A DNA stretch of 49,037 nt. Origin: Actinomycetes bacterium (GTDB lineage Bacteria; Actinomycetota; CALGFH01). The notes beneath the pieces are model-generated. The model was not told the origin of the DNA, searched no databases, and saw only the letters and a program-made list of their open reading frames with translations. Made by a program: the position numbers and the translations under genes. Below, piece after piece: positions 1 through 49,037 of this stretch. The stretch lies in contig DASYUT010000313.1 of NCBI GenBank assembly GCA_036000965.1, positions 1-49,037 of the forward strand, in the 5' to 3' direction. Every line of letters begins with the position of its first letter. Positions within the stretch are counted from its first letter, which is position 1.

Positions 1-212
1 CGGAGGACGGGTACGGCGGGATCGATGGATGTTCTGGGTAAGGAGCACCGGCCCGAGGTGCAACGGCGCCGGACCGAGGAGAAGCGCCCAAGGCGGGCAG
101 GCGCCCGTCAGTATACCCGCCCACTCCGGCCGGACCGCCGCCTTCGGCGTTGCTGCCAGCGACGTTTCCTGGCGGCCCACCGGCTGGGCGGTGCACCGCC
201 GGGCCGGCCGGC
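1..212. other. Left edge, no gene recognised
   Basis: This stretch lies downstream of the minus-strand acetyltransferase. I see no reading frame with a recognisable product and no ribosome binding site paired with a plausible start. It is GC-rich like its surroundings. It could hold the terminator of the acetyltransferase gene, but no clear hairpin stands out. Confidence 0.4.
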
Positions 213-1268
213 TCACCCCCGGCCGTCGGCCCATGCGATGCGCGGGTCGATCGAGCGGCGCAGGCGCAGGGCCACGGGCCGGAATCCCCGGCCGGACCAG
301 AAGCGCGACGCCAGCAGGTTCGCCGACCGCCAGTCGGTGATGCACGTCTCGTACCCGGCCTCCCGGGCGGCGGCAAGCGCGTGGGCGGTCAGGGCCAGGC
401 CGACGCCGCCGCCCCGCAGCTCGGTCCGTGTCGCGGCGACCATCAGGTGGATGCAGCGGGCCGGCGTGCGCAGGTCGCCCTCGTCGGCCTCGGCCGGGAG
501 CATGACCTCGAAACCGAGGAGCCGCCCCCCCAGCCCGACCGCCAGCCAGTAGGTGGCGGTCGGGTCGGCCAGCAACTCGGCCTGGGACTCCCGGAGCTGG
601 GCGAGGAACTCCGGCAGGCTCGGCTGCCACACCGGCGGGCCGGCCTGGTGGCGCGAGATCGCGCCGGCCAGCTCCATCACCAGGTCCAGGTCGCCCGGGC
701 CGGCCAGACGGATCTCGATCCCCCCCTCCGGCGGCAGGGGCCGCGCCGCACGGATCCCGGTCCCCCCCTCCGGCACCGGGGGCCGCGCCACCGCGTCCGC
801 CTCGGTGAGCCCGCGCAGCGCGTAGACCTGCTCCTGGCCGAAGCCGAGCGCGAACCAGGCGGCCGCGGCCCGCGCGTCCGCGGCCGGCGCGACCACGAAG
901 TGGCTGAAGCAGCCAGCCGCCACCCACGGCTGGCCCGCGACCGCGTAGAGGTCGTGGTAGAGCCCCGGGTCCTCGTCGCGGGCGAGGGCGTGGCCGGCCG
1001 GTCGCACCCAGGCCGAGCGGGGCACGATGTCCTCAGGCATCCGCGAGCCGAGGAGGTAGCCGACCAGCCGGCCGCCGCGCAGCGCGCTCGCCCCTGAGGT
1101 GGCGGGCTGGGCCGCGGCCGCCGCCACCGCGGCGCGTGCCACCGTCGGGTCGTCGGCCGCCTCGGGCAGCAGCGCCTCGGCGGCCCGGTCGTCCCGGTGC
1201 CTCGCGGCCAGCAGCTCTCCAGCGGCGTCCAGGTGCTCCTCCTCGAACGGCACGACCGCGAGCCGCAT
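213..1268 (-). CDS. GNAT family N-acetyltransferase, two-domain
   Basis: The 351-residue product looks like a tandem GNAT protein that transfers an acetyl group from acetyl-CoA to an unknown substrate in the cytoplasm. The C-terminal half (about residues 190-345) carries the recognisable fold, with an acetyl-CoA loop RGGGVG near residues 285-290 followed by a helix and a terminal FWSGRGFRPV strand typical of the family. The N-terminal half is degenerate, as is common in two-domain GNATs where only one half binds cofactor. I chose the ATG at 1268, giving a start MRLAVVPFEEEH, because GAGGAGGAGGG lies just upstream; the frame stays open for 29 further codons but without a ribosome site. It stands alone: the next gene on the same strand ends 480 bp away. 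The substrate cannot be told from sequence. Confidence 0.8.
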   Translation of the reverse strand: MRLAVVPFEEEHLDAAGELLAARHRDDRAAEALLPEAADDPTVARAAVAAAAAQPATSGASALRGGRLVGYLLGSRMPEDIVPRSAWVRPAGHALARDEDPGLYHDLYAVAGQPWVAAGCFSHFVVAPAADARAAAAWFALGFGQEQVYALRGLTEADAVARPPVPEGGTGIRAARPLPPEGGIEIRLAGPGDLDLVMELAGAISRHQAGPPVWQPSLPEFLAQLRESQAELLADPTATYWLAVGLGGRLLGFEVMLPAEADEGDLRTPARCIHLMVAATRTELRGGGVGLALTAHALAAAREAGYETCITDWRSANLLASRFWSGRGFRPVALRLRRSIDPRIAWADGRG

Positions 1269-1747
1269 GAACCCTCCTCCTCGTCGGTCGCGGGTGCCCG
1301 TGCGGGCCGCCCGCGTACCGGACCATGGCAGCGTCTGCCGGTTCGGGCAACTCACTTTGCCTGCTCAGGCGACCGGTACAACGTCGCGCGAGGGTTTTTT
1401 CGGCTCCGGTGAACCGGAGCGGCGGCCGGTGCGAATACAGGGACAGGGGGGGCAGGGCGGCGGCTCCGCAATCGGCAAGACCGCGAGCCGCCGCCTCTTC
1501 CCGTTGGTGCCGGAACGACGCGGCTTCCCGTTGGTGGCGGAACGGCGCGGCGGCGCACCCGGCGACGGCCGCCGGTCCGGGTCGCCGTCGGGGCGCCCCC
1601 CTCACGCGCTGGTGGAGCTGCGCTCCTGCCGGCCAGGTTATTGGGCGGCGAGCCCTTAGGGCCTGCGGGCCAATAACCTGGTCGTTCCAGCGACGACACA
1701 CCGAGGTAAGCGGACTCGATCTGGCCAGGTTATTGGGTGGCGAGCCC
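1269..1747. other. Repeat-rich intergenic region between rhaB and GNAT gene
   Basis: No gene is recognised in these 479 bases. The region holds several repeats: a perfect 8-bp inverted repeat with a 2-nt loop at 1403-1420 beside a run of six T; two tandem 27-bp copies at 1497-1523 and 1524-1550 that differ at two positions; and the 29-bp repeat and hairpin at 1631-1751 that overlaps the rhaB stop codon. The GNAT promoter must lie here on the minus strand, but no convincing -35/-10 pair was seen. Confidence 0.6.
1497..1550. repeat. 27-bp tandem duplication
   Basis: Two adjacent 27-bp copies begin CTTCCCGTTGGTG and differ at two positions. They lie in non-coding sequence between the rhamnulokinase and GNAT genes. 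Confidence 0.85.
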
Positions 1748-1751
1748 TTAG
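1631..1751. repeat. 29-bp direct repeat with internal inverted repeat at the rhaB 3' end
   Basis: Copy 1 (1631-1659) and copy 2 (1723-1751) share 29 bases with one difference. Copy 2 includes the rhaB stop codon (1748-1750 on the minus strand). Copy 1 is also one arm of a hairpin: CCAGGTTATTGG at 1633-1644 pairs perfectly with CCAATAACCTGG at 1670-1681, and the loop contains a smaller palindrome GCCCTTAGGGC at 1652-1662. It could act as the rhamnose operon terminator or be a REP-like dispersed element. Confidence 0.85.
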
Positions 1752-3181
1752 CCTCCGGTGGCCGCCGGCCAGTGGCGGCGGACCTCCTGCGTCTCCCGCA
1801 GCAGCGCCCGCAATGTCTGCAAGCCTCCCGTGATCCAGCCATGGGCGCGCGCCTGGACCAGGACGTTACCGAGCGCCGTCGCCTCGACCGGCCCGGCGAG
1901 CACCGGCAGGCGGCACGCGTCCGCGGTGAGCTGGCACAGCAGCCGGTTGCGGGCGCCACCCCCGACCAGGTGTACGACGTCGACCTCCTGCCCCGACAGG
2001 CGGGCGGCGTCGTGGACGGTTCGCGCAAAGGCGGCGGCCAGGCTGTCAAGGATGCAGCGCACCAGCTGGGCCTGGCCCTCGGGCTCTGGCTGACCGGTCC
2101 GCCGGCACGCCGCTTGGATCCTGGCCGGCATGTCGCCGGGTGGCAGGAAGGCCGGGGCGTCGGGGTCCACGACCGGCCCGCCCGCTGGCTGGTCGGCGGC
2201 CGCCCCGAGCAGCGTGGGCAGATCGGCCGGTTGCCCCGCTCGCTCCCAGGCCCGCAGCGACTCTTGGAGGAGCCAGAGGCCCATGACGTTACGCAGGTAG
2301 CGGATCCGGCCGTCGAGGCCGCCCTCATTGGTGAAGTTGGCCTTGCGGCTTTCCTCGGTCAGCACCGGACGCTCCAGCTCCACGCCGACCAGCGACCAGG
2401 TGCCGCAGGAGACGTAGGCGAAGCGCTCGCCGTCGGCTGGGACGCCGACCACCGCCGAGGCGGTGTCGTGTGAGCCGACCGCGGTGACGACCGCCGACCG
2501 GGGCAGCCCGGTTTCCTCGGCGACGTCCGAGCGCACGGGCCCGACCGCCTCCCCGGGCCGCCGCAGCGGCGTAAGCAGCTCCCGGCGGATCCCGGCCGCC
2601 CGCAGCACCTCAGCCGACCAGTTGCCCGTGCGAACGTCGAGCAGCCCCGTGGTGGACGCGTTGGTCTGTTCGGAGCCGGCGCGCCCGGTGAGCCAGTAGC
2701 CGAGCAGGTCGGGCAGCAGCAGCAGCGTCCTGGCCGCGTCCAGCTGCGGCGTGCCGGCGGCGGCGGCGAGCTGGTAGATGGTGTTGAACGGTAGGAACTG
2801 CAGCCCGGTGATCGCGTACAGGTCCTCGAATGGGATCTCGGCGTGGACCTTGTCGGCGGCTCCGGCGGTGCGGGAGTCCCGGTAGTGGTAGGGGTTGCCC
2901 AGCAAGGTGCCGGTCTCGTCCAGCAACCCGTAGTCGACGCCCCAGCCGTCAACGCCTACGCTGACGATCGGCTCGGCGTCGCCTGCGGCGGCCCTGAGAC
3001 CATGAAGGATCTCGCGGTACAGCCGCAGGATGTCCCAGTGCAGCCCGTCGGGCAGGCGCACCGGCTCGTTGGGGAAGCGGTGCGCCTCGTGGAGGTCCAG
3101 CTGCGCCGGACCGACCCGGCCAACCATGACGCGCCCGCTGGAGGCGCCCAGGTCGACGGCCGCATACACGCCCCCGTTCAC
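1748..3181 (-). CDS. rhaB: L-rhamnulokinase
   Basis: The product phosphorylates L-rhamnulose to L-rhamnulose-1-phosphate with ATP, the second cytoplasmic step of rhamnose breakdown. It is 477 residues, the usual length for the FGGY-kinase RhaB. The N-terminal ATP site reads AAVDLGASSGRV (residues 7-18), the sugar-binding stretch VGVDGWGVDYGLLD follows, VGSHDTASAV carries the expected catalytic aspartate, and LVGGGARNRLLCQ near residue 405 is the C-terminal adenosine motif. I start at the GTG at 3181 because homology begins there; the frame is open upstream but reads as the out-of-frame end of the aldolase gene. The ribosome site (AAGGGA) is weak, so coupling to the gene 37 bp upstream is likely. 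It is the last gene of the operon. Its stop codon sits inside a 29-bp repeat. Confidence 0.93.
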   Translation of the reverse strand: MNGGVYAAVDLGASSGRVMVGRVGPAQLDLHEAHRFPNEPVRLPDGLHWDILRLYREILHGLRAAAGDAEPIVSVGVDGWGVDYGLLDETGTLLGNPYHYRDSRTAGAADKVHAEIPFEDLYAITGLQFLPFNTIYQLAAAAGTPQLDAARTLLLLPDLLGYWLTGRAGSEQTNASTTGLLDVRTGNWSAEVLRAAGIRRELLTPLRRPGEAVGPVRSDVAEETGLPRSAVVTAVGSHDTASAVVGVPADGERFAYVSCGTWSLVGVELERPVLTEESRKANFTNEGGLDGRIRYLRNVMGLWLLQESLRAWERAGQPADLPTLLGAAADQPAGGPVVDPDAPAFLPPGDMPARIQAACRRTGQPEPEGQAQLVRCILDSLAAAFARTVHDAARLSGQEVDVVHLVGGGARNRLLCQLTADACRLPVLAGPVEATALGNVLVQARAHGWITGGLQTLRALLRETQEVRRHWPAATGG

Positions 3182-3218
3182 CGGGGCGTTCCCTTGGGGT
3201 CTCCCCGGCGCCACGGGG

Positions 3219-5264
3219 TCATCGCAGGAAGCCGGCGGCGACGCCGGCGTCCACCGGGACGTGCAGGCCGGTGGTGAGCGACAGGTCGCCGCCGACCAGC
3301 GCGACCACCGCGTCGGCGACGTGGGAGGGCAGCACCTCGCGCTTGAGCAGCGTCCGCTGCGCGTAGTACTCACCGAGCTCGTCTTCGGGAACGCCGTAGA
3401 CGGCGGCCCGCTGGGCGCCCCAGCCCTTGGCGAAGATCCCGGAGCCGCGGACCACGCCGTCGGGGTTGATCCCGTTCACGCGGATGCCGTGCTCTCCGAG
3501 CTCGGCGGCCAGGAGCCGGACCTGGTGGGCCTGGTCGGCCTTGGCCGCCCCGTAGGCGAGGTTGTCAGGGCCGGCGAACACCGCGTTCTTGCTGACGATG
3601 TAGACCAGGTCGCCGCCGAGTCCCTGCTCGACCATCACCTTGGCAGCCTCACGCGACACCAGGAACGAGCCTCTGGCCATGACGTCGTGCTGCAGGTCCC
3701 AGTCGCCGGTGGTGGTCTCAAGCAGCGGCTTGGAGACCGACAACCCGGCGTTGTTGACGGCCAGATCGACGCCGCCGAAGGCCAGCGTAGCCTGCCGGAA
3801 CGCCTCGGCCACCTGGTCCTCGTCGGTGACGTCGACGGTCGCCGCGACGGCCACGTCGGCGTCGCCGAGCTCGGCGGCCACCGTGCGGGCGTTGCCGGCG
3901 TCCAGGTCGGCCACGACCACGCAGGCGCCCTCGGCGGCCAGCCGCTGCGCGATCGCCCTGCCGATGCCGGACCCCGCCCCCGTCACCAGCGCGACCCGGG
4001 TCGCAAGGGGCTTCGGCTTGGGCATCCGCTCCAGCTTGGCCTCCTCCAGCGCCCAGTACTCGATGCGGAACTTCTCCGACTCCGAGATCGGGGCATAGGT
4101 CGAGACCGCCTCGGCGCCGCGCATCACGTTGATAGCGTTGACGTAGAACTCGCCGGCCACCCGGGCGGTCTGCTTGTCGCGGCCGAAGGAGAACATCCCA
4201 ACGCCGGGCACCAGCACGATCGCCGGGTCGGCGCCGCGCATGGGCGGGCTGTCGGGCTGCGCGTGGCGCTGGTAGTAGGCGCGGTAGTCCTCGCGGTAGG
4301 CGGCGTGCAGCTCCTTGAGTCGCCCCGTGACCTGTTCAAGGGGGGCGGTGGGGGGCAGGTCCAGCACCATCGGCCGGACCTTGGTGCGCAGGAAGTGGTC
4401 GGGGCAGGAGGTCCCAAGCGCGGCCAGGGCCAGGTGCTTCGCCCTGGCGACGAAGTCGAGCACCACCGCCGAGTCGGTGTAGTGGCCGACCTGGGGGGCG
4501 TCGGTGGACGCCAGGCCGCGCAGCACCGGGAACAGCGCCGCCGCGCGGGCGTGCCGTTCGCTCTCAGGTAGGGCTTGGTAACCGTCGACCACCGGCCCGA
4601 ACGGATCGGCCTTCCCGCGCTCGTCGAGGAACCGCTTGGCGGTGCGGATGATCTCCAGCGAGTTGGCCTCGCACGCCTCGGAGGTCGGGCCCCAGGCGGT
4701 GATGCCGTGGCCGCCGAGCACCACCCCGATCGCCTCGGGATGGGCCTGCTGGATGGCGGCGATGTCCAGGCCGAGCTGGAAGCCGGGCCGGCGCCAGGGC
4801 ACCCAGGCGACCCGGTCGCCGAAGCACTGCTTGGTCAACGCCTCCCCGTCGGCCGCACAGGCCAGCGCGATGCCGGCGTCGGGGTGGAGGTGGTCGACGT
4901 GCGCGGCGTCGACCAGGCCGTGCATGGCGGTGTCGATCGACGGGGCCGCGCCACCCTTGCCGTGCAGGCAGTAGTCGAACGCGACGACCATCTCGTCCTC
5001 CCGCTCGACCCCGGGGTAGACGTCCACGAGCGCCCGCAGGCGGTCCAGGCGCAGCACGGCCAGGCCATCTTCCACCAGGGTGCCCAGGTCACCGCCGGAG
5101 CCCTTGACCCACAACAGCTGGACCGGCCGCTGGGTGACCGGATCGGTCGTCTCGCCCTTCGCGGAGGTGTTGCCGCCGGCGTAGTTGGTGTTGCGCGGGT
5201 CGGAGCCCAGCCGGTTGGACCGCTCCAGCAGCGCCTGGACCTCGGCATGGGTAGGAGTGTTCAT
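3219..5264 (-). CDS. rhaEW: Bifunctional L-rhamnulose-1-phosphate aldolase / L-lactaldehyde dehydrogenase
   Basis: The 681-residue protein fuses two enzymes. Residues 1 to about 410 are a class II aldolase domain (NTNYAGGNTSAKG near the N-terminus, zinc-ligand stretch DHLHPDAG, and GGHGITAWG), which cleaves L-rhamnulose-1-phosphate to DHAP and L-lactaldehyde. Residues about 430-681 are a short-chain dehydrogenase with the nucleotide motif TGAGSGIG, the NNAG motif and the catalytic YGAAK, expected to oxidise lactaldehyde to lactate. This architecture matches the RhaEW/YuxG family known from Chloroflexus and Bacillus rhamnose pathways. The ATG at 5264 follows GGGGAGCG. The gene begins 7 bp after the rhaI stop, so the two are probably translated from one message. 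The frame extends upstream of this ATG, but only as a shadow of rhaI. Confidence 0.93.
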   Translation of the reverse strand: MNTPTHAEVQALLERSNRLGSDPRNTNYAGGNTSAKGETTDPVTQRPVQLLWVKGSGGDLGTLVEDGLAVLRLDRLRALVDVYPGVEREDEMVVAFDYCLHGKGGAAPSIDTAMHGLVDAAHVDHLHPDAGIALACAADGEALTKQCFGDRVAWVPWRRPGFQLGLDIAAIQQAHPEAIGVVLGGHGITAWGPTSEACEANSLEIIRTAKRFLDERGKADPFGPVVDGYQALPESERHARAAALFPVLRGLASTDAPQVGHYTDSAVVLDFVARAKHLALAALGTSCPDHFLRTKVRPMVLDLPPTAPLEQVTGRLKELHAAYREDYRAYYQRHAQPDSPPMRGADPAIVLVPGVGMFSFGRDKQTARVAGEFYVNAINVMRGAEAVSTYAPISESEKFRIEYWALEEAKLERMPKPKPLATRVALVTGAGSGIGRAIAQRLAAEGACVVVADLDAGNARTVAAELGDADVAVAATVDVTDEDQVAEAFRQATLAFGGVDLAVNNAGLSVSKPLLETTTGDWDLQHDVMARGSFLVSREAAKVMVEQGLGGDLVYIVSKNAVFAGPDNLAYGAAKADQAHQVRLLAAELGEHGIRVNGINPDGVVRGSGIFAKGWGAQRAAVYGVPEDELGEYYAQRTLLKREVLPSHVADAVVALVGGDLSLTTGLHVPVDAGVAAGFLR

Positions 5265-5271
5265 CTGAGTG

Positions 5272-6450
5272 TCACGCTCCCCACCCGGCCTGCTCGCCGC
5301 CGACGCGCTCGGCAACGGTCTTGTCGGCGTAGCCCGAACGCGCGTAGGCGGCAACCGGGTCAGGGTCGAGGCCGAGCTCCTGGCGCAGCTCGGCCAGGAG
5401 CGGGCGCACGTCGGTGTTGTAGGCGTCCATCAGCACCGCGTTGGCCCCGAGGACGTCGCCGGCCTGCTGCGCAGCCTCCAGTGCCCCGGTGTCGACCAGC
5501 AGCGCCTTTGCCGTGGCCTCTTGGACGTTCATCACCGAACGGATCTGGGCGGGGATCTTCGGCTCGATGTTGTGGCACTGGTCGAGCATGAACGCGATCC
5601 CAGCCTCCGGCGCGTAGCCGCCGCCCTGTACCACCTCGTGCATGATCCGGAACAACTGGAACGGGTCGGCCGACCCCACCATGAGGTCGTCGTCGGCGTA
5701 GAACCGGGAGTTGAAGTCGAACCCGCCGAGCTTGCCGGCCCGCAGCAGGAACGCCACGATCATCTCGATGTTGGTCCCTGGGGCGTGGTGGCCGGTGTCG
5801 ACCACCACCTGGGCGCGGTCGCCGAGCTGCAGGCAGTGAGCGTAGGCAGTGCCCCAGTCCGGCACGTCGGTGTGGTAGAAGGCCGGCTCGAACAGCTTGT
5901 ACTCCAGCAGCAGCCGCTGCTGCGACCCGAGCCCGTCGTAGGTGGCGGCCAGGGCCTCGGCCAACCGGTCCTGGCGGGCCCGGATGGAGTCCTGGCCGGG
6001 ATAGTTGGTGCCGTCGGCGAACCACAGCTTCAGGTCGCGCGAGCCGGTCGCGTCCATGACGTCGACGCATTCCAGCAGGTGGTCCAGGGCCTTGCGCCGC
6101 ACCCGGGGATCGGGGTTGCAGACGCTGCCGAGCTTGTAGTCGTCGTCCTGGAAGACGTTGGCGTTGATGGTGCCGATCCGCACCCCATGGTCGGCGGCGT
6201 GCTTGGCCAGGTCGGCATAGTCGTCGACGGCGTCCCAGGGGATGTGCAGGGCCACGCTGGGGGCCACGCCGGTGACGGCATGGACCTGGGCGGCGTCGGC
6301 GAGCTTCTCGTAGGGGTTGCGCGGCACCCCCGGCTGGCCGAACACCTTGAAGCGGGTGCCGGAGTTGCCGAACGCCCACGACGGGAGCTCGATCCGCTGC
6401 TGCCGCAGCGCGGCCTTCACGCTGGAATCGTCAGGTGTCGTCCTGGTCAT
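5272..6450 (-). CDS. rhaI: L-rhamnose isomerase (RhaI type)
   Basis: The product interconverts L-rhamnose and L-rhamnulose in the cytoplasm, the first catabolic step. At 392 residues it fits the Pseudomonas stutzeri-type isomerase rather than the longer E. coli RhaA. The TIM-barrel metal ligands appear in the expected order: EYKLFEPAFY, VVDTGHHAPG, GGFDFNSRFYADDDL, and the upstream LWFADGTNYPGQ stretch that binds sugar. The ATG at 6450 is preceded by GGAGGAGGTC. It is the first enzyme gene after the transporter block and sits 147 bp downstream of rhaS, with a strong hairpin in between, so enzyme and transporter levels can be set apart. It may also have its own promoter in that gap. Confidence 0.93.
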   Translation of the reverse strand: MTRTTPDDSSVKAALRQQRIELPSWAFGNSGTRFKVFGQPGVPRNPYEKLADAAQVHAVTGVAPSVALHIPWDAVDDYADLAKHAADHGVRIGTINANVFQDDDYKLGSVCNPDPRVRRKALDHLLECVDVMDATGSRDLKLWFADGTNYPGQDSIRARQDRLAEALAATYDGLGSQQRLLLEYKLFEPAFYHTDVPDWGTAYAHCLQLGDRAQVVVDTGHHAPGTNIEMIVAFLLRAGKLGGFDFNSRFYADDDLMVGSADPFQLFRIMHEVVQGGGYAPEAGIAFMLDQCHNIEPKIPAQIRSVMNVQEATAKALLVDTGALEAAQQAGDVLGANAVLMDAYNTDVRPLLAELRQELGLDPDPVAAYARSGYADKTVAERVGGEQAGWGA

Positions 6451-6551
6451 GGTAGATGGAAGACCTCCTCCAGCGGCCGCATCCGCTCGTCAGGACGCTG
6501 GCCGTCGAGCTCCTAGAAAAGTCGCTGTGTCACCACGTCACCTCGGGTGGG

Positions 6552-6594
6552 ACCGCCCCGGGACGCAGCGGTGCGTCCTGCGTCCCGGGGCGGT
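6552..6594 (-). terminator. 17-bp hairpin between rhaS and rhaI
   Basis: Bases 6552-6568 pair perfectly with 6578-6594, leaving a 9-nt loop. On the minus strand the hairpin begins 3 bases after the rhaS stop codon. There is no T-run. It is in the right place to be a partial terminator or an RNA 3'-end stabiliser that keeps the binding protein message more abundant than the enzyme message, as is known for other sugar ABC operons. Confidence 0.75.
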
Positions 6595-6597
6595 GCG

Positions 6598-7689
6598 CTA
6601 GAAGTCGAACTGGGCGATGTTCTGCTTGTCGAAGACCTGCGGCGGGCCGAGGAGCACCTCGCCGCCCTTGCCGACCTTGTAGTCATCCAGCTCTCCGGCC
6701 TTGAAGCTCTCGCCTTCCTTGCCGGTGATCTGACCGGACGCCAACGCGGCAGCCGCGTACGCGGCCAGGTAACCGAGCTTGCCCGGGTCCCACAGCTCGA
6801 ACGCCTGCACCGTGCCGTCCTCGACGAACTTGCGCATCTGGTTGGGCGTGCCCAGGCCGGTCAGGGCGACCTTGCCCTTGTAGTTCGACCCGCTCAGGTA
6901 GCGGGCGGCGGCGGCGATGCCCACCGTGGTCGGCGAGATGATCCCCTTGAGGTTGGGGTATGCCTGCAGCAGGCCCTGGGTCTGCTGGAACGAGTCCTGG
7001 TCGTCGTCGTTGCCGTAGGCGACCTTGACGAGTTTCATGTCCTTGTACTCGGGCTTCTTCAGCTCATCCTTCATGAACTTGATCCAGGTGTTCTGGTTGG
7101 TGGCGTTCGGCGTCGCCGACAGGATCGCGATCTCGCCGGAACTCTTGATCTGCTTGGCGAGCAGCTGCACCTCGCTGCGGCCGAGGTCCTCCGCGCTGGC
7201 CTGGTTGACGAAGACCTGCCGGCCCTCGGGTGCGGTGTCGGAGTCGAAGGTCACGACCTTGACGCCCTGCGACTGGGCCGCCTTCAAGGCCGGCACCACG
7301 GCATTGGGATCGTTGGCGGAGATGACGATCGCGTCCTGGCGCTGCTGGGCGAGGGTGTTGATGTACGAAACCTGCGACGACGCGCTGGCCTCGGACGGAC
7401 CCACCGCCTTGCCCTCGCCGCCGAACTCCTTGACCGCCGCCAGGCCGCCCGTGTTCGCCACGGTGAAGTACGGGTTGTTGAGCTGCTTGGGGAGGAAGGC
7501 GATCTTGAGGCCCTGCTTGATCTGAGCGTTCGGGTTGGCCTGGCCGGCGCTGGTGGCGGTTGCGCCGCCGCCCGAGGAGCTCTCCTTGGTCGTGCCGCCG
7601 CAGGCGGCCAGGACGAGGGTGCACGAGATGGCGAGGGCGACCGACGCCCACCGCCGGCGGAGGCGTCTCGCCGAAGGGGATGGTTGCAT
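6598..7689 (-). CDS. rhaS: Rhamnose ABC transporter substrate-binding lipoprotein
   Basis: This is the external sugar-binding component of the rhamnose importer. The 363-residue product has a twin-basic N-terminus, a hydrophobic stretch and the lipobox LVLAAC with Cys30 as the lipidated residue, then a Ser/Gly/Thr linker and a periplasmic-binding-protein fold of the type 1 (RbsB-like) group: IAFLPKQLNNPYF, the DAIVISANDPNAVVPAL segment, VVTFDSDTAPEGR, and GTPNQMRKFVEDGTV. The ATG at 7689 follows AGAAAGGA. The next upstream gene, a permease, ends 95 bp away, and a short tandem repeat lies in that gap. A hairpin follows its stop codon. Substrate assignment rests on the linked rhamnose enzymes. 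Confidence 0.9.
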   Translation of the reverse strand: MQPSPSARRLRRRWASVALAISCTLVLAACGGTTKESSSGGGATATSAGQANPNAQIKQGLKIAFLPKQLNNPYFTVANTGGLAAVKEFGGEGKAVGPSEASASSQVSYINTLAQQRQDAIVISANDPNAVVPALKAAQSQGVKVVTFDSDTAPEGRQVFVNQASAEDLGRSEVQLLAKQIKSSGEIAILSATPNATNQNTWIKFMKDELKKPEYKDMKLVKVAYGNDDDQDSFQQTQGLLQAYPNLKGIISPTTVGIAAAARYLSGSNYKGKVALTGLGTPNQMRKFVEDGTVQAFELWDPGKLGYLAAYAAAALASGQITGKEGESFKAGELDDYKVGKGGEVLLGPPQVFDKQNIAQFDF

Positions 7690-7734
7690 GGTCCGGTGTC
7701 CTTTCTTCCGGCGTCGCGGGCGCGACGGTGGCTT

Positions 7735-7777
7735 GACGGGCGAGGGAGTGGACGGGCGAGGGAGTGGACGGGCGAGG
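7735..7777. repeat. 16-bp tandem repeat, 2.7 copies
   Basis: The unit GACGGGCGAGGGAGTG occurs at 7735-7750 and 7751-7766, with a partial third copy to 7777. It fills part of the gap between the second permease gene and rhaS. Confidence 0.85.
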
Positions 7778-7784
7778 CGGCTGG

Positions 7785-8837
7785 TCAACTGGCCCCGGCT
7801 GGCTCCGCGGGAGCGGCCGGTGACGCCGACCGGCGGCGGCTGACGGCCCGGCCGACCGCCGCGATGGCATTGGGCGCGATGACGCTGCCGATGAGCAGCA
7901 GCCCGGTCACCACGTTGAGGATGTCGTTGGAGACGTCGTTCAGGATCAGGGCGCTGCGGATGCCGCCAAGAAGGAACACGGCCGCCACCACGCCGCCGAG
8001 GGTCCCCTTGCCGCCGAAGATCGAGACGCCTCCGAGCAGGACGGCGGCGACCACGGCGAGCTCGAGACCGGCCCCGTTGTCGGCTCGCGCGCTCGCGAAG
8101 CGCAGGGTGAAGACGATGCCGGCCAGCCCGGACATCGCGCCGCTGAGCACATACAGGATGAACTTGGTCCGCTTGACGCGGATGCCGGAGAAAAACGCCG
8201 CCTCCTGGTTGGCGCCGATGGCGAACACCGACCGCCCGAACGGCGTGGCGTGGAGCACGACCCCGAAGAGGGCGGCCAGCACGGCGAAGAAGGCGATCGG
8301 GTAGGGGATGTGCGTGCCCGGCACCGGGGTGGTGCCGTACCTGGTGTAGCTGGCCGGGAAGTCGGCGACCGCCTGGTCGCCGAGGATGACGAAGGCGAGC
8401 CCGCGGTACAGCGCCAGGGTCCCGATGGTCACCGCGAGCGAGGGCAGGCCGAGTCGGGTGACGAAGAAGCCGTTGAGCGCTCCCGCCAGCGCGCCGGCCA
8501 CGAGCACGGTCGGGAAGATGAGCTCCAGCGGCCAGCCGGCGTTCCACAGCCAGCCCAGCAGCGCGCTGGTCAGGCCGAGGATGGAGGCGATCGACAGGTC
8601 GATCTCGCCGGCGATGATGATCATGGTCAGCGGCAGCGCCATCAGCGCGATCTCGCCGACGTCGAGGCCGAGGTAGAACAGGTTCGCGCCGGTCAGGAAG
8701 CCGGGCGAGGTCTGCTCGCCGACCAGCCCGACGGCTACCAGGAGCAGGACGAGCGCGGTCTCCCAGCGCAGCAGTCGCCGCAGCCCTGGCCGCTGGTCCT
8801 GCCGGGTCGACCTGGCCGCGGGGGTGTCAGCTGCCAC
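7785..8837 (-). CDS. rhaQ: Rhamnose ABC transporter permease, second subunit
   Basis: This integral membrane subunit of the sugar importer forms the pore with RhaP. The 350-residue product belongs to the RbsC/BPD_transp_2 group and has about eight to ten hydrophobic segments, the cytoplasmic coupling motif FAIGANQEAAFFSGI, and LLGGVSIFGGKGTLGG near the C-terminus. I start at the GTG at 8837 because AAAGGAGC lies 7 bases upstream; the frame is open for 19 more codons inside the upstream gene but without support. It overlaps the end of rhaP by 11 bases, indicating translational coupling. The order ATPase, permease, permease, binding protein resembles the rhizobial rhaSTPQ cluster, so the P and Q names are by analogy. 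Confidence 0.88.
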   Translation of the reverse strand: MAADTPAARSTRQDQRPGLRRLLRWETALVLLLVAVGLVGEQTSPGFLTGANLFYLGLDVGEIALMALPLTMIIIAGEIDLSIASILGLTSALLGWLWNAGWPLELIFPTVLVAGALAGALNGFFVTRLGLPSLAVTIGTLALYRGLAFVILGDQAVADFPASYTRYGTTPVPGTHIPYPIAFFAVLAALFGVVLHATPFGRSVFAIGANQEAAFFSGIRVKRTKFILYVLSGAMSGLAGIVFTLRFASARADNGAGLELAVVAAVLLGGVSIFGGKGTLGGVVAAVFLLGGIRSALILNDVSNDILNVVTGLLLIGSVIAPNAIAAVGRAVSRRRSASPAAPAEPAGAS

Positions 8838-9872
8838 TTCGAATGCTCCTTTGCCTGAGCGCGGCGGCGATGCGGAGGCCGAGCAGTCGGTCAAGGGCGA
8901 TGGCGCCGATCAGCAGCGCCCCGACGATCGCCTGCTGCCAGAACGAGGGAACCCGCAGGACCACGATGGCGCTGCCGATCGTGCTCAGCAGCAGGGCGCC
9001 GAGGGCGGCGCCGACCACGGAGCCGCTGCCACCGAAGATCGCGACGCCGCCGACCACCACCGCGGAGATGACCTGCAGCTCGAAACCGGTACCGGCGGTG
9101 GCGTCGACCGTCCCGTAGCGGGCCGTGAACAGGACCCCCGCCAGCCCCGCCACGGCGCCGCTGAGGACGAACGCGGCGAAGACTCGCCGGCCGACCGGAA
9201 TACCGGCGAGCAACGCGGCGTCGGGGTTGGAGCCGATCGCGTACAGCTCGCGGCCGGCACGGTAGGAGCGCAGCGCGTAGGCCGCGACGGCCACAAGCAG
9301 CACGGTGATCGCGACGAGATAGGGGACCCCGAGGAAGCGCCCGCTACCGAGGGTGAGTAGGCTGTCGGGCAGATCCGCGGCATTGATCTGCCGGCCACCG
9401 GCCCAGGCGTAATCGATGCCGCGGAACACATACAGGGTGCCCAGGGTGACCACAAGGCTCGGCACCTTGCCAACCGCCGTCACGGCGCCGTTGATCGCGC
9501 CGCAGACGGCGCCGGCCAGCAGCCCGGCGAGCACCGCCACGACGACGGGCATGCCAGGGCGGCCGACGAACAGGTTCCCGGTCATGAACGCCGTCAGCCC
9601 GAGCACCGAGCCGACCGAGAGGTCGACGTTGCGGGTGATGACGACCAGCGTCTGGCCGACGGTCAGCAGCGCGATGATGGAGGCGTTCAGCAGCAGGTCG
9701 CGGAGGCTCTGGCCGCTGAGGAAGCGCGGGCTGTACGCGGTGGTGATGACGACGACCAAGGCGAGAGCGGCCAGAATGCCCAGCTCGCGGACCCTGAATG
9801 CGACCTCGACGAGATGGCTGCCGCTGCGCTGACCGCCTTTGGTGGCCTCCACCTGGCCTTCCACGGCCGTGC

Positions 9873-9876
<4 letters not shown>
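8827..9876 (-). CDS. rhaP: Rhamnose ABC transporter permease, first subunit
   Basis: This is the partner permease of the rhamnose importer, 349 residues, with multiple membrane spans and the same family landmarks as its neighbour: [20 protein letters not shown] near the N-terminus, the coupling loop [15 protein letters not shown], and [18 protein letters not shown]. It starts with GTG at 9876, preceded by AAGGAGGTGG. The first four bases, GTGA, overlap the stop of the ATPase gene, a classic coupled junction. The two permeases resemble each other along their length and probably arose by duplication, forming a heterodimer in the membrane. Confidence 0.88.
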
Positions 9877-11426
<1,550 letters not shown>

Positions 11427-11453
11427 CCATACTCCTCCCTACGGAGGCCGCGT

Positions 11454-11465
11454 TGAATCGTTTCA
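11454..11465. promoter_or_regulatory. Probable LacI-family operator of the rhamnose operon
   Basis: TGAATCGTTTCA is a CG-centred near-palindrome; only the pair at positions 5 and 8 does not match. The form TGAA-N-CG-N-TTCA is typical of LacI-family operators. It lies between the -35 box at 11504-11509 and the rhaT start, where a bound repressor would block transcription. Confidence 0.75.
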
Positions 11466-11503
11466 TAGACTGTTGGAGGAACGTAAGCGGGCGCGACCTG
11501 CGT

Positions 11504-11509
11504 TGTCAA
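11504..11509 (-). promoter_or_regulatory. -35 box of the rhamnose operon promoter
   Basis: On the minus strand this reads TTGACA, a perfect sigma-70-type -35 element. Seventeen bases further downstream lies TTACGT, a weak -10 candidate (about 11481-11486). The predicted transcription start would fall just before the operator at 11454-11465. Confidence 0.55.
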
Positions 11510-11540
11510 GGGGTTACGTCCCGGTTTCCCGAGTGTGTAA

Positions 11541-11574
11541 AGGCGAGATTCGCCTAGATGCTTGGTACGATTCA
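11541..11574. promoter_or_regulatory. Inverted repeat and second operator-like site upstream of the regulator gene
   Basis: AGGCGA at 11541-11546 and TCGCCT at 11550-11555 form a perfect 6-bp inverted repeat with a 3-base spacer. Just beyond, TGGTACGATTCA at 11563-11574 matches 9 of 12 positions of the idealised TGAAACGTTTCA operator. Together with 11454-11465 this gives two sites about 110 bp apart, a spacing that would allow looping and autoregulation. Confidence 0.45.
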
Positions 11575-11625
11575 GCGCGACGGTACTGCATACTTGGCGC
11601 CGTGCGAGCGGAGGAGGCAGGAATC

Positions 11626-12672
11626 GTGAAGGCCCCAGCGACCACCTACAGCATCCGTGACGTGGCGGCAGAGGCCGGCGTGTCGGTCGGGACCGTGTCC
11701 AACGTGCTGAACCGGCCGGAGGTTGTCGCGCCAGCCACGCGGGCTCGGGTGGAGGAGGCCATCGCGCAACTGGGGTTCGTCCGCAACGAGTCCGCCCGCC
11801 AGTTGCGGGCCGGCCGCAGCCGCACCCTCGGGCTGGTCGTGCTGGATGTCGCCAACCCCTTCTTCACCGACGTCGCCCGCGGGGTCGAGGAGGCCGTCAC
11901 CGCGGAGGGGCTGGCGGTGATCCTCTGCGACAGCGCCGAGAAGGCCGACCGCGAGCGCCGCTACCTCGACCTGCTCGAGGAGCACCGGGTGCAGGGCATC
12001 CTGATCACCCCGGTCGAGGGGGTGGGAACGCGGCTGCGGCAGCTGCGGCAGCGCGGGATGCCGGTGGTGCTGGTCGATCGCTGGGCGTCCACCCGCAGCT
12101 TCTGCTCGGTGTCGGTCGACGACGTCTACGGCGGCGAGCTGGCCGCCACCCACCTGGTGGACCAGGGCCACGAGCGGATCGCCTTCGTCGGCGGCCCGTT
12201 CGGGTTCAAGCAGGTCTCCGACCGCTACGACGGCACCAAACGTGTCCTCACCGCGGCCGGTCTTCCGGAGTCGGGGTTGATCAGGGTGGAGACGGCGGCG
12301 CTCAACTTCTCGTCCGGACGCGCCGCCGGAGCGCAGATCGCCGAGCTCCCGGCGAACCGCCGGCCGACGGCGGCGTTCTGCGCCAACGACCTGCTCGCGC
12401 TGGGCGTTCTCCAGGAGATGACCCGCCGCCAGCTTCGGGTCCCCGACGACCTCGCGATCGTCGGCTACGACGATATCGACTTCGCCGCCGCGGCCGCCGT
12501 GCCGCTGTCGTCGGTCCGGCAGCCTCGTGACGAGCTGGGGCGGGCCGCAGCGGAGCTGCTCATCGAGGAGACCTCCGAGGACCGGCGCCACAGCCACCGC
12601 CAGCTGGTCTTCGAGCCGGAGCTGATCGTCCGAGCCTCCAGCGGTTACAAACGGTCGAAAGGCGGACGGTAG
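11626..12672 (+). CDS. rhaR: LacI-family transcriptional regulator, probable rhamnose repressor
   Basis: The 348-residue protein has an N-terminal LacI helix-turn-helix (YSIRDVAAEAGVSVGTVSNV, about residues 6-25) followed by the hinge RNESARQLRAGRSRTLGLVV and a sugar-binding domain of the periplasmic-binding fold (DVANPFFTDVARGVEEA, FVGGPFGFKQVSDRYDG, AIVGYDDIDFAAAAAVPLSSV). It should bind the operators in the divergent intergenic region and release them on binding rhamnose or a pathway intermediate. I chose the GTG at 11626, with GGAGGAGG eight bases upstream; an in-frame GTG at 11602 is possible but lacks a ribosome site. LacI-type rhamnose regulators are known in Actinobacteria; the ligand here is inferred from position. 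Confidence 0.88.
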   Translation: MKAPATTYSIRDVAAEAGVSVGTVSNVLNRPEVVAPATRARVEEAIAQLGFVRNESARQLRAGRSRTLGLVVLDVANPFFTDVARGVEEAVTAEGLAVILCDSAEKADRERRYLDLLEEHRVQGILITPVEGVGTRLRQLRQRGMPVVLVDRWASTRSFCSVSVDDVYGGELAATHLVDQGHERIAFVGGPFGFKQVSDRYDGTKRVLTAAGLPESGLIRVETAALNFSSGRAAGAQIAELPANRRPTAAFCANDLLALGVLQEMTRRQLRVPDDLAIVGYDDIDFAAAAAVPLSSVRQPRDELGRAAAELLIEETSEDRRHSHRQLVFEPELIVRASSGYKRSKGGR

Positions 12673-12696
12673 CTGCCAGGACGACGGGGTCGGAGG

Positions 12697-13190
12697 CAAC
12701 CGCTCCTCCGCGACGCCGAGACCCGCCTGGGCGCACCGCCGGCGCCCTATGCATTCCTCATCCTCGGCAGCCAGGCGCGGGTGGAGGCGACGCTCCACAC
12801 CGACCAGGACCACGCGCTCGTGCTGTCCGACGACGCACCGGCCAACGCCGAGGCGTACCTCGCCGCGCTGGCCGAGCACCTGGTCGAAGTCCTCGAGCGC
12901 TGTGGCTTTCCCCCGCTGCCCAGGCGGGATCATGGCCACCAACCCGCGCTGGCGCGTGCCGCTTGGGACCTGGCAGCGGTACTTCCGCGCCTGGATCGAC
13001 GAGCCCGAGACCCAGGCCCTCGCGGACGCGATCGTCTTCTTCGACTTCCGGCAGCTCAACGGCACGCTGGACGCCGAGGCGGCGCTCCGCCCGGTCGTCC
13101 GCGCCGCCGCCGGGAACCGCGTGTTCCTCGCCCGGCTGGCCAGGATGGCGCTCCGGCGCGAGTCCCCGCTCGACCTCACGGAAGCTTGCG
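12697..13190 (+). pseudogene. Frameshifted, truncated DUF294-type nucleotidyltransferase
   Basis: Conceptual translation gives the nucleotidyltransferase core of the DUF294/CBS-linked family: FLILGSQARVEATLHTDQDH, with the GSxxR and DQD motifs intact, then a helical stretch ending LERCGFPP. At a run of five C (12910-12914) the frame shifts by one base, and the rest continues in another frame as CPGGIMATNPRWRVPLGTW and IVFFDFRQLNG, all typical of the same family. Homology stops near 13178, before the usual C-terminal domain, and the N-terminal CBS domains are absent. AAGCTTGCG occurs at 13182-13190 and again at 13230-13238, so a deletion between short repeats may have removed the end. One extra C could be a sequencing error, but the missing ends argue for decay. 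Confidence 0.8.
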
Positions 13191-13282
13191 TCTCATGCGC
13201 AGAGGAGAACGCGCCGAAGCACTCGGAGAAAGCTTGCGGCTGGTCTCGCGTCCGGGGGATCCGAGGCGGAGGTGTGGCTGCC

Positions 13283-13927
13283 ATGGCCGAGCGGATCCGA
13301 GTGCTGATCGCCGATCACCACCCCGCTACGCGGGCCGGGGTGCGGGCAGTCCTGGAGGACGACGGGTTTCAGGTGTGCGCCGAGGTCGCCGACGCTGGCG
13401 CGGCGGTCAAGGCCGCCGTGCGCGAGCGTCCGGACCTGTGCCTGGTGGACGTTCACGTGCCGGGTAACGGGATCGCGGCCGCGCAGGCGATCATCTCGAG
13501 CCTGCCGGACACCGCGGTCGTCATGCTCGCCGTCTCGCGCAACGACGACGACCTGTTCGACGCCCTGCGCGCCGGCGCCGTCGGCTACCTGCCCAAGGAA
13601 ACCCGCCCGGAGCGCCTGCCTCATGCGCTCCGCGGCGTGCTCGCGGGCGAGGCGGCCCTGCCGCGCCATCTCGTCGCGCGGGTGATCCAGGATCTCCGCG
13701 AGCGCGGCCGGCGCCGCCGGCTGCCGCTGCTCGGCCGCCAGGGCGTGGAGCTGACGAGCCGCGAGTGGGAGGTGCTCGACCTGCTGTGCGAGGGGCTGAG
13801 CACGCATGAGATGGCCGAACGCCTCTTTGTCTCCCATGCCACAATCCGCACCCACGTCGCCGCGGTCGTGAAGAAGCTGCGCGTGCCCGACCGCGAGGCC
13901 GCCGTCCGGCTGCTCGAGGGACGCTGA
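13283..13927 (+). CDS. LuxR/NarL-family response regulator
   Basis: The 214-residue protein has a receiver domain (Asp11 in the acidic pocket, Asp56 in LCLVDVHVP as phosphoacceptor, Lys in VGYLPKE) and a C-terminal LuxR helix-turn-helix (LTSREWEVLDLLCEG to IRTHVAAVVKKL, about residues 155-205). It probably regulates genes in response to an unlinked kinase; no histidine kinase is adjacent. I start at the ATG at 13283 with GGAGGT nine bases upstream; a GTG three codons earlier is also possible. The pocket reads ADHHP, with one His in place of an Asp. A GC-rich hairpin follows the stop codon. Confidence 0.88.
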   Translation: MAERIRVLIADHHPATRAGVRAVLEDDGFQVCAEVADAGAAVKAAVRERPDLCLVDVHVPGNGIAAAQAIISSLPDTAVVMLAVSRNDDDLFDALRAGAVGYLPKETRPERLPHALRGVLAGEAALPRHLVARVIQDLRERGRRRRLPLLGRQGVELTSREWEVLDLLCEGLSTHEMAERLFVSHATIRTHVAAVVKKLRVPDREAAVRLLEGR

Positions 13928-13930
13928 CAA

Positions 13931-13967
13931 GGCCGACCCGCGGCTCCTGCCGAGCGCCGGGTCGGCC
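13931..13967 (+). terminator. Hairpin after the response regulator gene
   Basis: GGCCGACCCG at 13931-13940 pairs with CGGGTCGGCC at 13958-13967, and the loop contains a smaller CGGC/GCCG stem. It starts three bases after the stop codon. No T-run follows. Confidence 0.7.
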
Positions 13968-14072
13968 GGTGCCAGTTGCCCGGTGCCGACGCCCGTGCCC
14001 GGTGCCCGTTGCCCCTGTCCGGTGTCCGTTGCCCGTGCCCGGTGCCCGGTGCCCGTTGCCCGTGTCCCGGTG
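13965..14072. repeat. Degenerate short repeat tract of GTGCCCGTTGCC type
   Basis: About 100 bases consist of imperfect 6- to 12-base units such as CGGTGCCCGTTGCC. The tract lies between the response regulator and the secreted repeat protein, upstream of the latter's ribosome site. A GTCGAG-AAAC-CTCGAC hairpin follows at 14087-14102. The frame is open through the tract, but I regard it as non-coding leader. Confidence 0.75.
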
Positions 14073-14185
14073 CCTACGTAGTGCGTGTCGAGAAACCTCG
14101 ACGCCGGATCCCCCCACCAGGCCATGGGCGACCAATGTCCGGATCACTACCGTCGTGGCAACCCAGCTCAAGCGACGGAGGCATC

Positions 14186-17100
14186 GTGCACCATTCCGCA
14201 TCCCTCAGGAACCCGAAGCTCACGGTGGCCAGGAACCCGAAGCTCACGGTGGCGCTCGCCACCCTGCTCGCGCTTGCCGCCACGCTCGTCCAGCTCACCC
14301 CGGCTTCGGCCGCCTCGGTCACCTCGGCGTCGTTCAGCGGCGGCACGGGGACGGCGAGTGTGGACGGCACGCTGTATGCCAGGAACGGCGCGGCCCTCAC
14401 CCTCACGGTGGCCACGTCATCCGACACCAGGTGCGTCGAGGTCACCGGCGCGTACACGGCGCGCCAGACGTCCAGCACGGCGAAGTCGTCGTGGTCGTTC
14501 CCGCTCACGGCCGGCACCGGTGACGGCGTGCAGGGCGTAACGGCAGCCGCCTCGCCGAACTTCAACGCCAATCACTGCACCGGCCAGTCGCAGAGCCCCG
14601 CCACCGCCGCCTACGTCCTGGACAACACCGGCCCGACCGTCACCGCCGCCCTCTCCCCCGCCCCGAACGCCGCGGGCTGGACCAACGCCAATGTCACGAT
14701 CACCTGGAGCGCGACCGACACCGGCGCCGGCGTGGCGAGCGGCCCAACGCCGGCGACCGAGAGCGTGACCGCGAATACGCCCGGTGTCACCAAGACGTCG
14801 AGCGCAACCGACCGGCTGGGCAACGCCGGCAGCGGCTCGGTCGCCGTCAAGCTGGACAAGACGGCACCGACGATCAGCGGCAGCCGCAGCCCGGCGGCGA
14901 ACGCCAACGGGTGGAACAACACCGACGTGACCGTGAGCTTCACCTGCGCCGACGCGCTGTCAGGCATCAAGCACTGCACAGGGACGACCACGCTGGCCAG
15001 CAACGGCGCCGACCAGTCACGTGCGGGCACCGCGACCGACAACGCCGACAACACCTCAAGCGACACGGTCGGGCCGGTCAACATCGACAAGGTGGCTGCG
15101 GCCCTGAGCGGCGCCCCGACGACGAGCGCCAACGCGGCCGGCTGGTACTCCGGCGACGTCACCATCGACTGGGCCTGCTCGGACGCGCTCTCCGGCATCG
15201 ACGGCACCTGCCCGGCCAACAGCACGATCAGCGGCGAAGGCACCGCCCAGACCGCGGCAGCGTCGGTCAGCGACAAGGCAGGGAACACGACCGGCGCCAG
15301 CAGCAGCCCGGCCGTCAACATCGACAAGACGGCGCCCACCACGACCGCGTCGGCACCCGGCGACTGGAACAACGACGACGTCACCATCAGCCTGAGCGCT
15401 GACGACGCCCTCTCGGGAGTCAGGGCCACCCACTACCGGCTCGACGGCGGCGCGCAGCAGACCGGCACGAGCATCTCGATCAGCGCCGAAGGTGTCCACA
15501 CCTTGGAGTTCTGGAGCGTGGACGAGGCCGACAACGTCGAGGCCGCCAACACCGTCCAGGTGAGGATCGACAAGACCTCGCCGGCCATCAACCACAGCCA
15601 GTCGCCCGCGGCCAACGGCAACGGCTGGAACAACACCAACGTGACGGTCGCCTTCACCTGCTCGGACGCCCTGTCGGGCATCGCGAGCTGCAGCGGCCCG
15701 CAGACGGTCACCACCGAAGGCAAGGGCCAGCCGGTGACCGGGACGGCCGTCGACAACGCCGGGAACAAGACGACCGACCCGGCGACCGTCTCCATCGACG
15801 AGACCGCCCCGACGATCAGCGCGGGCGCCGACCGCGCCACCAACGCGAACGGCTGGTATGCCGATGACGTCACGGTGAGCTTCAGCTGCTCCGACGCGCT
15901 GTCGGGCATCGACAGGTGCCCGGCGTCCAAGACCGTCGGCGAGGGTGTCGACCAGAGCGCGAGCGGCACCGCCACCGACGGGGCGGGCAACTCCGAAAGC
16001 GATGGGCTGACCGGGATCAACGTCGACAAGACGGCCCCGTCGCTCACCGGTGCCGCCACCAGCGCCCCGAATGGCAACGGCTGGTACGCAGGCGACGTCA
16101 CCGTGGACTGGACCTGCTCGGACGCGCCGTCCGGCCTGGCCGGCGGCTGCCCGGCCGCCAGCACGATCACCGGGGAAGGCGACAACCTCTCGGCCAGCGC
16201 CTCGATCAGCGATAACGCGGGCAACTCGACCAGCAGGAGCCTCGCGGGGGTCAAGATCGACCGCACCGCGCCGAGCACCTCGGCGGACGTGCCCGCGCCG
16301 CTGGACAGCGGCTGGTACGCCGGACCGGTCGAGATCACCCTCGCCGGGGTGGACAGCCTCTCGGGCGTCGAGGCGACCTACTACCGTGTGGACGGCGGTG
16401 CCCTGCACACCTACGACGGCCCCTTCCACCACGGCTTGAAGGGCAGCCACACGATCACCTACTGGAGCCTCGACCGGGCCGGCAACGTCGAGGACGGGAC
16501 CGCCGACGGCCACAGCATCACGCTCAGGGTCGACGGCGTCCCGCCCACCATCACGCCCAACCGGTCGCCCGCGCCGAACGCCAACGGCTGGAACAACACC
16601 CCCGTCCTCGTAGGCTTCACGTGCGACGACGCAGAGTCGGGGGTCGCCGGGTGCGTCGGCGGCGGCCTACTCGACAACGAGGGCGCCGGCCAGAGCCTGA
16701 CGGGCAGCGCGCAGGACAACGCTGGCAACAGCAGCGAGGCGACGGCCAACGACATCAACATCGACCTGACCCCGCCGTACCTGGCCGGCGCGCCAACCAC
16801 CGACCCCAATGCCGACGGCTGGCACAAGGGTGACGTGACGATCCGCTGGACGGCCTCGGACGCGCTGTCCGGCGTCGACACGAGCACCCAGCCTGACGAC
16901 AGCTTGGTCACCGGGGAGGGCACCAACCTCAGCGCCGGGCCGGTGAGCGTCTCCGACAAGGCTGGCAACACCGCCAGCGCGTCGCTGGACGGCATCAGGA
17001 TCGACCGCACACCGCCCACGATCAACGGCGGCCCGACGACGGCGCCCAACGGCGACGACTGGTACAACACCGACGTCGTGGTCGACTTCACCTGCGCCGA

Positions 17101-18604
17101 CAACCTGTCCGGCGTCGCGTCCTGCCCGACCAGCAGGGTGATCAGCGGCGACGGCAGCAACCAGAGCGTCACAAGCGACCCCGCGACCGACCACGCGGGC
17201 AACTCGGCACCCGGCAGGACCGTCGGCGGCATCAACATCGACGGCCAGGCGCCCCAGACCAAGGCCAACAACCTCTGCACGGCCACCAACGGCTACTGCA
17301 CCGGGAGCAGCGCCACCGTGACCCTGCGCGCCACCGACCTTGGCCCGGCCGGCGTCAAGGAGGTCCACTACAGCGTGAACGGCGGGACCGGGCAGGTCGC
17401 GGCCGGCGCCAGCGTCGACGTGGACGTCCCCTTGAGCGGCAGCGGCAACGCGACCGTGGACTACTACGCGCTCGACAGGGCCGGCAACCAGGAGCCGAAC
17501 AACACGATCGGGCTCAAATACGACAACATCGCCCCGACCATGACCCACACGCTGACCCCGACGCCGAACGCCGCGGGCTGGAACTCAAGCGACGTGACCG
17601 TCCACTTCAGCGCCAGGGACGACGACACGGGCTCCGGCGTCGACCCGAGCTCGACCACCTCGGACGTGCTGGTCGGCGACGAGACCAGCGGGCAGGTCGT
17701 CAACGGCCAGGCCAAGGACACCGCCGGCAATGTCGGCACCGACTCGGTGACCGTCAAGCTCGACAAGACCCAGCCGGCCATCAGCGGCGCGATCGTCTCG
17801 GGCGCGGTCGGGTCCAACGGCTGGTACACCGGCCCGGTGACGGTGCACTTCACCTGCTCCGATGCGCTGTCCGCCGTCGTGGTCTGCCCCGACGACGTGA
17901 CCCTGACCGGCAACGGCGCCAACCAGTCCGTGACCGCCTCGGCGGTCGACAACGCTGGCAACGCCAAGAGCGCGACCGTCGACCACATCAACATCGACGC
18001 CGAGGCCCCAACCATCAGCACGCTCAGCCTGAAGGACGGCGGCATCTACACCCTCGGCGCGGTGCCAGCGGCCTCGTGCGCCGCAGGTGACGACGTCTCG
18101 GGCGTTGCCTGGTGCTCGGTCCGGGTGAGCGGCGGGCTCGCGAGCGGCGTCGGCACCTTCGCCTTCACCGCGACCGCCACCGACAAGGCCGGCAACACCG
18201 TTACGCGAACCGGCACCTACCAGGTGATCTACCGGTTCGACGGGTTCCTGCAGCCGATCAACGACACCGCCCACCAGGTCGGGACCACCACCGTGAGCAT
18301 CTTCAAGGCGGGCAGCACCGTCCCGGCGAAGTTCCAGCTCAAGAAGAGCGACGGCACGGTCGTCCAGCCAACCAGCCTGCCGCAGTGGGTCACCCCCGCG
18401 AAGGGCAGCCCGACGACCGCACCGGTGGACGAGTCCGCGTACGGCGACCTGCCCAGCACCAGCGGGGCCTACCGCTGGGACTCGAGCGGCCAGCAGTACA
18501 TCTACAACTGGGGGACGTCGAGCGGCCAGAAGGGTTTCTACTGGCGCATCGGCGTCCAGCTGGACGACGGGCAGACCTACTCGGTGAACATCGGTCTGCG
18601 CTGA
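14186..18604 (+). CDS. Giant secreted Ig-like repeat protein with C-terminal PxKF domain
   Basis: The 1472-residue product begins with a signal peptide (hydrophobic ALATLLALAATLVQL then PASAA) and is then almost entirely about 15 repeats of 75-95 residues. Each repeat runs from a DKTAPTIS-like strand through NGWNNTDVTVSFTC, SDALSGI and a DNAGN-type turn. Three units (near 15350, 16280 and 17270) are a variant with YRLDGG-type strands. Most repeats carry paired cysteines. The last 120 residues form a PxKF domain (FKAGSTVPAKFQLKK). It is probably an exported surface or matrix protein with elongated bead-like domains; the binding partner is unknown. I start at GTG 14186 with GGAGG upstream. The n-region holds an exact 8-residue duplication. 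A 13-bp terminator hairpin follows. Confidence 0.85.
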   Translation: MHHSASLRNPKLTVARNPKLTVALATLLALAATLVQLTPASAASVTSASFSGGTGTASVDGTLYARNGAALTLTVATSSDTRCVEVTGAYTARQTSSTAKSSWSFPLTAGTGDGVQGVTAAASPNFNANHCTGQSQSPATAAYVLDNTGPTVTAALSPAPNAAGWTNANVTITWSATDTGAGVASGPTPATESVTANTPGVTKTSSATDRLGNAGSGSVAVKLDKTAPTISGSRSPAANANGWNNTDVTVSFTCADALSGIKHCTGTTTLASNGADQSRAGTATDNADNTSSDTVGPVNIDKVAAALSGAPTTSANAAGWYSGDVTIDWACSDALSGIDGTCPANSTISGEGTAQTAAASVSDKAGNTTGASSSPAVNIDKTAPTTTASAPGDWNNDDVTISLSADDALSGVRATHYRLDGGAQQTGTSISISAEGVHTLEFWSVDEADNVEAANTVQVRIDKTSPAINHSQSPAANGNGWNNTNVTVAFTCSDALSGIASCSGPQTVTTEGKGQPVTGTAVDNAGNKTTDPATVSIDETAPTISAGADRATNANGWYADDVTVSFSCSDALSGIDRCPASKTVGEGVDQSASGTATDGAGNSESDGLTGINVDKTAPSLTGAATSAPNGNGWYAGDVTVDWTCSDAPSGLAGGCPAASTITGEGDNLSASASISDNAGNSTSRSLAGVKIDRTAPSTSADVPAPLDSGWYAGPVEITLAGVDSLSGVEATYYRVDGGALHTYDGPFHHGLKGSHTITYWSLDRAGNVEDGTADGHSITLRVDGVPPTITPNRSPAPNANGWNNTPVLVGFTCDDAESGVAGCVGGGLLDNEGAGQSLTGSAQDNAGNSSEATANDINIDLTPPYLAGAPTTDPNADGWHKGDVTIRWTASDALSGVDTSTQPDDSLVTGEGTNLSAGPVSVSDKAGNTASASLDGIRIDRTPPTINGGPTTAPNGDDWYNTDVVVDFTCADNLSGVASCPTSRVISGDGSNQSVTSDPATDHAGNSAPGRTVGGINIDGQAPQTKANNLCTATNGYCTGSSATVTLRATDLGPAGVKEVHYSVNGGTGQVAAGASVDVDVPLSGSGNATVDYYALDRAGNQEPNNTIGLKYDNIAPTMTHTLTPTPNAAGWNSSDVTVHFSARDDDTGSGVDPSSTTSDVLVGDETSGQVVNGQAKDTAGNVGTDSVTVKLDKTQPAISGAIVSGAVGSNGWYTGPVTVHFTCSDALSAVVVCPDDVTLTGNGANQSVTASAVDNAGNAKSATVDHINIDAEAPTISTLSLKDGGIYTLGAVPAASCAAGDDVSGVAWCSVRVSGGLASGVGTFAFTATATDKAGNTVTRTGTYQVIYRFDGFLQPINDTAHQVGTTTVSIFKAGSTVPAKFQLKKSDGTVVQPTSLPQWVTPAKGSPTTAPVDESAYGDLPSTSGAYRWDSSGQQYIYNWGTSSGQKGFYWRIGVQLDDGQTYSVNIGLR
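14206..14253 (+). repeat. 24-bp exact tandem duplication in the signal-peptide region
   Basis: CAGGAACCCGAAGCTCACGG plus four more bases occurs twice back to back (14206-14229 and 14230-14253). It duplicates RNPKLTVA in the N-terminal region of the PxKF protein and lengthens the positive region of the signal peptide. Confidence 0.95.
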
Positions 18605-18619
18605 CGCGGCAGGCCTGAC

Positions 18620-18653
18620 GGCGGGGCCGGTGTCACAAGGCACCGGCCCCGCC
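18620..18653 (+). terminator. 13-bp perfect hairpin after the PxKF protein gene
   Basis: GGCGGGGCCGGTG at 18620-18632 pairs with CACCGGCCCCGCC at 18641-18653 across an 8-base loop, sixteen bases after the stop codon. There is no clear T-run. Confidence 0.85.
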
Positions 18654-18700
18654 ACGGCCTTCCAGGTCTGTGGCCAATCGGGAGATGCAGCGACGGGTGC

Positions 18701-18740
18701 TGTACATCATCGCCTGCGGCTGTACATCATCGCCTGCGGT
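18701..18740. repeat. 20-bp tandem duplication
   Basis: TGTACATCATCGCCTGCGGC at 18701-18720 is followed directly by the same 20 bases with the last base changed to T. It lies in non-coding sequence between the PxKF gene terminator and the convergent small membrane protein. Confidence 0.95.
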
Positions 18741-18841
18741 GGCAGGCCGGCGGGCGACCTGGTTTGCGACGCCCTGAGCTGCGGCGTTGCAGCCCGGCAA
18801 GAACGGCCCTTGTTCAGTGGCCTCCCAGGCGCGACGGCTCC

Positions 18842-19069
18842 TCAGCGTGGAAACCGGGTCTCGTCGGCGTCGGGGCCTGGCTCGGTGTAACGCTCTCTCC
18901 GGACGTAGAAGTAGAGGCCCAAGACGATCCCAATGGCCAGCCCGATCAGCCAGTGGGTGTAGTGGGCCCCCCAAAGGAAGGGGCTGAGCGGCAGGAGGGT
19001 GAACAGCACCGTGGAGCCCATGTTTGCTCCAAGGGCCGCCCAGTCGATACGCCAACCGCTTGTCGTCAT
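18842..19069 (-). CDS. Small two-helix membrane protein, unknown function
   Basis: A 75-residue product starts MTTSGWRIDWAALGANMGST and has two predicted membrane spans (VLFTLLPLSPFLWGA and WLIGLAIGIVLGLYFYV) followed by a charged, arginine-rich tail (RRERYTEPGPDADETRFPR). The ATG at 19069 follows GAGAAGGA at good spacing. I do not recognise the family. It is convergent with the PxKF gene and separated from it by a terminator and a tandem repeat. The frame is open upstream, but without a ribosome site. Confidence 0.65.
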   Translation of the reverse strand: MTTSGWRIDWAALGANMGSTVLFTLLPLSPFLWGAHYTHWLIGLAIGIVLGLYFYVRRERYTEPGPDADETRFPR

Positions 19070-19364
19070 CGCCCCGATCCTTCTCGCCACGGGGATCTGT
19101 GCCTCCAGTACCCATGGTATGCCGCAAAGGCGACCGCTGACCTCCAGATCCTGCGGCCTGTTGGTGTCATGAGACCGGCAGGCCAGTCCGGCGAAGCAAC
19201 GGGTAGGCCAGGTGCGGGGTCCTGCGCACCCGATCGATGCCGCGCTGGGCGCCGCCACCCTGCTCACCGGGCTGACCTGGGGACAACCAAGATCGCGGTA
19301 GAGCTAAGCGGTCATGGGGTAGGGACGTCATCAGTCAGAGATCGCTTCACGGGAGGAGACCCAG

Positions 19365-19514
19365 GTGCCGGAAGGCGAACCGTGTCCGTACTGCGCATAC
19401 CTCGCCGCCAATCCCGAGGAGCTCCGCCAGCACCTGCTGCACCTGCACCCGGAGGTCGAGCCGGAGCCGGACTGGTGGGATCCCGACGCCGTGCCGCCGC
19501 CGCTGCTTTTGTGA
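19365..19514 (+). CDS. 49-residue C2H2 zinc-finger-like protein
   Basis: A short frame starts with GTG at 19365, six bases after GGGAGGAG, and encodes MPEGEPCPYCAYLAANPEEL followed by RQHLLHLHPE and an acidic, tryptophan- and proline-rich tail ending in three leucines. The spacing Cys-x2-Cys, twelve residues, His-x3-His fits a single C2H2 zinc finger, with a further His two residues on. It could bind nucleic acid or a protein partner. Single-finger mini-proteins are unusual in bacteria but known (for example Ros/MucR, which this does not resemble). No partner gene is adjacent. Confidence 0.65.
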   Translation: MPEGEPCPYCAYLAANPEELRQHLLHLHPEVEPEPDWWDPDAVPPPLLL

Positions 19515-19765
19515 TCAGCACCTGGCCCGACGACCCTCGCTGTCCCCGGGAGGCCGACGGGGTCTTCGGCCGTACTCGAAAGCCGATGCAGACTCGGCTA
19601 TGAACCTGAGCCAGGCGGCCTGAGGTCTCTGGCGAAAAGAGGACTACCGCCGAGCCCAAGGTCGCTGGCGTTTGGCCCATGTCGACGGACGTACCAGACC
19701 GCGGGTGTAGGTGGACGCGGCCACCCTGCGGCGCCGCACGCCTTGAACACGGGCAACGAGACTGG
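19515..19765. other. Intergenic region, no gene recognised
   Basis: This 251-base stretch lies between the convergent zinc-finger-like gene and the DUF1345 fragment. It contains one small inverted repeat, AGCCGA at 19581-19586 with TCGGCT at 19594-19599. I see no supported coding sequence. Confidence 0.5.
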
Positions 19766-20218
19766 CTACTTGAGCAGCCCGGAGACCAGGTTGATCGTTG
19801 TTGCGAGAATGACCGCCCCGAAGAGGTACGACAAGAGCGCATGGCGGAGTGCCGTCGCCCGGATCACCGGGGTCTCGAGATTGGTGTCGGAGACCTGGAA
19901 CGTCATCCCGATGGTGAAGGCGAGGTAGGCGAAATCGGAGTAGCGGGGAGGAGTCTCCTGGTTGAAGCTGATCCCGCCGTCGGGCCCGGTGTAGTAGAGC
20001 CGGGCGTAGCGCGACGTGAAGACGGTCTGCACGACCAACCAGGACAGAACGACACTGGCCACTGCGAGCGCGGCCCGCACGTCCCTGGCCCCGGAACCAC
20101 TCGCGCGCCCCGCTGCGATGACGAGCGTGACGGCCAGGAGGCTGGCCACGCTCGCGGTGATGATCAGTGCGTCGGCCGCGGCTGCTGACACCCCGGTGCC
20201 AGGGCAGCGCTCGGCCAC
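19766..20218 (-). pseudogene. DUF1345 family membrane protein, 5'-truncated
   Basis: The 150 residues from the GTG at 20218 match the C-terminal two-thirds of DUF1345 membrane proteins: ASVASLLAVTLVIAA, VVLSWLVVQTVFTSRYARLY, FNQETPPRYSDFAYLAFTIG, QVSDTNLETPVIR and a final helix. The usual N-terminal part with two further spans is missing. Upstream of about 20222 the same frame reads as unrelated sequence opposite the secreted-protein gene. No ribosome site precedes the GTG. It is either a remnant or a shortened gene; the conserved LYYTGPDGGISF motif is intact. Confidence 0.65.
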
Positions 20219-20324
20219 GGCGACCAGGGTCCGGGCTGAGCCCCCCGGCCGTTCCGGGCAGTTCTTGACAAACCCCTCCGGGGTGGGAGAGTTGCGGGCA
20301 TTCGCCGACAGAAGGGGGGGCCTG

Positions 20325-20747
20325 ATGCCCGCTACCGTCTCCCGCAGCGGCACGCTCGCTGCCGTCCTGGCCGTGGTCGGGCTCGCGGCCGCGCTGCTGG
20401 CCGGGTCGCTGCGCAGCGCGGGCGCCCAGCCGGAGCCCCAGACGGCCACTGGCGTAATCAGCAACCTGCTCGTCCCCGTCACCAACGGCTTCTCCAACCT
20501 GCCCGAGGGTTCCGGGGCCGGCGACGGCGTCGTCGGGGTCACCTGCACCGGCGCGTCGCCGCGCAGCGGCGCCAACATCCCCGCCCAGGTCGTCACCCAG
20601 CTGCAGCAGAACTTCACGGTGCTGCGCATCCTCAAGAACAGCGGGGTGCCGCTCAACGGCGACGTGCGGATCAACTGCGCCCTCGAGGTCACGGTGGGCC
20701 AGGGGCAGCAGACGCTCAGGAGGCTCCAGGCGCTGGCCAGGCGCTGA
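20325..20747 (+). CDS. Secreted hypothetical protein
   Basis: A 140-residue product begins MPATVSRSGTLAAVLAVVGL with a signal peptide or anchor ending near SAGAQ. The mature part has two or three cysteines (GVTCTGASP, RINCALEV) that could form a disulfide, and a predicted helix-strand segment IPAQVVTQLQQNFTVLRIL. I do not recognise a family. The ATG at 20325 is preceded by a G-rich ribosome site (AGAAGGGGGG). It faces away from the DUF1345 fragment. Codon use matches its neighbours, which supports real coding. Confidence 0.65.
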   Translation: MPATVSRSGTLAAVLAVVGLAAALLAGSLRSAGAQPEPQTATGVISNLLVPVTNGFSNLPEGSGAGDGVVGVTCTGASPRSGANIPAQVVTQLQQNFTVLRILKNSGVPLNGDVRINCALEVTVGQGQQTLRRLQALARR

Positions 20748-20766
20748 CCGTCGCGTCCCGGCGGCC

Positions 20767-20915
20767 GGGGTCACCGCCCTGGCCGCGCAGGCGGGGGTCA
20801 CCGCCCTGGCCGCGCAGGAGCCCGGGCTACGGCGCGGCAGAGGCGCCCCGCCAGCGGCCGGGCAGCGGCCCGGGGCTACGGCGCGGCCGGGGCGCTTCGC
20901 CAGCGGTCGGCCAGG
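20767..20915. repeat. Tandem repeat and copy of the GlmS-like gene 3' end
   Basis: GGGGTCACCGCCCTGGCCGC plus five bases occurs at 20767-20791 and 20794-20818. Next, a segment from about 20824 to 20868 repeats the gene's own end at 20872-20915: both begin GGGCTACGGCGCGGC, which contains the stop codon TAG on the minus strand, and stay similar for about 40 bases with a few differences. Confidence 0.75.
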
Positions 20916-23900
20916 GCCTCGACCGGGTCGGTGACGAGGCTGGCCACCGGCAGCTGGCCGAGCAGCGTCTCATCGAACGCCGGCTCGGTCTCGGTCACGG
21001 CGCTGCGCAGGGCCGCGAGCCGGCCCCGGTACCCCTCGAGCACGGTGCGCGCCCGGGTCGCGGGCAGCCGCTCGTGGAAGTCGACGTGCAGCAGGGTGAG
21101 GCCGGTGGTGTGGCCGTCGGCGACTTCGGGGACCAGGAGCACGGTGCGGCCGTCGCTCCGCCCCCTGGCCGCCAGCACCTGGCGCTCGATCGCCACCAGC
21201 TGCTTGGTGCCGCGCAGGCGGTGGTCCTGCTCGGCCCGTGACACCAGGCGTTCGGAGATCCCGCCCTTGGCGAGCACGGCGAGCTTGGCGGCCTCGTCGC
21301 CCGCCTCGCCTTCGATGCGGTAGCGGGTGAACCCGGTGACGCGCGCGACCGCCGGGTCGAGCGCGGCCACGGTCCGGAGCGTGTCGTAGCCGAGCTGGGC
21401 GCGGACCGCGCCCGCGTCGAGGAGCTGGCGCACCAGCGGCACGGTGAGCACGGTCTCGTCGGAGCGCGAGATCCCGACGGTGACGGTCTTGGCCTGGTGC
21501 TTGATCGCGTCGATGGGCCGGGTCAGCTCGTCGATGCCGGCCGTGAGGGCCACAGCGAGGTCGTCGACGACCGCGCCGGGCGTCGCCTGGGTGCCGAACT
21601 CGGCCTGCCAGGCGTCGAGCGGGATGGTCCGCTCGGCGTAGCGGAGCAGCGACGCCACCGACAGCGCGGTGCTCGCCTCGAGGGTGCCGTCGTAGCGGCC
21701 GCTCCGCAGGCGGGTCCGGTACTCCATGGCCGGGGCCTCGAGCTCCGGGCCGAGCCGGTCGAGCAGCTCGTCGGCGGTGCGGGTGGAGCCGGCGGTGCGC
21801 TCGATGGCCGCCCGGGCCTGCCGCAGCGGCAAGGCTTGGGCGTCGATGGCAAGGGCGGCCTCGTAGCCGAACAGGTGCCCGGCCATGGTCGACAGCACGT
21901 AGGCGAGCGCGGGGTGGACCGCGGGCACGGCGATCACCCCGGCCGCCGCGTTGAACCGGGCCTCTCCTTCGGTCGCGATCACCAGCGGGACGCTCTTGTG
22001 GGCCCGGAAGATCGCCACCTCCTTGGCCACGTCGTCAGCGGCCGACCCGGCAAGGCCGGCGGCGCAGACCAGCGTCAGCGGCTCCGACGACAGGTCGATG
22101 TGCTTCTTGTCCTCGGTGGCGTCGCAGGCGATCGACTTGTAGCACAGCTCCGACAGCTTGATCCGGATCTCCTCGGCCGCGACCCGGTTGGGCCCGTTGC
22201 CGACCACCGCCCAGTAGCGCTTGGCCGGCGCGTGCCTCTGGGCGAGCTCGGCGATGTGCTCGCGCTGCCCGAGCAGCCGCTCCATGGCCGCGGGCAGCTC
22301 GCGCAGGGCAGCCAGCAACTCGTGGCGCCGGTCGGGGTCGCCGACGCCGACCGCGTCGGCGATGGCGAAGGCGAGCAGCAGCCCGGCCGCCACCTGGCCG
22401 TAGAACGCCTTGGTGGAGGCGACGCTCATCTCCACGTCCCGGCCGTCGGAGGTGAACAGCACCCCGTCGGCCTTGTGGGTGAGGTCGCTCCCCCGCCGGT
22501 TCACGATCGCGAGGACCGCGGCGCCCCTGGCCCGCAGCAGGTCGACGGTGCGGTTGGTGTCGGTGGTGGTGCCCGACTGGCTGATCGCGACCACCAGGGC
22601 GTCGCCCATGTCGCCGTCCAGGCCGAACCCGGACAGCTCGGTGGCGGGCAGCGCCGTGACGGCCAGGGTGCCCCCCAGCGCCTCGGTGATCGAGGCGGCC
22701 ACGCTCATGCCGGCCACGGCCGCGGTCCCCTGCCCGATCACCAGGACCCGCCGGACGGCGCCCGTCTCGAGCCGCCGCCGGACCGTGTCGGGGAGGGTCT
22801 CCGGCCCGAGGTTGACGGCCAGACGCCCGCCCACCTCCCGGATCCGGCCCCGCAGCGTCTTGCGGAGCGAGACCGGCGCCTCCGAGATCTCCTTCAGCAG
22901 GTAGTGCCGGAAGGCCCCGCGGTCGATGTCGCGGGTGGTGATCTCGGCCCGGTGCAGGTCCCCCTCGCCGACCGGCAGGTCGGTGCCCTGGTAGGTGCGC
23001 CGACCGATCCCGGCGGTCGCCCCGGCCAGGGCCCGGTCGAGCACGACGATCTGCCCGCGGCCTCCGCCGTCGGGGTCGCTGCTCGCCTCGCCGTCCATCC
23101 GCAGGTAGCGGGCGCTCTCCTCGACCAGGCCGTAGGGCTCGCTGGCGACCACGAACAGGTCGTCGGCGAGGCCCACGTACAGCGCCTGCCCGCTGCCCCG
23201 CAGGGCAAGCAGCAGTTGGCCGGGCGCCTCGGCCACGCTCGCGGCGACCGCGACCGAGCCGTCGAACTCGGCCACGGTCTGCCGGAACGCCTCTTCGAGG
23301 GGCAGCCCCGAGGCGAGCCGGCGCGAGACCAGCACCGGGATGACCTTGGCGTCGGTGGTGATCTCGTCCGGGAGCTTCAGGCCGTGCCGCTCGACGAGCT
23401 GGGCGTGGTTGTCGACGTCGCCGTTGAGCGCCGCCACGGTGTAGGGGGTCTCGGGCCCGCCGTCCTCCTCCTGGTTGAGGGGGTGGGCGTTGGCCTCGTT
23501 GATCATGCCGACGCTGGCCCACCTGGTGTGCCCGAGCACCATCGCCTCGGCGCCCTCGGCGGCCAGGGCCCGGCGGAGCAGCGCGTCCCCGGTGACCGCG
23601 GCGCGCAGCCGGCGGCCGTTGTCGCCCAGCTCGCCAACCTCGCTGGCCGCCTTGTAGACGAAGCTCAGATGGCCGTGGGGCGTGCGCACCGCCCTGGAGG
23701 TGAACAGCCGGTCCTGCCGCCGGGCGGCGAGCATGCGGGCGACCTCCGGGTCGTCCAGGTCGAGCCCGTGCCCGGTGACGAGCACGTGCAGGCCGGCAGA
23801 ATCGCGCCCGCGCACCTCCAGCCGGTCCAGCGCGGACAGGGCGGTCTGGATCGAGGCGAACGCCTCGACCGTGGCGCGGCCCGGGTTCGGCCCGGCGAGC

Positions 23901-24319
23901 GCCCCCACCGCCTGGGCGGTCACGATCCGGTCGCGGCGGATCGCCCACAGCGCGTCCTTGAGCCGGACCAGCGCGGCGTTGACCGCCTCGAGCGTGGTGG
24001 TGGGCTGGCCGTGCTGCCCGGCGTCGAGGCGGGCCTCCATCCGGTCCACCAGGTGTTCGAGCTCACCGGCGCGCCGGTCGAGCGCGGCCAGCCGGACCGG
24101 GTCGCCGAGCAGGCACTCGAGGCCGGCCGCGCCCCGCAGCAGCTCGTCGACCGCCTCCAGCTCGCCGGCGGCCCGGTCCAGGTGCGCCGCTATGGCGGTC
24201 CCGACCTGGTGTGCCTCGGATGCCGCTGCCCACGCCCGCTCCAGGCGGAGCACCACGTCGGCGGCTGCCGGGGACGTGCGGCTGGAGGGGCGTCGCACGA
24301 CGGCGATGATCCCGCACAT
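20876..24319 (-). CDS. Oversized GlmS-like glutamine amidotransferase / SIS-domain protein
   Basis: At 1147 residues this is almost twice the size of glucosamine-6-phosphate synthase (about 610). The catalytic Cys2 is present (MCGIIAVV), but the next amidotransferase motif, RGRDSAG, lies at 170-176 rather than near residue 25, because about 145 mostly helical residues are inserted. HTRWASVG (264-271) and ALNGDVDNH (near 300) follow. The isomerase half has two SIS domains (about 515-860) with AISQSGTTTDTNR, SVASTKAFYGQ and EEIRIKLSELCYKS. A further 285-residue C-terminal domain is unrecognised. It may make glucosamine-6-phosphate or use another sugar phosphate. The ATG at 24319 follows AAGGAGAG. 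The gene is monocistronic. Confidence 0.8.
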   Translation of the reverse strand: MCGIIAVVRRPSSRTSPAAADVVLRLERAWAAASEAHQVGTAIAAHLDRAAGELEAVDELLRGAAGLECLLGDPVRLAALDRRAGELEHLVDRMEARLDAGQHGQPTTTLEAVNAALVRLKDALWAIRRDRIVTAQAVGALAGPNPGRATVEAFASIQTALSALDRLEVRGRDSAGLHVLVTGHGLDLDDPEVARMLAARRQDRLFTSRAVRTPHGHLSFVYKAASEVGELGDNGRRLRAAVTGDALLRRALAAEGAEAMVLGHTRWASVGMINEANAHPLNQEEDGGPETPYTVAALNGDVDNHAQLVERHGLKLPDEITTDAKVIPVLVSRRLASGLPLEEAFRQTVAEFDGSVAVAASVAEAPGQLLLALRGSGQALYVGLADDLFVVASEPYGLVEESARYLRMDGEASSDPDGGGRGQIVVLDRALAGATAGIGRRTYQGTDLPVGEGDLHRAEITTRDIDRGAFRHYLLKEISEAPVSLRKTLRGRIREVGGRLAVNLGPETLPDTVRRRLETGAVRRVLVIGQGTAAVAGMSVAASITEALGGTLAVTALPATELSGFGLDGDMGDALVVAISQSGTTTDTNRTVDLLRARGAAVLAIVNRRGSDLTHKADGVLFTSDGRDVEMSVASTKAFYGQVAAGLLLAFAIADAVGVGDPDRRHELLAALRELPAAMERLLGQREHIAELAQRHAPAKRYWAVVGNGPNRVAAEEIRIKLSELCYKSIACDATEDKKHIDLSSEPLTLVCAAGLAGSAADDVAKEVAIFRAHKSVPLVIATEGEARFNAAAGVIAVPAVHPALAYVLSTMAGHLFGYEAALAIDAQALPLRQARAAIERTAGSTRTADELLDRLGPELEAPAMEYRTRLRSGRYDGTLEASTALSVASLLRYAERTIPLDAWQAEFGTQATPGAVVDDLAVALTAGIDELTRPIDAIKHQAKTVTVGISRSDETVLTVPLVRQLLDAGAVRAQLGYDTLRTVAALDPAVARVTGFTRYRIEGEAGDEAAKLAVLAKGGISERLVSRAEQDHRLRGTKQLVAIERQVLAARGRSDGRTVLLVPEVADGHTTGLTLLHVDFHERLPATRARTVLEGYRGRLAALRSAVTETEPAFDETLLGQLPVASLVTDPVEALADRWRSAPAAP

Positions 24320-24735
24320 GAGGTCTCTCCTTGAACGTCGAGGTCGTCAGGCACGCTTCCCTTGGGTTTCGACAACGCTACCGGTCGGCTCCACCCTTGG
24401 ACACCTGCAACCGCCCGAGAGGCCTCCCCGCCCTTGCCGGCCTCCCCCTTGCCGGCCTCCCCCCTGCCGGCCTCCCCCCTGCCGGCCTCCCCGCCCCCCT
24501 TCCCGGCCAGGCACCGTCGGCGTCGCGGGCCGGCGCCGGCGTCCGGACGCCACCATACCGCCCTGGACCGAGCCGGGCGCCCTCCGGGCGACCTCGGCGA
24601 CCACGGCCGCCGGCAGCACGACGACCAGCGGGTGCGGCAAAGCCCGCATCCTCGGTCAGCTGGGCTGCTCCTCCTGCGGCCCGGAGTCGATGCGGCCCGG
24701 TAGCACAGGCGAAGTGCCGAAGCCCGGGTCCCCGG
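24320..24735. other. Repeat-rich region between GlmS-like and mannosidase genes
   Basis: These 416 bases contain no supported gene. They hold four tandem 15-bp units at 24436-24495 and, at 24639-24680, a copy of the mannosidase gene's 3' end. The GlmS-like promoter should lie close to 24320-24380 on the minus strand; TTGTCG near 24371 is a possible but weak -35 element. Confidence 0.5.
24436..24495. repeat. 15-bp tandem repeat, four copies
   Basis: Units of GCCGGCCTCCCCCCT type begin at 24436, 24451, 24466 and 24481 with one to three differences. The tract is non-coding, upstream of the GlmS-like gene. Confidence 0.9.
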
Positions 24736-24770
24736 TCAGCTGGGCTGCCGCTCCTGCTGCGGCGGCCCGG
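24639..24770. repeat. Copy of the mannosidase gene 3' end
   Basis: The segment near 24641-24680 repeats 24719-24770. Both contain CGGTCAGCTGGGCTGC, in which TCA is the mannosidase stop codon (24736-24738) on the minus strand. The aligned stretch also covers about 15 bases of 3' flank and the last codons, with small gaps of three bases in the distal copy. Confidence 0.75.
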
Positions 24771-27579
24771 CGAGCTGCACAGTGGCGATCTCCCAGGGGC
24801 GGAGAGAGAGCCGGAGCGCCCCCCCGTCCAGGGGCAGGTCGGCGCCGGCCCGGCCTAGCAGGTCGGCCCCCCGGGCCCGGGTGAACGGCCCGGTGACGGT
24901 TGCGGTCGCGCCGGCCGGGTGCTGGCAGACGAGCCGCAGCTCGAGCCATCCGCCCCGGCGCCGGAGCGACGACAGCACCACGCCCTCCCCCTCGACCTCG
25001 AGGCCGGCCCGCTCCTCCGGGCCGTGCTCCCCGGCCCGCTCCCCCGGGCCGTGCTCCCCGGCCCGCTCCCCCGGGGAGCGCTCCCCAGCCCGCTCCCCGG
25101 GGCCACGCCCCCCGGCCCGCTCCCCCGGGCCGCGTTCCCCGGGGGGGCCGGCCGCGCCCGTGCCGGGCGCGGCCACCAGGTCGTGCTGGTAGCGCTCCAT
25201 GGCGCGCAGGACCCCGGCCTCCTGCCAGCTGCCGGCATGGGGCAGCACGGCCAGGCGGAACTCGTGCCGGCCCTGGCCCTGGGCCCCGGGCGTGGGCAGC
25301 TCGGGGCCGGCCGGCTCCTCGCGGTAGGGGTTGTCGTTGCGGCTGATCTGCCCGACCGCCCGCAGCAGGGTCACGGCCAGCTCGCCGTCGAGCAACTCGT
25401 ACTCGGTGACCTGGTCGAGCAGGAGCGCCGTGCCGCCGGCGGCGACGAAGCCACGGGCGGGGAAGGTGGGCAGCGGCACCTCGCCGTGCCCGCCCTCGGC
25501 GGTGCGGCCCCGCTCGGTGACCGCGAACTGCCCCTCGGCGAACGAGCGGTCGGCGGGCGCGGCCAGCGGGACGTGCAGCCGCAGGCGGTGGTTGGTGCAC
25601 TGGTTGTCGACCACCAGGGTCAGGCGCACGAACGGCTCGCCGGCCCTGACCTCCACCAGCGTGGTCGTGGCTGCCTCGCGCCGCTCGGCGGCGCGGCCGG
25701 CGAGGTCGTCGCGGAGGCCGCGCGGCCAGCGGTAGGCGCGGGCCACCTCGAGCCGCCCGCGCAGGGGGCCGTCCTCGACGCAGCGGACCACCACCGACAC
25801 CGGCGCGTCCACCAGCTCGTCGTCGGGCGGCGGCCCGTAGTTGTACAGGTCGCCGGCGTCGCCCCCGTCGACCAGCCGGGCGGCGCCGGCCAGCTCGGCC
25901 CCGCCGCCCGAGACACGCAGGGTGCCGTCGCCGGCCACCTCGACCTCGACCAGCCCGTTGGCGAGCCACCGCTCCCCTGCCCGCACCACGTGCCCGGACG
26001 GCCCGGCGGTGCCGACGGCACCTGCGCCCGGAGCGCCCTCCCCGCCGGGCGGCCCGGCGGCCGGCGGCTGCCCGGCCGCGGGCGGCCCGGCCGTGAGTTG
26101 CTGTCCGACTCTGAGCTGCTGCCCGGCCGCTGGTGGCCTGGCCGTGAGCTGCTGCCCGCCAGCGGGCGGGACCGGGCGGACCGTGGTCCAGCCCAGGGCG
26201 GGGGCTGGCACGTCGGCCAGCAGGTGGATGCACCGCTGGAGCAGGCCGGGCAGCTCCTGCCCGGGCAGCTCCCGGGCGTCCACCAGGGTGGCGTCGCGCG
26301 CGGTCTCCTGGGTGGGAAGGCGGCGGCCGTCGGGCAGCTCCAGCTCGACCGCGTCCCAGCCGGCGGGCACGGCCAGGTCGAGTTCGACCAGGCCGCCGCG
26401 AGGGTGCGGGGACGGGTTCAGCACCGCCACCGCGCCGGCCGGGACGCGCATGGCCACCTCGGCGGCGGCCCGGTCGCGCAAGGCCGAGGCGATCTGCTCG
26501 GCCTCGGCGAGGCGGCCGAGCACCTGGTGGGCGACGGCGTCGGCGCCGCAGCCGGTGACCGAGTCGTGGCCCGAGCTCTCGATCACCTTGCCCCAGGCGA
26601 GGTCCAGGAAGCGGTCCGGCCAGGACCTGCCCCACAGTGCCTGCAGCGGCTCGGCGTAGCGCTCGAGGAGCCGCTCGGCGCGGGTGCAGGCCGCCTTCAC
26701 CTCGACCCGCGCAGAGGTCACGCCCATGAGCAGGTTGGCCCTCGCCCCCGAACGCAGCTCCCCCTGCCAGCGCGGCAGGTGGTCGGCGCCGGCCGGGAGC
26801 CCGGCGACGGCCGGGAGCCCGGCGACGTAGGCGCCGAGCGTCTCGACCCGCAGCCGCCACCGGTCCTGGGCCGCGTTCACATCGGCCACCAGGCCGGCCA
26901 GGCCGGGCAGGGGCTCGGTGTGGTCGGACCCGTACATGCCGAGGGGCTCGTCGTCGCCGAAGAAGGGCCGCATCAGCTCGTCGAACGCCTCGACCCGGTC
27001 GGCCAGCCGCTCGGGCAGGGCGAGCAGGGGCAGGGCGTTGCCGTAGCCGGCGGCCAGGTACTCGGTCCGCACCTCGGACCCGTCGGGGGCGACCCAGGTG
27101 AACGCGTGGCGGTCGATCGCGGCCGGCACCCCGCGCCAGAGCACCGCATGCTCGATGCCGGCTCGGCGCAGGAGCTGCGGAAGCTGGGCGGCGTGGCCGA
27201 ACTCGTCAGGCAGGTAGCCGACGCGCATGGCACCGCCGAGGGCCTCTGCGCGCCGCCATCCGCTCTCGAGGTTGCGGACCAGCGTCTCACCGGAGACCAG
27301 GAACTCGTCGGCCAGGATGCGCCAGGGGCCGAGTGCGAGCTGCCCGCGCCCGGCCAGGCGGCGCACGCGCGCCTCGGCCTCGGGCCGCACCTCCAGGTAG
27401 TCCTCGATGGCGGCGGTCTGACCGTCGAAGGTGAAGGCGAACCCCGGGTCGGCCTCCGCCAGGTCGAGGACCCGGTCGACCAGGTCGACCAGGCGCATGC
27501 GGAAGCGCTGGAACGGCTCGTACCACTCGCGGTCCCAGTGGGTGTGGGGGACGAGGTGGACGGTCCTCGGAGCTGCCAT
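24736..27579 (-). CDS. Glycoside hydrolase family 38 alpha-mannosidase
   Basis: The 947-residue enzyme should remove alpha-linked mannose from glycans or mannosyl-compounds. No signal peptide is seen, so it probably acts in the cytoplasm. VPHTHWDREWY (residues 10-20) supplies zinc ligands; GYLPDEFGHAAQLPQ (121-135) carries the catalytic nucleophile Asp125; SGHDSVTGC supplies the further metal-binding His. Two low-complexity inserts lie in the C-terminal beta-rich half: a Pro/Gln/Gly stretch near residue 490-540 and a run of nine-residue PGERAG-type repeats near 840-880. I start at the ATG at 27579 with GGAAGGTGG upstream. A divergent PHP gene starts 116 bp away. A copy of its stop region lies downstream. 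Confidence 0.88.
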   Translation of the reverse strand: MAAPRTVHLVPHTHWDREWYEPFQRFRMRLVDLVDRVLDLAEADPGFAFTFDGQTAAIEDYLEVRPEAEARVRRLAGRGQLALGPWRILADEFLVSGETLVRNLESGWRRAEALGGAMRVGYLPDEFGHAAQLPQLLRRAGIEHAVLWRGVPAAIDRHAFTWVAPDGSEVRTEYLAAGYGNALPLLALPERLADRVEAFDELMRPFFGDDEPLGMYGSDHTEPLPGLAGLVADVNAAQDRWRLRVETLGAYVAGLPAVAGLPAGADHLPRWQGELRSGARANLLMGVTSARVEVKAACTRAERLLERYAEPLQALWGRSWPDRFLDLAWGKVIESSGHDSVTGCGADAVAHQVLGRLAEAEQIASALRDRAAAEVAMRVPAGAVAVLNPSPHPRGGLVELDLAVPAGWDAVELELPDGRRLPTQETARDATLVDARELPGQELPGLLQRCIHLLADVPAPALGWTTVRPVPPAGGQQLTARPPAAGQQLRVGQQLTAGPPAAGQPPAAGPPGGEGAPGAGAVGTAGPSGHVVRAGERWLANGLVEVEVAGDGTLRVSGGGAELAGAARLVDGGDAGDLYNYGPPPDDELVDAPVSVVVRCVEDGPLRGRLEVARAYRWPRGLRDDLAGRAAERREAATTTLVEVRAGEPFVRLTLVVDNQCTNHRLRLHVPLAAPADRSFAEGQFAVTERGRTAEGGHGEVPLPTFPARGFVAAGGTALLLDQVTEYELLDGELAVTLLRAVGQISRNDNPYREEPAGPELPTPGAQGQGRHEFRLAVLPHAGSWQEAGVLRAMERYQHDLVAAPGTGAAGPPGERGPGERAGGRGPGERAGERSPGERAGEHGPGERAGEHGPEERAGLEVEGEGVVLSSLRRRGGWLELRLVCQHPAGATATVTGPFTRARGADLLGRAGADLPLDGGALRLSLRPWEIATVQLAGPPQQERQPS
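25019..25150 (-). repeat. 27-bp in-frame repeats in the mannosidase gene
   Basis: About five imperfect 27-bp units encode nine-residue repeats of the kind PGERAGEHG. The insert sits between conserved segments of the C-terminal domain, and the frame is preserved because the unit length is a multiple of three. It is likely to vary in copy number between strains. Confidence 0.8.
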
Positions 27580-27695
27580 CGCTGCCACCTTCCGTGCCTG
27601 GTTCGTGCCGAGCGGGCCATGCCATTGTTGTCGCCTGCGTCGGTTCCACGCGAGGCCGGCCACGCGAAGGTCGGCGGCGGGGGTACCGTGCAGGC

Positions 27696-28871
27696 ATGGC
27701 GGAGCAGGAACCCTCCCCGGAGCGGGGGCTCGACGCGTGGGGCACCAGCCGGCGGTCGCGGCTGTTCCCCGGCCCGTTCCTGGTCCACGCCGACCTGCAC
27801 AACCACACCATGCTGTCGGACGGCAAGGGCGACCCGGCGCGCGCCTTCGCCTCGATGCGCGAGGCCGGGCTCGACGTGGCCGCGATCACCGACCACTCCC
27901 GCTGGGCGTCGGTGTTCCTGGGGCTGGTCGACGCGCCCGGCTGGACGGGCATCGACGGCCACGCCTGGGAGACCACGGCGCGGCTGGCCGACGCGGCCGA
28001 CGCGCCGGGCGAGTTCGCCGCCCTGCGCGGGTTCGAGTGGTCGAGTGCGCTGTTCGGGCATGTCAACATCTGGGGCAGCCAGCGGTGGACCGACCCCCTG
28101 CGCACGCTGGTCTTCTCCATGGCCCCACTCTGGCGCTGGCTGGAGCGCCGCGCCCCCGAGGGCCTGATCGGCTTCAACCATCCCGGGACGGGGCGGCTGC
28201 GCTTCGGCAACTTCCGCTACCGGCCGGCCCTGGCCGACCGTGTGGTCAGCCTGGAGATGTTCAACAAGACGCACGACTACCTGTTCAAGGACACCCAGCA
28301 GGGAGGCGAGTCGCCTCTCAACCAGTGCCTGAACGCCGGCTGGCGGGTCGGCATCCTGGGGGTCAGCGACGAGCACGGCACCGACTGGGGGTTCCCGGAG
28401 GACAAGGGCCGGGCGGGCCTGTACGTCCACGAGCTGACCCGGGCGGGCGTGCTCGAGGCCCTCGCCGCCCGGCGCTTCTTCGCGACCCGGGTCAAGGGCC
28501 TGCGCCTGGACGCGTCCCTGGAGGGCGTGCGCATGGGCGGCACGGTCGCCCACCGCGGCGGCCCCGCCCGCTTCGAGGTCGACCTCGACCGCGGCGAGGG
28601 ATGGCAGGGCCGCCCGCTGAACGTGCAGGTGCTCCGCCCCGGGTCGCTGATGCCGGCCCTGGCCGCGGCCGAGGACGTGAAGGTGCCGGAGCCGGAAGAC
28701 CCGGTCGTCGCCTTCGAGACGCGGCTCGACCCGGCCGAGGGCGCCTGGGTGGTGCTCCGGGTCAGCGACCCCGCCGAGCCGCCCGACCCGCGGGCCAAGG
28801 GCGAATGGGCCGGGCTGGGCCGGGCCATCGCCTACTCGAGCCCGTTCTGGCTGGACCCGGTGGGTCGCTGA
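27696..28871 (+). CDS. PHP-domain metallohydrolase (CehA/McbA-like)
   Basis: The 391-residue protein has a PHP metal-binding fold: LVHADLHNHTMLSDG (residues 29-43) with the HxH pair, AAITDHSRWAS, GFNHPGTG and LGVSDEHGTDWG, which together supply the trinuclear metal ligands. Related proteins are phosphoesterases or hydrolases of small substrates; the substrate here is unknown. About 120 C-terminal residues form a beta-rich extension. I chose the ATG at 27696; its ribosome site (GCAGG) is weak. It is divergent from the GH38 mannosidase across 116 bp that must hold both promoters, which suggests linked regulation. It converges with the GT4 gene. Confidence 0.82.
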   Translation: MAEQEPSPERGLDAWGTSRRSRLFPGPFLVHADLHNHTMLSDGKGDPARAFASMREAGLDVAAITDHSRWASVFLGLVDAPGWTGIDGHAWETTARLADAADAPGEFAALRGFEWSSALFGHVNIWGSQRWTDPLRTLVFSMAPLWRWLERRAPEGLIGFNHPGTGRLRFGNFRYRPALADRVVSLEMFNKTHDYLFKDTQQGGESPLNQCLNAGWRVGILGVSDEHGTDWGFPEDKGRAGLYVHELTRAGVLEALAARRFFATRVKGLRLDASLEGVRMGGTVAHRGGPARFEVDLDRGEGWQGRPLNVQVLRPGSLMPALAAAEDVKVPEPEDPVVAFETRLDPAEGAWVVLRVSDPAEPPDPRAKGEWAGLGRAIAYSSPFWLDPVGR

Positions 28872-28913
28872 CCCGGCCCTCCTCGATCCGGGGTACCGCC
28901 TTGGCCTGGCAGT

Positions 28914-28930
28914 GCCGGTCAAGCACCGGC
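28914..28930. terminator. Small hairpin between convergent PHP and GT4 genes
   Basis: GCCGGT at 28914-28919 pairs with ACCGGC at 28925-28930 across a 5-base loop. It lies in the 66-base gap between two convergent stop codons, the usual place for a bidirectional terminator. Confidence 0.45.
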
Positions 28931-28937
28931 GCCGCGC

Positions 28938-30128
28938 TCATGCACGCTGGACCTTCAGGGAGCGTCGGACCCGCCCAGCAGGTGCTTGACCGGGGCTCTC
29001 CGTGAGCCCGGCCTGCGGGGTCAGGCCACCCACGGGCAGGGCCAGCAGGGCCCGCCGGAAGATGGCCTCGTACCCGCTGACCATGCCGGACACGTCGAAG
29101 TTGTCTGCCACCCAGCTACGGCAGCGCCAGGGGTCGAGCTCGCCGGCGCGCTCGATCGCGGCCGGCAGCTTGGCCGGGTCGTCACGGATCCAGCCGGTGA
29201 GCCCGTCGCGGACCACCTCGGGGACCGAGCCGCGGCGCAGGGCCACCACCGGGGTGCCGCAGGCCATGGCCTCGACCATGACGATGCCGAACGGCTCGTC
29301 CCACTGGATCGGGAAGACCAGGCAGTGCGCCTGGGCCAGCAGTTCCTTCTTCTGCTTGGAGTCGGCCTCGCCGAACCAGTGGGCGTCCGGCCCGAGCAGC
29401 GGGCGGACGCGCTGCTCGAAGTACTCATGCTCGGCCGGCTCGTTGCACTTGGCCGCGACGACGATCTCCCGGCCGGCGGCCCGCGCCGCCTTGATGGCGA
29501 GGTCGGGCGACTTCTCCGCGCTCATGCGGCCGAGGAAGAGCACGAACTCCTCCTTCTTGGCCTGGAACGGGTACTCGGCCACCGGGATGGCGTTGTGGAC
29601 CATGCCCGCCCACTGGAGGTGCGGCGCTCTGGTGCGCTGGAACTCGGAGATCGCGACCAGCCGGGCGTACCGGTTGATCATCCGGTAGTACTCGGCCAGC
29701 TCCCCGGTGATCGGGCCGTGGCTGGTGACGATGGCCGGGATCCGGGTGCCGCGGAGCAGCAGCGGCCCGGCCAGGGTGTGGTCGTGGAGGACGTCGACCT
29801 CGAGCTCGTCCAGGTACTCGGTGGCGGTGAGGGCGTGGATCACCTCGGGAAACGACTGGCCCAGCTTGGCGGTTGGCGGCTCGGCGTAGGTGGGCAGGAA
29901 GCGCGCGCCGGTGTGGTCTTCGCCGGCTCCGATCAGCGTGACGTCGTGGCCGCGGGCGACCAGGCCCTGGACGAGCCAGAACAGCATCGCCTCGATGCCG
30001 CCGTAGCCCTTGGGGGGGAGCTCGAACCAGGGCGGGGCGACGAGGGCGATGCGCAGCGGCGAGCGCGCAGGCGTGTACCGCGTTGGGGCGACTCTGACGT
30101 CGCCTGGTGCGATGACGTCCTTCAGCAC
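28938..30128 (-). CDS. Glycosyltransferase family 4
   Basis: The 396-residue cytoplasmic enzyme has the GT-B fold: an N-terminal Rossmann half with PPKGYGGIE and VTSHGPITGE, and a C-terminal half with VLFLGRMSAEKSPDLAI and the nucleotide-sugar motif DEPFGIVMVEAMACGTPVVA, in which the E-x7-E pair is intact. It transfers a sugar to an unknown acceptor. The start is GTG at 30128 with AGGAGGT just upstream. It is not in an obvious operon. The mannosidase and PHP genes next door suggest a glycan-handling neighbourhood, but this is inference. Confidence 0.88.
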   Translation of the reverse strand: MLKDVIAPGDVRVAPTRYTPARSPLRIALVAPPWFELPPKGYGGIEAMLFWLVQGLVARGHDVTLIGAGEDHTGARFLPTYAEPPTAKLGQSFPEVIHALTATEYLDELEVDVLHDHTLAGPLLLRGTRIPAIVTSHGPITGELAEYYRMINRYARLVAISEFQRTRAPHLQWAGMVHNAIPVAEYPFQAKKEEFVLFLGRMSAEKSPDLAIKAARAAGREIVVAAKCNEPAEHEYFEQRVRPLLGPDAHWFGEADSKQKKELLAQAHCLVFPIQWDEPFGIVMVEAMACGTPVVALRRGSVPEVVRDGLTGWIRDDPAKLPAAIERAGELDPWRCRSWVADNFDVSGMVSGYEAIFRRALLALPVGGLTPQAGLTESPGQAPAGRVRRSLKVQRA

Positions 30129-30397
30129 ACTGACCTCCTGGTCCGGACCCGCCGGACGAGTGGACGAGACCGGGCGGGGGGAACCCGGGCTGCTGATGCG
30201 GGGGGTACAGCCGGTTGGAGGGCTATTACCGGCTGCGCATCAGTTCCGTAACTTTGTCATGAACCGGTCGGGAATGTGGAATCGGCCGGTGGCCGCCTGC
30301 GGCCGCGCCGCGGGCGCCATTCCCGGCGCCGAGCCGGACGCCCGGGATCGAAGTCGACCTGGCAGATTCGAGGCCGTGCCGCGCACCGACCGGATGG
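30129..30397. other. Intergenic region between GT4 and LysM genes
   Basis: No gene is seen in these 269 bases. CAGCCGGT at 30208-30215 pairs with ACCGGCTG at 30228-30235 and could terminate the LysM transcript. A second GC-rich inverted repeat lies near 30290-30305. The GT4 promoter should lie here on the minus strand. Confidence 0.5.
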
Positions 30398-31639
30398 TCA
30401 GCTTCCGGCGCTGTTGGGGATGGGTGGAAGGCGCACGGACTCGCCCGGGTAGATGAGGTCCGGGTTCTTGGAACGCAGATGGCTGCGGTTCGCGGCGACC
30501 ACCCGCACCCAGTACGCGGCCACCTCGCTGTTGCGCAGTGACCGTGGGTTGCGCTCGGTGGCCAGGGCGAGCTGGTTCCTGGCGATCAGCCAGAGGTTGT
30601 CGCCCGGCTCCACCCGGTGGATGGACGGCAGGACGGTGCCGCTCGGGCCAGGGCCCGCGCCAGGGCTCGGCTCCCCGGGTCCAGGGGCTCCCGGGGGCGC
30701 GCTGCCGCGGCCCTGCGGGTTCGTGGTCGTCGTGGTCGTGCCGGCCGGGTGGGGCAGATAGCCGGGCCCGGGCGCGCTGGCGGTCGGGGCGGGCTGGCGG
30801 GCCGGCGCGGTGGTGGGGGCGCCTGCGCGCGTGGAGGTTGGGGCACCGGCGCGTGTGGTGGTAGTCGGCGCCGTGGTGGTGACCTGGAACGTGGGCTTCG
30901 GGCCGGGGGGCTCCACCGTCGGGGTGGTCGCCGGCCGGGTGGTCGACGGCGGGGCGGCGGTCGAGGTGGTGGTGGCGGCCCTGGTGGACGTGGTCGTCGA
31001 CAGCGTGGTGGTGGTCGCCGGCGTGGTGGTCTTCGTGGTGGTGGTCTTCGTGGTGGTGGTGGTCTTCGTCGTGGTGGTCGCCGAGGTGGTGGACGTGCTG
31101 CTCGACGGGGCCGCCGGCTGCGAGCCGGTCGGCCCGGCCGGGTGCGGCACGTACCCGTCTGACCGCGGGGTCGTCGTGGTGGTCGTGGCGGCCGTGGCGG
31201 CCGTGGCGGCGACCGGCCCGGGCGCGCTGCGGACCACCAGGGCGCCCGCCACCGCCGGGCTGGCGCCGGCGATCGAGGTGGCCAGTGCGACCGCCACCGC
31301 ACGGTCGGCCACCTGGCGCACGACCGGGAGCGCGAGCCACTCGACCCTGCTGACCAGGGCCGGCACGCGGGTCACGCTGGCCACCAGGTACAGCGCGGTG
31401 CTCGCCAGCAGCCACCAGGCGAGCAGCAGCGCGACCATCCGCAGGACGGCGCCGAGCACGTCCTCGATCGGGCTGTACAGCAGCCACGGGCCGAGGTCGC
31501 GGCCGAAGTGCCGCCAGGGGATCTGGAAGGCGGCCAGCTCGCCGAGCCGGTGCAGCCCAAGGACCGCGCCGACCTCGAGCGCGACCAGGGCCGGGAGCGA
31601 GCCCGCCCTGCGCAGCGCCACAGCCTTGCCGACCGTCAT
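30398..31639 (-). CDS. Membrane protein with Thr-rich linker and C-terminal LysM domain
   Basis: The 413-residue product has three or so membrane spans in the first 130 residues (including GAVLRMVALLLAWWLLASTA), then a long extracytoplasmic linker of Thr, Pro, Ala and Lys (TTTTKTTTTTKTTTTKTTT type) of nearly 200 residues, and a LysM domain at the end (HRVEPGDNLWLIARNQLA to PDLIYPGESVRLPPI). LysM binds peptidoglycan, so the protein probably ties the membrane to the wall. Two short YVPHPAG/YLPHPAG motifs bracket the linker. I start at the ATG at 31639; the ribosome site is poor and the frame is open back to a TTG at 31723, so the start is uncertain. Confidence 0.75.
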   Translation of the reverse strand: MTVGKAVALRRAGSLPALVALEVGAVLGLHRLGELAAFQIPWRHFGRDLGPWLLYSPIEDVLGAVLRMVALLLAWWLLASTALYLVASVTRVPALVSRVEWLALPVVRQVADRAVAVALATSIAGASPAVAGALVVRSAPGPVAATAATAATTTTTTPRSDGYVPHPAGPTGSQPAAPSSSTSTTSATTTTKTTTTTKTTTTKTTTPATTTTLSTTTSTRAATTTSTAAPPSTTRPATTPTVEPPGPKPTFQVTTTAPTTTTRAGAPTSTRAGAPTTAPARQPAPTASAPGPGYLPHPAGTTTTTTNPQGRGSAPPGAPGPGEPSPGAGPGPSGTVLPSIHRVEPGDNLWLIARNQLALATERNPRSLRNSEVAAYWVRVVAANRSHLRSKNPDLIYPGESVRLPPIPNSAGS

Positions 31640-31746
31640 GCTCGCTTCGCCTGCCCCGGTTGGTGTGCATCCGGTGGATGCGATCGAATCGTCAGTGTGC
31701 AAGGGGTCCGTCGCATCGGTCAACGGCTTGGCCCCCGCCCGTGGAC

Positions 31747-31864
31747 AAGACGGGCTCAGGGCACCCCGGCGGGCAGCCCGAGCCCGGCGCCACCGCCTCG
31801 GCTGGAGAAGACGGGCTCAGGGCACGCCGGCGGGCAGCCCGAGCCCGGGCGCCATCGCCTCGGG
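31747..31864. repeat. 56-bp direct duplication of the GGDEF/EAL gene 3' end
   Basis: Copy A (31747-31802) and copy B (31808-31864) both begin AAGACGGGCTCAGGGCAC and continue in step to CGCCTCGG, with about three differences. Copy B contains the stop codon (31817-31819, minus strand) and the last 15 codons of the gene. Copy A lies directly downstream of that stop. Confidence 0.92.
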
Positions 31865-34800
31865 CGGCTGGGGCTGGCCGAAGTAGTAGCCCTGGCCGAT
31901 GTCGCAGCCCAGGTCTCGCAGCCGGGCCACCTGCTCGGCGGTCTCGACTCCCTCGGCCACCGCCCGCAGGTCCAGGTTGTGGGCGAGGTTGACCACCGCG
32001 GTGACGATCGCTGCGTCCTCGGGGTCGCCGAGCAACCCGTCCACGAAGGCCCGGTCGACCTTGACCTTGTCCACCGGGAAGCGCCTGAGGTAGGTGAGCG
32101 AGGAGTAGCCGGTGCCGAAGTCGTCGATCGACAGGCTGACGCCGAGCGCCTTCAGCTCGGCCAGGGCGGCGTAGGTGGACTCGGCGTCCTCCATCAGCAC
32201 GCTCTCGGTGATCTCGAGGTAGATCGAGGCCGGGTCGGCGCCGGTCTCGGCCAGGATGTCGGCGACCAGGCCGGCCAGCTTGGGTCGGGCGAACTGGCGG
32301 GCCGACAGGTTGATGCTCATGTTGAGAGGCCTGCCGCCCGGGCCGGCGGTGCGCCAGCGCTCGGCCTGGCGGCACGCCTCGCGCAGCACGTAGGTGCCGA
32401 TCGGCACGATCAGGCCGGTCTCCTCCGCCAACCCGATGAACTCCTTGGGCTCGAGCAGGCCGCGGGCCGGGTGCTCCCAGCGGACCAGCGCCTCCACGCC
32501 TTCCAGCTCGCCGCTGTCGAGCGACACGTTGGGCTGGTAGAAGACCCGGAACTCGCCTCGCTCGACCGCCCGGTACATGGAGCTGTGCATGGCCAGCCGG
32601 CGCCTGGCCCGCGCGCGCATGGCCTGGTCGAAGACCTCGCGCCGGTTGCCGCCGCGGGCCTTGGCCCGGTACATGGCGGCGTCGGCGTTCTCCATCAGCG
32701 CCTCGGGCCGGAAGTGGGGCCCGCTGCCCAGCGCGATGCCGATGCTCATGGTCACGAAGACCTCGGCCTCGTCGAGCAGGAACGGCTGGGCCACCGCCTC
32801 GGCGACCCGCTCGGCGATGGCCAGGGCGTGGGCCTCGTCGGCGATGCCCTCGCACAAGATCGTGAACTCGTCGCCGCCGAAGCGGGCGACCGTGTCCCCG
32901 GGCCTGATGACCTGCTGCAGGCGCTGGGCGAGGGCGATCAGCAGCTGGTTCCCGGCCGCGTGGCCGAGCGAGTCGTTGATGACCTTGAAGCGGTCGAGGT
33001 CGAGGAAGAGCACGGCCACCGAGGCCCGGCTGCGCTGGGTCCGGGCGAGCGCCATGGTGGCCCGGTCCAGGAAGCAGAGCCGGTTGGGCAGGCCGGTCAG
33101 CGCGTCGTGGGCGGCCTGGTAGGCGAGCCTGGCCTGGGCCTGGGTGCGCTCGATGGCGATGTCGGCCAGGTGTGCGGCCAGCTCGAGGAGCTGCCAGTCC
33201 ACCGGCTCCGGGCTGCGCGGCGTCTCGTGGTAGAGGGTGAGGGTGCCGAGCACCCGGGCCGCGTCCGAGGCCATGATCGGCACCGCCCAGGCCGCCCGGA
33301 CCCCGAGCGCCCTGGCTGCCTCGCGGGTCCGGGCCCAGTTGGGGTGGGTGGTCACGTCGGGCACGATCACCGGGGTCTGGCGGTGGACGGCCGCGCCGCT
33401 CGCGCCGGCCTGCGGGCCGACCACCAGCCCGTCGGCCTTGCCGAGCCCCTCGCTGCACAGGTTCGGGGCGGCCGCCACGCCGAGCCTGCCACCGTCCTCG
33501 TCGAGCAGCAGGATCGCGCAGCGCGCGCGCTCGGCCTCGGTCTCGATCACCCGGGCCAGGACTGCCAGGGTGTCCGACAGCGGGGCGTCCCTGGCGATCA
33601 GGTCGAGCACGTGGGCCTGGCCGGCCAGCAGGGCCTCGGCCCGTTTGCGCTCGGTCACGTCGCGACAGTTGAACACCACCCCGCCGACCGACGGGTCCTC
33701 GAGCAGGTTGTTGGCCAGCGTCTCGACGTGCCGCCAGCGGTCGTCAGCGGCCAGGATGCGGAACTCGAACGTCTGGTTCGGCTCGTGCTGGCCGAGGTGG
33801 TCGCTGAAGCGGGTGCGGGCCTCCTTGACGTCGTCCGGGTGGACCAGGTCGAACAGGTTCTGCCCGATCCGCGTCCCACCCCGGTAGCCGAGCATCCGGG
33901 AGAACGCCGGGCTCGCGTAGGTGATCCCACCGCCCACGTCGAGCACGATCACCATGTGCGAGGAGTTCTGCACCAGCGCCCGGAAGCGGGCCTCGGAGTC
34001 GCGCAGGGCCCGCTCGGCCCGGCGCAGCTCGAACTCCTTGGTGATGTCGCGCGAGGTCAGGATGAGCCGCCGGTAGCGGCTGCCTGCCGCCGGCACGCGC
34101 GCGTAGGCGCAGGAGATCCAGCACGGCTGGCCGTCCGGGCTGAGCACCTCGAGCACCGACGGCAGGATGCAGGGGTCGCTCGCCCAGCGGTCGACCCGCA
34201 CCTCCCGGCCGTCGGTGTCCCTGGGCCGGAGCCGCGACAGCCCCAGGGTACCGACCACGTCGCCGGCCGCGTAGCCGGTGATCCGCTCGAACCCGGGGTT
34301 CCAGCTCGTCACCCTGCCGTCCGGGTCGATGGTGGCGATCCCGTCGGAGGTGTTGGAGAAGATCTCCGACAGCTTGGTCCGCTCCTCGATGATGGCCTCG
34401 AGCAGCTCGCCCTTCTGCAGGGCGCCGGCGACCTCCCCGGCCAGCGTGTCGAGCACGGCGAGCTCGCCCTCCTCGAAGCCCTCGAGCCCGGTCCGGTTGT
34501 AGGTGACCAGCACGCCGGCGGTCTGGCCGCCGGACTGGACCGGAGCGGCCAGGCAGTTGCGCCAGCCGTCGGCCAGCAGCAGCTCCACCATGGCGCTGTC
34601 GCTGGCGCCCGGGCCGACCCGCTTCGCCTCCTCGATCGCGAGCAGCGCGGTGGCCAGCGTGGCACTGCCCATCGGCTCTTGAAACGTGAAGTAGGCGGGG
34701 TTACCGGCGCTCGAGCGGTGGACGGTGCGGGCCCGGCCGGCGACCACCACCAGGTCGGCCGCTTCCGACTCGAAGCACCTGCGCACCTCGAGCAGGAACT

Positions 34801-35635
34801 GCGGGATCGCCTCCCTGGGATCCATCGGCACCCCAAGCGCGTGCATCGCCCGCTGCATGCCTCGGAGGCGGGCACGATCGGCGCGGACCGCGGCGAAGGC
34901 CCGGTTGGCGCGGTGCAGGATCCCCAGAAGCACCATGAACAGCGGGGTTACGGCCGGCTCCCAGGCGTGGGCGGCGACGAAGAGCACGCCGAAGGCGAGG
35001 TTGACAGCGGTCACCAGCAGGCAGGGGATGATGCCCGGCGCGGTCGTGGCGAGGACCTGGCGAAGTGGCTGCTGCCGGTTCAGGTACACGGCGACGGTGA
35101 ACGCCAGGTAGTTGACCAGCCAGCCGGCGAGCATGGCGAGGAGCAGCCCGGGGATGTCGCCGACGGCGGGTGTGGCGCTCGTGCGCATGGAGGTGAACAC
35201 CAGGCTCGCCACCGCCGCGGTGCACATCCACTGGGCCACGTTGAAGCAGGTGACCACCGCGGGAACGCGGAGCAGCCTCTCCGAGACTGCCTTGGCCACC
35301 CCGACCACGAGCACCGCCCCGAGCCCGGGAAGCACGAAGACCAGCGGCGTGAGGACCGCCTCGAAGAGGTCGAACGAGTTGGCCTCGTCGTCGTGGACGA
35401 AACGACCGCCCCGGAGCTGGTAACGAAGCTCCAGGGTGCCCGCGAGGACGAGCGCACCGAGAAGGGTGCCGACCGTGACGACGGACAGCGGCGTGGGCGC
35501 CGGGACGACGGAGGGCGCGGCGGCGGCCACAGCGACGCCGGCCACCGCCAGCAGCGCTGAGAGGAATGGAATCGACCGGGGAACGGCGCCCTTGACCGGC
35601 GCCGTTCCCCGGGGCTCCTGCTCGGATGCGGTCAA
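31817..35635 (-). CDS. Membrane GAF/PAS/PAS/GAF/GGDEF/EAL cyclic-di-GMP protein
   Basis: The 1272-residue protein combines six to eight N-terminal membrane spans (residues 20-245), GAF (265-410), two PAS domains (420-530 and 545-660), a second GAF (675-825), GGDEF (840-1000) and EAL (1012-1260). GGDEF is intact at 920-924 with an RPGD inhibitory site at 911-914. EAL is intact (GVEALVRWEHP, Glu1048) with SIDDFGTGYSSL and LEITES. Both synthesis and breakdown of c-di-GMP are therefore possible. The start appears to be TTG at 35635, five bases after GGGAG and only three after the protease stop, implying coupling. A 13-bp hairpin at codons 9-20 complicates this choice. Confidence 0.88.
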   Translation of the reverse strand: MTASEQEPRGTAPVKGAVPRSIPFLSALLAVAGVAVAAAAPSVVPAPTPLSVVTVGTLLGALVLAGTLELRYQLRGGRFVHDDEANSFDLFEAVLTPLVFVLPGLGAVLVVGVAKAVSERLLRVPAVVTCFNVAQWMCTAAVASLVFTSMRTSATPAVGDIPGLLLAMLAGWLVNYLAFTVAVYLNRQQPLRQVLATTAPGIIPCLLVTAVNLAFGVLFVAAHAWEPAVTPLFMVLLGILHRANRAFAAVRADRARLRGMQRAMHALGVPMDPREAIPQFLLEVRRCFESEAADLVVVAGRARTVHRSSAGNPAYFTFQEPMGSATLATALLAIEEAKRVGPGASDSAMVELLLADGWRNCLAAPVQSGGQTAGVLVTYNRTGLEGFEEGELAVLDTLAGEVAGALQKGELLEAIIEERTKLSEIFSNTSDGIATIDPDGRVTSWNPGFERITGYAAGDVVGTLGLSRLRPRDTDGREVRVDRWASDPCILPSVLEVLSPDGQPCWISCAYARVPAAGSRYRRLILTSRDITKEFELRRAERALRDSEARFRALVQNSSHMVIVLDVGGGITYASPAFSRMLGYRGGTRIGQNLFDLVHPDDVKEARTRFSDHLGQHEPNQTFEFRILAADDRWRHVETLANNLLEDPSVGGVVFNCRDVTERKRAEALLAGQAHVLDLIARDAPLSDTLAVLARVIETEAERARCAILLLDEDGGRLGVAAAPNLCSEGLGKADGLVVGPQAGASGAAVHRQTPVIVPDVTTHPNWARTREAARALGVRAAWAVPIMASDAARVLGTLTLYHETPRSPEPVDWQLLELAAHLADIAIERTQAQARLAYQAAHDALTGLPNRLCFLDRATMALARTQRSRASVAVLFLDLDRFKVINDSLGHAAGNQLLIALAQRLQQVIRPGDTVARFGGDEFTILCEGIADEAHALAIAERVAEAVAQPFLLDEAEVFVTMSIGIALGSGPHFRPEALMENADAAMYRAKARGGNRREVFDQAMRARARRRLAMHSSMYRAVERGEFRVFYQPNVSLDSGELEGVEALVRWEHPARGLLEPKEFIGLAEETGLIVPIGTYVLREACRQAERWRTAGPGGRPLNMSINLSARQFARPKLAGLVADILAETGADPASIYLEITESVLMEDAESTYAALAELKALGVSLSIDDFGTGYSSLTYLRRFPVDKVKVDRAFVDGLLGDPEDAAIVTAVVNLAHNLDLRAVAEGVETAEQVARLRDLGCDIGQGYYFGQPQPPEAMAPGLGLPAGVP
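35578..35610 (-). promoter_or_regulatory. 13-bp perfect hairpin at the protease/GGDEF-EAL junction
   Basis: GGGGAACGGCGCC at 35578-35590 pairs exactly with GGCGCCGTTCCCC at 35598-35610, with a 7-base loop. On the minus strand it starts 28 bases after the protease stop, where a terminator would sit, yet it falls inside the first codons of the next gene if that gene starts at the TTG at 35635. It could be a terminator or attenuator between the two genes. Confidence 0.75.
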
Positions 35636-35638
35636 CCG

Positions 35639-37378
35639 CTACTCCCAGGCGCCGTACCAGGTCGAGCCGTACCAGCAGTTGCCGTACCAGCCATCGGCCT
35701 GGCGCCAGTTGCTCCCACCCCAGTCGTTGCCCGCCCAGCTGAGCCGGTACCAGCGGGAGGTCTGCCAGCCGGTCGAGTACCAGGTGCCGCTCGTCCACCC
35801 ACCGGTGGTGTAGCCGAACGGGTCCCAGAGCAGGAGCTGGGCGGTCAGCAGGCCGCCGAGCACGAGACCCAGCGTGCCGCCGATCAGGTCGTCGGTCTTG
35901 ACCCGCACGGTGCCGCGGGAGAGATCGAGCGGGCCGAGCCCGCTGGAGCGCGCGAGGCCCTGGTTGGCCGTACCCGGCGGGGCCGCGAAGGCGGCGGCCT
36001 GGGCGTTCACCAGCCCGGTGCCGACGACCATCGGGTCGGCCGAGACGGTGGCCTGGGTGGTGGCCTTGAGCGCGTGCTTGAGCCGGTCCGGGGTCATGTC
36101 CGGGTTGGCCTGCAACATCAGCGCGGCGACGCCGGACACCACCCCGGCCGACATCGAGGTGCCGCTGCCCTTGCGGTAGGCGCCGTCGACGTAGACGGGG
36201 AACTGGGTGTCGATCGCGCTCCCTGGTGCGCGCAGCGAGATGACGTGCCCGCCGGGGGCGGTGACATCGGGCTTGCCCAGCCCGTCGGCCGCGGTCGGCC
36301 CACGCGAGGAGAAGTCAGGCAGCAGGTCGTCGCCCAAGCCCGTCGTCCCGTTGTCGTCGATCGCGCCGACGGTGATCACGAAGGGGTCGTCGCCTGGCTT
36401 GGAGATGCTGCGCGGGTCGGGCCCGCGGTTGCTGGCCGACACGACCACGGCGATGCCGGCGTCCCAGGCCCGCTCGACCGCGTAGTTCAGGGGGTCGACC
36501 GTGTAGGACTGGGTGGAGTCGGTCCCCAGGGACAGGTTGAGGACCCCGATGCCGTAGCGGTCCTTGAACGACACCACCCACTGGATGGCGGCGAGCACGT
36601 TGCTGACGTCGGCGGCGCCGTCCCGGCCGGCGATCTTGAGCGACAGCACGCGAGCCCCTGGCGCGGCGCCCTTCCACTTGCCTGCGGACGAGGCGCCGTT
36701 CCCGGCGATGGTGCCGGCGATGAAGGTGCCGTGCCCGTAGGAGTCGGCGCAGCTGGACTCGCCGGACAGGTTCACGCAGGGTGACGCCTGGCCGGTGAGG
36801 TCGTCGGTGACCTGCACGATCCGGCCGTGCAGGTCGGGCACGTCGGCGACGCCCGTGTCCACGACCGCCACGGTAACGCCGCTGCCGGTGACGCCCGCCT
36901 GCCACACCGCGTCGGCCCGCACGACCTTGGGGTAGACCGAGCGCGGCGTGGACGGCGGCGTTGCTGCCAGCTTGGCCTGGACGCGCATGCGGCCGTCGCG
37001 CGAGACGGCCCGCACGCCTCGCGTGCGAGCCAGCTCCGGCACGGCGCTGGCGGGCAGGGTGGCCGCGAACCCGTGGACGACCGGGAGCGGCCGGGTGACG
37101 CGGCCGCCGAGCCGGGCCACCGCGCGCTCGGGGGCGAAGTCGCCGCCGGCCTGCTTCTGCACGATCACCCGGACGGCGCCGCGCGCCGCCGCGAGCAGCG
37201 GGTCCACCACCGCCGTGGTGGCCGCAGCGCCGACCCCGGCCGCAGCGCCGACCCCGGCCGCAGCGCCGCCAGGGCTGCCGCCCCCCGGGCTGGGCACGGC
37301 GGCCAGGACGAGCAGCCCGGCGAGAACGAACGCGATCACGGCGGCGAGCCGCGACGATGATGGGCGATGGACATCCAC
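35639..37378 (-). CDS. Secreted S8 (subtilisin) serine peptidase with Trp-periodic tail
   Basis: The 579-residue protein has a signal peptide (AAVIAFVLAGLLVLAAVPS), an inhibitor_I9-like propeptide region (about 60-145) and a subtilisin domain with Asp174 (VVDTG), His216 (YGHGT), Asn317 (SASNRG) and Ser408 (GTSMSAG). After about residue 460 a hydrophobic stretch (LIGGTLGLVLGGLLTAQLLL) may anchor it in the membrane. The last 52 residues carry 11 tryptophans, nearly all spaced by five. The GTG at 37378 follows AGGAGGT. It is followed, three bases after its stop, by the c-di-GMP gene. An 18-bp tandem repeat in the N-terminal region encodes AAAGVG-type repeats. Confidence 0.9.
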   Translation of the reverse strand: MDVHRPSSSRLAAVIAFVLAGLLVLAAVPSPGGGSPGGAAAGVGAAAGVGAAATTAVVDPLLAAARGAVRVIVQKQAGGDFAPERAVARLGGRVTRPLPVVHGFAATLPASAVPELARTRGVRAVSRDGRMRVQAKLAATPPSTPRSVYPKVVRADAVWQAGVTGSGVTVAVVDTGVADVPDLHGRIVQVTDDLTGQASPCVNLSGESSCADSYGHGTFIAGTIAGNGASSAGKWKGAAPGARVLSLKIAGRDGAADVSNVLAAIQWVVSFKDRYGIGVLNLSLGTDSTQSYTVDPLNYAVERAWDAGIAVVVSASNRGPDPRSISKPGDDPFVITVGAIDDNGTTGLGDDLLPDFSSRGPTAADGLGKPDVTAPGGHVISLRAPGSAIDTQFPVYVDGAYRKGSGTSMSAGVVSGVAALMLQANPDMTPDRLKHALKATTQATVSADPMVVGTGLVNAQAAAFAAPPGTANQGLARSSGLGPLDLSRGTVRVKTDDLIGGTLGLVLGGLLTAQLLLWDPFGYTTGGWTSGTWYSTGWQTSRWYRLSWAGNDWGGSNWRQADGWYGNCWYGSTWYGAWE

Positions 37379-37866
37379 GCCCTACCTCCTGTACTCGATC
37401 CCCATACGAACACCGACACGACGGCCCCGTCCCACGGGACCGTTCGGATGTGGCCGATGGCCACGGCCGCCGCACGGCGCCGTGGCCGGCACGCGGCGTG
37501 CGCCTGCGTGCGGCACGGTCGGCAGCCCCCCGCACCACCGGATCACCGGTGGGCGGCTCGAACCGTCAACGGGTCATCAGCACCCAACCCCCCTGCGAGA
37601 CAATCGCGATCGGGCGCCGGCCGGCACCCGCGCACAAGCGGGCGAAGGCGGGGAAATCGGCAACCCGGGACGCCGAGGTCGGGAGCATATACCCTAGAAC
37701 GTCAAAAGTTCGTTATTGCCCTGCTGATCCCAAGGCGAATACCCCGAACCTACAGTGAACTACTGACAGTGAGCTACCGAAGGAAGTCAGCGCGTCACCG
37801 CAGACGAGGGCAGACTCGCAGAACCGTCCTCGACCCCGGGTCCTGGCCAGCAGCGGGCGACCCGGC
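37379..37866. other. Long intergenic region upstream of the S8 peptidase
   Basis: No supported gene lies in these 488 bases. The only AT-richer stretch of the neighbourhood (37685-37717) contains the inverted pair GAAC/GTTC and a TATAC element and may hold the peptidase promoter on the minus strand. ACAGTGAACTAC at 37752-37763 is repeated as ACAGTGAGCTAC at 37766-37777, with CAGT/ACTG inverted arms, and looks like a regulator-binding site. Confidence 0.45.
37752..37777. promoter_or_regulatory. Candidate regulator site: 12-bp direct repeat with 14-bp period
   Basis: Two copies of ACAGTGA(A/G)CTAC lie 14 bases apart, and each also contains an imperfect CAGT-N5-ACTG inverted repeat. The site lies between the orphan LuxR gene and the peptidase gene, upstream of the latter. 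Confidence 0.4.
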
Positions 37867-38553
37867 TCAGCGCTGGAAGGCGCGGCTTCCGTTCAGGTCG
37901 GGGGTGAGCGTGCGCGGCGCGAGGTCGCGCTGCATCGCGAAGGTCGCCGCTTCGAGCTTCGAGTGCATCTCGAGCTTCTGCAGGATGTTCTGCACGTGGG
38001 TGCGGACCGTGTGGGGGCTGATGAACAGCTCGCGGCCGATGCGCGCGTTGTTCCAGCCGCGGCCGAGCAGGGCGAGCACCTCGCGCTCCCGAGGCGACAG
38101 CCGGTTCAGCGGCGAGTCGGTGGCCCGCTCGCCGAGGTCGAGCAGGCGCCGGAACAGCTCCGGCAGCATAGCCCTGGGGACCACGCCCTCGCCGTCGAGC
38201 GCGGCCTGGACCGCGCGCAGCACCGTCCGGGTGCCGCTCTTCTTGCCCACCACACCGACCGCGCCCGACCGGATGGCGGCCAGCAGCAGCTCGAGGTCGA
38301 TCTCCTGGGTCAGCAGCATGACCCTGGTCTCGGGCAGCTGGTCGAGGACGGTCTCGACCAGCGTCGGTCGCGAGACCAGCGCGAGGTCGGCGTCGACCAC
38401 GACCAGGTCGGGCCGCAGCCGCCCGACCGCGCCCACGACCTGTGCGGCCGTCGAGCCAGAGCCCACGACGTCGTTGCGCCCGTCGCGCTCGATCAGCGCC
38501 TCAAGCGCCTCGTTGAACAGCGGCTGGCAGTCCGCCAGGAAAACCCGAGCCAT
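37867..38553 (-). CDS. LuxR/NarL-family response regulator, atypical receiver
   Basis: The 228-residue protein has a receiver-like domain with Asp54 in VVVDADL as the likely phosphoacceptor and Lys in GVVGKKSG, but the acidic pocket is reduced to ADCQP (one Asp, with Cys in the second position). The C-terminal LuxR helix-turn-helix runs from LSPREREVLALLGRG to TVRTHVQNILQKLEMHSKLEA. The HTH is very close to that of the response regulator at 39656-40339. The ATG at 38553 follows GGAGGG. It is divergent from the histidine kinase gene over 425 bp. It may be phosphorylated by that kinase or act without phosphorylation. Confidence 0.88.
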   Translation of the reverse strand: MARVFLADCQPLFNEALEALIERDGRNDVVGSGSTAAQVVGAVGRLRPDLVVVDADLALVSRPTLVETVLDQLPETRVMLLTQEIDLELLLAAIRSGAVGVVGKKSGTRTVLRAVQAALDGEGVVPRAMLPELFRRLLDLGERATDSPLNRLSPREREVLALLGRGWNNARIGRELFISPHTVRTHVQNILQKLEMHSKLEAATFAMQRDLAPRTLTPDLNGSRAFQR

Positions 38554-38978
38554 CGTCCCTCCATACCGCCTGCCCACCGCGACGCCGCCCGTGACGGCCG
38601 CGCGGGCCTGCGGCGCTAAGCGTGGCGCATCCCCTGACCACACCCGTACGACAGCCGCAGTACGTAGGGGTACGGCAGCTAGGCGAAAACCGCGAAGGGG
38701 GATCATCAGGGCCAGGCGCGGGGAAGCGCCCAACCCTCTTTTCAGGCTGAAGGAAGCCCCGTCCGCAGTCTCCCCCGAGAGCGTCCCTGCGATGGACCAG
38801 GGAGGGCAAGTAGTCAGTTCTCCGGATGAGTGGCTTGCTGCAACTGCCGTACCCTAATGCCGACATCGCGATCCGACGGCCGAAAGCGGCTACAAGGGTC
38901 GCCGTCACCGCCGCACGACCATGGGTACCGGTCCCCGCGTACTCGCTGCACGCGGAGCCCATCGGAAGGTGTGCCGTG
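38554..38978. other. Divergent region between LuxR regulator and kinase genes
   Basis: These 425 bases should contain both divergent promoters. GTACG occurs three times in 30 bases (near 38646, 38660 and 38670), the first as the palindrome CGTACG, and could be a binding site for the adjacent LuxR proteins. The kinase frame is open from 38826, but I see no ribosome site for that start. Confidence 0.45.
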
Positions 38979-39659
38979 ATGCACTGGAATGATGACGACC
39001 ACGCGGTAGAGCCGCTGGCACTGCTCGCCCACGAGGTCATGCGCCGCCTGGCCGCTGTCCGCGTTCTCACCGAGGCCATCCAGCTGACCGCGGGCAGGGG
39101 CGACGATCCGCGCCCGCTCGCCGAGCGGCTCGCCGGTGAGGTCGGCGACCTCGAGCAGCTCGGCCGGCACGTGCTCGACGCCCATCGCCAGGAGCGGCGC
39201 GACGACGCCGACGTCCTGGCCATCGCCGCCCAGGCCGCCGAGACGGTCCGCGCCGGCGCGCCGGCCGTCGTGCGGGTCGAGGGCGCCGGGCCGCTGTGGG
39301 CCAGGACCAACGCGGTCCTGCTCCGCCAGGCCCTCGAGAACCTGATCGAGAACGCCCACCGCCACGGCGGCGGCACTCCGGTCGAGGTGGTCGTCCGGCG
39401 CTCGTCCGGCGGCGTCGAGGTCCTGGTGATGGACCGGGGTCCGGGGATGGGCAAGGCCGGGCTCCGGCGCGACGGCAACGGGCTTGGCCTCGCCTTGGTG
39501 CGCCGCTTCGTCGAGGAGACGGGCAGCGGCATGCTGACGGCCAGCCGGGCCGGGGGCGGCACCGTCGTCCGCCTCGAGCTGCCGGCCGCGGGCCGGCAGG
39601 CGGTGGGGTCGCGCGCGAACGCGCTGGCGACCGCGGAGAGCGAGCGGGAGGCGGGATGA
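38979..39659 (+). CDS. Soluble histidine kinase core
   Basis: The 226-residue protein is a histidine kinase without an obvious sensor domain. The likely phosphorylated His is in LLAHEVMRRLAAVRVL near residue 20; the ATPase domain shows the N box (LENLIENAHRHGG), G1 (MDRGPGMG) and G2 (GNGLGLALVRRFVE) with a final GTVVRLELPA strand. It should pass phosphate to the response regulator whose ATG overlaps its stop (ATGA, four bases). I chose the ATG at 38979; a GTG directly before it shares the same ribosome site (GGAAGGT). Input may come from a partner protein, or from the 51 extra codons upstream if the frame is used from 38826. Confidence 0.85.
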   Translation: MHWNDDDHAVEPLALLAHEVMRRLAAVRVLTEAIQLTAGRGDDPRPLAERLAGEVGDLEQLGRHVLDAHRQERRDDADVLAIAAQAAETVRAGAPAVVRVEGAGPLWARTNAVLLRQALENLIENAHRHGGGTPVEVVVRRSSGGVEVLVMDRGPGMGKAGLRRDGNGLGLALVRRFVEETGSGMLTASRAGGGTVVRLELPAAGRQAVGSRANALATAESEREAG

Positions 39660-40339
39660 TGGGGGGCATGATCACGCTGGTCCTGGCCGACGACCACCAG
39701 GTCTTCGCCGAGGGTCTCAGCATGGTGCTCGACGCCCAGGACGACCTGCGTGTCCTCGGGGTGGCGGCGGACGGCGCCGAGGCGCTGGCCCTGATCGACC
39801 TGCACGCGCCGGGCGTGCTGCTGCTGGACGCGCACATGCCGCGGACCGACGTCGCCGGCGTCCTCCGCGAAGTCAAGGAACGCGCCCCGGGCACCAAGGT
39901 CCTGGTGCTGTCGGCAGACACCTCCGACGACACGGTGGCGGGGGTGATCGAGGCCGGGGCCGACGGCTTCCTCGCCAAGGACACCTCGAGCCCGCAGGTC
40001 GCGGCCGTGATCCGCAAGCTCGCGGACGGCCACGAGGGCCCGGTCACCTCGGCCACCCCACCCCGGCCTGCCCGCGACCCGGCTGTCGAGCTGCTGGTGC
40101 GGACGCTGAGCACCCGGGAGCGCGAGATCCTCGGCTACCTGGCCGCCGGGTACTCCAGCCGCAGGATCGCCGAGCACTGCTTCCTGTCGCTCAACACGGT
40201 CCGCACCCACGTCCAGAACGTGCTCGTCAAGCTCGGGGTCCACTCAAAGCTCGAGGCGGTCGCGTTCGCCCTCGAGCACCAGGTGGTGCCGGTCGCCGAC
40301 GCGCCCACGCCGAGCTGGTCGGCCAGCCGGCGGGCCTGA
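39656..40339 (+). CDS. LuxR/NarL-family response regulator paired with the kinase
   Basis: The 227-residue protein has a full receiver (LADDHQ with Asp12 and Asp13, Asp58 in LLLDAHMP, Lys in GFLAKDTS) and a LuxR helix-turn-helix (LSTREREILGYLAAG to LNTVRTHVQNVLVKLGVHSK). The ATG at 39656 overlaps the kinase stop by four bases with GGGAGG upstream; a second ATG at 39668 is possible. It forms a two-component system with the kinase. Its closest visible relative is the orphan regulator at 37867-38553, suggesting local duplication. Confidence 0.9.
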   Translation: MMGGMITLVLADDHQVFAEGLSMVLDAQDDLRVLGVAADGAEALALIDLHAPGVLLLDAHMPRTDVAGVLREVKERAPGTKVLVLSADTSDDTVAGVIEAGADGFLAKDTSSPQVAAVIRKLADGHEGPVTSATPPRPARDPAVELLVRTLSTREREILGYLAAGYSSRRIAEHCFLSLNTVRTHVQNVLVKLGVHSKLEAVAFALEHQVVPVADAPTPSWSASRRA

Positions 40340-40758
40340 GCGGTGCTGGTCTGGGTCCTGTCCGAGGCATGTCGCCGGCGGCCGGGCCAGCTGTAGTCCG
40401 CCGCTCCCACAGCCCCGGCCGGATCTCCGCTCACCTCAGGGTGGCTGCAAGGGTTCGCAAGGGCCCACCCGATCACCAACACGGTCAACGCGCTGCGCGC
40501 GCTCTGCCTGGGCGGCCCGACCACCAGGCCGGTGCTGTACTCGCTGGCCTGGATCTTCGGGATCCTGCTGGGGTTCGTGCCCCTGGCCGTCAACCGCTAC
40601 CGGCGCGCCGCCGGGTAGCATCCGCCAGCGTGACGGGCGGCGCGGAGACCGCCTCCGGTGCCGTTGCGCATGCGGCCGCCAGGTGGTTTGCCTCCGCCGG
40701 TGCCGGTGTACGCCTACGTACCGAACCTGCGCGGAGCCAGAAAGGAGACCGCCCGACG
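40340..40758. other. Region between response regulator and hemerythrin genes
   Basis: Apart from the ABC-2 permease remnant at 40421-40618, these 419 bases hold no recognised gene. The hemerythrin promoter should lie in 40620-40740. Confidence 0.5.
40421..40618 (+). pseudogene. C-terminal remnant of an ABC-2 type permease
   Basis: In the frame ending with TAG at 40616-40618 the translation reads GSPLTSGWLQGFARAHPITN, then VNALRALCLGG, then SLAWIFGILLGFVPLAVNRY and RRAAG. This is the characteristic end of DrrB-like ABC-2 export permeases: the amphipathic WLQ-FA-NP segment, the ALR-GG turn and the last membrane helix with a basic tail. An in-frame stop at 40394-40396 and the absence of the rest of the permease or its ATPase show it is a fossil about 65 residues long. 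Confidence 0.75.
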
Positions 40759-41223
40759 ATGGACGCTGTTGAGCTCCTCAAGCAGGACCACCGGGCCGTG
40801 GAAGCGTTGTTCCGCGAGTTCGAGGAGGCCGGGGACCAGGCATACCAGACCAAGCGGAAGCTGGTCGAGCAGATCAGTCACGAGCTCGAGGTCCACACCG
40901 CGATCGAGGAGGAGATCTTCTACCCGGCGGTCCAGGCCAAGGCCCCGAAGGAGGACCGGGAGATCGTCGAGGAGGCCTACGAGGAGCACCACGTGGTCAA
41001 GGTGCTGCTCGGGGAGCTGGCCGGCATGGAGCCCGACGCCGACGGGTTCGACGCCGACGGGTTCGACGCCAAGGTGACGGTCCTCATGGAGAACGTCCGG
41101 CATCATGTCGAGGAGGAGGAGACCGAGCTGCTCCCCGAGTCCGAGAAGCTCCTTGGCAAGGAGCGCATGGACGAGCTCGGCGAGAAGATGGCCAGGCGCA
41201 AGGAGCAGCTCGAGTCCGCCTGA
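40759..41223 (+). CDS. Hemerythrin HHE domain protein
   Basis: The 154-residue four-helix protein has the metal ligands of hemerythrin-like domains: His11 (KQDHRAVE), His41 and His46 with Glu50/51 (HELEVHTAIEEEIFYP), the pair in YEEHHVVK and those in RHHVEEEE. It probably binds a di-iron centre and senses or buffers oxygen, nitric oxide or peroxide in the cytoplasm. DADGF is duplicated between the third and fourth helices. The ATG at 40759 follows AGAAAGGAGA. A YtxH-like gene follows after 58 bp on the same strand, likely in one transcript, and the pairing suggests a stress role. Confidence 0.88.
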   Translation: MDAVELLKQDHRAVEALFREFEEAGDQAYQTKRKLVEQISHELEVHTAIEEEIFYPAVQAKAPKEDREIVEEAYEEHHVVKVLLGELAGMEPDADGFDADGFDAKVTVLMENVRHHVEEEETELLPESEKLLGKERMDELGEKMARRKEQLESA

Positions 41224-41281
41224 CCGCCCGACGCGCCGGTCACCACCACCGCCGGCACGACCACGAGAAGGAGCGCAGACG

Positions 41282-41764
41282 ATGAAAGGCAAGTCCGCAA
41301 TTGCCCTGGGCCTGACCATCGGCTATGTACTCGGCACCAAGGCGGGCCGGGAGCGGTACGAGCAGCTGAGCGAGTCCGCCAAGCGGCTGGCCGAGAACCC
41401 GAGCATGCAGCGGCTCCAGGAGGAGGTCAGCTCGCTGTTCTCCGCGTCCAAGAGCCGGGCCTCGACGACCATCGAGGGCAAGGTCACGCAGGTCGCCGAC
41501 AAGGCGGCCGACAGCGTGGGCGCGGCGCGCGAGCGCGCGACCGGCACGGGCACGACCGGGACCACCAGCTCCGGCTCCGGGACCACCAGCTCCGGCTCCG
41601 GGACCACCGGCTCCGGCTCCGGGACCACCGGCTCCGGCTCCGGGACCACCGACTCCGGCTCCGGGACCACCGACTCCGGGACCGGGACCACCCGCAAGAG
41701 CCGCTCCTCGTCGAGCAGCAGCACGGCGCCGACCTCGAGCGGCACCGGCGGCACCGACCTGTAG
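41282..41764 (+). CDS. YtxH-like protein with Gly/Ser/Thr repeat tail
   Basis: The 160-residue product begins with a short hydrophobic segment, IALGLTIGYVLGTKAGRERY, that matches the start of YtxH-like general stress proteins, followed by a predicted helix with heptad character to about residue 85. The rest is six copies of a seven-residue unit (GTTSSGS, GTTGSGS, GTTDSGS) and a Ser-rich end. It is probably membrane-attached. The ATG at 41282 follows AAGGAGCG. The stop codon is the first base triplet of a 20-bp tandem duplication. Confidence 0.78.
   Translation: MKGKSAIALGLTIGYVLGTKAGRERYEQLSESAKRLAENPSMQRLQEEVSSLFSASKSRASTTIEGKVTQVADKAADSVGAARERATGTGTTGTTSSGSGTTSSGSGTTGSGSGTTGSGSGTTDSGSGTTDSGTGTTRKSRSSSSSSTAPTSSGTGGTDL
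41561..41700 (+). repeat. 21-bp in-frame repeat in the YtxH-like gene
   Basis: About six units of GGGACCACCAGCTCCGGCTC plus one base encode seven-residue repeats. Neighbouring units come in identical pairs (SS, SS, GS, GS, DS, DS), which points to recent duplication of units. Confidence 0.9.
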
Positions 41765-41801
41765 CTCGCGGTACGGACGACTAGCTCGCGGTACGGACGA
41801 C
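41762..41801 (+). repeat. 20-bp tandem duplication starting at the stop codon
   Basis: TAGCTCGCGGTACGGACGAC occurs at 41762-41781 and again, exactly, at 41782-41801. The first three bases of copy 1 are the stop codon of the YtxH-like gene. Confidence 0.97.
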
Positions 41802-41804
41802 GCC

Positions 41805-41834
41805 AACGGCCGGCCCTGTTCCGGGCCGGCCGTT
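41805..41834 (+). terminator. 12-bp hairpin after the YtxH-like gene
   Basis: AACGGCCGGCCC at 41805-41816 pairs with GGGCCGGCCGTT at 41823-41834 across a 6-base loop. A short T-containing stretch follows (TTCTCGGTCTT). Confidence 0.85.
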
Positions 41835-41844
41835 CTCGGTCTTG

Positions 41845-41891
41845 GCGCTGTGCTCCGGGCTGGGGCTGGTCCCCAGCCCGGAGCACAGCGC
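41845..41891 (-). terminator. 21-bp perfect hairpin at the yihY 3' end
   Basis: Bases 41845-41865 (GCGCTGTGCTCCGGGCTGGG plus G) pair without mismatch with 41871-41891 across a 5-base loop. The last base falls on the yihY stop codon. It is the strongest stem in the window and should terminate transcription of the minus-strand gene. Confidence 0.85.
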
Positions 41892-43084
41892 TACCCCTTG
41901 ACGGTGGCCGGGGTCTCGGCCACGTGGTCGGCGGCGTGGGCGTCGCGCTCCCCCATCGGCTTGTCCGGGCCGTGGGTGGTGTCCTTCTTGGTCTGCAGCT
42001 CCATTTCGGCGTTCACCTCGGCGCCCACGAGCACCACGAACGCGGACAGGTAGAGCCAGAACAGCAGGATGACCACGGCGCCGAGCGAACCGTAGGTCTT
42101 GGAGTAGTTGCCGAAGTGGCTGGCGTAGAACGAGAAGCCCATCGACGCGAGTACCCACAGGACGGTGGCCACGACCGAGCCCGGGGTCACCCACCGCCAC
42201 TTGGGGTCGTCCCGGTCGGGCGCCAGCCGGTACAGCACCGCCAGGCCGACGATCATCAGCAGGGCCAGGAATGGCCAGCGCAGGATGCCGACGACCGTGC
42301 CCCCGACCGGGCCGAACACATGGTCGATGAGGACCGGGAGCACGACGATGACCCCCAGCGCGATCGCCATGGTCAGGATCGCCCCGAGCGTGAGCAGCAG
42401 CGCGAGCCCGCGGAGCTTGAGGAACTTGCGCGACTCGGGCTCGCCGTAGGCGATGTTGATCCCCGTGATGAGCGCCTTCATGCCGCTCGACGCGCTCCAC
42501 AGGGCGGTCAGGATCCCGAACGCCGCGCCGAGGCTCAGCCCGGCGCCCGCGGTGCTGGTGAGGGCGGTGAGCTGGTCGGTGATCAGGGTCCGGGACCCCT
42601 CCGGGATGATCGAGGCAAGGTTGTTGACCTGGGCCCGGACATCGCCGGGGTCGGCGACCAGGCCGTAGACCGAGACCAGGGCGATGATGGCGGGGAACAG
42701 GGACAGCAGCGCGTAGTAGGCCACACCCGCCGAGATCAGCGGCACCTTGTCGTCGCGGATCTCGTTCTTGACCCGGATCAAGATGTCCCGCCAGCCCTGC
42801 TTGGGGATGTCCTGGGGGCTTTCGGCACCCCGGCCCCGGCCGTCGGTGGCCGGCGGCTTCGGGCTGTGGCCAGCCCAGGGGTCGTTGGCGTCGACGCTGG
42901 GTGACTGTTTCGTGTCGGCGCGGCCCGGCACGCCGTTCGGCCCCGAACGGCCGTTGGATCCATGGTTCTGCCTGCTCGCCGTCTTCCGGCCGACGAGCAC
43001 GGCAGCCCCCAGCACCCCGAGCCGGGCCAGGCGCCTGCCCCCTCCTCGCCGTCGCAGCTTGGTCGTCCGCATCACGTTGCTCAT
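41891..43084 (-). CDS. YihY/BrkB family membrane protein
   Basis: The 397-residue protein has a basic, disordered N-terminus of about 95 residues, then the YihY core with six membrane spans: GWRDILIRVKNEIRDDKVPL, ISAGVAYYALLSLFPAIIAL, WSASSGMKALITGINIAYG, and a final span FWLYLSAFVVLVGAEVNAEM. The molecular role of the family is unsettled; it was once misnamed RNase BN. I chose the ATG at 43084 because GGGGAGGAAC lies at good spacing; the frame extends upstream through a 23-bp tandem repeat that I take as untranslated. It is divergent from the Tat lipoprotein gene. Confidence 0.88.
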   Translation of the reverse strand: MSNVMRTTKLRRRGGGRRLARLGVLGAAVLVGRKTASRQNHGSNGRSGPNGVPGRADTKQSPSVDANDPWAGHSPKPPATDGRGRGAESPQDIPKQGWRDILIRVKNEIRDDKVPLISAGVAYYALLSLFPAIIALVSVYGLVADPGDVRAQVNNLASIIPEGSRTLITDQLTALTSTAGAGLSLGAAFGILTALWSASSGMKALITGINIAYGEPESRKFLKLRGLALLLTLGAILTMAIALGVIVVLPVLIDHVFGPVGGTVVGILRWPFLALLMIVGLAVLYRLAPDRDDPKWRWVTPGSVVATVLWVLASMGFSFYASHFGNYSKTYGSLGAVVILLFWLYLSAFVVLVGAEVNAEMELQTKKDTTHGPDKPMGERDAHAADHVAETPATVKG

Positions 43085-43114
43085 CAGGATGTTCCTCCCC
43101 GATCCGCCGTGGAT

Positions 43115-43205
43115 GTTCCCCCCGGTCTCCCGGTGGTGTTCCCCCCGGTCTCCCGGTGGTGTTCCCCCCGGTCCCCCGGTGGTGTTCCCCCCGGTCCCCC
43201 GTCCA
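43115..43205. repeat. 23-bp tandem repeat, about four copies
   Basis: Units start with GTTCCCCCCGGT at 43115, 43138, 43161 and 43184, with one- or two-base differences. The array lies 30 bases upstream of the yihY start, in its 5' untranslated region, between the two divergent genes. Confidence 0.93.
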
Positions 43206-43288
43206 GCGATGGTGGTCCACACTGGGTTGTGTTCTCCCTCGAACGGGCAGTTGAATCGACCCGTCAGTCCTTAACTGGAGCAGCGAGC

Positions 43289-44299
43289 ATGTCCAACCGC
43301 GAAGCAACCGGAGCCGTATCTCTCGAGGAGCAGGCGAACCGCGCAGGCGCGCGCGTCTCCCGCCGTCACCTGCTCAGGCAGGCTGCCGTGGGCGCAAGCG
43401 CCCTCGGGCTCTCCGCTCTGCTTGCCGCCTGCACCAAGGACGACTCGGGCTCGGCCGGGGCGGGCCAGGCCGCGGCGCCCGGCTCGATCGGCACCATCGG
43501 CAGCGGCAGCACGCAGCTCTCCCTGCTCGGCGCCCAGAGCCAGCTCCAGACCGGCAAGGGGCTGTACACCTTCGGCCTCTCCACGCCCGACAACCGCCTG
43601 GTGACCGGTGGCAGGCCCGAGGTGTGGACGGCCCAGGACGAGACCAGCAAGGCGATGGGCCCGTTTCCCGCCAAATGGTTCACCATGGACGCCTACGACA
43701 AGACTGGCGACAAGTCCCCCCGCTCGGACCTGAAGGGCTTCTACGGGGCCGAGGTCGACCTCCCGGCCACCGGCAACTGGCTGATCGCGGCCACCATCGA
43801 CGCTGGCGGCGGGCAGCGCGGCGTGGCCCGGGGCGCGGTCCCGGTCGCCGGCAAGGTGCCCGGCGCGGTCGGCAGCAAGGCGCTGCCGGCGCCGACGCTC
43901 GTGGCCACCGGCAAGGCCGCCCTGGCCAAGGTCTGCACCCGCACGCCCCCGTGCGACCTGCACGCCGTCTCCCTCGACCGGGCGCTGGCCTCGGGCAGGC
44001 CGACGGTGGTGAGCTTCTCGACGCCGCTGTTCTGCGCCAGCCGCATGTGCGGGCCGGTCGTGGACGAGCTGCTCGTGCTCGCCGACGAGGTCCGCCCGGG
44101 CCAGGCCAACCTCGTCCACGTCGAGATCTACCCGGACCAGAAGGCTCCGGACAAGCCGGTGCGCGCCTTCACCGCCTGGGGCTTCCAGACCGAGCCGTGG
44201 ACGCTGGTGATCGACGGCAAGGGCATCGTCCGGGCCCGCTTCGAGGGCCCCCTGACCGCCGGCCAGCTCGAGGACGCGCTCCGCCCCCTGCTCCGCTGA
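43289..44299 (+). CDS. Tat-exported thioredoxin-fold lipoprotein
   Basis: The 336-residue protein has a twin-arginine signal (SRRHLLRQAAVG, Arg25-Arg26) ending in a lipobox LLAAC with Cys48, so it should be folded, exported and lipid-anchored. The middle third looks like a beta-sandwich; the last 120 residues form a thioredoxin/SCO-like domain with the cysteine pair FCASRMCGP, where four residues separate the cysteines, and TEPWTLVIDGKGIV. It may reduce or metallate exported proteins. The ATG at 43289 follows CTGGAG. It converges with the SDR gene. Confidence 0.82.
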   Translation: MSNREATGAVSLEEQANRAGARVSRRHLLRQAAVGASALGLSALLAACTKDDSGSAGAGQAAAPGSIGTIGSGSTQLSLLGAQSQLQTGKGLYTFGLSTPDNRLVTGGRPEVWTAQDETSKAMGPFPAKWFTMDAYDKTGDKSPRSDLKGFYGAEVDLPATGNWLIAATIDAGGGQRGVARGAVPVAGKVPGAVGSKALPAPTLVATGKAALAKVCTRTPPCDLHAVSLDRALASGRPTVVSFSTPLFCASRMCGPVVDELLVLADEVRPGQANLVHVEIYPDQKAPDKPVRAFTAWGFQTEPWTLVIDGKGIVRARFEGPLTAGQLEDALRPLLR

Positions 44300-44317
44300 C
44301 CGGCCGCCAGGCGGCGC

Positions 44318-45217
44318 TCAGCCCTGCCGTCGGTCGCCTGCTGACCCCTCCTGCTCCGCTGGCGGCGCCTCCTGCTCCGCTGGCGGCGCCTCCTGCTCCG
44401 CTGGCGACGCCTCCTGCTCCACCGGCGGCGCCTCCTGCTCCACCGGATTGGTCGCCGTGCTCGGCGCGAAGCGCCGGCCGCCGCCGACCGCCAGGCGGTA
44501 GAGCGGCGGGGCCAGCGTGCGCAGGATCGGGACGAGCACGTACGGGCGGGGCACGTAGCGCTCGGCCTTGCGGCGCAGGCCCGCATCCACGATCGCCTCG
44601 GCCACCTTGTCGTCGGTGGACACCATCCAGCGGGTGAGGCGCCGGGCCATCAGCTCCCGCTGGGGGAAGCCCTCGGTGGAGACGAAGCCGGGCAGGACCA
44701 GGCCGACGTGCACGCCGTGCTTGCGCTCCTCGAGGTGGAGCGCCTCGGTCCAGCCGACCAGGGCGAACTTGCTGGCCGAGTAGTCCCCGATCGAGGCCCG
44801 CGCGACCCGGCCGGCGACGCTGGCCACGTTCACGATCGCGCTCGGCGCCGAGCGCCGCAGCAGCGGCAGCAGCGCCTCGGTCAGCCGGACCTGGCTGTCG
44901 AAGTTGATCGCCATGGTGGACTGGACGCCGGACCAGCCGCTCCGCTCGAAGCTCCCCTGGCCGGGCGCGCCCGCGTTGTTGACCAGCAGGTCGAGCCGGC
45001 CGTGCTCGCGCTCGACCTCCTCGGCGATGCGCGCCGGGGTGTCCGGGTCGGTCAGGTCGGCGGCGATCACGGTGGCGTCACCCAGGTCGGCCGCGAGTGC
45101 CTGGAGGCGCTCGCGCCTGCGGGCGACCAGGACCAGGCGGGCGCCCGGCTCCTGGGCCAGCCGGCGCGCGGCGGCCGCCCCGATCCCGCTCGAAGCACCC
45201 GTGACCAGCGCGATCAT
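44318..45217 (-). CDS. Short-chain dehydrogenase/reductase
   Basis: The 299-residue NAD(P)-dependent oxidoreductase shows the cofactor motif TGASSGIG (residues 6-13), NNAG and the active site Ser with YSASK. The substrate is unknown. About 40 C-terminal residues after VGGGRRF form a low-complexity Glu/Gln/Ala/Pro tail made by 21-bp tandem repeats (EQEAPPA units). The ATG at 45217 follows GGAGGG. It begins 33 bp after the adenylate kinase stop and is likely co-transcribed. Confidence 0.88.
   Translation of the reverse strand: MIALVTGASSGIGAAAARRLAQEPGARLVLVARRRERLQALAADLGDATVIAADLTDPDTPARIAEEVEREHGRLDLLVNNAGAPGQGSFERSGWSGVQSTMAINFDSQVRLTEALLPLLRRSAPSAIVNVASVAGRVARASIGDYSASKFALVGWTEALHLEERKHGVHVGLVLPGFVSTEGFPQRELMARRLTRWMVSTDDKVAEAIVDAGLRRKAERYVPRPYVLVPILRTLAPPLYRLAVGGGRRFAPSTATNPVEQEAPPVEQEASPAEQEAPPAEQEAPPAEQEGSAGDRRQG
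44347..44446 (-). repeat. 21-bp tandem repeat coding the SDR C-terminal tail
   Basis: Five units starting with CCTCCTGCTCC begin at 44347, 44368, 44389, 44410 and 44431. They encode seven-residue EQEAPPA-like repeats. The core CCTGCTCCGCTG also occurs at the very end of the convergent Tat lipoprotein gene (44287-44298). Confidence 0.92.
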
Positions 45218-45250
45218 CGCTAACCCTCCGGTTCAGCGTGAGCTTTCGGC

Positions 45251-45835
45251 TCAGCGCGCGACCAGGCCGCGGGCGGCCAGGTCGTCGAGGATCCTCTTGG
45301 TGACCTCGTCGACCTGGCCCATGGCGTCGACGTGGAGGAGCAGGCCACGCTGGTCGTAGTAGTCGACCACCGGCCTGGTGTCGTTGATGAAGGACTCGAG
45401 CCGGCGCTGGATGGCGTCCTCGTCCTCGTCCTCGGCGCGGTCCTCCTCCTTGGCCCGCGCGGCCAGCCGCCTGAGCAGCTCGTCCTTGGTGATCTCGAAG
45501 TTCAGGGCGGCCTGGAGGGGCAGGCCGAGCTCGGCCAGGCGCCGGTCGAGGGTCTCGGCCTGCGGCACGGTCCGTGGGAAGCCGTCGAGCACGAAGTCAG
45601 CGGCGGCGTCGGGTTCGGACAGGCGCTCGGTCACCATCGCGATGACGATCTCGTCGGGCACCAGCTCGCCACGCTCCATGTACTCCTGGGCGATCCGGCC
45701 GAGCTCGGTCTGGCGCTCGGCGTTGGACCGGAACAGGTCGCCCGTTGCGATGTGGGCGCCGCCGAACTCCTCCGCGAGCCGCTTGCCCTGGGTGCCCTTC
45801 CCGGCGCCCGGCGGGCCCATCAGGACCATTCGCAT
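45251..45835 (-). CDS. adk: Adenylate kinase, short-LID form
   Basis: The 194-residue enzyme converts ATP plus AMP to two ADP. It has the P-loop GPPGAGKGTQ (residues 7-16), ATGDLFR, VLDGFPRT and the arginines of the lid and core (RRLAARAKEE, RRLESF). The zinc-binding lid of longer adenylate kinases is absent and replaced by a short acidic stretch, EEDRAEDEDED. The ATG at 45835 follows AAGGGAG. Adk usually lies next to secY and ribosomal genes; here it is beside an SDR gene, so it may be a second copy or a relocated one. Confidence 0.9.
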   Translation of the reverse strand: MRMVLMGPPGAGKGTQGKRLAEEFGGAHIATGDLFRSNAERQTELGRIAQEYMERGELVPDEIVIAMVTERLSEPDAAADFVLDGFPRTVPQAETLDRRLAELGLPLQAALNFEITKDELLRRLAARAKEEDRAEDEDEDAIQRRLESFINDTRPVVDYYDQRGLLLHVDAMGQVDEVTKRILDDLAARGLVAR

Positions 45836-46190
45836 GTGTGCACTCCCTTGCAGACGATCGCCGGCATGCAACCACGGGCGCGGCCGGGTCGGCAACGCAC
45901 CCGTCCAACCGCGCCCCGGCGGCTATCAAGGCTGCCAAGGCTGCGCTACGTGGCCATGTTCACCGCGGTGGCCACGTTCACCGCGAGGGTGGCCCCGAAC
46001 GCCCAACCCACGCGCCCCGGCGGCCACCAAGGCTGCGCCCCAGTGCACCGACCTTTTCAGGGCGCTGGTGAAGGGCGCTCCGGGATCCGTCGCCGGGTTG
46101 ACCCTTGCGGATGGGTTTGCAAGGCTTTTCGGGCCGGTCGTCTGCCCAACGGGGGGAGACGACTACCGGCGGCCGGATAAGGAGGTCTTC
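45836..46190. other. Divergent region between adk and the Asp-box protein
   Basis: No gene is seen in 355 bases. An 18-bp tandem duplication (GTGGCCATGTTCACCGCG type) occupies 45950-45985, and the motif CAAGGCTGC recurs near 45927, 45937 and 46029. TTGACC at 46098-46103 is a possible -35 box for the plus-strand gene, without a clear -10. Confidence 0.5.
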
Positions 46191-47873
46191 ATGAGATCTC
46201 GCTGGGTCCTTGTTCCCCTGACCGTCGCGGTTGCTGTTGCCTTCAGCGGTGCGGCATTCGCCAGCAGCGCGAACGTCAGGGTCACCCGCGACGGCACTGC
46301 CTCGAGCTATCTGCGCCACGACGGGTCCAGTGACGCCACGACCACGGCGTGCAGCACGGGAAGGCGCTCGCAGAACGAGCCGACAGTGGCGGTTGACCCC
46401 CACAACACCCAAGTCGTCGTCGCGGGAGCCAACGACTACTGCGCCCAGATCGTCAACGGCGACGTCTGGACCGGCTACTATCGCTCCAGCGACGGCGGGT
46501 CCAGCTGGCACGACAGCCTGGTACCCGGATACCCGGCCGACTCGTCGGCGGCGGGGGTTGCCTCGCCGGTTCACGGAACCTGCGGCGCAGCCGGCGACCC
46601 GTCCCAGGCCTTCGACCGCGACGGCCGCCTGTTCTACGCCTTCATCTGCTTCAACCGCTCCAAGCCGGTCAACGGCGGGGTGTTCGTCGCGCGCTACACC
46701 AACGACGGCGCGGCCTACGACCGGACCGTCCTGGTCAAGCGCGGAACTCCCTCCGGGCAGTTCCTCACCGGGTTGTTCCAGGACAAGATCAACCTGACGG
46801 TCGACCAGACCACCGGGCCGTTCTCCGGCAACGCCTACGTGGCGTGGTCGCAGTACGACGGGTTCGCCCCCAACAACGCCGTCCTGTTCTCCCGTTCCAC
46901 CGACCACGGCCTGACCTTCTCCAGGCCGATCCGGGTCACGCCGGTGTCGCTTGGTACCGGGTCCTTCGCCGATCTTGCCGTGGGGCCCGACGGCGCGGTG
47001 TACCTGACGTTCCTGACCTACCCGTCCTCGTCGAATCCGAGCAGCGACGTGTGGCTGTCGAAATCCACCGACGGGGGCGCGTCCTTCGGCCCGGCGGCGC
47101 ATGTGGCCACGATCGAGCTGTTCGACTCGAGCCAGTTCAGCGGGAACGGCGCGACCGACTGCGGCGACGGACCGTTCGCCTGCCCGAGCGGGCTCACCTT
47201 CTCCCGGTTCACCAGCGCCCCCGCGGTCGCCGCGGACGCAACCGGCGTGCACGTGGTCTGGAACGCGGAACTGGCGAGCGGACAGTCCAAGGTCTTCGTG
47301 CGCAGCTCCCCGGACGGGACCGCTTGGCCGACCCCTGCCACCACGCTCGATATCGTGCCGGCAGGCCACCAGTGGACCCCTGACATCGCGGCCGCCGGTG
47401 GGGTGATCAACGTGGTCTTCTACGACTCCCGCAGCGACCCGGCGTACGCGCCGAGCCTCCCGCCGGGCAACACCGCCAGCGGGCAGAACTCCGGCGACGT
47501 CGTGCACACGCTCGTGGCGAAGTCCACGAACGGCGGCGTGAGCTGGAGCGAGACCCAGCTCTCTGCGGTCGGCAGCAACTTCGGCTGGGAGACCCACGGG
47601 GCCAGGCGGGACGGGTTCTGGGGTGACTACATCTACGTCTCGGCGGTCGGCGGCACCGTCGTCGCCGCATGGACCGACTCGCGTGACCTGGTGCCAGGCA
47701 CCGACCCGCGCGAGGTGGGCGCCGACGACGACCACGACGGCTTCGACGTCTACCAGCCGTGCACGTACGTGCCGAACGACATCAACGCCGCGTCCTACTC
47801 GTCCCCGGCCATCAGCGATCCGTGCCTGTCACAGGGAGGGCTGGACCAGAACATCTACGCAGCCGGCGCCTGA
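46191..47873 (+). CDS. Secreted Asp-box (sialidase-like) beta-propeller protein
   Basis: The 560-residue product has a signal peptide (LVPLTVAVAVAFSGAAFASS) and at least four Asp-box motifs: SSDGGSSWHD, STDHGLTFSR, STDGGASFGP and STNGGVSWSE. These mark the six-bladed propeller of sialidases and related exo-enzymes. I do not see the full set of arginines and the Glu/Tyr pair needed to claim sialidase activity, so it may be a binding protein or another glycosidase. Eight to ten cysteines suggest disulfides. The ATG at 46191 follows a perfect AAGGAGGT. A 14-bp hairpin follows the gene. Confidence 0.8.
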   Translation: MRSRWVLVPLTVAVAVAFSGAAFASSANVRVTRDGTASSYLRHDGSSDATTTACSTGRRSQNEPTVAVDPHNTQVVVAGANDYCAQIVNGDVWTGYYRSSDGGSSWHDSLVPGYPADSSAAGVASPVHGTCGAAGDPSQAFDRDGRLFYAFICFNRSKPVNGGVFVARYTNDGAAYDRTVLVKRGTPSGQFLTGLFQDKINLTVDQTTGPFSGNAYVAWSQYDGFAPNNAVLFSRSTDHGLTFSRPIRVTPVSLGTGSFADLAVGPDGAVYLTFLTYPSSSNPSSDVWLSKSTDGGASFGPAAHVATIELFDSSQFSGNGATDCGDGPFACPSGLTFSRFTSAPAVAADATGVHVVWNAELASGQSKVFVRSSPDGTAWPTPATTLDIVPAGHQWTPDIAAAGGVINVVFYDSRSDPAYAPSLPPGNTASGQNSGDVVHTLVAKSTNGGVSWSETQLSAVGSNFGWETHGARRDGFWGDYIYVSAVGGTVVAAWTDSRDLVPGTDPREVGADDDHDGFDVYQPCTYVPNDINAASYSSPAISDPCLSQGGLDQNIYAAGA

Positions 47874-47890
47874 TCTCGTGCCGGGCTGAT

Positions 47891-47924
47891 GGCGAGCGCC
47901 CGGGTCCTGGCCCGGGCGCTCGCC
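47891..47924 (+). terminator. 14-bp perfect hairpin after the Asp-box gene
   Basis: GGCGAGCGCCCGGG at 47891-47904 pairs with CCCGGGCGCTCGCC at 47911-47924 across a 6-base loop, seventeen bases after the stop codon. Confidence 0.88.
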
Positions 47925-48015
47925 CGCCTTGGGACCTCGGCCGTCACCCCGGTCACCGCATCACGGAAGGTGCGCCAGAGCAGATCCCCGCCCTCAGGCG
48001 GAAGAGGACGTCAAG

Positions 48016-48504
48016 TCAAGGCAGCGCGTAGTAGCGGCGCTGCTGGTCCTGGCCGACCAGGCGCATGCCGGCCCGCTCCATCACCCGCTGGGACGGCAGG
48101 TTGGCGTGAGTGGTGTCCGCCTCGATCCGTTCGACCCCGGGCTGGGCGAGCGCCCATGCGACCAGCGCGCGCAGCGCCTCGGTGGCATACCCGTGCCCGC
48201 GGGCGCCCGGGGCCAGGCCGTACCCGACGGTGACCACCCCGGCGGGAGTGGGCGGGCCGTAGAACCCCAGGTCGCCGACGACCGTGCCGTCCTGGAGGAC
48301 GAGCTGGTAAACCCCGTACCGTCCGGGCTGGACGTCGGCGGCGACGGCCTGGACGAACCCGTCCACGGCGGTGATCGTTCCCTCGGTCGGGTAGCCCGCG
48401 GCCCAGGGCCGATCGGGGTGCGGCCTGCCCTCGAGCAGGGCACGCGCCTCGTCCAGCTCGAGCTGGCGCAGGAGGAGACGCCGGGCCGGGATGCTGTGGG
48501 CCAT
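48016..48504 (-). CDS. GNAT acetyltransferase, RimJ/RimL-like
   Basis: The 162-residue protein fits the RimJ/RimL branch that acetylates protein N-termini or small amines. It has RLLLRQLELDEAR at the start, VVGDLGFYGPP, the acetyl-CoA loop PGARGHGYATEAL and the end pattern ANLPSQRVMERAGM. The ATG at 48504 has only a weak ribosome site (AGTAGGG). The gene is alone and faces away from the tRNA gene. It is a different type from the two-domain GNAT at 213-1268. Confidence 0.85.
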   Translation of the reverse strand: MAHSIPARRLLLRQLELDEARALLEGRPHPDRPWAAGYPTEGTITAVDGFVQAVAADVQPGRYGVYQLVLQDGTVVGDLGFYGPPTPAGVVTVGYGLAPGARGHGYATEALRALVAWALAQPGVERIEADTTHANLPSQRVMERAGMRLVGQDQQRRYYALP

Positions 48505-48623
48505 TGGCGGACCCTACTGCCCCCCTGACGGTGGTTCAATGAGCACGGAAGTTCGCCGGCAGGTCGTCCTAGTCGCTGGCACGGGCGCGCTTGGGCCGGT
48601 ATCCTTCCCCTCGCTTGCGACCT

Positions 48624-48701
48624 GGTGATCGTAGCTCAGTTGGTTAGAGCGTCGGGTTGTGGTCCCGAAGGTCGGGGGTTCGAGTCCCCTCGGTCACCCC
48701 A
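48624..48701 (+). tRNA. tRNA-His (GTG)
   Basis: The sequence folds as a full cloverleaf. The acceptor stem GTGATCG (48625-48631) pairs with CGGTCAC (48691-48697), with one G-T pair. The extra G at 48624 can pair with C at 48698, the G-1 hallmark of tRNA-His. The anticodon stem TCGGG/CCCGA (48652-48656 and 48664-48668) encloses the loop TTGTGGT with anticodon GTG. TTCGAGT forms the T loop. CCA is encoded at 48699-48701. Confidence 0.96.
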
Positions 48702-48784
48702 AGCCTCACCCCGCCTGAGCAGCGGCTTTGCGCTTCACCTCCTTTCCCTCCTCGGGTGCCTCGCGGCGCGTTGTCAACGCCTTG

Positions 48785-49037
48785 TCAACGAGCCGCCTCG
48801 CCTGGCGTCTCGTCGTCAAGAATCAGCCGGGCTACGGCGCTCGCCGCGCGCTCGTCCATGCCGGGCAGGACGTGGCTGTAGGTGTCCATCGTGATCGCGA
48901 TGTTGGCGTGGCCCAGGCGCTCGCTGACGACCTTGGCGGGCACCCGGCGGCCAGCGCCGCCGTCGCGTAGCTGTGGCGCACGTCATGGAGCCGGATCTTC
49001 GGCAGGCCGGCCTCGCGGGCCAGCCGCTCGAACCAGC
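48785..49037 (-). pseudogene. Tyrosine recombinase (integrase) C-terminus, frameshifted and cut by the window edge
   Basis: The minus strand from the window end reads WFERLAREAGLPKIRLHDVR, then HSYATAALAAG, and after a one-base shift VPAKVVSERLGHANIAITMD, then TYSHVLPGMDERAASAVARL, ending at TGA (48785-48787). The catalytic HxxR, LGHAN and the nucleophilic Tyr of TYSHV are visible. The break is in a run of C at 48944-48946, where one base appears missing. It may be a real inactivating shift or a sequence error. The gene ends 83 bp from tRNA-His, the usual arrangement for an element integrated at a tRNA. TTGTCAACG occurs twice at its 3' edge (near 48772 and 48782). Confidence 0.82.

Follow-up and report, generated by a model that had tools for sequence, protein, structure and literature searches.

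The stretch of DNA analysed here, referred to as the window, comprises 49,037 nucleotides of an actinomycetal contig (DASYUT010000313.1) and carries on its reverse strand a gene for a subtilisin-like serine protease of the S8 family, followed by a gene for a large membrane receptor (Table 1). The protease matched PF00082 in a profile search with an E value of 5.7e-48 and 164.1 bits, above the curated cut-off of 21.8, and in an alignment of 17 sequences H216 and S408 are invariant and D174 is nearly so, residues which we take to be the catalytic His, Ser and Asp of S8 subtilases. Its structural model contains a helix at residues 9-25, predicted with low confidence, in the region of the putative signal peptide, and the propeptide-like region was modelled by AlphaFold2 with block pLDDT values of 59-92 over residues 51-130, the best Foldseek matches of this domain being subtilisin proforms such as 3afg. 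The window subtilase is presumably secreted. The receptor was found by profile search to consist of an N-terminal membrane region followed by PAS, GAF, GGDEF and EAL domains. Upstream of the subtilase lie genes for a LuxR-type response regulator, a homolog of which also occurs within the locus of a relative (L056), and for a divergently oriented HATPase_c protein.

Table 1. Coordinates and supporting evidence for features at the protease-receptor locus of the window.
Feature	Position	Strand	Evidence or remarks
S8 subtilase gene, 579 aa	35639..37378	-	GTG start; stop TAG 35639-35641; PF00082
Probable signal peptide, residues 1-30	37289..37378	-	By eye, RLAAVIAFVLAGLLVLAAVPSPGG
Propeptide-like domain, approximately residues 57-127	36998..37210	-	Predicted structure and Foldseek
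Peptidase domain, residues 165-443	36050..36886	-	PF00082
Conserved linker, residues 470-527	35798..35971	-	GSLDLSRGxVxV..GxLTAQLLLW(N/D)P; 17-sequence alignment
Tryptophan-pentad tail, residues 528-579, end WYGAWE	35642..35797	-	Translation and alignment
Partner receptor gene, 1272 aa	31817..35635	-	TTG start (assumed); three bases past the peptidase stop
Membrane domain, ECF S-component-like predicted fold	34850..35578	-	AlphaFold2 and VIA-align
PAS region, two stretches, residues 426-660	33656..34360	-	PF08448, PF00989
GGDEF domain, residues 841-998	32642..33115	-	PF00990, E 3.3e-47; GGDEF motif read in translation
EAL domain, residues 1020-1255	31871..32578	-	PF00563, E 9.5e-75
LuxR-type response regulator	37867..38733	-	Upstream of the subtilase
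HATPase_c protein	38826..39659	+	Divergent

Tryptophan arrays and the lineage that carries them

Eleven tryptophans occur in the last 52 residues of the protease (residues 528-579), with successive spacings of 5, 5, 5, 5, 5, 5, 6, 5, 5 and 4, just as the initial annotation of this DNA had reported; the end of the tail needed a small correction, as the 52 residues together with the stop codon occupy 35639-35797, two bases beyond the 35795 given there. Eight of the ten steps are of exactly five residues; when the 52 residues were shuffled 200,000 times, no arrangement reached this number (the best had six), which rules out chance periodicity of the tryptophans. The stop-to-stop frame contains five tryptophans in the 528 positions that precede the tail, and an extra tryptophan, W518, stands within the conserved linker exactly ten residues ahead of the first one of the tail. 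The tail itself contains eight complete five-residue units, no two of which are alike. Relatives do not retain the possible membrane segment that had been suggested ahead of the tail: the pre-tail consensus of the 17-row alignment reads DPxxTVVxGxLTAQLLLWNP and was judged by reading to be too short and too polar for such a segment, and the AlphaFold2 model places two short strands there with low confidence.

Of 60 genomes searched with the subtilase, 36 gave a match, one of them being the genome of the window; 22 loci were taken from named records. Other proteins with W-x4 periodic tails, which the initial annotation had advised looking for, were indeed found, and 69 tailed proteins were compared. 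Among 16 relatives, agreement with the window averages 85% at its 12 tryptophans as against 34% at the other 50 tail positions. The units of near relatives (WYGSS, WYGSR, WHGNS, WQGSK, WYGAN) keep the tryptophan spacing constant while the other residues vary, and their tails mostly end in WYG[AG]W plus one residue, often acidic. Across the 69 tailed proteins, the number of complete pentads per array lies between 4 and 37, with a median of 12, and what stays constant in a pentad is the tryptophan together with the W+2 position, which is mostly Gly (58%) or Ala (14%), with Ser, Gly, Thr, Ala, Arg, Asn and Asp found between the evenly spaced tryptophans. Arrays tolerate breaks of 4, 9, 12, 14, 18 and 19 residues, and some from Chloroflexota have a period of six (VWTGGY in L062, WTGGQT in L236) or of seven (WAGSYST in L238-L242 and L245).

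The WYGSS units of L049 and L126 use serine codons of both the TCN and the AGY type, and because these are mixed the repeats are not merely recent copies of DNA, which points to selection at the level of the protein. Recent expansion of a DNA repeat is thus rejected as a full explanation, both by the mixed serine codons of these two loci and by the all-different units of the window, and there is strong support for the regular tryptophan spacing being a real, selected feature. A search of 296 genomes for the underlying DNA pattern, TGG every 15 bases, was noisy: when its loci (L066-L125) were judged on frames with six evenly spaced tryptophans, subtilase motifs were present in at least eight, and the remaining frames appeared by eye to be wrong frames of repetitive DNA.

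Variation in the layout of these genes was also seen. Extra C-terminal sequence follows the tryptophan array in L158, L164 and L026, showing that the array need not end the protein, and two tailed subtilases are present in each of four loci (L216, at 4229-7415, L139, L157 and L200), suggesting local duplication. The genome of the window itself encodes a second tailed subtilase (L005, on C301), which has a longer double unit, WEIKHWGGLGDDPSG, and is followed by a receptor that resembles a histidine kinase by eye.

With respect to the origin of the tail, a tree of 128 peptidase domains, in which tail labels were set by hand, places all 92 tailed rows within one clade of 98 rows (SH-aLRT 99) that spans Actinomycetota and Chloroflexota. 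Its untailed rows are L233 and L235 (tryptophan-rich, irregular) and L244 (a short tail with one tryptophan), and L017 (cut), L232 (masked) and L140 (no array found) were set aside as unreadable; L057, L017 and L129 are near-copies among the loci. A smaller tree built beforehand from 101 rows, with labels assigned by a script, had given a clade of 75, of which 69 were tailed, with a support of 97. Because all tailed rows fall in one clade, the tail is regarded as an old character of a single peptidase lineage, and several independent origins are not supported.

The partner receptor and its pairing with tailed subtilases

The membrane domain of the receptor was modelled with AlphaFold2 from the window and 16 relatives, resulting in a pLDDT of 89.3, a pTM of 0.86 and a structure composed mostly of long helices. 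VIA-align ranked RibU (5kbw) first, with Z 13.7 and rmsd 3.2 over 164 residues, although helical models may reach Z values of about 13 without kinship; the best 18 rows are all ECF-transporter chains with Z of at least 10.2, MreD comes next at 8.3, and no other row exceeds 5.7. The assignment of an S-component-like fold was made because all top rows agree and because the values drop sharply below them. Foldseek returned no match for this domain at E 0.001 (best 3.9e-3), and every one of its top twelve rows is an ECF-transporter chain or an S component, some being titled just 'transporter'; the matched ECF-transporter chains are presumably S components. In the predicted structure, the six helices of the S-component fold are accompanied by one additional helix at the N terminus, and such a domain should have an outward-facing pocket. 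PF07694 was matched neither by the window receptor (E 0.001) nor by ten relatives (E 0.01). MASE9 (PF20972) scored 21.7 bits over the membrane region of the window receptor, below its curated cut-off of 24.3, and at E 0.01 it scored 17.8 and 17.9 bits in two of the ten relatives and was absent from the listing for the other eight. The output domains of these ten receptors comprise six histidine kinases, three GGDEF-EAL proteins and one SpoIIE protein.

To define how often the two genes occur together, the first 65 subtilase loci were scored as 64 rows, and the receptor domain was sought within 400 bases downstream. The receptor adjoins 29 of the 29 actinomycetal tailed loci with enough DNA (30 rows, the window being present twice). 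Among 20 untailed subtilases followed by 600 bases or more, three of them archaeal (L063-L065), it adjoins none. As the receptor profile was built from 24 membrane domains of these same loci, the count does not test the receptor family independently. Each of the 24 domains still matches the profile at E 3.2e-21 or better when it is left out. Eleven rows with too little DNA were omitted, as was the tailed L021, after which no DNA follows. Five of the 30 paired rows (L018, L044, L045, L047 and L048) have 10-12 tryptophans in interrupted arrays and were missed by the run-length rule, which recognized the remaining 25 as tailed. Two further tailed rows, both from L062, were first scored as lacking a receptor and were later resolved as two tandem pairs. 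Among relatives available in culture, Motilibacter deserti E257 (L054) has both genes of the pair.

Starting from the receptor, the profile matched 119 of 296 genomes, and the flanks of the best 80 matches, taken after removal of ten used in the profile, were examined. A subtilase recognized by a catalytic-domain model that excludes the tail lies directly upstream in 34 of the 80, and all 34 are tailed by the criterion of at least five tryptophan steps of exactly five; L171, which has a short tryptophan-rich frame upstream with no catalytic-domain match, was not counted among them. The tailed subtilase is located downstream in L133 and L135 (the same as L215 and L216) and is divergent in L148 (the same as L217), and the pairing therefore survives changes of order and orientation. 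No tailed subtilase was seen alongside 43 of the 80 matches, among which five are at contig starts and one (L146) has a subtilase cut by the contig end. L140 has a subtilase without a tryptophan array beside its receptor. Besides the matches on C313 and C301, the genome of the window has five more (C265, C320, C131, C136 and C53), and no subtilase was found in the examined flanks of the first four of these.

For Chloroflexota, the tandem pairs of L062 (Anaerolinea) each consist of a tailed subtilase with a hexad array (3018-4514 and 6675-8204) and a membrane histidine kinase. The membrane domains of these two kinases align with the receptor profile over most of the domain length but with weak scores, 29 and 27 bits at composition-bias values of 14 and 16. 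Outside L062, seven receptor matches were obtained from four further genomes of 151. Six of the seven matches have an upstream subtilase with a tryptophan-rich tail (WDNIT, WDNVL, WESLT and similar; the arrays of L209 and L212 are irregular), and the seventh, L210, has none. From the subtilase side, the 151 genomes yielded 30 loci, of which 22 are tailed, and a receptor accompanies 10 of these 22 as compared with none of seven untailed ones, a contrast that is not significant alone (Fisher p 0.06); all tests of this kind on the pairing overstate the independence of the rows. In L227 and L228 the receptor lies about 0.75 kb from the tailed subtilase, in L232 a receptor is present and the array is masked, and three of the 10 (L219, L220 and L231) coincide with L214, L211 and L062, which already figure in the counts above. 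Twelve of the 22 tailed subtilases, five of them near-copies, have no receptor in the 0.8-1.5 kb examined downstream, so that a tail can occur where no receptor lies beside it. L223 presents a tailed subtilase followed, in the receptor's place, by what reads as a class III nucleotide cyclase.

Pairing is thus near-complete in the actinomycetal subtilases examined and partial in Chloroflexota. It may have been inherited rather than repeatedly selected, because the tailed subtilases are one clade. A functional pairing of protease and receptor in Actinomycetota is considered highly probable. The two proteins appear to belong to a single, hitherto undescribed signalling unit. No paper on a tryptophan-tailed subtilase, or on its pairing with a membrane receptor, was noticed among the literature matches listed, as judged from titles and the beginnings of abstracts, which does not establish its absence in print.

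Structure and possible role of the tail

AlphaFold2 predicted residues 485-579 with pLDDT below 50, block values being 22-39 from residue 491 onward, a result that is not decisive because the alignment of 17 rows is shallow. The window tail had no match at E 10 either to Pfam or to PDB sequences. A stacked beta-helix, as proposed in the initial annotation, would turn the tail into a rigid aromatic ladder, that is, a tryptophan version of the single-stranded pentapeptide-repeat fold, and both the period of five and the Gly at W+2 resemble the pentapeptide-repeat pattern. In its favour, the array of L213 (Chloroflexota, WDNVT) matches Pentapeptide_4 (PF13599) weakly, at E 3.5e-5; this match, however, scores 24.2 bits, under the curated cut-off of 38, the array of L049 reaches only 11.9 bits against a pentapeptide-repeat profile with a cut-off of 27, and the predicted lack of structure, the missing Pfam and PDB matches of the window tail, the periods of five, six and seven within one clade and the breaks of 4-19 residues all leave the beta-helix unsupported and improbable. 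Predicted disorder and loss of the spacing in homologs, the two findings that had been named as jointly telling against the initial proposal, did not go together: disorder is predicted, and the conserved spacing was not lost. Low pLDDT and the presence of three periods in one clade speak for a multivalent array that is flexible, rather than for a fixed solenoid.

Available information is best accommodated by a two-part extracellular sensing unit in which the tail is a flexible docking element, an explanation to which, as a whole, we assign a probability of roughly 45%. The first part would be the secreted subtilisin-like protease with its propeptide and C-terminal tryptophan pentads, and the second the membrane receptor, in which an S-component-like domain would connect to PAS, GAF and c-di-GMP domains in the cytoplasm. 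Regularly placed tryptophan side chains on a spacer rich in Gly, Ser and Thr could serve as multivalent contacts that hold the docked protease at the outer face of the membrane or directly on the receptor, and proteolysis, or occupancy by the protease, might then alter the receptor and its output. The tail would be on the same side of the membrane as the presumed pocket of the receptor. Docking on the receptor or membrane as the specific job of the tail is put forward tentatively, and the direction of signalling and the ligand are likewise conjectural.

It may alternatively be argued that the tail anchors the protease to the wall or to glycans, its tryptophan rings stacking on sugars of the cell wall or exopolysaccharide, and that the receptor is merely a regulatory neighbour. 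Regularly placed tryptophans accompanied by Tyr, Gly and Ser suit stacking on sugars, some tailed subtilases of Chloroflexota have no receptor beside them, and the window partner has GGDEF and EAL domains, matrix production often being under c-di-GMP control. Such anchoring is nonetheless doubtful, as the window tail matches no Pfam model even at E 10, and as tails of this type occur in two phyla and the receptor neighbour is often conserved.

As a disordered segment of stickers and spacers, the tail could enable the protease to self-associate or condense outside the cell, in line with the low predicted order and with the Ser, Gly, Thr, Ala, Arg, Asn and Asp residues between even tryptophans. 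This accounts neither for the pairing with the receptor nor for the WYG[AG]W end that most of the closest relatives conserve, and we view it as improbable too. Even less probable is that the tail is a signal store, from which proteolysis releases tryptophan-containing fragments into the outward pocket of the receptor, thus forming a self-contained peptide-signalling cassette; the commonest pentad represents less than a quarter of the copies in 13 of the 69 arrays, and the complete units of the window all differ, which argues against it.

The significance of the tail is that it marks out an old lineage of proteases, many of which are encoded next to S-component-like receptors. A conserved, presumably secreted enzyme partner with a simple, mutable tail offers a direct handle on such a receptor, and the module, which was seen in two phyla and is linked to outputs of the c-di-GMP, histidine kinase and phosphatase types, would extend the known modes of bacterial sensing by a pairing of protease and receptor. 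Furthermore, a tail in which tryptophan is the near-sole constant represents a clean case for determining how regular aromatic spacing works.

Comparison with known systems

The window protein has the propeptide, fold and catalytic residues of S8 subtilases such as pro-Tk-SP (3afg), from which it differs by a tryptophan array that lies outside the PF00082 match and is covered by no Pfam model. Mycosins (TIGR03921) are the best NCBIfam match of its peptidase domain, and membership of this family is rejected because the score, 139.6 bits, falls far below the cut-off of 278.75. Pentapeptide repeat proteins (PF13599 and relatives) share the five-residue period with the window tail, in which, unlike in these proteins, the repeated large residue is tryptophan and no profile is matched. 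On the receptor side, MASE9 (PF20972) is a weak match over the same membrane region, under its cut-off.

Receptors with an S-component fold have already been described, namely the 5TMR-LYT sensor histidine kinases (PF07694), and those of Gram-positive bacteria are reported almost only from Bacillota (Partipilo and Slotboom 2024, PMC11109136). The words peptidase and protease have no occurrences in PMC11109136. According to this source, 5TMR-LYT receptors combine an extra N-terminal helix, six S-component core helices and cytoplasmic signalling domains, as is predicted for the receptor studied here. In contrast to them, the present receptors have no PF07694 match and are found in Actinomycetota and Chloroflexota, their outputs include GGDEF-EAL and SpoIIE domains, and a tryptophan-tailed subtilase is often encoded alongside.
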